This document shows positions 1 to 27,900 of a stretch of DNA of 27,900 nt, one piece after another; position 1 is the stretch's first letter; every line of letters starts with the position of its first letter. Source of the stretch: a virus; the IMG/VR virus record IMGVR_UViG_3300050130_000120, positions 1 through 27,900 of that record. One strand, given 5' to 3'. Position numbers and translations under genes: made by a program. The notes under the pieces are model-generated. The model was not told where the DNA came from and ran no database searches. It saw nothing but the letters and a program-made list of their open reading frames with translations.

Positions 1-7
1 AGAGAGC

Positions 8-385
8 ATGGAGCTGGATCCGCACAGGGAAGTCAATCCGATCAACATTGGCAACATCAACGACGGCGCGGTGATCGAGGCCTTCGACATCGAGCTGCGC
101 AAGGTGCTGGCCAACATCGTCGATCTCAACACGCCGGCGACCAACACGCGCGCGCTCGTCCTGCGCATCGATTTCAAGCCGCACAGCGACCGCTGCACCA
201 TCGTGACCGACTTCCACTGCAGCTCGAAGCTGGCGCCGATCGAGACCCACACTTCGAAACTGTTCCTCGGCCGCTCCGAGGACGGGGCCGTCGTCGCGTT
301 CGACAAGGATCCGCGGCAGATGCCGCTGTGGAGTGCGCCGAGGCCGAAAGAGGTTCCGGTGATCGAGTTCGGCAAATCGTCTTAA
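8..385 (+). CDS. Conserved phage early protein, 'replication terminator protein'-like family
   Basis: A 125-residue soluble protein with no signal peptide or membrane segment. The stretch 'NIGNINDGAVIEAFDIELRK' followed by 'VLANIVDLNT' and a Lys/Arg-rich strand resembles a small protein family found in the early regions of many phages, often labelled 'replication terminator protein'. That label is historical and I know of no solid function for it. The start at base 8 follows a purine-rich AGAGAG at the window edge. In other phages this family is commonly followed by a protein like the next gene here, so the pairing supports both assignments. It ends 37 bases before the next gene. Family membership is from memory of the sequence pattern, not a search. 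Confidence 0.7.
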   Translation: MELDPHREVNPINIGNINDGAVIEAFDIELRKVLANIVDLNTPATNTRALVLRIDFKPHSDRCTIVTDFHCSSKLAPIETHTSKLFLGRSEDGAVVAFDKDPRQMPLWSAPRPKEVPVIEFGKSS

Positions 386-422
386 CGCAGTTTTCAACCG
401 CAGGTCAGGGAGAGAAAGCGCA

Positions 423-1226
423 ATGGCAAACAAAGCAGAGAAGTCGATGGCGGGCAACGGAACGCCTGGAATCTTCGCGTACCTGTTCGATCGCCTCCGC
501 GATCGCCAGCCGGTCACCCACAGAGTGGGCGAGCAGGAGTACGCCGTCAAGGAGGACGGGACGCTGGGCGCGCCGGTGCGCGAGCTGGCGCCGCAGTGGG
601 ACGCTCCGACGCTCGAAGTGAAGACGTTGTCGGCGCTGGCCGAGCTCTACAGCGCGCAGCTGGACGCTCTGCCGGTCGGTCTCGTCGAGGACAAACCGCA
701 GGTCGGTTTCCACGTTGTCGATTATCTGACGGTCGAGATTCTCTCGCTGCGCGCCGACAGCTTCGGCCGGCGGCATGTGTACGCCCGGGCGAAGCATTTT
801 CCCGATACGCCGTTCGTCTTCGGCAAATGGTATGAATCGCCGGAGGATTTCCTGATCGCTTTCCGCGCCAGCTTCGACTTCAACGACGACGCGGTCAAGG
901 TCTGTCAGATGTGCTCCGCCGTGGGCGCGGGCGAGGCCGTCGCGGTGACCGACGACGGGATCTCGCAGGAAGTCGTGATCAAGTCGGGCACGGTGACCAA
1001 GAGCTCGGTGACGCTGCCGGCGGACGGGATTCAGCTGATGCCGTGGCGGACCTTCCGCGATGCGGCCCCGGTGATGTCGAAGTTCCTGCTGCGCATGCGC
1101 GGGGTCAAAGAGAAGCTGCCTCACATCGCCCTGTTCGAGATCGACGCCAAGTGGAAGATCGAGACCATGGCGAGCGTGGCGCACTACCTGAAACGCACGG
1201 TGAAGGACGCCACGATCATCGCTTAA
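423..1226 (+). CDS. Conserved phage early protein, DUF2303/YfdQ-like
   Basis: A 267-residue soluble protein with a good ribosome site (GGGAGAGAAA) upstream of its ATG. The middle part (a 'HVVDYLTVEILSLRAD' strand, then 'HVYARAKHFP' and 'FGKWYESPEDFLIAF') and the C-terminal half ('TDDGISQEVVIKSG' then 'LMPWRTFRD' and 'FLLRMR') follow the pattern of the DUF2303/YfdQ-like proteins found beside the small family of the preceding gene in many phages. Its molecular role is unknown. Position in an early operon ahead of the replication gene suggests DNA metabolism or host takeover, but that is inference from location only. Length fits the family (about 260-280 residues). Confidence 0.7.
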   Translation: MANKAEKSMAGNGTPGIFAYLFDRLRDRQPVTHRVGEQEYAVKEDGTLGAPVRELAPQWDAPTLEVKTLSALAELYSAQLDALPVGLVEDKPQVGFHVVDYLTVEILSLRADSFGRRHVYARAKHFPDTPFVFGKWYESPEDFLIAFRASFDFNDDAVKVCQMCSAVGAGEAVAVTDDGISQEVVIKSGTVTKSSVTLPADGIQLMPWRTFRDAAPVMSKFLLRMRGVKEKLPHIALFEIDAKWKIETMASVAHYLKRTVKDATIIA

Positions 1227-1274
1227 GAACCCCACGCCGACAACACGGGCAAGCGCCTGCAGCACGGGCGGGAT

Positions 1275-1319
1275 GGATGCGGCCATCCGGTTTCGCTTCG
1301 CGTCCGCATGACGCGAAGC
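1275..1319 (+). other. Intergenic hairpin pair
   Basis: The 114-base gap after the DUF2303-like gene holds two inverted repeats: GGATG/CATCC with a 4-base loop (1275-1288), and a perfect 10-bp stem GCTTCGCGTC/GACGCGAAGC with a 5-base loop (1295-1319). The second is followed by CCTGTTCTCCT, not a true T run, so it is at best a weak terminator or mRNA-stabilising structure. Confidence 0.4.
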
Positions 1320-1340
1320 CTGTTCTCCTGAGGTCCTGCA

Positions 1341-1616
1341 GTGGTGATGAACGCAAGCACGCGCGACGACGCACGTTTCGAGACCTGGTGGCAATCGACC
1401 GAGAGGCGGGGTGCTCGCCCGGTCTACGTGGAGGAGAAGGACGTGGCGTGGGCGGCATGGGAAGAGGCCACGCGGATCGCCGCCGGCGAGTGCGAGGCCG
1501 CGCTGAACCGTGTGGGCGCAGCCATCGAGCCGCAGATCGAGCACAACACCGCCGCCCGCGAAGCGCTGGTACGGGAAAACGCCGAACTCAGGCGGCAGCT
1601 GGCGGCGAAGGCATGA
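1341..1616 (+). CDS. Small hypothetical protein with C-terminal coiled coil
   Basis: A 91-residue protein I do not recognise. It begins at a run of possible starts, GTG-GTG-ATG (1341, 1344, 1347); GAGGT at 1330-1334 is about 6 bases before the first GTG and 12 before the ATG, so the exact start is undecided. The N-terminal half is Trp-rich and acidic ('FETWWQSTE', 'VAWAAWEEAT'). The C-terminal 40 residues have heptad-like spacing ending in 'ENAELRRQLAAKA', typical of a coiled coil. Proteins of this shape are common filler in phage early operons. Confidence 0.6.
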   Translation: MVMNASTRDDARFETWWQSTERRGARPVYVEEKDVAWAAWEEATRIAAGECEAALNRVGAAIEPQIEHNTAAREALVRENAELRRQLAAKA

Positions 1617-1659
1617 AGGCCTTGTCGCTCGAGCTTTGGCTCCGGATTCCTCTCGAATT

Positions 1660-1932
1660 ATGAGCGGCAAGCCGTGGGACCTGACCTCGACGCATGCGCT
1701 GGAAGGCGCGGCGGAGTGGATTCGGAAGCGCGCCGACGCCACCTGCGTGCTGGTGGTGCGGGGCAAGGATTACGCGTTCGCGGTGGCCGATGATGTCGAT
1801 CCGGCGGCGGCCTACGACGCGGCGCAGTTTGTGTTGCCGGACGCGCTCGATCTGGAGCGCGCACGGCGGCGGGAGAAGCAGGCAGCGGCGACGCGAAAGC
1901 GGGCGGCTGCGATCGCGAAGGGTGTGAGGTGA
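1660..1932 (+). CDS. Small hypothetical protein
   Basis: A 90-residue protein starting at the ATG at 1660 ('MSGKPWDLTSTHALEG'). The frame is open further upstream, but that part overlaps the preceding gene and reads as low-complexity Arg/Pro/Ser, so I trimmed it. The N-terminal half ('CVLVVRGKDYAFAVADDV') looks like a small alpha/beta fold; the C-terminus is a charged, Lys/Arg/Ala-rich helix. No family recognised. It overlaps the following gene by four bases (GTGA), suggesting translational coupling. Confidence 0.6.
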   Translation: MSGKPWDLTSTHALEGAAEWIRKRADATCVLVVRGKDYAFAVADDVDPAAAYDAAQFVLPDALDLERARRREKQAAATRKRAAAIAKGVR

Positions 1933-2249
1933 GGGCGATGGAAAGGACGACGCGGGTGTTCGACGTGCAGATCGCGCGGAGTGGCCTGACAGCGGATCGG
2001 GACGTTCCGTTAGGAAAGTTGGTGGTGATCGCGGATTCGTTCGAGGAGGCGTCGACGGCCGCGGTGGACGAAGCCAACCGGCGCTGGAAGCTGCTCAATA
2101 ACCGGCGCTGGAAGCTGCTCAATCCGGCGAGTGCCGCGGGTGATGGTGCCGAGGCGGAGCCGTTCACGTTCACGCGCAGCTATGTAACGGAGATGACGGT
2201 GGTGCGGGAGGTGGCCAGCGTGCACGCCGACGTGGACAAGGCAGGATGA
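1929..2249 (+). CDS. Small hypothetical protein with an 8-residue tandem duplication
   Basis: A 106-residue protein of unknown function, starting at GTG 1929 inside a GTGA overlap (ATG 1938 is an alternative). The pattern 'FDVQIARSG' ... 'VIADSFEEASTAAVDEAN' resembles small phage proteins with a beta-strand followed by an amphipathic helix. Near the middle 'NRRWKLLN' occurs twice in a row because of an exact 24-bp tandem duplication (2076-2099 and 2100-2123), so the ancestral protein was probably 98 residues. It ends in an ATGA overlap with the next gene. Confidence 0.6.
   Translation: MRAMERTTRVFDVQIARSGLTADRDVPLGKLVVIADSFEEASTAAVDEANRRWKLLNNRRWKLLNPASAAGDGAEAEPFTFTRSYVTEMTVVREVASVHADVDKAG
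2076..2123 (+). repeat. Exact 24-bp tandem duplication inside a CDS
   Basis: Two identical adjacent 24-bp units (2076-2099 and 2100-2123) duplicate eight codons in frame ('NRRWKLLN' twice). The absence of any difference between copies points to a recent slippage event. Confidence 0.9.
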
Positions 2250-2878
2250 CGTTCTTCAGGGAATGGATGAAGCGCTGGCAAGAGCGCAACGCTCATGCGG
2301 TTGGCTACCGCTTCGGCGATGCGCCCACGGCGGACGAGGTCGCGGCGCAGGCCGCCGAGCATGCGCGCTGGAGCGAGAGAGAGAACGCGCTGCGGGCGGC
2401 CATTGCTAGCGATTTTCGATGGCCGTGTCATTCGCGTCCAAAGGGGGAGTGGTGCGCTCGCGAAGGGCCCGGCGGGTTCATTGCGCACACCTGCCGGCGG
2501 CCAGACGAGGACGAGGTCGCGGCGCCGGCCGTCTGGACCATCCGGTACGAGCAAAGGTCGCCTGACTGCGGCCTTACGGTGGCGCAGCACGCCCGGCTCG
2601 CGGAGCTGATCGAGGAGTGCGGCGAGGTGGTGCAGGCCGCGGCCAAGGTGCTCCAGTGCGGCTACGACGAGCGCTCGCGTCACGGGAAGGGCATGCCGCG
2701 GCGGGTCCTGCTGGAGCGCGAGCTGGGGCACCTGGAGGCGTCGCTCTCGGTGCTGTACGGCTCCGGCGACGCGCGGCGGTCTCAGGTACGCGTCTGGAAG
2801 GAGCGGCGGCTCGGCGTGCGGCATGCGTCCCCCGCGGCGGCTCCGACTTTGCGGCAGGAGAGCGAAGCGAGCCAGTGA
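2246..2878 (+). CDS. MazG-like all-alpha protein (putative nucleotide pyrophosphohydrolase relative)
   Basis: A 210-residue protein starting in an ATGA overlap. Residues 113-172 have the layout of phage MazG-like proteins: 'ARLAELIEECGEVVQAAAKV' with the metal-binding ExxE pattern (E123/E124/E127), a charged loop, then 'LLERELGHLEASLSVLYG'. In active MazG-type enzymes the second helix normally carries ExxD ('ELGDL'); here the last position is His162, so catalysis may be altered or lost. The N-terminal 110 residues contain a compact part with Cys61, Cys70 and Cys83 that I do not recognise. If active, such enzymes hydrolyse (d)NTPs to monophosphates. The C-terminus is Arg/Ala-rich and likely disordered. 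Confidence 0.6.
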   Translation: MTFFREWMKRWQERNAHAVGYRFGDAPTADEVAAQAAEHARWSERENALRAAIASDFRWPCHSRPKGEWCAREGPGGFIAHTCRRPDEDEVAAPAVWTIRYEQRSPDCGLTVAQHARLAELIEECGEVVQAAAKVLQCGYDERSRHGKGMPRRVLLERELGHLEASLSVLYGSGDARRSQVRVWKERRLGVRHASPAAAPTLRQESEASQ

Positions 2879-3966
2879 AAGACGTCGGGGCAACACGGAC
2901 GATCCGCGTCCGGGACAAGCGGAAGCCGGGGCACTGCTGGCAGGATAACGAGCTCTATGACGTTTTCCAGCCCGTCATCGGTGCCACCGCCACACACATC
3001 TATGCCGCGATGAGCCGGTGGGCTTTCGGACATCGCGTGGAGATGGGCATGAGGGAGATCGCTGTCGAATCCGGAACCAGCCGCAGCGCGGTGCAGCGTG
3101 CTTTGGTCGCCATGGAGCGGCTGGGCATGGTGCGCGGGGTGGCGGGGCGCGGACCGCAGCCGGCAGCCTACAACCTGCTCGACCTGAAGGAGGCCTCCAT
3201 CGCGCTTGGCGCGGAGTGGAATCCTCATCGAGCGTCGCACGGCCTGTCGCCGACTCGGGTTGCCGAGCTGCGAACGGCCGTCCTGCATTGCGTCCCATAT
3301 GGGGACACAAAAGCCGGTGGAAATCTCCCGGATTGTGTCCCACACGGGGACGCTTCTGGGACGCTACTGTCCCAGAAAAGGGGGGTTAGTGTCCCACACA
3401 GGGACGCTCATCTTTATATATATAAACAAGACACAAGACTACAAGACAACCATCCCCTACCCCTTCCGCCAGCGGAAGGGGGGCTGCGCGATGAATCGGA
3501 TTCTTCGGACATCGCACCAGCGGAAGGGGGGCTGCGCGATGAATCGGATTCTTCGGACATCGCACCAGCGGAAGGGGGGCTGCGCGATGAATCGGATTCT
3601 TCGGACATCGCACCAGCGGAAGGGGGGCTGCGCGACGAATCGGAATCTTCGGACATCGCGCTGGACCGCGAAGCGCAGCGGGTGCTGCGAGCCTGCGGAT
3701 CGACCTCGGACGGGGTGCTGCGCGTGATCCGCAAGCAGCTGGCGGAGCGTGTGCGCCCGGCGACGCCGGAAGGGCTCACGAAAACGGCGGAGTGGATGAT
3801 CGCGATGTGGGAGGACTACCGCACATGCGGCGATCGCGGCTGGCTGCGGTTCGTCTGGGGACCGCGCAAGTTCTTCGGCGATGGGCACTGGGCGAATTGC
3901 GCGCTGTGGCCGATCGATGAAGAGCGCCGCGAGATGTACGGCAGGGCTCGGGAGGGTGCGCGATGA
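2875..3966 (+). CDS. Replication initiator-like protein with N-terminal winged helix, gene carries candidate origin
   Basis: A 363-residue protein that I start at GTG 2875 (GTGA overlap with the preceding stop). The frame is open further upstream, but that part is Arg/Ala-rich shadow of the previous gene. Residues about 25-103 look like a winged helix-turn-helix: 'IYAAMSRWAF', then 'MREIAVESGTSRSAVQRALV' as the HTH, 'MERLGMVRGVAGRG' as the wing. Residues 140-177 are encoded by three iteron-like palindromes, followed by an AT-rich palindrome; residues 199-262 are four copies of a 16-residue acidic repeat ('PAEGGLRDESDSSDIA'). The C-terminal 100 residues include aromatic helices ('WMIAMWEDY', 'WLRFVWGPRKFF') like the C-terminal parts of phage replication proteins. 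The plan (DNA-binding head, origin in the middle, partner-binding tail) parallels lambda O. No helicase gene is visible, so recruitment of host helicase is inferred only. Confidence 0.7.
   Translation: MKDVGATRTIRVRDKRKPGHCWQDNELYDVFQPVIGATATHIYAAMSRWAFGHRVEMGMREIAVESGTSRSAVQRALVAMERLGMVRGVAGRGPQPAAYNLLDLKEASIALGAEWNPHRASHGLSPTRVAELRTAVLHCVPYGDTKAGGNLPDCVPHGDASGTLLSQKRGVSVPHRDAHLYIYKQDTRLQDNHPLPLPPAEGGLRDESDSSDIAPAEGGLRDESDSSDIAPAEGGLRDESDSSDIAPAEGGLRDESESSDIALDREAQRVLRACGSTSDGVLRVIRKQLAERVRPATPEGLTKTAEWMIAMWEDYRTCGDRGWLRFVWGPRKFFGDGHWANCALWPIDEERREMYGRAREGAR
3292..3450 (+). other. Candidate phage replication origin (iterons plus AT-rich palindrome)
   Basis: Three 15-bp imperfect palindromes of the form GTCCCAYAYRGGGAC lie at 3292-3306, 3337-3351 and 3391-3405. 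Between the second and third is an inverted arrangement of the same half sites: CTGGGAC and GTCCCAG with a 6-base spacer (3356-3375), a perfect 7-bp inverted repeat. Immediately downstream is a 14-bp perfect palindrome TTTATATATATAAA (3413-3426) and a C/A-rich low-GC stretch, in otherwise GC-rich sequence. Iterons next to an AT-rich unwinding element inside the initiator gene is the lambda-type origin design. Origin function is inference from this layout. Confidence 0.65.
3469..3660 (+). repeat. Four tandem 48-bp repeats
   Basis: Four head-to-tail 48-bp units start at 3469, 3517, 3565 and 3613. The first three are identical as read; the fourth has three substitutions. Each encodes the 16-residue acidic unit 'PAEGGLRDESDSSDIA'. 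They sit directly after the AT-rich element and inside the initiator-like gene. They may be a flexible linker at the protein level or an expanded part of the origin at the DNA level. Confidence 0.9.
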
Positions 3967-4322
3967 AAGGCGGACGCAAGCCAAACCCGTGGGGAACGCA
4001 GCGGTGTTACGCGCCGTCGCTTCGACGGCCGATGACGCCCGAGCAGGCCGCCGCGAAGGCGGAACGGCGGGCGGTCGAGGCGCTCCGGCGCATGAAAATC
4101 TTTCGCTCGGAGATCACGAAAAAGCGGGCCATGATCCGGAGCTGGCGTCTCGACAATCCCTACAGCAGCCGCCGCGCCTGGAGCATCCTGCTGCGCGCGA
4201 TGCTCGATGGCCAGCGTGAGGGGCGGATCGCAGCCCGTGAGCGCGCATGGGAGCGCCGGCGGCCGTCGCTGGGCGCGCAGATCGACCGCCTGATGGAACG
4301 GGCCAGCAGGAGGCGCGCATGA
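3963..4322 (+). CDS. Basic hypothetical protein downstream of initiator
   Basis: A strongly basic 119-residue protein of unknown function, coupled to the initiator-like gene by an ATGA overlap. It begins 'MKGGRKPNPWGTQRCY' and is largely helical with many Arg residues ('SSRRAWSILLRAMLDGQREG'). Charge and position suggest nucleic-acid binding, or a helper such as a helicase loader, since lambda-like phages place the loader gene (P) directly after the initiator (O). I see no AAA+ motif or similarity to lambda P, so this is only a positional guess. Its stop overlaps the next start by four bases. Confidence 0.55.
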   Translation: MKGGRKPNPWGTQRCYAPSLRRPMTPEQAAAKAERRAVEALRRMKIFRSEITKKRAMIRSWRLDNPYSSRRAWSILLRAMLDGQREGRIAARERAWERRRPSLGAQIDRLMERASRRRA

Positions 4323-5431
4323 GGCCGCCCGCTGGAGTGGAATGCGCGACCTGCCGGGGCGAGAAAAATCACCATTGCCAGGCGCAGATCTACGATGACG
4401 GCGTCGGTGGCGTCGCGCTGTGCCTGCCCTGCGCGGATGGCAAGCCCTGCGTGATCGATCGCGTGGGTGCGCCGCCGGCGCTCGGGTCAGTGGAAGCGCC
4501 CAGCTTCTTCAATCTCATCGAATCAGCAGCACCGCCGGCGCCGGTGATTCATCGCACGCCGGAAGAGCTGGGGATTCCCGCGATCGTGCCGGCGCATGCG
4601 GGCAGGCGTTGGCTATCTGACGAGGAGTTCGCGGAGAAGAAGCGCGAGGGCTTCGAGCTCGCGAATGCGGTGCGACGCCGCGAGCGGCAAAAGCCGGAGC
4701 CGAACTTCAGCGTGCGCGCGTATCGCACGCGAACGAAGCAGATGCAGGAGAAGGTCATCGCCGGCGAAAGGGTGCGGATGTCGCCGGGCGTGACGATGGG
4801 ACCGGAGATGCTCGCGCCGGAGCAGCGAACGCGCGGCGGATCGAAGCCGCGGAGGGCGCGGCATTTTCAGCCGGAAGATCTGGAGCGGAGGCGCAGGGAA
4901 TTGACCGAGCGCAATGTTGCGAAAGGCGCGGCGACGCGGGCGAAGGCGGCGGAGCTGCTCGGGACGGCGCCGGACAAGGCGATCGCCGGGCAGGCGGGCG
5001 TTTCGGCCTCGCGCGTCGCGCAACTGCGCAAAGAAAAGGGAATCGCACCGGTGGTGACGAGCAACAGCCATCCGGGCGAAAAACGAACGGAGGAAGCAAT
5101 GGAAGCAATGCGGGAGGCCGTAAAGAAGCTGGGCGGCAGGATGACGGATGCTGCGCTGGGCGAGCAGCTCGGCTGCAGCGGAAGCCGTGTCGGGCAACTG
5201 CGCAAAGAGTTTGGGATTCCAGCGGCCAGGCCGGGGCGCAAGCCGGGAGCGCCGGCGCAGACGGAGCAGCGGACGGTAGTGATTCCGGAAATGACGTGGG
5301 ACGGGTTGGCGGCCCGGCCGCGGCTGCAGCTCACGCCGGCGCAGGCGCGCGCGCGGCTGGCCAGGCTCACGCCACAGCAGATGGCGGTCGCGCTGGGCGC
5401 GGTGCTGCAGGCGTCGCTCAAGGAGGGCTGA
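4319..5431 (+). CDS. Zinc-ribbon and double helix-turn-helix DNA-binding protein
   Basis: A 370-residue protein; I chose ATG 4319 (ATGA overlap) over more upstream in-frame codons. The N-terminus has a Cys cluster (C9, C12, C20, C35, C38, C44) suggesting a zinc-binding module. Residues 95-200 are charged and poorly ordered. Two related homeodomain-like HTH units follow: residues about 213-242 ('DKAIAGQAGVSASRVAQLRK') and 270-300 ('TDAALGEQLGCSGSRVGQLR'), both ending with 'LRKE(K/F)GI', evidently an internal duplication. The C-terminus has 'LTPAQARARLARLTPQQMAV'. Such tandem HTHs occur in phage regulators and DNA-organising proteins. It may be a transcription regulator of this operon; no specific family is assigned. 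Confidence 0.65.
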   Translation: MRPPAGVECATCRGEKNHHCQAQIYDDGVGGVALCLPCADGKPCVIDRVGAPPALGSVEAPSFFNLIESAAPPAPVIHRTPEELGIPAIVPAHAGRRWLSDEEFAEKKREGFELANAVRRRERQKPEPNFSVRAYRTRTKQMQEKVIAGERVRMSPGVTMGPEMLAPEQRTRGGSKPRRARHFQPEDLERRRRELTERNVAKGAATRAKAAELLGTAPDKAIAGQAGVSASRVAQLRKEKGIAPVVTSNSHPGEKRTEEAMEAMREAVKKLGGRMTDAALGEQLGCSGSRVGQLRKEFGIPAARPGRKPGAPAQTEQRTVVIPEMTWDGLAARPRLQLTPAQARARLARLTPQQMAVALGAVLQASLKEG

Positions 5432-5438
5432 AGCGCAA

Positions 5439-5708
5439 ATGGCTCGTCGACGTTCCCCCGAAGACGAAGAGTTCTACCTGCAACTCGGCCGACGCATCGA
5501 GGCCGCACGCAAGCGCAAAGGATGGAGCGCGGATCAGCTGGCGCAGGAGGCGGGTATCCGGAACCGAGCGCAGGTGTATCGCTATGAGTCGGGCGAAAAT
5601 GCCATCCCGGCGCCGGCGCTGGCGCGGATCGCGGCGGTCCTGCAGGTATCGGTGATCGATCTGCTTCATCCGGGACTGATCCACGAATGGAGGTTAACTC
5701 GCGTTTGA
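5439..5708 (+). CDS. XRE/Cro-CI-type HTH regulator in the late-regulator position
   Basis: An 89-residue one-domain DNA-binding protein with a strong ribosome site (AAGGAGG, overlapping the end of the preceding gene). Residues about 13-66 are a classic XRE HTH: 'RRIEAARKRKGWSADQLAQE' for helices 1-2, 'NRAQVYRYESGENAIPAPAL' for the recognition helix and turn, then 'ARIAAVLQVSVIDLLHPG'. There is no divergent partner gene or operator region beside it, so it does not look like a lysogeny switch pair. It is the last gene before the structured late-control region, the position occupied by Q in lambda; a role in switching on late genes is inferred from that location. Confidence 0.8.
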   Translation: MARRRSPEDEEFYLQLGRRIEAARKRKGWSADQLAQEAGIRNRAQVYRYESGENAIPAPALARIAAVLQVSVIDLLHPGLIHEWRLTRV

Positions 5709-5728
5709 TGCGCCACACGCATTTTCTG

Positions 5729-5756
5729 TTGCGCGGCGGCGAGAAGCGTTTAGAGT
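5729..5756 (+). promoter_or_regulatory. Weak candidate late promoter
   Basis: TTGCGC (5729-5734) and TAGAGT (5751-5756) are separated by 16 bases. Matches to the -35 and -10 consensus are only partial (3 of 6 and 4 of 6). The main reason to list it is position: transcription from about base 5763 would produce the structured RNA that follows. A regulated late promoter is expected to be weak. Confidence 0.35.
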
Positions 5757-5762
5757 AGGCAG

Positions 5763-5870
5763 CGGAATCAATCCAACAATCTTGCCGGTGCAGGCAACCG
5801 GACCGTGTATGGCGGGTCATGCCATAGTCAGGCCGAAGAGACGGAAACGTGTCTTTGGCCTTTTCCTTTT
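5763..5870 (+). ncRNA. Structured leader or small RNA of three hairpins ending in a terminator
   Basis: The 176-base gene-free region after the XRE gene holds three successive hairpins: CCGGT/ACCGG (5785-5801), a perfect TATGGC/GCCATA stem with a 7-base loop (5808-5826), and the terminator at 5831-5870. The first can refold as the mutually exclusive TTGCC/GGCAA (5782-5797). The 5' end is unmapped and set from the weak promoter candidate. I do not recognise a known riboswitch or ribozyme. The arrangement matches the short lambda 6S RNA between pR' and tR', or an HK022 put-like leader. Both are analogies only. Confidence 0.5.
5831..5870 (+). terminator. Strong intrinsic terminator before late genes
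   Basis: A 13-bp stem with one G-G mismatch and one G-U pair (5831-5843 with 5848-5860) closes on a GAAA tetraloop and is followed by TTTTCCTTTT. It ends 15 bases before the next start codon, so the downstream genes need read-through, antitermination or another promoter. Confidence 0.8.
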
Positions 5871-5884
5871 GGGAGTGAAAACGT

Positions 5885-6331
5885 ATGCGGGTTTGGCGCG
5901 ACAGCGACCGACAGCGGAGCAAACTGCTGCTCTACGGTGCGAACACGACACTGGGGTGGCGGATTCTGCGCACGATCTATGCGCGCGAAGGCGAGCGCGG
6001 TGTGGAGCGCGGGACGATGCGCATGGTCTACGACGAGATCAACGGTCACCTGCTGGGCTATCAGGTTCTGGGCACGAGCGAGCAGCGGGGAGATCAGGAT
6101 CTGCCTTCGATGCCCTCCGCGGCTTCGATTTCGTACAGCGAGATGCAGATCAATGCCGGGACGGCGTTCGAGAAGGGAAAGTCGCACACCGCTGGACTGC
6201 CGGAGCATCGCCGAGCGGAGCGGCACATTCCCGAGGATCGCGTCGAGCGCGTCCAGCAGAAGGTTCGGATGTTTGAGAGAAGGATCGGCCCGGCGAGGGG
6301 CGACATCCTGCGGGTGTGGCCGAAGGCATGA
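5885..6331 (+). CDS. Hypothetical protein, first gene of the late block
   Basis: A 148-residue soluble protein starting 15 bases after the terminator, with GGGAGTG as ribosome site. The N-terminal part contains 'LLLYGANTTLGWRILRTIYA' and 'VYDEINGHLLGYQVLGT'; the C-terminal half is charged and helical with 'ERVQQKVRMFERRIG'. I do not recognise the family. As the first gene after the late-control region, ahead of the lysis genes, it could be a late accessory protein, but nothing in the sequence shows a function. It overlaps the next gene by ATGA. Confidence 0.6.
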   Translation: MRVWRDSDRQRSKLLLYGANTTLGWRILRTIYAREGERGVERGTMRMVYDEINGHLLGYQVLGTSEQRGDQDLPSMPSAASISYSEMQINAGTAFEKGKSHTAGLPEHRRAERHIPEDRVERVQQKVRMFERRIGPARGDILRVWPKA

Positions 6332-6567
6332 ACCGGTTTGGGGGCGGCGCGGGCGGTGACGCGATCGACTTCAACGCAGTCGCGTCGACGCGCATCGGCT
6401 ACATCGCGGTCGAGCCGAAGATTTGCGAGTGGTGCTGCGCGAACTTCTGCCGCGTGGTGGGATCGGGCGTCAGGGAATGTCCGAAGTGCGGCGGCCGTCT
6501 GGAGCGGCTGGCGAGCCAGCCTCTTCGCTCGACAATCCAAAAGGGACACGCTCGGAGGGTGGCGTAG
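6328..6567 (+). CDS. Small zinc-ribbon protein
   Basis: A 79-residue protein starting at ATG 6328 in an ATGA overlap (GTG 6316 is an in-frame alternative). Two CxxC knuckles, C33/C36 and C51/C54, with extra Cys at 37 and 41, form a recognisable zinc-ribbon pattern ('CEWCCANFC' and 'CPKCGG'). Such small ribbon proteins in phages usually bind nucleic acid or act as adaptors. The specific role is unknown. Confidence 0.6.
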   Translation: MNRFGGGAGGDAIDFNAVASTRIGYIAVEPKICEWCCANFCRVVGSGVRECPKCGGRLERLASQPLRSTIQKGHARRVA

Positions 6568-6825
6568 GTGGCAACTGTGCATCTCGACGAAGAGTGGCCG
6601 AAGGCGAAAGGCACAGTCGAAGTGATGCTCGGCCGGCACAGCGCGCTGCTTGACGGCAACGGCAACGGTGAGCGCGGGCTCGTGAGCGTGGTGGCACGGA
6701 TACAGACCGAAGAGACGATTGTGCGGGATCGGCAGCACAGGATCAATCAGCGCTGGATGCTGCTCGTCGCTCTGATTCCGGTCCTGATTAAAGTGCTCAC
6801 GATGATGGGCTGGTTGCCGAAATAA
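6568..6825 (+). CDS. C-terminally anchored small membrane protein, haemolysin XhlA-like shape
   Basis: An 85-residue protein starting at GTG 6568, directly after the previous stop. A charged, helical N-terminal part ('ARIQTEETIVRDRQHRINQR') is followed by one hydrophobic segment at about residues 63-82 ('WMLLVALIPVLIKVLTMMGW'). This soluble helix plus C-terminal anchor is the shape of XhlA-type proteins beside phage lysis genes. It sits immediately before the endolysin (one-base overlap). A lysis accessory or holin-related role is likely by position, but the similarity is architectural only. Confidence 0.6.
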   Translation: MATVHLDEEWPKAKGTVEVMLGRHSALLDGNGNGERGLVSVVARIQTEETIVRDRQHRINQRWMLLVALIPVLIKVLTMMGWLPK

Positions 6826-7385
6826 TGGCGACGCCTGAACAGGTGGAGTTCCTGCGGAGGGCTTGCGGAGCGGCCCGGCTCGCGCATCACGTTTGGTCCG
6901 AATACGCAGCCTGCGAAGCGGCGCTCGAAACAGCGTGGGGGACGTCGCGGCTGTATCTGCAGGGCAACAATGTCTTCGGCGAAAAGCAGCACGCGAAGCC
7001 GGTGTTTCTCACGGTGACGCTGCCGACGCGCGAATACCGGTACGGCGTGGGCTGGATCACGGTGCAGGCGCCGTTTATCTGGTTTCCGTCGCCGATTGAG
7101 GCGTTCGAGATGCGGATGCAGACGCTGCGGCGGCTGGCGGTGGAGAAGAACAGCGCCGGCGAGCTCGAATATCCCGAATATGCCGCGGCGCTGGCCGCGA
7201 CGTCGGGAGAAGCGTTCGTGACGGAAGTTTCAAAGCGCTGGTCGACGGATCCCGAGCGCGGCGCGAAGGTGCTGGAGATCTTCAACGCGCACATGGATGT
7301 GTTTGCGCAGAGCGCGAACCAGGAGGAAGGCAAATGGGCAGGCAACCGATATCGATTTCAGGCGGCAACGCGACGCCGGCAGTGA
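6825..7385 (+). CDS. Endolysin, GH73 glucosaminidase-like
   Basis: A 186-residue peptidoglycan hydrolase candidate. The signature is at residues 30-53: 'CEAALETAWGTSRLYLQGNN' followed by 'VFGEK', matching the GH73 N-acetylglucosaminidase pattern (family 'ALExxWG...NNxFG'). Glu35 is the predicted catalytic acid. Length fits a single-domain endolysin. There is no signal peptide or signal-anchor, so export would need a holin; two candidates follow directly. The reading frame's last 52 bases overlap the next gene, and the C-terminal tail is basic. In the cell it would cleave the glycan strands of the host wall at the end of infection. Confidence 0.8.
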   Translation: MATPEQVEFLRRACGAARLAHHVWSEYAACEAALETAWGTSRLYLQGNNVFGEKQHAKPVFLTVTLPTREYRYGVGWITVQAPFIWFPSPIEAFEMRMQTLRRLAVEKNSAGELEYPEYAAALAATSGEAFVTEVSKRWSTDPERGAKVLEIFNAHMDVFAQSANQEEGKWAGNRYRFQAATRRRQ

Positions 7386-7552
7386 GTACGGCGTCGCATT
7401 TCTTCGCCAATTACAAGACCACGCTGTGTGGACTGGCCGGCGCAGCGCTGCTCGCGGTGCAGACCTACAACGGCGGCGGCGGATGGAAGGGCTACGTCGG
7501 CGCGGCGCTGGTCGCGGTCTGCGGCGGCCTGATGAAGGACTTCAACGCTTGA
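7334..7552 (+). CDS. Small membrane protein, holin candidate 1
   Basis: A 72-residue protein with an excellent ribosome site (GGAGGAAGG) located inside the end of the endolysin gene. It has two hydrophobic stretches, about residues 28-45 ('YKTTLCGLAGAALLAVQTY' region) and 50-66 ('GWKGYVGAALVAVCGGLMKD'), with a short polar turn. This matches small two-segment holin-like proteins in lysis cassettes. There is no direct proof, and the adjacent gene is a second candidate; one of the two may be an antiholin or structural membrane protein. Confidence 0.6.
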   Translation: MGRQPISISGGNATPAVSTASHFFANYKTTLCGLAGAALLAVQTYNGGGGWKGYVGAALVAVCGGLMKDFNA

Positions 7553-7878
7553 GCCTGTTCTCCGATCCCATCAGCGGCCTGTTCGGCGTCTTCTTCAAAA
7601 AAGCGCTGGACAGCAAGGTGATGCAGTACGTCGTGCTGCTGCTGGAGATGGGGATTGCGGGGACGCTGGCGTTTCTCGCGTTCGCCGGCGGCGCGCTGGT
7701 CGCGCGACAGCCGGTGGCGTGGTCCGTCGGAACGGGTATGGTCGCCGCAGCTATCGCGATGCTGGCAACGTTTCAGGCGTCGCCCAACAGCAAAGGGCTC
7801 GTGATTTCGTTCCCGTCGAAGCTGGCGGACGAGCGGATCGATACGCCCACCACCACCATCGAGAGGAAAACGAAATGA
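7549..7878 (+). CDS. Small membrane protein, holin candidate 2 (TTG start)
   Basis: A 109-residue protein. No ATG or GTG fits; TTG 7549 lies in a TTGA overlap with the preceding stop, with an AAGGA-type site upstream, and gives 'MSLFSDPISGLFG'. Two hydrophobic segments are visible at about residues 24-47 ('YVVLLLEMGIAGTLAFLAFA') and 56-76 ('WSVGTGMVAAAIAMLATFQA'). The C-terminal tail is charged. It is a holin candidate by size, topology and place in the lysis cassette. It ends in an ATGA overlap with the next gene. Confidence 0.55.
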   Translation: MSLFSDPISGLFGVFFKKALDSKVMQYVVLLLEMGIAGTLAFLAFAGGALVARQPVAWSVGTGMVAAAIAMLATFQASPNSKGLVISFPSKLADERIDTPTTTIERKTK

Positions 7879-8411
7879 TTCGACGCATCGCAATTCTTGC
7901 ATTCATCTTCGCGCTGGCGCTGAGCTTTGGCTTTGCGCAGACGGTTGTAGCTCCGGCAGTTCCCGCCGCGCCTGCAACCGGATTGCACTTTGCCACTTCG
8001 GTGCAGGCCATCGAGCTGGACATCGCCGGCACCACGGCGGCGGCGGAGAGCACCATCGCAACGCTCGACTTTACAGCCACGACACAGATTCAGGGACAGG
8101 CGATTGTCGGGCCCGGCTACAAAGGCTACTACGGCGGCCTGCAGTGGACGCCCGATTTCTCGAAGCTGATCGCAAAGACGCTGCTGCCTGCGGACACTCT
8201 GCAGCCGTATCTCAGCGGCGCGGGCGGCGTCGGTCAGCAGGCGGACGGAATCAATCACGCCTCGGTGATCGTTGGCGGCGGCATGAACTACGATCCCACA
8301 GGTACCGGGCACTTCTCGGTGCAGGCTGGACGCTTCGATTACGTGCGTGTCGGCTCGAAGAACGGCTGGGCTGTGGGCGGCGGCATTTCCATCATCTTCC
8401 CGCAGTCCTAA
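7875..8411 (+). CDS. Exported barrel-like protein in the lysis cassette
   Basis: A 178-residue protein with a clear Sec signal peptide (residues 1-21, 'RR' then a hydrophobic core, cleavage after GFA before Gln22). I start it at ATG 7875 in an ATGA overlap; upstream open sequence belongs to the previous gene. The mature part has no cysteines and alternates polar and apolar residues in strands separated by Gly-rich turns ('GYKGYYGGLQW', 'VIVGGGMNYDP', 'WAVGGGISIIFPQS'), which suggests a small outer-membrane or secreted beta-barrel. It could modify the host surface or assist outer-membrane disruption; neither is shown. Family not recognised. Confidence 0.65.
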   Translation: MIRRIAILAFIFALALSFGFAQTVVAPAVPAAPATGLHFATSVQAIELDIAGTTAAAESTIATLDFTATTQIQGQAIVGPGYKGYYGGLQWTPDFSKLIAKTLLPADTLQPYLSGAGGVGQQADGINHASVIVGGGMNYDPTGTGHFSVQAGRFDYVRVGSKNGWAVGGGISIIFPQS

Positions 8412-8415
8412 GCCA

Positions 8416-8790
8416 GTGCCGAGTGCTGCCAAAAGGCCATGCGCGCGGCCGGGATGTCCAAACCTGGTCGCGCGTGGGTACTGTGCCAGCTGTCAGCCCG
8501 TGTACAGCTCGAAGGCGCTGACGGAGCAGCGGCGGCCGAGCGCGCACAAGCGCGGCTACACGCGCAAGTGGGATGCGGCGAGCAAAGGATTCCTGCGGTC
8601 GAATCCGCTGTGCGCCGGCTATCCGCGGGGCGTCCATGGCGAACGGCCGGTCGCGGCAGAGGTGACGGATCACCTCGAGGCAGCGGCGAAGCGGCCTGAT
8701 CTGTTCTGGGAGAGATCGAACTGGCAGCCGCTATGTGGTAACTGCAACAAAAGAAAGAACATCGCGGAAGAGGGCGGCCTGAGGGGGTAG
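8416..8790 (+). CDS. HNH endonuclease, packaging-associated
   Basis: A 124-residue protein, started at GTG 8416 just after the previous stop. The N-terminus has a Cys pair pattern ('CARPGCPN', 'GYCASCQ') and the C-terminal half has the HNH signature: 'VTDHLEAA' supplies the first His, then 'NWQPLCGNCNKRKN' gives the Asn and the CxxC/K end of the fold. HNH proteins encoded next to terminase in HK97-type phages help the large terminase cut cos ends. The intergenic region just downstream is therefore a candidate cos site. An alternative reading as a selfish homing enzyme is less likely given the conserved HNH-TerS-TerL order. Confidence 0.85.
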   Translation: MPSAAKRPCARPGCPNLVARGYCASCQPVYSSKALTEQRRPSAHKRGYTRKWDAASKGFLRSNPLCAGYPRGVHGERPVAAEVTDHLEAAAKRPDLFWERSNWQPLCGNCNKRKNIAEEGGLRG

Positions 8791-9017
8791 GGGGGGTCGA
8801 AATCTCTCCCGAAGGCATCGCCGCAGACCGCATTGGAACACGACATTTACGTCCACAAAATACGACATTTCAGGCCAAGCGAATCAGAATCACGAACTTG
8901 CAGCATCGACGCGTCGAAGGGGCCGGAATCAGCCGTAGAAGCCCCGCAGAGGCGCCGATGCGCGGTTCGACGCCTTCGAAGGGGGAGTAAAGGCGCAGCA
9001 GCCAGAGTGGTGAAGCA
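8791..9017 (+). other. Gene-free packaging region, candidate cos with direct repeats
   Basis: This 227-base gap lies between HNH and small terminase. It opens with a G run and GTCGAAATCTCTCCC (from about 8791), a motif type I associate from memory with cos regions after HNH genes. Two direct repeats follow: ACGACATTT at 8840-8848 and 8862-8870 (22 bp apart, about two helical turns), and CGACGC-TCGAAGGGG at 8907-8922 and 8968-8985 (imperfect). Paired repeats on one DNA face are what terminase binding sites look like. No coding gene is convincing here. Confidence 0.5.
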
Positions 9018-9476
9018 ATGTCCAGACCGCGCACACCGACCGCCGTCCTCGAACTAAAGGGATCGTTCCGCAAGAATCCCAAGCGGGGTGAGGAGCGAGC
9101 ATTCGAGCCGCGGTCGACCGGCCATTGTGAGCCACCGGCACAGTTCCTGCGCACGGACGTCTCCGAGTTCGCGCGCTACCTGGCGATCTGGAAGGAGACG
9201 GTTGCGATTTGCTGGTGGCTGACGCCAGCCGAGGCCGGTCCGCTCGCCAGCTATTGTCGTTTGAAGGACAAGGAAAACCGCGGCGTAGCGAAGCCGGCGG
9301 ATCTCAGCAACCTCATCAAGCTGTATCCGATTTTGGGCATGACGCAGGATGGAAGAGCAAAGTTCAGAGAACGCGGCGCGGAAGCGCTCGGCGAAGGCGC
9401 CTCGAAAGGCCCGCACGCGCAAGCCGACGACTGGGAGAACATCGCCGGCGAAGCCGAGCGCCTCCGAATCGTCTAA
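9018..9476 (+). CDS. terS: Terminase small subunit
   Basis: A 152-residue protein beginning 'MSRPRTPTAVLELKGSFRKN', the N-terminus typical of small terminase subunits of the P27-like type ('RPPTALLELxGSFRKxP'). The central helices ('DVSEFARYLAIWKETVAICW', 'LSNLIKLYPILGMT') match the oligomerisation region of these proteins. It recognises the packaging site and regulates the large subunit. It sits after the repeat-bearing candidate cos region and overlaps the large terminase gene by 128 bases in another frame, an unusually long overlap. The ribosome site is weak (GGTGA). Confidence 0.8.
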   Translation: MSRPRTPTAVLELKGSFRKNPKRGEERAFEPRSTGHCEPPAQFLRTDVSEFARYLAIWKETVAICWWLTPAEAGPLASYCRLKDKENRGVAKPADLSNLIKLYPILGMTQDGRAKFRERGAEALGEGASKGPHAQADDWENIAGEAERLRIV

Positions 9477-11208
9477 GCGCAACTATGCCGAGATCGCGCA
9501 CCGCTATGCGCGCGACGTCGTCGCCGGTCTCGTTCCGGCCTGCAAGTGGGTGCGTCTGGCATGCCGGCGTCACCTGCGGGATCTCGCAAGGTCTCGCGAG
9601 AAGGATTATCTGTATCGGTTTGACGCGGCCCGGGCGAACCTGCCTTGCCGCTTCATCGAGAAGCTGCCGCACACGCGTGGCCAGTGGGCGCGTGTGCGGC
9701 GCGGACATTCAAACCGGATCCAGCTCGAGCCGTGGCAGATCTTCATCGTCTGCGCGATCTTCGGCTGGATCAACAAGGCGACGCGCTTCCGCCGTTTCGC
9801 CGAGGCCTACATCAAGGTGCCTCGGAAAAACGCGAAGAGCACCCTCGCCGCGGCGATCGGCCTGTACATGCTCATGGCCGACGGCGAGTACTCCGCGGAG
9901 GTCTACAGCGGCGCGACGAAAGAGAAGCAGGCCATGGAGGTCTTCAAGACCGCATGGCGCATGGTCAGGAAGACGCCGGCGCTGGAGGATTATTTCGGGA
10001 TCGAGTCGGCGATCAAATCGCTGTATCGCCGGGAGGACGGGAGCAAGTTCGAACCGCTGGTGGGGGATCCCGGGGACGGCGCCTCGCCCAGCTGCGCGAT
10101 CGTCGACGAGTATCACGAGCACGACACCTCGATCCTGCACGACACGATGCAGACCGGGATGGGTTCGCGGGAGCAGGGGCTGGTCATCGACATCACGACC
10201 GCGGGCAGCAAGATCGAGGGCCCGTGTCACATCCTCGAACGCGACGTCGAGAAGCTCCTCGACGGTTTGGTCGAGAACGATGCGCTGTTCGGCATCATGT
10301 ACGGGATCGACCTGGAGCCGTACGAATGGGACGGCGTCAAGGTGCCGGTCGACGACTGGAAAACGGAGACCGCGCTTCGCAAAGCGAATCCGAACTACGG
10401 CGTCTCGGTGTTCGCGACGTTCCTGCAGAAGCAACTGCGTGAGGCGATCCAGAGCGCGCACAAGCAAAACACGTTCAAGACAAAGCACGAGAACGTGTGG
10501 GTCAACGCGGCGATCGGGTATTACAACGTGGAGGCCTGGCGCCGCTGTGCGGATCCAAGCCTGAATCTCGATCAGTTCAGGCGCGAGAAGTGCTGGGAAG
10601 GCACCGATCTCGGAGCGAAGGACGATCTGGCTTCGAGGGTTAAGGTGTTTCGCCGCATCGTCGGTGGCGCGGTGCACTACTACGTGTTCGGCCGGCATTA
10701 TGTGCCGCACGACCGGGCGATGGATGGGGACCATTCGCACTACGAACGCTGGATTGCCGACAACCAGCTGCAGGCGCATGCCGGCGCGGAGATCCAGCTG
10801 GAAGCGATCCAGAAGGAAATCGAGGACGAACTCGGGACCTTCGACTTTCAGTGTTTGGCTTTCGATCCATGGGGGGCTCTGCAAATGCAGCAGGAACTCG
10901 CGCTGAAGCTCTCCGAGGATGTGGTGCTGAGCATCCCGCAGACGGTGCAGTACCTGTCGGCGCCGATGAAGGAGATCAACGCCGCCTCGCTGGCCGGCAG
11001 GATCCATCACGACGGCGATCCGGTGCTGGCCTGGGCCATCTCGAATGTGATCGCGCGCGAGGACAACAACGAGAACGTGTTTCCGCGTAAGGAAAAAGGC
11101 GGGAACCAGAAGATCGACCCGCACAGCGCGCTGTTGAACGCGATGAACCGGGCCATGGTGGGCGACACGCGTCGCCCGTTTACGCCGCCGATGATGGGGT
11201 ACATGTGA
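9349..11208 (+). CDS. terL: Terminase large subunit, HK97-type
   Basis: A 619-residue DNA-packaging motor with ATPase and nuclease. The family match begins at about residue 45 ('YAEIAHRYARDVVAGLV'). Walker A is 'VPRKNAKST' at residues 157-165 and Walker B 'AIVDE' at 250-254. The nuclease part starts near 'GTDLGAKDDLAS' and includes 'LAFDPWG' and 'DPVLAWAISN', the acidic and aromatic landmarks of this family. Residues 1-43 are a Lys/Arg/Pro-rich tail overlapping the small terminase; no later ATG or GTG precedes the conserved part, so ATG 9349 is the only reasonable start. It translocates DNA into proheads at the portal. Confidence 0.92.
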   Translation: MEEQSSENAARKRSAKAPRKARTRKPTTGRTSPAKPSASESSKRNYAEIAHRYARDVVAGLVPACKWVRLACRRHLRDLARSREKDYLYRFDAARANLPCRFIEKLPHTRGQWARVRRGHSNRIQLEPWQIFIVCAIFGWINKATRFRRFAEAYIKVPRKNAKSTLAAAIGLYMLMADGEYSAEVYSGATKEKQAMEVFKTAWRMVRKTPALEDYFGIESAIKSLYRREDGSKFEPLVGDPGDGASPSCAIVDEYHEHDTSILHDTMQTGMGSREQGLVIDITTAGSKIEGPCHILERDVEKLLDGLVENDALFGIMYGIDLEPYEWDGVKVPVDDWKTETALRKANPNYGVSVFATFLQKQLREAIQSAHKQNTFKTKHENVWVNAAIGYYNVEAWRRCADPSLNLDQFRREKCWEGTDLGAKDDLASRVKVFRRIVGGAVHYYVFGRHYVPHDRAMDGDHSHYERWIADNQLQAHAGAEIQLEAIQKEIEDELGTFDFQCLAFDPWGALQMQQELALKLSEDVVLSIPQTVQYLSAPMKEINAASLAGRIHHDGDPVLAWAISNVIAREDNNENVFPRKEKGGNQKIDPHSALLNAMNRAMVGDTRRPFTPPMMGYM

Positions 11209-11396
11209 AACCAGAGTGGATGCAGCTGGCGAAGCGTCTGGCCACGGATCTGATGTTCCTCGCCGGCCTCGCTCTCGCGATCTTCGGTGTTTGGGTTTGG
11301 TCGCATCCATTGGGCCTGATCGTGGGAGGAATAGTCCTCGCGGCGCTCGGCTTTCTTTTCGGTTATGACCCGGCAACCCTGCGGAGACGCCCGTGA
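11205..11396 (+). CDS. Small membrane protein between terminase and portal
   Basis: A 63-residue protein in GTGA overlaps on both sides. Two hydrophobic segments, about residues 13-32 ('ATDLMFLAGLALAIFGVWVW') and 36-52 ('LGLIVGGIVLAALGFLFGY'), with a basic C-terminus. Small two-segment membrane proteins at this place occur in many HK97-type phages with no assigned function. Tight coupling to terminase and portal argues that it is a real gene. Confidence 0.7.
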   Translation: MKPEWMQLAKRLATDLMFLAGLALAIFGVWVWSHPLGLIVGGIVLAALGFLFGYDPATLRRRP

Positions 11397-13039
11397 CGAT
11401 TGTCAGTTCGCTGGCTCGAGGCTTTTACGGCGCGCGCGCGGATCTCGCCGGCGCGCCGGCGCCGTGGGACGATTACTGGTACACGCCGATCGGAGCGCCC
11501 TCGGTCTCCGGGATGAGGGTGACGCCGGAAACGGCGAAACGGCTGGCTACGGTGATCGCCGCGGTGGGGGCCAAGTCGCGCGCCCTGGCCGTTCTGCCCT
11601 GTCTCATCTATACGGACATCCCGGGCGGCGGAAAGAAAGTCGTTCGCAAGCACCCGCTGTTTCCGATTTTGCATTCGCGGCCGAACGACATGCAGACGGC
11701 GTTCGAGTTCTACCAGATGCTGCAGGGGCATGTGGAGCTGCGCGGAAATGCCTATGCGGAGATTCTGACCAGCAGCCGCGGTGTGATCGGCGAACTGATC
11801 CCGATGCATCCGGATCACGTTCGGGTCGAGATGCTCAGCAGTGGCCGGCTGCGCTACATCTATAACGACCCGCTCACAAACTCAACGCGGACGCTGCTGC
11901 AGGGCGAAGTGTTTCATGTTCGCGACTGGGCCGATTCCCGCGCGGTGGGGCAGTCGCGCATCACCATGGCGATGGACGTCTATGGCGTCGCCCTGGCGCA
12001 GCAGGATTACGCCGGCAAGTTCCTGAAGAACGACGCTGCGTCGGGAGTTATCGTTACCGGCACAAATTTCGAAACGAAGCAGGCCGAGGAGGAATATAAA
12101 GCCGCCTTTCTGGCTTCGGCAACGGGGGAAAACCGGCACAAGATTAAGCTGCTGCCGCCCGGCGTCGATATCAAGACGCTGGGAGTCAAGCCCAGCGACA
12201 TGCAGTTGCTCGACGCCTCGAAGGCCTCCGACATCAAGATTTGCTCGATCCACAACATCCTGCCGCACCTGATTGGGGTTGACACGGGTCGTGCGGCCAC
12301 TTACGCGAGCGTCGAGCAATTCAACCTGATGCATGCGCAGCAGTCGGTCCTGCCGATGGCGGTGATGTGGGAGCAGGCGATTCAGCGCGATCTGATGGAC
12401 GACGATCGCTTTTATGCCAAGTTCTCCCTGGCGGAACTATTGCGCGGCGACTTCGCGACGCGCACGACCGGCTATGCGGTGGCCATCGAGCATGGCTGGC
12501 TGTCGCCTGACGACGTCCGCGAGCTCGAGGATATGAACCCGATTAAGGGCGGCATCGGGCGTCAGTACTTCCGGCCTCTGAACTGGACGACGCTCGATGC
12601 GCCGGCCGCGCTGCCGCCATCGTCCGGGAATCAGGATGGAGTTTCCGAGGAGGACGACGATCAGGAGCCGGAAACGGGATCGGGCGCCGATCCGCAGGAT
12701 CAGTCCGCACTGCGCTCCCGTCTTGAGCTGATGGCGCAGGACAGCGCCGCGCGCTGTGTCCGTCGCGAAGTGAATGCATTGCGGAAGATGGTGCAGAACG
12801 AGGCCTCCGCACCACAGATCGAGCAGTTTTATGCAGAGCACTTCCGCTTCATCTGCGGAGTGTTTCACTTCACCTCGCTCGCGACGGTCAGGGCGAAGCA
12901 AGGTTGCGATGCGCGCAAGTCGGAATTTACGCGGTGGATGGCCGAAGGGGACGCCGCGAACGCTATTCGCTGGATCGAAACGGTGGCCGCCACGCAACCG
13001 GCGGCTCTGGCAGCCCTCGCGGTGGAAGGAGTCCTTTGA
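11393..13039 (+). CDS. Portal protein, HK97 family
   Basis: A 548-residue portal protein. Start is GTG 11393 in a GTGA overlap. Family landmarks: 'AVGAKSRALAVLPCLIYTDI', 'HPLFPILHSRPNDMQTAFEF', 'LRGNAYAEILTSSRGVIGEL', 'GVDTGRAATYASVEQFNLMH'. The ring-forming core ends near residue 410; residues 410-548 form an extension with an acidic linker ('SEEDDDQEPETGSGADPQDQ') and a helical domain, longer than in HK97 itself but seen in relatives with an S49 protease. It forms the dodecameric DNA gate of the head and the docking point of terminase. Its stop overlaps the protease start by one base. Confidence 0.92.
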   Translation: MTIVSSLARGFYGARADLAGAPAPWDDYWYTPIGAPSVSGMRVTPETAKRLATVIAAVGAKSRALAVLPCLIYTDIPGGGKKVVRKHPLFPILHSRPNDMQTAFEFYQMLQGHVELRGNAYAEILTSSRGVIGELIPMHPDHVRVEMLSSGRLRYIYNDPLTNSTRTLLQGEVFHVRDWADSRAVGQSRITMAMDVYGVALAQQDYAGKFLKNDAASGVIVTGTNFETKQAEEEYKAAFLASATGENRHKIKLLPPGVDIKTLGVKPSDMQLLDASKASDIKICSIHNILPHLIGVDTGRAATYASVEQFNLMHAQQSVLPMAVMWEQAIQRDLMDDDRFYAKFSLAELLRGDFATRTTGYAVAIEHGWLSPDDVRELEDMNPIKGGIGRQYFRPLNWTTLDAPAALPPSSGNQDGVSEEDDDQEPETGSGADPQDQSALRSRLELMAQDSAARCVRREVNALRKMVQNEASAPQIEQFYAEHFRFICGVFHFTSLATVRAKQGCDARKSEFTRWMAEGDAANAIRWIETVAATQPAALAALAVEGVL

Positions 13040-14190
13040 TGCAATATTCGCGGATCGTTCGCGCTGTCTATTCCTCGGTCTGGGCGATTTTGCCGGAAAA
13101 GCTGCAGGCGATCGCGGAGTTTCTGAATGTGAGAATCGCCGGCGGCGCGGTCTCGCCCGATCTGATCGCGGCGATCCGCGCGGAGAATGCGGTCGCAGCC
13201 TCGCGCATGCGGGCTCTCTCGGCCGACAAGCCGGGCTCGGTGATGGTGCTGCCGCTCTTCGGCATCATCAATCAGCGCTACGCGGGCGACTTCTCCGGGC
13301 CCAGCGGAACCTCGGTGCAGCAATTCACCCAGCAGTTTCGCCAGGCGATGAACGATCCCAACGTTAAGGCAATCGTGATTGACGTCGATTCGCCCGGCGG
13401 CACGGTCTCCGGCGTCGACGAGCTCGCCACCGAGATTTACAACGCGCGAAAGCAGGGAACGAAAAAGATCACGGCGGTTTCAGATTGCCTCTGCGCCAGC
13501 GCCGCCTATTGGATCGCGTCTCAGGCCAACGAAGTAGTCGTCAGTCCAACCTCACTCACCGGCTCGATCGGCGTGTACCAGCTGCACGAAGACGATTCGG
13601 AGATGTTGAGCCAGGTGGGCGTCAAGGTTACGCTGATCTCGGCCGGACCTTACAAGACGGAGGGCAACAACTACGAGCCTCTCGGCGAGGAAGCGAGGGT
13701 CGCGATGCAGGGCATGGTGGACGACTTCTACGGGATGTTTACGAAGGCGGTTGCCCGCGGTCGCGGCGTCGCCGTCAAGGCAGTCAGCGGAGGATTCGGC
13801 CAGGGCCGCGTGCTCACGGCGCAGGATGCCGTCAAGCAGGGTCTCGCCGACAGAATCGCGACGCTCGACGAAGTGCTGGCGAAGTTCGGCGTGAAGCAAT
13901 CCGCGGGCTCGTCGGCCGCGACTGAGCCGCCGGCGATCGCGGAATCCGGATCCGCACTGCGCGCGGACACGGTGATCGATGACGACAATGTCGACGATGC
14001 CTCCGACGCGGAGTGCAGCTGCGAATGCGAAGGGTGCGTCGCCGGCGACTGCGGCTCCTGCACGCATGAGGGCTGCGATCCGGAAGCAGAAGACTGTCAG
14101 GGCTGCGCAATGGCCTCCGGCGCGGCGAAGAAAGGCGCGAATCCGGCGGCAGCTGCGCGGTCGCGTCGGCTGCGGCTGGCGCGTATTTAA
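13039..14190 (+). CDS. Capsid maturation protease, S49/SppA-like, with Cys-rich tail
   Basis: A 383-residue serine protease, started at ATG 13039. The S49 core is clear: 'AIVIDVDSPGGTVSGVDELA' (111-130), nucleophile Ser154 in 'CLCASAAYWIA', and the general-base Lys206 in 'AGPYKTEGNNYEPL'. In HK97-type phages this enzyme sits between portal and capsid genes and trims the capsid protein's N-terminal scaffold domain. The C-terminal tail has nine cysteines in residues 326-356, in CxC, CxxC and longer spacings with acidic residues, followed by a basic Arg-rich end. I have seen comparable tails on other phage S49 proteins. Metal binding or scaffold docking is plausible but unproven. Confidence 0.92.
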   Translation: MQYSRIVRAVYSSVWAILPEKLQAIAEFLNVRIAGGAVSPDLIAAIRAENAVAASRMRALSADKPGSVMVLPLFGIINQRYAGDFSGPSGTSVQQFTQQFRQAMNDPNVKAIVIDVDSPGGTVSGVDELATEIYNARKQGTKKITAVSDCLCASAAYWIASQANEVVVSPTSLTGSIGVYQLHEDDSEMLSQVGVKVTLISAGPYKTEGNNYEPLGEEARVAMQGMVDDFYGMFTKAVARGRGVAVKAVSGGFGQGRVLTAQDAVKQGLADRIATLDEVLAKFGVKQSAGSSAATEPPAIAESGSALRADTVIDDDNVDDASDAECSCECEGCVAGDCGSCTHEGCDPEAEDCQGCAMASGAAKKGANPAAAARSRRLRLARI

Positions 14191-14329
14191 CGCACCTGCG
14201 AAATTGCACAATTCATGAAGTTCCCCGGCCAAAGCCGGTTATCCCTGGCGTCTGCCTCCGCCCGATGGCGGCGATCCGCGGCGCTTGACGTGCACGTAGT
14301 TTCGAACCGGGAAAAGAGAGGAATGGAAA
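14191..14329 (+). promoter_or_regulatory. Leader region of the capsid gene
   Basis: A 139-base gap with a small hairpin (CCGGC/GCCGG, about 14224-14239) and a good ribosome site (GAGAGGA) before the capsid start. TTGACG at 14285-14290 resembles a -35 box, but no acceptable -10 lies 15-19 bases on, so I do not call a promoter. It probably serves as a translation leader for a highly expressed gene. Confidence 0.3.
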
Positions 14330-15604
14330 ATGAATCTGCGCAAATTGCAGCAGGCGAAGGCAGCGGCGCTCGATAAGGCTGCCGCTCTTCAGAAGGCCGC
14401 GGAAAATCGGGATATGACGGCGGAAGAGAACACGGCTTTCGACGCGGCGGCGGCCGAGGCGGAAGGCCATCAGGCGAACATCGACCGCCTGCAGAAGTTG
14501 GCCACGCTTGAGCGCAACGCGCCCTCCGGCGTCGAAGTGGGCGACAGTCTCGCGGAGAAAAAGCCCTGGCGGAACAAGGGCGAATTCTTCGGAGCGGTCA
14601 TCGGTTCGTATCAGAGCGGACACGCAAACATGGATCCGCGCCTGCGCGCCGCGCTGGGAGCGAACGAAAACGTGCCGGCGGAGGGCGGTTTCCCGATCGC
14701 GCCCGAATTCGTCACGGATCTGCTGCAGCGCAGCTACGATGTCGGCGAAGTCGCCAAGCGCTGCCGGAAGATGACCATGAACTCGCTGCGGATGATTCTC
14801 AACGCAGTCGACGAAACCAGCCGCGCCGACGGCAGCCGGTGGGGCGGCATTCTGGCCTACTGGGAGGCGGAAGGCGCACCCTACACGGGCACCAAGCCGA
14901 AGTTCCGGCAGGTACAGCTCGTCGCCAACAAGCTCATCGGTCTCGCGTATCTGACCGAGGAACTGATGGAGGATACCACCGCGGTGTCGTCCTATATCGA
15001 AGAGGTTTTCCCGAACGAATTCGGCTTCAAGATCGACGACGCCGTCATTAATGGCAGCGGCGCGGGGCTGCCTCTGGGCGTGCTGAACGCCAAGAGCGCC
15101 GCCACCGTCGTGCAGGCCAAGGATTCCGGCCAGGCAACAGGCACGATCTCGACCACAAACCTCCTCAACATGTGGGCCCGGCTGTGGGCTCCCTCCAGAA
15201 AGAACGCTTGCTGGTTTATCAACCAGTCGGCCGAGCCGCAGTTGTACCCCCTCACCCTCGGTTCGCCGAGCCTCGGTCAGATCCTCATGTACACGCCGCC
15301 GGGGCAGAACGGCAACAACAGTCCTTACGGGCTGCTGTTCGGCCGTCCGGTGATTCCCATCGAGCAAACGGCGAATCTCTCCACCCAGGGCGACATCGTC
15401 CTGATGGATCCGACGCAGTACCTGCTCGCGCAACGCAACGAGGTTCGGGCCGACAGTTCCATCCATGTCGCCTTCCTCACCGGCGAGCTGGCGCTTCGCT
15501 TCATGGTGCGCCTCGATGGGCAGTGCTGGTGGAACAAGCCGCTGACGCCAAAAGCGACCAGCGCGCCTACGCTCTCGCCGGTTGTCACCCTGGCGACCCG
15601 GTAA
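14330..15604 (+). CDS. Major capsid protein, HK97 fold
   Basis: A 424-residue capsid protein. Residues 1-65 are a helical, Ala/Lys/Glu-rich delta (scaffold) domain ('DMTAEENTAFDAAAAEAEGH'), expected to be removed by the upstream S49 protease. The mature part begins in the region of 'NVPAEGGFPIAPEFVTDLLQ' and shows HK97-family landmarks: 'GGILAYWEAEGAPYTGTKPK', 'LIGLAYLTEELMEDTTAVSS', 'AVINGSGAGLPLGVLNA', and the C-terminal 'VLMDPTQYLLAQRNEVRADS'. No separate scaffold gene is present, consistent with a fused delta domain. The gene is preceded by a 139-base leader and followed by a strong hairpin. Confidence 0.92.
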   Translation: MNLRKLQQAKAAALDKAAALQKAAENRDMTAEENTAFDAAAAEAEGHQANIDRLQKLATLERNAPSGVEVGDSLAEKKPWRNKGEFFGAVIGSYQSGHANMDPRLRAALGANENVPAEGGFPIAPEFVTDLLQRSYDVGEVAKRCRKMTMNSLRMILNAVDETSRADGSRWGGILAYWEAEGAPYTGTKPKFRQVQLVANKLIGLAYLTEELMEDTTAVSSYIEEVFPNEFGFKIDDAVINGSGAGLPLGVLNAKSAATVVQAKDSGQATGTISTTNLLNMWARLWAPSRKNACWFINQSAEPQLYPLTLGSPSLGQILMYTPPGQNGNNSPYGLLFGRPVIPIEQTANLSTQGDIVLMDPTQYLLAQRNEVRADSSIHVAFLTGELALRFMVRLDGQCWWNKPLTPKATSAPTLSPVVTLATR

Positions 15605-15611
15605 TCGCTCG

Positions 15612-15641
15612 GGCGCGGCGGGCCTTACCGGTCGCCGCGCC
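15612..15641 (+). terminator. Hairpin after the capsid gene, possible partial terminator
   Basis: A perfect 9-bp stem GGCGCGGCG/CGCCGCGCC with a 12-base loop starts eight bases after the capsid stop. The sequence after it (GGACCTCTCACTCTTC) is only pyrimidine-rich, so termination would be weak; mRNA 3'-end protection is an alternative role. Confidence 0.45.
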
Positions 15642-15694
15642 GGACCTCTCACTCTTCACCGCGCTCGGCTTTATGCCGGGAAAGGATTCGTGTC

Positions 15695-16174
15695 ATGGAA
15701 CGAGGCTTTTGGGCAGCACAGGATGGGCACGTGGTCAGCGTCCTGTCGCCGCAGAATATGTCGGGCGGCGTCACCGGACAGATCTTCAACATGGAGGGTT
15801 ACGAGCACGCCAGCATCCTCATCCAGCTGGGCGCTCAGGCGGCGGCGGCCACCAAGATTCTCCTCAACGCGTGCACCGATGCCGCCGGTGACGGAGCCGC
15901 CGCGCAGCCGTTCAACCTCTTCACGCAGGAGACAGCCGGTCTGTCGAACGATGTTCTGTCGACGCGCCAGGCGGTCGCGGCCACGGGCTACACGCCTTCC
16001 GCCAACGCGAACATCTTCTACGTGATCGAGCTCGATGCTGCCAGCCTGCCGCAGGGTTCGCCCTATGTGCAACTGCAGATTACCAATGGCGCGAATGCGG
16101 ATTACGTCTCGGCGGTGGCCGTCCTCTCCGCGGGGCGCTATACCGGCGATCAGTCGCCTTCCGCCACTTCGTAA
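15695..16174 (+). CDS. Putative head decoration or minor head protein
   Basis: A 159-residue protein directly after the capsid gene, ATG preceded by GGGAAAGG. It is predicted to be all-beta, with repeated short strands ('YEHASILIQLGAQAAAATK', 'IFYVIELDAASLP', 'PYVQLQITNGANADYVSAVA') and no signal peptide or membrane part. The ending 'VLSAGRYTGDQSPSATS' recalls a family of small proteins that follow capsid genes in siphophages. Position and fold type suggest capsid decoration. I cannot assign a named family. Confidence 0.5.
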   Translation: MERGFWAAQDGHVVSVLSPQNMSGGVTGQIFNMEGYEHASILIQLGAQAAAATKILLNACTDAAGDGAAAQPFNLFTQETAGLSNDVLSTRQAVAATGYTPSANANIFYVIELDAASLPQGSPYVQLQITNGANADYVSAVAVLSAGRYTGDQSPSATS

Positions 16175-16181
16175 ACAGGGG

Positions 16182-16214
16182 TCCCGCCGGGCAGCAGTTC
16201 GCTCTCCGGCGGGA
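16182..16214 (+). other. Intergenic hairpin
   Basis: TCCCGCCGG (16182-16190) and CCGGCGGGA (16206-16214) form a perfect 9-bp stem with a 15-base loop, without a T run. It fills the 81-base gap before the next gene together with that gene's ribosome site (GGAGG). Confidence 0.45.
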
Positions 16215-16255
16215 GCCTCGCGCCGCCTCGAAATGCTGGATGGAGGTACCGAACA

Positions 16256-16561
16256 ATGGGAATGCGCGTTCTTCGAATTTCGAACGAGATCCTCGTTCAG
16301 ATGTTTGCTCCGGGTCTACACCCCGGCGGCTACGAGGTCATCCGGGATGGCCTGCCGGCCGACACGTGTATTCTGCACGTCTTTCACGACGGACCGCAGG
16401 GAGAGGTCGGCCTGAAGATCGCAAGCGCGGAGTTCGACGGACCAGGGGCGGGCGAGGCAGCTCCCCAGATTAGGCCGATTTTGCGAACGCTGCCACCGCG
16501 GGAAGAAGAGTCGCCGCGAGTTACGCGGGTGAAGCCCACTGACGAGGTCCGCGGGAAGTAG
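16256..16561 (+). CDS. Hypothetical protein in the head gene block
   Basis: A 101-residue protein with a strong ribosome site (GGAGG about 9 bases before ATG 16256). The N-terminal 60 residues look folded ('RVLRISNEILVQMFAPGLHP', 'LPADTCILHVFHDG'); the C-terminal 40 are Pro/Arg/Glu-rich and likely flexible. No family recognised. It abuts the connector gene with no gap, so it belongs to the head-neck operon. Confidence 0.6.
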   Translation: MGMRVLRISNEILVQMFAPGLHPGGYEVIRDGLPADTCILHVFHDGPQGEVGLKIASAEFDGPGAGEAAPQIRPILRTLPPREEESPRVTRVKPTDEVRGK

Positions 16562-17434
16562 ATGGAATCGCTTCGACGCATCATCGCGCCCGCAGCCGAG
16601 CCGGTGGCTCTGGTGGATCTCAAGAATATGCTCGAGATCCCGGCCACCGACACGACGCATGACACCACGCTGATGTCATTCCTGATTGCGGCCCGCGAGG
16701 ACTATGAGGACTGGGCGCGGATGAAGCTCATCACGCAGACCTGGCTGCTGCGCTGCGATTCGTTCCCCTCGGTTTCGCTGCGCTACGACCGCAACGGCTA
16801 TCCGCAGTATCAGCTGCCCTTCCCGCCGTTTCAGTCGGTCCAGTCGTTCCAGTACGTCGACACAAGCGGCACGGTACAGACGCTCACGCGCGACACGACC
16901 TACGGGACGAATCCCGCCGAGCCGTTTTACGGCTACCAGCTGGAGCCGGGCGGGCACACGATCCCGGCGCGGCTCACGCCGCCGTGGGCGCGGCCGTGGC
17001 CGCCACAGCGCATGGTGCCGGCGAACACGATGATCCAGTTTCGCTGCGGGTATGGGGGTCCGGTTATGGTGACGGCGCAGGAGAACAATCCTGTCATCGC
17101 GACGCCCGGCTTCGTCTTCAATCCGGACGACGCGCCCGCGATGGCGGGCGACACGGGGACGCCTATCTCGATTCCAGGCGCCGGATCGGGAAACGCGCCG
17201 CTGGTGACGAACGTGCTCTCGGTGGACGGATCCGGCAATGCCACGCTGGCGACGGCGCCGGCGCGCGCGGTTTCCGATGTGAGTGCCTGGCTCGGCCTGC
17301 AGGTCCCTCAGTCGACGAAGCTTTCTATCCTGTTTCACGCGCAGTTCTTCTTTGAGCAGGGAGCCGTCGTCGACCAGGCCGTGCCGCGCGTTGTCGCCAG
17401 TTTGCGCGGCGCAAAAAGGAACCTGGTGAGCTGA
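16562..17434 (+). CDS. Head-tail connector (adaptor) protein, gp6/gp8-like
   Basis: A 290-residue adaptor. The N-terminus has the connector pattern: 'AEPVALVDLKNMLEIPAT' (helix at the start of the fold), 'LIAAREDYEDWARMKLITQT' (long helix) and 'WLLRCDSFPS', then 'SVQSFQYVDTSGTVQTL', as in phiE125 gp8-like proteins. The C-terminal helix 'KLSILFHAQFFFEQGAVV' is also typical. Between about residues 178 and 240 there is a Gly/Pro/Thr-rich insertion that looks like a beta-structured loop absent from shorter relatives. It docks below the portal ring. Its stop overlaps the next ATG by one base. Confidence 0.8.
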   Translation: MESLRRIIAPAAEPVALVDLKNMLEIPATDTTHDTTLMSFLIAAREDYEDWARMKLITQTWLLRCDSFPSVSLRYDRNGYPQYQLPFPPFQSVQSFQYVDTSGTVQTLTRDTTYGTNPAEPFYGYQLEPGGHTIPARLTPPWARPWPPQRMVPANTMIQFRCGYGGPVMVTAQENNPVIATPGFVFNPDDAPAMAGDTGTPISIPGAGSGNAPLVTNVLSVDGSGNATLATAPARAVSDVSAWLGLQVPQSTKLSILFHAQFFFEQGAVVDQAVPRVVASLRGAKRNLVS

Positions 17435-17817
17435 TGGGCGGCTTCGCGGGGATCTATCGGCCGGGCAACAACCCGCTCGTCGTCCGCGCGGGCGAGCTGC
17501 GGCATCCGATCGCGATCAACTCGCCCAGCTCCACGCCGGGCCCCGATGGCGCCTCCGTCACGCCGTCCAGCTGGACGCCGGTACGGTCCACAAACGCCGC
17601 CATCTACACCGCCGGCGGCAGGGAAACCTCGCAGGCGAACCAGCTCGTGTCGGAATGCTCGCATGTCGTTAAGGTGCGCTGGACGCCGGATGTGCTCAAG
17701 GCCGGCTACCAGGTCGCTTTTGGATCGAGGACGTTCACCGTGCTCTACATCGAGAACGTGCTCGAACGCAACCGCGTGCTGCTGCTGTACTGCAAGGAAG
17801 TCGACGGAGCGCAATAG
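17434..17817 (+). CDS. Head closure (head-tail joining) protein
   Basis: A 127-residue protein of the Phage_H_T_join / SPP1 gp16-like type. Landmarks are 'AGELRHPIAINSPSSTPGPD' (the first strand of the small barrel), 'SSWTPVRSTNAAIYTAGGRE' and the C-terminal strands 'GSRTFTVLYIENVLERNRVL'. Length is normal (105-130). It plugs the connector after packaging and provides the surface for tail attachment. It is flanked directly by the connector and the tail terminator. Confidence 0.78.
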   Translation: MGGFAGIYRPGNNPLVVRAGELRHPIAINSPSSTPGPDGASVTPSSWTPVRSTNAAIYTAGGRETSQANQLVSECSHVVKVRWTPDVLKAGYQVAFGSRTFTVLYIENVLERNRVLLLYCKEVDGAQ

Positions 17818-18234
17818 ATGGACATCGACGTCGGCATCACCGCGCTGCTCGCCGGAGACAGCGGCGTTCAGGCCAATCTGAAGATGGGCGGCGTAGAGTC
17901 CATTTTCGATGGCGTCGTGCCCGAGGACATCGCGCAGTATCCCTGCCTCGCGTACCAGTGGGTGGGCGGCAGCAACGATCCGGGGCTCACCAGCGCAGGC
18001 CCGCGGCGCTCGCGCCTGCAGATCGATTGCTGGGGCCTCACGAAACCGCAGGCGAAGACGCTGGCGAACGCCGTGGCGCATCTGCTGGACGGCTATTCCG
18101 GCGTTCTCAGCGACGGCACGACGGTGATGAGCTGCTGGATCATCAATCCGCCCGGCGTCGATTTCTTCAGCGGCGACTCGCGCTTCCGTCGCCGCATGCT
18201 CGAGTTCTACGTGCTGCACAACTTCACCCCATAA
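17818..18234 (+). CDS. Tail terminator / completion protein, DUF3168-like
   Basis: A 138-residue protein with the DUF3168 pattern: 'DIDVGITALLAGDSGVQANL' as the first helix and loop, 'YPCLAYQWVGGSNDPGLT', 'SRLQIDCWGLTKPQAKTLAN' and a C-terminal strand 'LEFYVLHNFTP'. Members cap the tail tube and join it to the head. It follows head closure directly; the gp10-like gene often found between them is missing here and appears after the tail chaperone. Confidence 0.75.
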   Translation: MDIDVGITALLAGDSGVQANLKMGGVESIFDGVVPEDIAQYPCLAYQWVGGSNDPGLTSAGPRRSRLQIDCWGLTKPQAKTLANAVAHLLDGYSGVLSDGTTVMSCWIINPPGVDFFSGDSRFRRRMLEFYVLHNFTP

Positions 18235-18250
18235 ACAGGAGGACACGCAC

Positions 18251-18694
18251 ATGACTGGATATACCGGATCCCAGGCCCAGGCGGGCCGGGGAACAACCCT
18301 CGGCATCGGCGCGACGCCCACGCTGATCGGCGAGCTCGACAACGTTCCGATGGATCTGCCGGAATGGAACACGGATGACGTGACGAACTTCGAATCCGGT
18401 TCGGACGAAGAGTTCATCACGACCATTCGCAAGTCGATGGAGTACTCCGTCACCGGCAACCGCGTCAGCTCCGATGCCGGCCAGATCGCCGTGGAAACGG
18501 CCTATGCCGCGGGTTCGCTGTCCTCGTTCACCCTGACGCTGCCGAAGACGGCGGCGCAGACAACCAGCGGCGACAAGTATGTCTTCAATGCGCTGGTGCT
18601 CAGCCAGTCGTTCAAGATCGAGACGACGAAGAAGGTCACCTTCAGCATGAAGCTGAAGACGTCGGGCCCGGTGGCGTTCACCGCCGGCAGCTAA
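18251..18694 (+). CDS. Major tail tube protein
   Basis: A 147-residue protein with a strong ribosome site (AGGAGG). It has the profile of siphophage tube proteins: 'AGRGTTLGIGATPTLIGELD', 'DVTNFESGSDEEFITTIRKS', 'YSVTGNR', and the C-terminal strand 'KVTFSMKLKTSGPVAFTAGS'. Its place between tail terminator and tail chaperone is diagnostic. It would polymerise around the tape measure to form the tail tube. A good terminator lies just downstream, consistent with high expression of this gene relative to the next ones. Confidence 0.85.
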   Translation: MTGYTGSQAQAGRGTTLGIGATPTLIGELDNVPMDLPEWNTDDVTNFESGSDEEFITTIRKSMEYSVTGNRVSSDAGQIAVETAYAAGSLSSFTLTLPKTAAQTTSGDKYVFNALVLSQSFKIETTKKVTFSMKLKTSGPVAFTAGS

Positions 18695-18731
18695 GTTTCT
18701 CCCGGTGAGGTAGTGCAGCAGTGCAGCAACG

Positions 18732-18765
18732 CAGGGCCGGGCAACGTTCCGGCCCTGATCTTTTT
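18732..18765 (+). terminator. Intrinsic terminator after the tail tube gene
   Basis: CAGGGCCGG/CCGGCCCTG is a perfect 9-bp stem with an 8-base loop (18732-18757), followed by ATCTTTTTAA. It lies 12 bases before the next start codon and would cut transcription into the tail chaperone gene unless antiterminated. Confidence 0.8.
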
Positions 18766-18777
18766 AAGGGTGTAAAA

Positions 18778-19161
18778 ATGAGAAAAAATCAGCCAGGCGG
18801 TTCTTCGGAATTTTCCGATCCGACGTTGCCGGAGACCTACGTCGACATCGACGGCGAGAAGTTCAGGTTATGTTTCGATTTCGCGGCGCTGGCGCAGGCG
18901 AAGAGAAAGCTGCAGGAGCAGGGCGTGGAGATCAACATTCTCCACTCGCTCAACTTTTACACGCTCGACGTGGACACGCTCGCTGCGATCTTCTACGCGG
19001 CGGCGCACCGCTTCCATCCAAAGATGGAATGGTCGAAGGCGCAAAAGCTCACGAATCTGAGAACTGGAGCGGCGATCATTGAGGGTCTGGCGGCCGCCTA
19101 TGCCGCAGCGATGACCGACCCAAAGAGAAACCCTCGGGAGGGGACGACACAGAAAGCCTGA
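18778..19161 (+). CDS. Tail assembly chaperone, short (G) product
   Basis: A 127-residue protein starting at ATG 18778; the longer open frame upstream runs through the terminator and is not coding. Landmarks are 'TYVDIDGEKFRLCFDFAALA', 'LDVDTLAAIFYAAAHRFHP' and 'AAIIEGLAAAYAAAMTDP', matching the tail chaperones that precede tape measure genes. In lambda this is gpG, a scaffold for the tape measure that is not in the virion. Near its end is the heptamer CCCAAAG in the correct phase for -1 slippage into an open frame with no start codon of its own. Confidence 0.8.
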   Translation: MRKNQPGGSSEFSDPTLPETYVDIDGEKFRLCFDFAALAQAKRKLQEQGVEINILHSLNFYTLDVDTLAAIFYAAAHRFHPKMEWSKAQKLTNLRTGAAIIEGLAAAYAAAMTDPKRNPREGTTQKA

Positions 19162-19553
19162 GCGAGCAGGAGCTCTGGCTGCATCTCTGGTCCGTCGCCC
19201 GATACGACCTGCATCTCAGTGATGCCGACTTTTTCCGGCTCACGCCGCGCAAGCTTGACGCCCTGCTGACCCGAAGAAGGGCCGGTGTTGAGCGCAACGA
19301 GCTTCTTTTCGCTCAGCTGACTGAAAAGGCGGTGAATTACAGCGTCAGAGCGCCCAAGGATCCGGCGCGGATTCAGGATTTCATGCCGTCGCAGTGGGTG
19401 GCCGACGTGAAGAGGAAGGCGGCGGTGCCAGACATAAGCAAGCCGGTTCGCATGACCGCGTGGCGGCGCAGGGAGGTAGCCGACAACTGGCGTCGGTTCA
19501 TGAGCAGCGGCTTTGCCGGCTATACGACGGTGGAGACGCCGGACGCGGGATAG
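18778..19553 (+). CDS. Tail assembly chaperone, long (GT) product via -1 frameshift
   Basis: Reading zero frame to AAG at 19123-19125 and slipping back one base continues from 19125 as 'EKPSGGDDTESLSEQELW' and stays open to 19553. The product is about 258 residues. The extension contains 'LHLSDADFFRLTPRKLDALL' (Trp/Leu/Pro-rich pattern common in T-type domains) and 'MTAWRRREVADNWRRFMSSG'. The -1 frame has no ATG between 19125 and 19332, so ordinary initiation would produce only a fragment. Lambda-type phages make gpG and gpGT this way, with the T part binding the tube protein. The slip itself is inferred from the heptamer and frame arrangement. Confidence 0.78.
19119..19125 (+). other. Slippery heptamer CCCAAAG for -1 frameshift
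   Basis: C-CCA-AAG in the zero frame of the chaperone gene fits X-XXY-YYZ. Re-pairing after a one-base shift would be CCC and AAA. The zero-frame stop lies 36 bases downstream and the -1 frame is open for another 429 bases. Confidence 0.8.
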
Positions 19554-19565
19554 TGGGACTGCCAG

Positions 19566-19574
19566 TGGTATACT
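19566..19574 (+). promoter_or_regulatory. Extended -10 promoter of cargo gene 1
   Basis: TGGTATACT: an extended -10 (TGn) joined to a near-perfect TATACT, 24 bases before the start codon at 19598. No recognisable -35 is present, which extended -10 promoters tolerate. Confidence 0.6.
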
Positions 19575-19597
19575 GCCGACGGCTTTCCGGAGGAAAC

Positions 19598-20026
19598 ATG
19601 TTGAAGCTGCTGGCAGTTATAAGTTTGCTAACTTGCGCGATAGGTCATGCGCAGTCCGCGCCGACTATCTTCATCGACGCCGACAGTACCTTCGCGCCGT
19701 CGATCACGGCGGCCATGATCAGGAAACATGTTCCGGTGTCGATTGTCATCGACCCGGAGCATGCGGAGTACGTGCTGAAGGCTGCACCGGTCATGTCGAA
19801 AGACGAGAGCGGCGCGGGGAAGGTCGCGAGGTGCCTGTTTCTGGACTGCGCGGGCATGAACGGTTTCTCGGCCGTGTCGGTGCAGTTGGTGCGAACGAAA
19901 GATAGCTCGGTGGTGTGGGCGTATCAGGTGCGGAAGGCCATGAGCGGGCCGGCGGGGCTGCAGTCGCTGTCGGAAGCGATCGCCAAACACTGCAAGGACG
20001 ATTACCTGAAAAAGCATTCCGAATAA
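19598..20026 (+). CDS. Moron: exported protein of acidobacterial type
   Basis: A 142-residue protein with ribosome site GGAGGAAAC. Residues 1-18 are a Sec signal peptide (cleavage after GHA before Gln19). The mature part reads 'PTIFIDADSTFAPSITAAMI', 'HVPVSIVIDPEHAEYVLKAA', 'KVARCLFLDCAGMNGFSAVS', then 'SVVWAYQVRK' and 'SLSEAIAKHCKDDYLKK'. This order closely recalls a family of small secreted proteins I know from Terriglobia genomes; function unknown. It has its own promoter and sits between tail chaperone and tape measure, a place where morons are common. It may alter the surface of a lysogen or infected cell. The host assignment is from memory, not a search. Confidence 0.7.
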   Translation: MLKLLAVISLLTCAIGHAQSAPTIFIDADSTFAPSITAAMIRKHVPVSIVIDPEHAEYVLKAAPVMSKDESGAGKVARCLFLDCAGMNGFSAVSVQLVRTKDSSVVWAYQVRKAMSGPAGLQSLSEAIAKHCKDDYLKKHSE

Positions 20027-20040
20027 CCGGTTTGTGGGAC

Positions 20041-20068
20041 TTGACATCCCTGGAGGGGGTGCTATCCT
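20041..20068 (+). promoter_or_regulatory. Strong sigma70-type promoter of cargo gene 2
   Basis: A perfect -35 TTGACA (20041-20046), 16-base spacer and TATCCT (20063-20068). The start codon at 20096 follows with GGGAGAG as ribosome site. This is the best promoter in the window and drives a single gene that ends in a terminator. Confidence 0.75.
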
Positions 20069-20095
20069 GGCGGTTCTGGAAGGGAGAGTCTCCCC

Positions 20096-20356
20096 ATGAA
20101 GCTCGCAGGATGGGTCGCGATCGCGGTTGCGGTGCTGTTACTGGGCGCGGTGTTCGTGCAGTGGAGGAACGACACGGAGGCAGCGGCTGAACGTATTCAG
20201 CGTGGCTTTGCGGAGATATCCGCCGGGGATAGCGCCGCGCTTGATGCCGATTCCGCGCGAGCGGATGCAGAGAGGAACATGTGGACCATCGAGGGCATCG
20301 CCGGGGCCGGCTTCCTCGTGGCGGGGCTGGTCATGCTGCGGAAGCGAACCGCTTGA
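20096..20356 (+). CDS. Moron: small two-segment membrane protein
   Basis: An 86-residue protein with its own promoter and terminator. Hydrophobic segments lie at about residues 4-22 ('AGWVAIAVAVLLLGAVFVQW') and 65-81 ('IEGIAGAGFLVAGLVMLRKR'), separated by an acidic, Ala-rich helix ('DSAALDADSARADAERN') of about 40 residues. The ends are positive, placing both termini probably in the cytoplasm. No family recognised. The self-contained transcription unit marks it as a moron expressed independently of late genes, perhaps in the lysogen. Superinfection exclusion is a common job for such proteins, but nothing here proves it. Confidence 0.7.
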   Translation: MKLAGWVAIAVAVLLLGAVFVQWRNDTEAAAERIQRGFAEISAGDSAALDADSARADAERNMWTIEGIAGAGFLVAGLVMLRKRTA

Positions 20357-20381
20357 GTTAAAAGGAAAGTAACGAGTTTTG

Positions 20382-20409
20382 AAGCCGCCTTTCGGGGCGG
20401 CTTTCTTAT
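20382..20409 (+). terminator. Intrinsic terminator closing the moron unit
   Basis: AAGCCGCC/GGCGGCTT is a perfect 8-bp stem with loop TTTCGG (20382-20403), followed by TCTTATT. It lies between the moron and the gp10-like gene. Confidence 0.85.
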
Positions 20410-20422
20410 TGGAGGCACGGCG

Positions 20423-20980
20423 GTGGGCGGGTTCACAATCCAAATCGAGGGCTTGCGTGAGCTCGATGCGAAGCTCAGCGAGATGAAGGACTCTCAGATC
20501 AAGCGAGTAATTCGTCACGGGCTCGATGCCGGTGGCGAAGCGATGAGGCGGTCCATTGCCGAAGCGGCGCCAGAGAGGCCGGATCTGCCCAGCGGCGACG
20601 CGCTCCCGGCCGGAGCCATGAAGCAGGACATTGAAGTTCGACGCGGGCGATTCGAGGGGCTGCTGGCTGTGTTTGTGGGGCCGGGGAAGTACACGCGACG
20701 CCAGGCGGGATGGGTTGAATACGGTCATCGGCTGGTGCGCGGCGGGACCTCCCAATTGAAGAGGACGATCTTCGGAAACGTGAAATATAAGGGCCCGGGC
20801 TCGGAGGTGGGTGAGGTGAAAGCTCACTCTTTCATCCGTCTGGCCTATGAAGGGTTTCGCGAAGAAGCGGTGCAGGTGGCTGTCGATACGATGCGGCGGG
20901 ATGTCAAGCTGGGCGCGGTGCCAAGTTCCGTCTACGAAGGGCGTGGGGCGGAAGACAACTACACCGGGGAGGACTACTGA
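20423..20980 (+). CDS. HK97 gp10-like neck/tail-component protein, displaced
   Basis: A 185-residue protein starting at GTG 20423 with GGAGG upstream. Family landmarks are 'FTIQIEGLRELDAKLSEMKD' at the N-terminus, 'GLDAGGEAMRRSIAEAAPER', and 'AGWVEYGHRLVRGG' with the later 'AHSFIRLAYEGFREEAVQVA', typical of HK97-gp10-like proteins (residue-level 'E-G/YGT...H.F.RPA' pattern). In most related phages it lies between head closure and tail terminator; here it sits after the morons and directly before the tape measure (one-base overlap). Function is in head-tail joining or tail completion. Confidence 0.75.
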   Translation: MGGFTIQIEGLRELDAKLSEMKDSQIKRVIRHGLDAGGEAMRRSIAEAAPERPDLPSGDALPAGAMKQDIEVRRGRFEGLLAVFVGPGKYTRRQAGWVEYGHRLVRGGTSQLKRTIFGNVKYKGPGSEVGEVKAHSFIRLAYEGFREEAVQVAVDTMRRDVKLGAVPSSVYEGRGAEDNYTGEDY

Positions 20981-23541
20981 TGGCCGAGGCGGGCAGTGTA
21001 AAAATCATCTTCGCGGCAGATGCGACCAGCTACAGTGCCGCGCTGTCCTCGATGCAAAAACAGATGGACTCGTTCGCCGCCAAAGCCGGGGCGGCGGGGC
21101 GGAGCGGCGCGGCTGCCGGGCATGGCATGGTTGCGCCCTGGCAGGCCTCATCGGCCGCATTGCGTGTTGCCGAAGGCAACATGACGAACAATATCCGCGC
21201 CGCGGAAAGGTTCCTCGCCACGATTCCTGGAGTGGGCCGCGCGTTGCAGGTGGCCTTCCCGGTTGTCGGAGCCGTCGCCCTTCTGGGCGTATTTGCGCGA
21301 ATGGGCAACGAGGTTGTGGACTTCATCAAGAAGACGAACAGGATCCCGCAGGCGCTGGAGACTGCCTTTCGGGAATCGTTGCTGAGTGGTCAGTCGGCGG
21401 CCGACGAGCTCCAGAAGGAGAACGATGCCCTCGACAATCAAATCGCGAAGCTCGAGGGACGGCCGCAAAACAATCTGGCCACGGCGATCGACGACGCGCG
21501 TATCGCGGCCGATAAGTTGGAGCAGTCGCTCATGCGCGACAATCGCGAGATTGCGGAGCTGCTGAAGCAGAACCAAATTGGGTCGCTCGGCGAGCTGCTC
21601 ACCGGTAAGGGGCGAACGACGGCCGTCGCGGGAGACGTCAACTACTGGAATCAGGAGCTGGCGAATAAGGCGAAGGATTTCGACAAGGCGGTGCACGCAT
21701 TCGGACCGGACAGTGTGCAGGCGAAGTCGGCGCAGACTGCACTCGCACAGCGGCGACAGGCGGCGGAAGCCAACATGCAGATGGAGATCGACGTTCGCAA
21801 GCCCAGCCCCGACCGTGCGGCGAACATTACCGGCGACCAGGACCCGAATCTGAACATCGCCCAGGGCTATCTCGCGATTCTGCAGCAGCAGGACAGAATG
21901 GACAGCCTGAGCGGGCAGCACGAGCAGAAGAAAAGCGTTGCGGATGCGCTGACCCACGCGCGCGAGCTACAAGCCGCGGCAAAGGAGCGCGGTGCTCAGC
22001 AAATGCAGGCGTGGGAGAAAGAACTTTCGGAGCAGAAGTCGAAGCATGTCATGAGCCTCGACGAGGATGCAGATTTTTGGCAAAAGCGTGCCGACAGCGT
22101 GACGAAAGGCTCAATGCTGTACACTGACGCGCTGAAAAAGGCAAATGATTTGCGTGCCGCGAGTCAGGTCCAGTATCAGCAGGAGTTCACCGGAGACGTG
22201 ATCGAGAAGATGCGCTCCGGAGAAGCGGGCGACTCGTCGAGCGATCGCGTGCACGCCGCGCTGCAGGAGCAGTATGTCGGCGACGACACGCACGAGCGAG
22301 AGATCAAACGCCAAACGGAGGAGGGCGCCACGCGCGCCTTCGCTGCGGCCGAGCAGCAGCGCAAGGCGGCGGATAGCCTCGCGGAGGAAGCGATCCGGCT
22401 GCAGGAGCAGAGCGGGCAGCTCTCCCGCGCCGGCGCCGCGCAGGCCCTGATGACGGTCCATCAGGAGAGCTTTGCGAACTGGTCGGCGGCGTCCGCCTCG
22501 TTCTCGGCGCAGTTCCCGAATCTGGCCGTGCCGGGCGCGACGCAAGCCCTGCAGGAGTACGGGAAACAATCGCAGCAGGATGAAGCCGCGCAGGAGGCCA
22601 CAACCTCGCTGGGTGCGCTGCGCGAGGCGACGGATCGCATGACGCAGGCCTTCACGGATCTGCCCGCGCACCTGACGCAGCTGATGACGAGCGCCATCAG
22701 CGGCTTCAATGAGGCGTTCTCCAGTGCGGTCATGGCGCACACCACGAGCGGCGTCGAGTATCGCCGCGGGATCACGAATGCGGTGGGTGGCCAGTTCCGC
22801 TCGCTGGGCGCAAAGGGCCTCGATTCCGCGTTGCAGATGGGCGAGGGCGGCCTGATGTCGAAGCTCGGCTTTGGCAAGTCGAAGCCGACCGGGACGCAGT
22901 CCGATCCGCTTTTTGTAAGGTTGATCGCAGCAGCGGGCGCCGCCGGCGGAACTCTCGACAGCACGGGAGCTGGGTCGCTGCTGCTGAGCGCGCTGGGCGC
23001 ATCGGGTCCCGCGGGCACCACGGGCAGCAGCAAGGGCAGCTTCCTCTCCACGGTGCTGCCGGCGCTGACGCAAATGATTCCGCACCGCGCCTCGGGCGGT
23101 CCGATTCCGGCGAATACGCCGGCGATCGTCGGCGAGAATGGGCCGGAGCTGTTCATGTCGAGCCGGGCCGGTCACATCGTGCCCAACAGTGCGCTGGGCG
23201 GCGCGCTCTCGAAAGTGCTGCCGGCGCTGACGCATATGATTCCCGGCTTTGCCTCCGGAGGCCCGATTCCGTCGAACATGCCGGCGATCGTCGGCGAGAA
23301 CGGGCCGGAGCTGTTCATGCCGGCGAGCTCCGGGCGCATTGTGCCGAACGGAGACTTCGGAGGCGGCGCCGGCGGTGGAGACACGCACGTCCATGTGGAC
23401 GCGCGCGGCGCGCACGATCCAACCGCGACCGAAGCCGCCGTGCATCGCGCCATGAAGTCGTACCTGCCGCACCTGGACGCGCGCACGATCGCCACGGTGC
23501 GGGCCTACAACAAGGCGCGGCCGGGAACGGCGCGACTGTGA
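20980..23541 (+). CDS. Tape measure protein
   Basis: An 853-residue protein, the typical long, helical gene after tail chaperones. Residues 1-60 ('VKIIFAADATSYSAALSSMQ') match the conserved start of many tape measures. A hydrophobic segment lies around residues 88-107 ('LQVAFPVVGAVALLGVFARM'), followed by long Gln/Ala/Glu-rich coiled coil to about 560. The C-terminus carries two copies of 'ASGGPIP' ... 'PAIVGENGPELFM' ... 'G-IVPN', a motif common at the end of tape measures, duplicated here at a 162-bp period. At the usual rule of about 1.5 angstrom per residue the tail would be near 130 nm. It sets tail length and is ejected before DNA. Confidence 0.9.
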   Translation: MAEAGSVKIIFAADATSYSAALSSMQKQMDSFAAKAGAAGRSGAAAGHGMVAPWQASSAALRVAEGNMTNNIRAAERFLATIPGVGRALQVAFPVVGAVALLGVFARMGNEVVDFIKKTNRIPQALETAFRESLLSGQSAADELQKENDALDNQIAKLEGRPQNNLATAIDDARIAADKLEQSLMRDNREIAELLKQNQIGSLGELLTGKGRTTAVAGDVNYWNQELANKAKDFDKAVHAFGPDSVQAKSAQTALAQRRQAAEANMQMEIDVRKPSPDRAANITGDQDPNLNIAQGYLAILQQQDRMDSLSGQHEQKKSVADALTHARELQAAAKERGAQQMQAWEKELSEQKSKHVMSLDEDADFWQKRADSVTKGSMLYTDALKKANDLRAASQVQYQQEFTGDVIEKMRSGEAGDSSSDRVHAALQEQYVGDDTHEREIKRQTEEGATRAFAAAEQQRKAADSLAEEAIRLQEQSGQLSRAGAAQALMTVHQESFANWSAASASFSAQFPNLAVPGATQALQEYGKQSQQDEAAQEATTSLGALREATDRMTQAFTDLPAHLTQLMTSAISGFNEAFSSAVMAHTTSGVEYRRGITNAVGGQFRSLGAKGLDSALQMGEGGLMSKLGFGKSKPTGTQSDPLFVRLIAAAGAAGGTLDSTGAGSLLLSALGASGPAGTTGSSKGSFLSTVLPALTQMIPHRASGGPIPANTPAIVGENGPELFMSSRAGHIVPNSALGGALSKVLPALTHMIPGFASGGPIPSNMPAIVGENGPELFMPASSGRIVPNGDFGGGAGGGDTHVHVDARGAHDPTATEAAVHRAMKSYLPHLDARTIATVRAYNKARPGTARL
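23053..23376 (+). repeat. Two diverged 162-bp repeats in the tape measure C-terminus
   Basis: Units beginning at 23053 and 23215 both start GTGCTGCCGGCGCTGACGCA and both encode the GGPIP / IVGENGPELFM / IVPN motif. They differ at scattered positions, so the duplication is older than the 24-bp and 48-bp repeats of the early region. Confidence 0.8.
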
Positions 23542-23605
23542 GGCTTTTCGTCGTTGGACGAGCACTTTACGTTCACTGCGCCAGACAGGGCGCGCGAAAC
23601 ACAAC

Positions 23606-23637
23606 AACAGCTCCGCTCACCGCGGGGCTGTTCTTTT
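23606..23637 (+). terminator. Intrinsic terminator between tape measure and fibre gene
   Basis: AACAGCTCCGC/GCGGGGCTGTT forms an 11-bp stem with one wobble pair and a 5-base loop (23606-23632), followed by CTTTT. It separates the exported fibre-like gene from the tail operon; I see no convincing promoter in the 110-base gap, so the fibre presumably relies on read-through. Confidence 0.75.
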
Positions 23638-23651
23638 GGGGGAGATCTCCG

Positions 23652-26387
23652 ATGAAACGCTGGATTCCTGGCGCGCTCGCCGCGCTGCTGCTGCTGCCGT
23701 GCGCCCTCGCGCAGACGGGCTACGTGACGATGACGGCGGCCAATCTGATCGACCAGAGCGGCGGCGGAGCCACGATCACGAATGCGACGGCGACGTTCTG
23801 TCTCGTGAATGCCGGCGGCACGCCGATCGGCGTGCATATCGGTTCGAGCTCCGGCGGCCAGGCCGCGCCCCGCTGTTCGTCGGGCCCGGTGAATAACGGC
23901 GCGCTGGTTGGGACGTGGCAGGCGGCCGACCCCACCGCCGCGGGCACGAATCTGGTACCGGACCCGATCCTGACGAGTTGGACGACGTGGTCGAATCCTG
24001 GGGCGGGCTGGAGCATTCAGCCAGGCTCGGTAGGGCTGGCGGGCGTCAATTTCTTCCAGTTAAACACGTCCGCGAATGGCACGAACGCGTATTCGCAGTC
24101 TGCTGCGATTACGGTGGTTCCAGGGCAGACCTATACGTTCACGGGGTATATGAACGCCCTTGATGTCACTGCTGGCAGCTTGTATTGGCAGGTGTGGGCC
24201 GAAGGTTCGGGGACGCAGTTGGGCGCGGTTGCGGCCACGCTGGGTGCGGTGGGGGGTTATTACACTGTCCAGTTCACTGTGCCGAGCGGGGTGACATCCG
24301 TTCTGGTGCGAGCCGTGATCAACTCGCTGGCGATTACGTCCGGTAACACCGCCGCATTCGCGGCACCGCTGCTGCAGGCCGGCAGCGCGCGGCTCGTCGA
24401 TACCAACCTCAGCAACCCGCAGAATCCCTGCTATCAACTCACGGTCACCGACAACACCAGCGGCAGCGTCCTGCTGGGCGGACCGGGATCCGGGTACAGT
24501 TGCCTGCAGCCGCAATGGACGGAAAGCTCGCCGATGAGCTGCGTCGCCGGCCTCTGCAACCTTGACAGCTATATCCCGACGACTACGCCCGGGGTGATGA
24601 TCGGGCTCGCCGGGCCAGTGGGTCCCACAGGGGCCACAGGGGCAACGGGGGCGACTGGAGCGACTGGGCTATCCGGCTCTGTCTCCGCTGCGGGGTCGGC
24701 TGGAACTGTGCAAACATCCAACGGCGCGGGCGGATTAAGTGCGGCAACGGTTGCGAACCTGGGCGCGGCTCTCTCCGATTCGAACGGGAATTATGTCCTG
24801 AATCGCTCTCCGACGTGGCCGATTAACAGCCTTCAGTCCGGGGCGGTGCTTCTCGGTGGCGCGTGCCCGCTGTATGGCAGCGGATCGCCAACGGCTGCCC
24901 AGGAAGGCGTGATTTGTATTGGTTGGCAGGCGGGGCAAAACCTGCTCTATGCCAACGGGAGTGTGTACATCGGCAATGATGCCGGGCAGTTTAAGGTAGG
25001 CTCAGCAAGCCTGGGCGGTGAAGATGGCAACATGACCTGCGTAGGTTCCTTCGCCTGTCAGGCGGACACTACCGGCGCAGAAGACGTTGTGTACGGGATG
25101 AAAGCCTATGAATTCGGCACGGGTGAGAACAGCAGCGTAATCATCGGAAACCACAACTACTACGAAGGCGGCGGGACCGATAACATCGACATAGGTTCGA
25201 CGATTGCAGACTGGGCCAACACAGCCGGTACAAACACTACATTCCTGGGAGGCACGAACAACGTCAACCTGGGTTCCCAGCTGTTTGCGGCCACCGGCCT
25301 GACCCCGAGTACAACCTATGTCGAGACGCAATCGACGGTTGTAGGGTCCGGCGCGGGAGGCTGCCTCTTTAACACGGGTCCCAATCTTCTGTTGGGCGCT
25401 GGCGTGGCTGGGCCAGACAACGCCAGCGGTCTAGGTTCCCCATATCCGTGCACGGGCACACTGCCAACTGCACAGTACAACATCTTCATCCAGCCCGGGC
25501 CGAATGGGACAAACCCTAATGTAGGGCATTCCATCACAACAGGGTCCGCCAACATCGCGATGGGAACCGGCGGTACCTCAAACCCCTGGGGCGTCCCCGG
25601 TTCAGCACTGACGAGTGGCAACGGAAATACGATCCTTGCCGCCGGAGCTGGGGCAAATGCCACGACAGCGAGCTGGCTGTCTTTGTATGGCATGGAAGCA
25701 GGGAGTGCACTGACCACGCCCAGCGGCATCAGTGCTTTCGGCGCGTGGGCACTCTATCGCTTGCAGACGGGCACACAGGACAGCGCCTTTGGGTTCCACG
25801 CCTGTGATGCGGCCACGGGCAGCGAGTCGCAGGATACCTGCCTTGGTGACACTGCCAATATTGTGGCAGGAGCGTCCAGGGCAACGGTGATTGGCCAGGC
25901 GGCCACAGCTGCGTATCAGAGCCTGGTCCTGGGGTACAGTGCATCAGACGCGGGCAGCAACGGTACCAATGTTGTGATCGGATATTATGCCGCGTGCACA
26001 GGTTCCGGTGAGCAATACAACACCATCCTGGGTGGCTCCTGCTCGGGCACTGGGACACAATATTCCCTCGCTTTAGGCTCTCATTCGGTTGTAGCAGCAT
26101 CCGATGCTACGGAGATCAATGACAGTGGAGCTACAGCCACCAACAGCACCCAGCACACGCTCCAGTATGACTCGTGGAATTTTCTGACGAGCAGCGGAGC
26201 AGCCACCTTTCTAACTGCCACGATCACCGGGGCCGCGCCCAGCGTCACCACGGGGCAGCTTGGCATCGGCAGCAGCACGGTCACGACGGCGACAGCGGGA
26301 GCCGCCACGCTGCCCGCTAACCCACTAGGCTTTTTAACCTGGAATCTCGCCGGTACCGCCGTCAAGGTTCCGTACTACAGCAACTAA
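23652..26387 (+). CDS. Exported fibre-like protein: signal peptide, CBM-like domain, collagen-like stalk, YadA-like head
   Basis: A 911-residue protein. I start at ATG 23652 (GGGGGAG site; a signal peptide begins at once) rather than GTG 23538, which would run through the terminator. Residues 1-20 are a Sec signal peptide cleaved before Gln21. Residues about 100-245 look like a carbohydrate-binding beta-sandwich ('NLVPDPILTSW', 'VVPGQTYTFTGYMNAL'). Residues 321-341 are seven Gly-X-Y collagen-like triplets. Residues about 430-860 are Gly/Asn/Ala-rich short repeats ('SVIIGNHNYY', 'VIGQAATAAYQSLVLGYSA', 'YSLALGSHSVVA') like YadA/Hep_Hag beta-rolls. Paired cysteines fit an oxidising compartment. 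This is a trimeric receptor-binding fibre in style, but Sec export is odd for a virion protein; it may instead be a surface adhesin. Confidence 0.75.
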   Translation: MKRWIPGALAALLLLPCALAQTGYVTMTAANLIDQSGGGATITNATATFCLVNAGGTPIGVHIGSSSGGQAAPRCSSGPVNNGALVGTWQAADPTAAGTNLVPDPILTSWTTWSNPGAGWSIQPGSVGLAGVNFFQLNTSANGTNAYSQSAAITVVPGQTYTFTGYMNALDVTAGSLYWQVWAEGSGTQLGAVAATLGAVGGYYTVQFTVPSGVTSVLVRAVINSLAITSGNTAAFAAPLLQAGSARLVDTNLSNPQNPCYQLTVTDNTSGSVLLGGPGSGYSCLQPQWTESSPMSCVAGLCNLDSYIPTTTPGVMIGLAGPVGPTGATGATGATGATGLSGSVSAAGSAGTVQTSNGAGGLSAATVANLGAALSDSNGNYVLNRSPTWPINSLQSGAVLLGGACPLYGSGSPTAAQEGVICIGWQAGQNLLYANGSVYIGNDAGQFKVGSASLGGEDGNMTCVGSFACQADTTGAEDVVYGMKAYEFGTGENSSVIIGNHNYYEGGGTDNIDIGSTIADWANTAGTNTTFLGGTNNVNLGSQLFAATGLTPSTTYVETQSTVVGSGAGGCLFNTGPNLLLGAGVAGPDNASGLGSPYPCTGTLPTAQYNIFIQPGPNGTNPNVGHSITTGSANIAMGTGGTSNPWGVPGSALTSGNGNTILAAGAGANATTASWLSLYGMEAGSALTTPSGISAFGAWALYRLQTGTQDSAFGFHACDAATGSESQDTCLGDTANIVAGASRATVIGQAATAAYQSLVLGYSASDAGSNGTNVVIGYYAACTGSGEQYNTILGGSCSGTGTQYSLALGSHSVVAASDATEINDSGATATNSTQHTLQYDSWNFLTSSGAATFLTATITGAAPSVTTGQLGIGSSTVTTATAGAATLPANPLGFLTWNLAGTAVKVPYYSN

Positions 26388-26399
26388 GAGGAGACACAA

Positions 26400-26786
26400 A
26401 TGAGGTACTTTCTTTATGCACTGCTGTTGAGTGCGGCCACACTTGCCGGAGCCCAGGTCAAGGGCACTATCGATTTCACACAGCCGCTGCACGGGCTAGA
26501 CGGTAAGCCGATCCTGCTCACAGCGGAAAAGAACTCGCCCGCTGCTACGCTGGGCGATGTGGCGGTGAACGCGCTCGAATCGGTGACCGATCAGGACCGT
26601 GGCCTTACCGGACAGGTGAAGTTTCAGCGTGACGAGCTGGCGCGCCACATCTATGGCAACAAGCACGCCGTGCTGTCCATCGAAGATGTATCGCTCATCA
26701 AGGACCGCATCGGCCAGGTCTATGGACCGCTGGTGGTGGGCGCGGCGTGGCCCCTGCTCGATCCAAGCATGAAGGCGGAGAATTAG
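26400..26786 (+). CDS. Small phage tail-region protein carrying a signal peptide
   Basis: A 128-residue protein with GAGGAG as ribosome site. Residues 1-18 form a Sec signal peptide (cleavage after AGA before Gln19). The rest, 'LDGKPILLTAEKNSPAATLG' then 'DVAVNALESV', 'KFQRDELARHIYGNKHAVLS' and 'IEDVSLIKDRIGQVYGPLVV', follows a small phage protein family of about 100 residues (pattern: LDGKP, TLG-V--NAL, KF-R--LA--IY, L---D--L-K--IG--Y-PLVVG) that I know only as cytoplasmic and of unknown function. The addition of a signal peptide is therefore unusual. It follows the exported fibre by 12 bases, suggesting that both act outside the cytoplasm. Confidence 0.65.
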   Translation: MRYFLYALLLSAATLAGAQVKGTIDFTQPLHGLDGKPILLTAEKNSPAATLGDVAVNALESVTDQDRGLTGQVKFQRDELARHIYGNKHAVLSIEDVSLIKDRIGQVYGPLVVGAAWPLLDPSMKAEN

Positions 26787-26800
26787 CGGCGCAGCCAGCT

Positions 26801-27116
26801 GCAATTGATTGCAGAAAACCCGATGGTGGCACCAGCACTTCGCTCGGATCGGTGACGCCCACCGGAATTACGCATACTGGCTTGACCCTCACAGGATCAT
26901 GGAACGCAAACGACTATATCGGCATGGAGGTTACATCGGGAACCTGCACGGCGTTTCAGGCCAGCCCGGAGTCTGCTCAACCAGGTCACCGCCTACGTTT
27001 CAGACTCGACTGCCTGCACGAGCGGCACGACCTACACCTCCGGCGGATCGACAGCCTGCAAGGTCCTCTGCACGGGTGGCAACTGGGTCGAAACCGGCTA
27101 CGGATACCCGTACTAA
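26801..27116 (+). pseudogene. Frame-disrupted Cys-rich exported-type gene
   Basis: Two adjoining frames read as parts of one protein. Frame A (about 26801-26968) gives 'PDGGTSTSLGSVTPTGITHT', 'LTLTGSWNANDYIGMEV' and 'TSGTCTAFQASP'. Frame B (26970-27116) gives 'SLLNQVTAYVSDSTACTSGT', 'SGGSTACKVLCTGGNW' and 'ETGYGYPY' then stop. Both have the Thr/Ser/Gly and paired-Cys composition of the exported proteins nearby. Joining them needs a +1 (or -2) shift near 26966-26972. No start codon with a ribosome site is visible, so the 5' end may also be lost. A sequencing error, a real mutation or recoding are all possible. A perfect inverted repeat CTGCAAT/ATTGCAG (26799-26814) lies at its beginning. Confidence 0.55.
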
Positions 27117-27137
27117 CAACCGCACAAAAGGCCATCC

Positions 27138-27779
27138 ATGCAGACCATCACCATCAACGGAACCAGCTACGGGCTGGTGACGATGCCGGCGTCGCCGGGT
27201 CCGGCCGACATCGAGATCGGCTGGAACGATCTCGTCACCCTCATGGCGTCGCCCTACACGCTGCAGCAGCAGGTGCTGCAGTGGCCTGGCGCCGACTGGT
27301 GGGATGCGAAGATCACCCTGCCGCCAATGGCGACGGCCAAAGCGGCGCCCTGGGAGGCCTTCCTCGCCGAGCTGCGCGGCCCGTTGAACGTCTTCAAGCT
27401 CGCCGATCCGCGCCACATGAAGCCGTTGGGGTCCGCCCTCGGCGTGCCGAAGATCGACAGCGGCACCTATGCGGCGACGACGTCGACGATCGGCACGACT
27501 GGCTGGCAACCCGATCAGGCGCGCGTTCTGTTGCGCGGCGATCGCTTCCAGCTCGGCTACCGCCTGCATATGGTGGTGGATTCCGATGTCAGCTCCGACA
27601 ACAGCGGCGCCGCGACCATCTCCATCTGGCCTTCGCTGCGCGAGGCGCCGAGCGCCGGCGAAGCGCTGATCCTGAAGTGTCCGAAGGGACTGTTTCGCCT
27701 GCCGCAGGGACGCCGCTCGCTGCAGGCTTCGCCGCGCCGGCTGACCACGCTCGGCTTTGCGGCGCTGGAAGTGAGGTAA
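27138..27779 (+). CDS. Minor (distal) tail protein
   Basis: A 213-residue protein resembling a family of siphophage tail-tip proteins: 'PGPADIEIGWNDLVTLMASP' (fold start), 'YTLQQQVLQWPGADWWDAKI', 'LPPMATAKAAPWEAFLAELR', 'ADPRHMKPLGSALG', then 'RVLLRGDRFQLGYRLHMVV', 'ISIWPSLREAPSAGEALIL' and 'CPKGLFRLPQGRRSLQASPR'. Such proteins lie after the tape measure and build the distal tail ring or hub. Length (about 200) is normal. No signal peptide, unlike the genes just before it, so the canonical tail operon resumes here after an exported-protein insertion. Confidence 0.75.
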   Translation: MQTITINGTSYGLVTMPASPGPADIEIGWNDLVTLMASPYTLQQQVLQWPGADWWDAKITLPPMATAKAAPWEAFLAELRGPLNVFKLADPRHMKPLGSALGVPKIDSGTYAATTSTIGTTGWQPDQARVLLRGDRFQLGYRLHMVVDSDVSSDNSGAATISIWPSLREAPSAGEALILKCPKGLFRLPQGRRSLQASPRRLTTLGFAALEVR

Positions 27780-27780
27780 G

Positions 27781-27900
27781 ATGCCCCGCGATCTCGATGC
27801 AACCCTGGCCGCCGACATGGCGGGGCCCAGCTTTGCTCCGGTCGTGCTGGCGCAGTTCGGCTTCCGCTCGCAGACCATCGGCGCATGGAGCGGCCCGGGC
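27781..27900 (+). CDS. Tail protein, 5' part only
   Basis: Forty codons are visible before the window ends, starting at ATG 27781 right after the previous stop with GAGGTAAG as ribosome site. The start 'MPRDLDATLAADMAGPSFAP' followed by 'VVLAQFGFRSQTIGAWSGPG' matches the N-terminal pattern of siphophage tail-tip proteins ('...ALxAxxxRPFLLVxIxF...VWSGxG') that follow the preceding family. The rest and exact role lie outside the window. Confidence 0.65.
   Translation, partial: MPRDLDATLAADMAGPSFAPVVLAQFGFRSQTIGAWSGPG

Follow-up and report, generated by a model that had tools for sequence, protein, structure and literature searches.

A conserved leader RNA between an XRE gene and the late genes of a phage as a candidate antitermination element

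What is known of late-gene antitermination comes mainly from the lambdoid phages that infect enteric bacteria. In the Q systems of these phages (lambda, 21, 82, and HK022), a regulator gene lies upstream of a promoter, a short RNA, and an intrinsic terminator in front of the lysis genes, and a -10-like box lies within the initial transcript, an element that Q requires (PMC6606751). The Q proteins of different phages occupy the same position and do the same job but have no sequence similarity (PMC7171158). In HK022 (AF069308), the slot after Q contains the promoter TTGACT-N17-TAAATT together with a short leader and a terminator.

We analyzed a 27.9-kb virus record, here called the window (IMG/VR record IMGVR_UViG_3300050130_000120, positions 1 to 27,900). 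It contains a locus that resembles the lambdoid Q systems in all of these parts, including the -10-like box, and its layout is truly lambda-like, as the HK022 slot is composed in the same way. All on the + strand, an XRE gene is followed by a non-coding stretch, the first late open reading frame (ORF5885), a small ORF, a holin-like ORF, a glucosaminidase/endolysin gene, an HNH gene, the TerL gene, and the structural genes. The features are:

4247–5431, + strand: regulator-like ORF, 394 aa, with an N-terminal Cys/His cluster, weak HTH-like repeats, and a conserved C-terminus
5439–5708, + strand: XRE (Cro/CI-type HTH) gene, 89 aa (HTH_31, E 7e-12; HTH_3, E 6e-10)
5708–5722, + strand: perfect inverted repeat ATGCG-N5-CGCAT just 5' of the -35 box
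5729–5756, + strand: putative late promoter TTGCGC-N16-TAGAGT, predicted transcription start near 5763
5775–5780, + strand: -10-like hexamer AACAAT, about +12 to +18 in the predicted transcript, within the conserved box ACAATnTTGCC
5785–5801, + strand: hairpin 1, CCGGT-GCAGGCA-ACCGG
5808–5826, + strand: hairpin 2, TATGGC-GGGTCAT-GCCATA
5830–5871, + strand: intrinsic terminator, stem AGGCCGAAGA.ACG GAAA CGT.TCTTTGGCCT, then TTTCCTTTT; kept in relatives
5885–6331, + strand: ORF5885, 148 aa, no known family, start about 20 nt past the terminator
6568–7552, + strand: lysis region with the holin-like ORF (6568–6825), the glucosaminidase/endolysin gene (6825–7385, E 4e-13), and a small ORF (7334–7552)
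8347–8790, + strand: HNH protein gene
9349–11208, + strand: TerL gene, with the structural genes after it

The first-pass annotation of this DNA had proposed an XRE gene, a weak promoter, a structured RNA, a strong terminator, and late genes in this order, and the ORFs, the Pfam matches, and the folding confirmed both the order and the coordinates. Its comparison with lambda, which extended from the regulator, the weak promoter, the short structured RNA, and the terminator to the lysis, terminase, head, and tail genes, is likewise supported by the gene annotation. The gap between the XRE gene and ORF5885 comprises 176 non-coding nucleotides (5709–5884), within which the weak promoter is followed by a leader of about 70 nt with two hairpins and by the strong intrinsic terminator. 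No promoter fits in the roughly 20 nt that separate the terminator from ORF5885, and late transcripts must therefore either read through the terminator or start inside ORF5885. Homologues of ORF5885 were found neither in annotated phage records nor in the species genome collection, which was covered by one protein scan of the genome contigs; a search for a solved relative found none, and the predicted structure was poor (pLDDT 55) and was left unused.

The phage is most likely a temperate prophage in tRNA-Lys, as the near-identical relative G001, a 41.8-kb record, has an integrase gene (L107:10505–12073, E 2e-16) and the same tRNA-Lys(ttt) near both of its ends. These tRNA copies (L106:64–139 and L107:12589–12664, the right one with the integrase gene nearby) are probably attL and attR. 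Although it seems to integrate, this phage also encodes, in its early region, a 531-aa ParB-like protein with ParB_N and HTH_ParB domains (L106:1593–3188). In the window, ORF 2617–3966 encodes a protein with an HTH domain that is probably a replication protein, and positions 3400–3700 within it contain near-perfect coding tandem repeats, about four copies of (AP)AEGGLRDESDSSDI. Collagen-like GPTGATG repeats occur in two tail-fibre-like genes with a similar N-terminus (around 24600 in the window, and L107:8896–10218).

Two proteins encoded upstream of the leader could be regulators. The XRE protein passes the Pfam cutoffs of HTH_31 (46.0 bits versus 27) and HTH_3 (39.6 versus 23), and its gene is present in all four phages that carry the RNA, with only 35–47% identity to the XRE proteins in the same slot of divergent relatives. 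The protein encoded at 4247–5431 could be a second late regulator. It is kept in L005, L010, and L013, where the HTH-like repeats vary in number and the C-terminal motif LTPxQARxxLxKLTPxQMAxALGAVLQxSL is strongly conserved; no clear counterpart was present among the listed ORFs at the corresponding place of L097, and no family was found for it or its three homologues. In agreement with the earlier statement that the regulator is unrelated to Q, neither this protein nor the XRE protein matched the Q families PF06530, PF03589, and PF06323 (list from PMC7171158) in a Pfam scan to E 0.1. The inverted repeat ATGCG-N5-CGCAT, which has no second exact copy in the window and is not kept in the divergent relatives, is a possible XRE operator. 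In a comparison of window 5439–6331 with L005:2558–3444, DNA identity was 82% in the XRE gene, 99% in the RNA, and 97.5% in ORF5885, which places a mosaic boundary between regulator and RNA, as if the regulator were swapped independently of the RNA and ORF5885.

The promoter pattern TTGCG-N17/18-TANNGT has a single match in the window, at the putative late promoter, with 0.17 matches expected. Its boxes are kept in L010 and L013 at a spacing of 16–17 bp, while the sequence of the spacer is not. The promoter is weak and matches the consensus poorly, and a sigma-70 scan recognized no promoter at the leader or for ORF5885. The -10-like hexamer reads CACAAT in L010 and TACAAT in L013; no other hexamer in any of the three leaders is closer to a -10 box. 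It begins at about +11 to +14 and is a candidate sigma-dependent pause element.

A protein search with the XRE protein and ORF5885 yielded two close relatives, and a search with TerL yielded the two informative ones, L010 and L013, whose TerL proteins are 91% and 88% identical to that of the window. The order of XRE gene, promoter, RNA, first late ORF, lysis genes, and terminase is the same in both. Among the divergent sequences, nucleotide identity was 68–74% in the RNA, 52–56% in the XRE gene, 62–67% in ORF5885, and 39–54% in the segment immediately preceding the RNA, so the non-coding RNA piece is conserved above both flanking genes. The segment 5745–5885 folds with -52.6 kcal/mol versus a shuffle mean of -40.9 kcal/mol (z -2.96), of which the terminator alone, with -21.9 kcal/mol for its stem at 5830–5861, could give much.

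The hairpins were therefore assessed by covariation in a sample of four divergent sequences and a near copy. The first-pass annotation had named a lack of stem conservation in relatives as a refutation, but the stems are conserved. In the five-sequence model-based alignment, 92% of the pair cells are standard, and double-sided changes occur in 9 of the 24 pairs (14 cells), with a covariation score of 0.42; these counts lean towards structure, as the alignment was fitted to it and four of the five rows (three of the divergent sequences and the near copy) built the model. None of 500 shuffles matched these values, slid controls had at most three double-sided pairs, and the compensatory changes are also visible in a plain MAFFT alignment. 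Double-sided changes affect three of the five pairs of hairpin 1, in which all cells are paired, and four of the six pairs of hairpin 2. The arms of hairpin 1 are CCGGT/ACCGG, CCAGC/GCTGG, CCGGT/GCCGG, and CCCGA/TCGGG across the rows, and those of hairpin 2 are TATGGC/GCCATA in the window and TGCAGC/GCTGCA in L013. The fifth row, from the distant phage L097, is only a weak model match (E 7e-5 in 584 kb), but it lends independent support, as it lies precisely in the interval that separates an XRE gene from an ORF5885 homologue. L018, a more distant phage, has an ORF5885 homologue (E 6e-21) with neither an XRE gene nor the RNA before it, and a pattern scan of genomes returned four loci without a convincing model match (best L102, E 0.09). 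Judged from these alignments, the three RNA hairpins, the predicted terminator being the last, are kept by evolution and their pairing is under selection.

An RNA that switches between two folds is not supported. The first-pass annotation had pointed to two mutually exclusive pairings of hairpin 1; both exist in the window and in the near-identical relative, but the TTGCC/GGCAA pairing is not conserved, keeping 5, 5, 3, 1, and 1 of its 5 pairs over the five rows, and a switch was rejected. An attenuator-like pairing between the leader box and the terminator's 5' arm was rejected as well, as shuffled leaders did at least as well in fractions of 0.20–0.84 across all five rows. As neither the alternative pairing nor the leader–terminator pairing stood out, a riboswitch- or attenuator-like two-state fold finds no support. 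A small ORF in the leader was also discarded, the ATG near 5809 not being in frame in L010 or L013. Rfam gave no match in the window at the gathering threshold (best weak match ctRNA_p42d, 21.3 bits versus 50). By the absence of Rfam and Q-family matches, the parts of this gate appear to come from no known family.

On balance we lean, if only slightly, towards a conserved late-operon leader in which an RNA element, perhaps together with the XRE protein, lets polymerase pass terminators. Transcription would begin at the weak promoter just past the XRE gene, near 5763, and produce the leader with its two selected hairpins; by default it would stop near 5865 and leave a short RNA. When late genes are needed, polymerase would be modified at the leader, where the conserved -10-like box may pause it meanwhile, and would then pass the leader terminator and further intrinsic terminators to reach the lysis, packaging, head, and tail genes. 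The signal is probably read as RNA, given the compensatory changes that maintain hairpins 1 and 2. It could be read by polymerase itself, as with put, by a protein, as with nut, or by the two together, as with conAn. The XRE protein would be the first candidate for a phage factor, or it may control the promoter. Its links to the RNA are adjacency and co-occurrence in the four phages. The more specific proposal of a new processive antitermination system for late genes, in which the nascent structured RNA acts together with a small XRE protein, a repressor-type HTH protein co-opted as antiterminator or processivity factor, and the hairpins serve as its loading site, is tentative and in our estimate unlikely.

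Three more strong intrinsic terminators are predicted in the late region, at gene boundaries on the + strand:

18732–18766, + strand: internal terminator CAGGGCCGGGCAACGTTCCGGCCCTGATCTTTTT, between two ORFs
20382–20410, + strand: internal terminator AAGCCGCCTTTCGGGGCGGCTTTCTTATT, between two ORFs; G002 has the same sequence
23607–23638, + strand: internal terminator ACAGCTCCGCTCACCGCGGGGCTGTTCTTTT, between two ORFs; G002 has a near-identical version and G015 similar hairpins

Similar hairpins are found in the late regions of G014 and G015, and G002 has the terminators at 20382 and 23607. In conjugation operons, internal terminators are regarded as a good sign of processive antitermination (PMC8955417). 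Here they could also be partial and tune gene dosage alone, or be trailed by unrecognized promoters.

A Q-like mechanism acting at the level of DNA is a distinctly unlikely alternative. The XRE protein or the 4247–5431 protein would bind promoter DNA and engage a paused polymerase, with the hairpins being secondary. The regulator gene is positioned as Q is, the -10-like box is conserved, and the Q slot could be taken by an HTH protein from a different family, because Q proteins share place and job and not sequence. However, the -35/-10 spacer, where Q binds, is unconserved, a search covering direct repeats found no QBE-like 6-bp direct repeat beyond shuffles, and the compensatory change in the RNA hairpins is unexplained by Q systems. 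As Q reads DNA, whereas here the RNA fold is selected, recognition at the RNA level is favored.

We consider it more unlikely still that the leader is a free-standing, trans-acting small RNA with the late genes driven from elsewhere. Promoter, structured body, and terminator do resemble a small-RNA gene, and lambda likewise makes a short RNA in the corresponding position. However, no other promoter of ORF5885 was recognized, and in each of the four phages the location is coupled to the first late ORF. Small RNAs that act by base pairing moreover usually preserve an unpaired seed, whereas here the stems are conserved, although the ACAATnTTGCC box could be such a seed.

Less probable again is an operon end, at which the terminator would stop early transcripts after the XRE gene and the hairpins would belong to a 3' untranslated region, without regulated read-through and with the late promoter inside ORF5885 or later. 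Such terminators are common at early/late boundaries and the leader promoter is weak, but the promoter-like boxes after the XRE gene are conserved, and conservation is higher in the leader than in either gene.

We consider it very improbable that the XRE protein uses the inverted repeats as DNA operators and that the apparent RNA stems are half-sites. The regulator is an XRE protein and the window has arms of 5–6 bp with 7-bp spacers, but hairpins 1 and 2 share no half-site sequence, and the loop of hairpin 1 varies among the relatives (7, 7, 4, and about 8 nt), a variation at odds with a dimer operator.

The locus is thus best described as a phage late-operon leader, with antitermination as its probable function. 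The candidate is compact, spanning about 120 bp together with one or two small genes. Its RNA is supported by covariation and absent from Rfam, and it occurs in uncultured temperate phages for whose first late gene annotated phage records contain no relative. If the leader lets polymerase through terminators, it would represent a further, RNA-based route to late-operon opening and possibly a new job for XRE proteins. By sequence, the 89-aa protein belongs to the Cro/CI (XRE) phage regulators (RstR, P22 C2, SinR-like HTH), but here the XRE gene precedes the late operon.

With no Q-family match and no model match in the HK022 PL/PR region, the locus is grouped with neither Q nor put. It differs from the lambdoid Q systems in that the regulator is an XRE protein without a Q-family match, no QBE-like direct repeat beyond shuffles was found, two hairpins selected for pairing precede the terminator, and the terminator abuts the first late gene. 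A put-like antitermination element, one of the readings that the first-pass annotation gave for the first hairpin, may apply. With the put RNA of HK022 the leader shares a length of about 70 nt, two stem-loops, and a position near the promoter and close to polymerase, as well as a -10-like element near the transcript start, which is also reported for putL (PMC9378689). However, put, which works by RNA alone through the beta' zinc-binding domain and for which an RNA triplex has been described, acts on early operons, whereas the leader described here precedes a late operon, and the RNA model R1, run with filters off against HK022 22000–40751, gave no significant match in the PL/PR region. On HK022 the model scored best in the Q/pR'/tR' slot, with 12 bits and E 0.04, but this match was borne by the terminator and is not interpreted as homology. 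As for lambda N/nut, in which a boxA (about GCTCTTTA) comes before a boxB hairpin, reading 5763–5830 by eye revealed no boxA-like sequence. The conAn systems of conjugative plasmids, such as pLS20, are similar in having an element at the operon start, several internal terminators, and a protein gene together with an RNA (PMC8955417); they are known from Gram-positive plasmids, and the likeness is one of layout. Taken together, put, nut, or conAn are closer counterparts of the leader than Q is, because the fold of the leader RNA is under selection.

Follow-up and report, generated by a model that had tools for sequence, protein, structure and literature searches.

An island of two genes, A and B, between the tail chaperone and the neck gene of a probably temperate siphovirus of Acidobacteriota is almost certainly a phage moron cassette, ordinary in kind, to judge from the 27.9-kb virus record analysed here (the window) and its relatives. 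The explanation favored for the whole (rough probability 55%) is that this cassette alters the envelope of the lysogen, likely for superinfection exclusion. It consists of promoter and gene, promoter and gene, and terminator, inserted between two late tail genes. In the prophage, with the tail genes silent, A and B would be transcribed from host-type extended −10 promoters; A would be exported to the periplasm, B would reside in the membrane, and together they would change the lysogen envelope. The most likely benefit would be superinfection exclusion at adsorption or genome entry, comparable to HK97 gp15. A and B probably work as a pair in the envelope, and exclusion of other phages as their main function has about an even chance. 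A literature search over titles and the beginnings of abstracts found no paper naming these cassettes.

Organization of the Island

The tail genes follow the order tail tube, chaperone, second chaperone frame, A, B, neck gene, and tape measure (Table 1). A preliminary description of the window had placed a two-gene moron island between chaperone and neck gene, and this location is borne out by matches of the flanks to PHROGs families. The classical definition of a moron applies, since the island is an insert between genes that are adjacent in relatives and carries, to judge from the sequence, its own promoters and its own terminator. Deviant base composition is a frequent, non-obligatory mark of morons and is absent from A and B when they are compared with window, chaperone, and neck gene: the G+C content is 0.587 for A and 0.648 for B (about window level), versus 0.638 for the window, 0.558 for the chaperone, and 0.618 for the neck gene. 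A DNA search of annotated phage genomes retrieved no near relatives of the window. In the left flank, the second chaperone frame is probably expressed by frameshifting at the heptamer CCCAAAG (19119–19125); this slippery sequence lies in the overlap of both frames and fits a −1 shift.

Table 1. Features of the island and its flanks (window coordinates), followed by the phage contexts in which gene A occurs; loci are given by L numbers.
Feature	Position	Strand	Remarks
Tail assembly chaperone, first frame (left flank)	18778..19161	+	phrog_2115, E 1.7e-4; exact start codon uncertain
Second chaperone frame	19083..19553	+	−1 relative to first frame; open frame 19083–19550 plus stop; homologous in 76 of 81 rows
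GTGGGACT, copy 1	19553..19560	+	overlaps chaperone stop codon; chance-level repeat
Putative gene A promoter, extended −10 (TGGTATACT)	19566..19574	+	no −35
Gene A	19598..20026	+	142-aa protein, predicted to be exported
GTGGGACT, copy 2	20034..20041	+	abuts −35 of gene B; chance-level repeat
Putative gene B promoter	20041..20068	+	TTGACA, 16-nt spacer, TGC-TATCCT (TGn extension)
Gene B	20096..20356	+	86-aa protein with two hydrophobic segments
Predicted intrinsic terminator closing the cassette	20382..20410	+	AAGCCGCC-TTTCGG-GGCGGCTT-TCTTATT
Neck/tail completion gene (right flank)	20423..20980	+	phrog_5, E 5.5e-10
A context, window type			A then B
A context, L004	L004:3716-4420		B-like membrane part and A-like exported part in one open frame; same slot as window island; internal start possible
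A context, L032 (MAG locus)			tail-anchored membrane protein gene overlaps A; same slot
A context, L006 and L007	L006:3959-4739; L007:3959-4731		A then two-segment protein, beside other phage genes
A context, L025			A alone before chaperone; contig begins just upstream
A context, L005			no membrane neighbour seen

Cargo Exchange in Two Slots beside the Chaperone

The chaperone–neck slot was followed through the best 80 of 90 viral loci from a profile search with the neck gene, giving 81 rows with the window. Tube and both chaperone frames are present in 76 of them, and three (L130, L131, and L132) were dropped by hand for a neck match beginning inside the protein or an ambiguous chaperone call. 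Among the remaining 73 rows (the window and 72 of the best 80 viral loci), the gap between chaperone and neck gene measures at most 30 bases in 59 and more than 60 bases in 14. It is gene-sized in 11, namely the window, L011, L012, L013, L014, L094, L107, L114, L116, L117 (the same record as L004), and L118; the short gaps of L078, L101, and L105 were assigned no gene. The window, L011, and L012 cluster together and count once, which leaves nine distinct inserts; by a simple hydropathy scan, each of these codes for one or more proteins bearing a signal peptide or a hydrophobic segment.

The cargo itself is exchanged among related phages, which carry A with B, a hybrid A with a different protein (B'), B' alone, or nothing. 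In L013, the nearest relative with changed cargo, the promoter, the signal peptide, and the C terminus of A are kept, and the hybrid A (L013:3190-3520) has its middle removed (net 294 nt) and 198 nt (66 codons) of other sequence added, both in frame. This hybrid may be an assembly chimera; for its 66-aa insert, the fetched loci held no convincing relative (best E 0.027 besides itself). B' of L013 is 63% identical to B' of L014 and is a different protein from B. Judged by codon comparison, A and B' are under purifying selection, with dN/dS of ≈0.17 for A (window versus L007; dS is saturated in three further A pairs) and 0.19 for B'. The phage is probably temperate, given that an integrase, present in nine of the 13 records searched, occurs in each of the two relatives whose A and B are identical to those of the window.

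A second slot lies between tube and chaperone, where 14 of the 73 rows hold inserts of more than 200 bases. Its cargo consists mostly of envelope proteins, and L013, L088, and L114 also hold cargo proteins lacking a hydrophobic segment. In L123 (2250-3045), a secreted DUF2846 protein is encoded beside a PF14373 (Imm_superinfect) protein (E 9.1e-15), both above the Pfam cutoffs, and each of the two genes has its own TGnTATACTG promoter. The same proteins with the same arrangement of promoters are found in L110, L111, and L112, and another DUF2846 protein occupies this slot in L078. Across the slots, the cargo is diverse, comprising DUF2846 proteins, a lipoprotein, a HIRAN-like protein, and unknown proteins.

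Promoters and Terminator as Boundary Signals

The preliminary description had assigned a promoter to each cargo gene, and the sequence agrees, with a −35 box plus extended −10 at B and the extended −10 only at A. The 27.9 kb hold exactly two copies of the string TGNTATNCTG, one at each cargo gene, whereas none of 100 shuffles contained two; the promoter pattern TGnTATnCTG is likewise confined to these two sites of the window. When matches of 7 or 8 of the 8 fixed positions within 60 bases upstream are counted, the motif precedes 15 of 27 cargo genes (13 of 25 once the two sites that served to derive the consensus, both in the window, are set aside), compared with none of 146 tube, chaperone, and neck starts and ≈1% of random 60-mers; the other 12 cargo genes are without a strong match. 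The cargo list behind these counts was put together by hand, with like records represented by a single member (28 were tried and one was not located); A genes lying elsewhere than in the slots (L005, L006, L007, and L025) are part of it. At the host homologs of A, the motif (7 or more of 8) is scarce, with one case in 19, so the host-type status of the promoter is an assumption.

Two variations on these signals were seen among the relatives. In L107, each of three cargo genes is preceded by a promoter-like stretch of similar sequence around TGGTAAGCTGAATGG, with TGATAAGCTGAACGG as a variant. In L014, L058, and L118, a −10-like element stands ≈7–9 bases before the assigned cargo start codon, so near that either the mRNA would be nearly leaderless or the true start would be further in.

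A terminator after the second cargo gene had also been described, and a hairpin with a T run is indeed predicted there. It folds at −18.5 kcal mol−1 (z −3.07) and had been overlooked by a simple scan. A GCCGCC terminator, a G+C-rich hairpin with a T run, is located just before the neck gene in eight of the nine distinct inserts versus none of 37 insert-less loci; it was not found in L107. The MAG locus L032 has such a hairpin in the same place, its 22 nt being identical to those of the window hairpin. As boundary signals of the island, the TGnTATnCTG promoter and the GCCGCC terminator are better supported than the 8-bp repeat GTGGGACT discussed below.

Gene A, a Predicted Exported Protein of a Host Family

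The product of A was originally proposed to be a host-type secreted protein, and both parts of this proposal find support. A signal peptide spans approximately residues 1–19 and ends in AQ; read by eye, the sequence LLTC followed by AIGHAQ contains no lipobox. A profile search over 397 genomes from a single acidobacterial order matched the family in 55, where its chromosomal members occur in varied contexts, for example beside glmS or fused to other domains. Four MAG loci with A were found by genome scan. The first scan of viral records gave seven loci (L002–L008): L002 and L003 carry an A identical to that of the window in near-identical phages, L004–L007 hold four diverged relatives, and L008 is the hybrid. 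A fragment at a contig end (L022) was added by profile scan. Leaving aside this fragment and the hybrid, seven phage contexts of A can be distinguished (Table 1), and in five of them A adjoins a gene for a transmembrane protein, one of these cases being the fusion in L004. In L006 and L007, which represent another phage type, the membrane gene after A is unrelated, and the pair is flanked by a fibre-like gene and by a giant gene of opposite orientation.

Database searches with A and B returned no Pfam or NCBIfam model above cutoff, no match among the PADLOC defence models, and no convincing PHROGs match. For A, the search of BFVD gave nothing at E 0.001 or better. Its structure was modelled with AlphaFold2 from 10 sequences (mean pLDDT 68.7, pTM 0.63), and this low-confidence model suggests an LptE/CsgG/PelC/TraT-like fold. 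In Foldseek, LptE ranked first at E 5.5e-3, with nothing at E 0.001 or better, and TraT was matched with a probability of 0.96–0.99 over 49–50 columns. VIA placed DUF330, CsgG, PelC, TolB-N, and TraT at Z 6–7.7 (TraT at 6.3–6.5), all below 8. These structural matches are below the level of a sure match, and likeness of fold shows no function. At the sequence level, the best match to these periplasmic domains was PelC (5t11/5t10) at E 1.6–1.8, which is not significant. A kinship with TraT at the sequence level was considered and rejected, as Pfam showed no PF05818 match and hhalign to F TraT gave a probability of 0.6%; PF05818 was also absent from 100 genomes of the acidobacterial order. A single-sequence model of the fused protein of L004 (mean pLDDT 50.2) was set aside.

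Gene B, a Predicted Membrane Protein

The reading of B as a two-segment membrane protein is upheld by hydropathy, which places a hydrophobic segment at each end of the protein. Possible host relatives of B were discounted: 14 of 397 genomes gave matches (best E 2.9e-4), which were attributed to chance, the model being that of a short membrane protein.

Function and Alternative Explanations

The preliminary description suggested lysogenic conversion or exclusion, and this is plausible, with some support from the company that the slots keep. Envelope conversion or superinfection exclusion is inferred because the sister slot carries a gene of a superinfection-immunity family; this Imm_superinfect gene lies outside the window island, in the adjacent slot of a distantly related locus, and A and B themselves have no PF14373 match.

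Among the closest precedents is HK97 gp15, which is encoded in the tail region and descends from a host protein; Cumby et al. reportedly described it in 2012 as a moron conferring superinfection exclusion. B resembles it as a predicted membrane protein encoded among the tail genes of a siphovirus that is probably temperate, as judged from hydropathy, position, and the integrase of relatives. The differences are that HK97 uses one gene, whereas here a predicted exported protein accompanies a two-segment membrane protein in another host phylum. Gp15 is likewise presented elsewhere as a moron-encoded membrane protein for superinfection exclusion (PMC10883804). Tab of the Pseudomonas phage JBD26 is a small late-operon moron that is expressed from the prophage and protects the lysogen (PMC10884400). 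It resembles the island genes as a small moron gene among late genes and shows that a late-operon moron can protect lysogens. Tab differs in lying between terminase genes and in blocking tail assembly, whereas A is predicted to be exported and B has two hydrophobic segments.

For A, the comparison extends to TraT, a surface exclusion lipoprotein (PMC11733297, PMC12658005) that is reported to block phage adsorption (PMC10433841) and belongs to a chromosomal family co-opted by mobile elements (PMC11733297). Beyond the Foldseek and VIA similarity of its low-confidence model, A shares with TraT membership of a chromosomal family co-opted by mobile elements. Unlike TraT, it is shorter, without lipobox or second membrane segment, and there is no significant sequence match between the two. 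To the periplasmic domains of CsgG, PelC, LptE, DUF330, and TolB-N, A is similar in the general α/β arrangement (Z 5–7.7), with no significant sequence similarity.

The strongest competitor, though clearly less probable, is a moron whose benefit is general conversion of the lysogen envelope (surface, stress, or nutrient traits) rather than exclusion, A adding a copy of a host secreted function. The varied chromosomal contexts of the relatives of A and the diversity of the slot cargo speak for it, whereas the quick turnover of cargo among closely related phages and the PF14373 gene of the sister slot are a better fit to an arms race.

Improbable is a role of A and B (or the B' of relatives) as spanin-type lysis proteins bridging the envelope. 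In its favour, B weakly matches phrog_312, a family of Rz-like spanins (E 0.0016); in L013, L014, and L094, B' has one N-terminal hydrophobic segment, followed by a stretch resembling a coiled coil by eye; L116 has a similar lipoprotein-like protein; and the other genes of the window that were tested yielded no recognisable spanin. Against these points, B has two hydrophobic segments and A no lipobox, unlike a pair of inner one-TM protein and lipoprotein, and the endolysin gene of the window (6825–7382) is ≈12 kb away from the island. Moreover, the slot is empty in most relatives, and A has relatives on host chromosomes. That A and B are virion or tail-assembly proteins is a very unlikely reading, to which their place inside the tail cluster on the same strand might point: most relatives with the same tail genes lack them, and they have promoters and a terminator of their own, a signal peptide, and host relatives.

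On the exclusion reading, a broader proposal can be put forward tentatively and with some doubt. Acidobacteriota temperate siphoviruses would share a "cassette grammar" in which two fixed slots flanking the tail chaperone gain and lose units made up of an extended −10 promoter, a gene for an envelope protein, and a GCCGCC terminator. A and B would then form a two-part exclusion device, composed of a host-derived periplasmic TraT/LptE-like protein and a membrane anchor (sometimes fused), that stops rival phages at the envelope. If this were true, candidate exclusion genes could be read from the two chaperone-side slots and TGnTATnCTG in the phages of a dominant, hardly cultivated soil phylum. 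The A family, a host secreted family recruited by phages, would likewise offer a first lead to its acidobacterial envelope role.

The 8-bp Repeat

The two copies of GTGGGACT are exact and lie where the preliminary description had noted them, one ahead of each unit, with no third copy in the window. Their interpretation as a bracket around the first cargo gene did not survive the controls, and the repeat is most likely a coincidence. Two or more copies were present in 10 of 100 shuffles of the window; an 8-mer common to both gaps arose in 122 of 2000 shuffled pairs and in 406 of 3900 sliding pairs matched to them in size and spacing; and the region contains 20 repeated 8-mers versus a window mean of 23. 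The copies also occupy non-equivalent places, as copy 1 falls on a stop codon and copy 2 against the −35 box of B. A shared promoter element was rejected because the distances to the −10 hexamer are unequal (16 versus 29 bases, start to start).

It had further been suggested that the sequence might mark an empty site in phages lacking the cargo, and the phages compared speak against this. The 4.8 kb of L014 include homologous flanks and a B-type cargo gene, and both A and GTGGGACT are missing from them. Both cargo genes are absent from L015, where the single copy of GTGGGACT lies on the opposite strand, ≈1.2 kb past the start of the neck gene. That the island is a mobile insertion with GTGGGACT as its target-site duplication, as the two exact copies might suggest, is extremely improbable: the repeat is at chance level and brackets A only, the island has no transposase-like frame, L014 is without both A and the repeat, and among the other listed cargo genes GTGGGACT accompanies only that of the near relative L013.

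Other Repeats in the Window

Tandem repeats of other kinds occur elsewhere in the window. A perfect 24-bp tandem duplication is found at 2076–2123, and at 3469–3659 a 48-bp unit stands four times in tandem, almost without deviation and in frame within the ORF 2617–3966. Downstream of the island, a long gene (23538–26387) contains a collagen-like GPTGATGATGATG stretch and probably encodes a tail fibre or surface protein.
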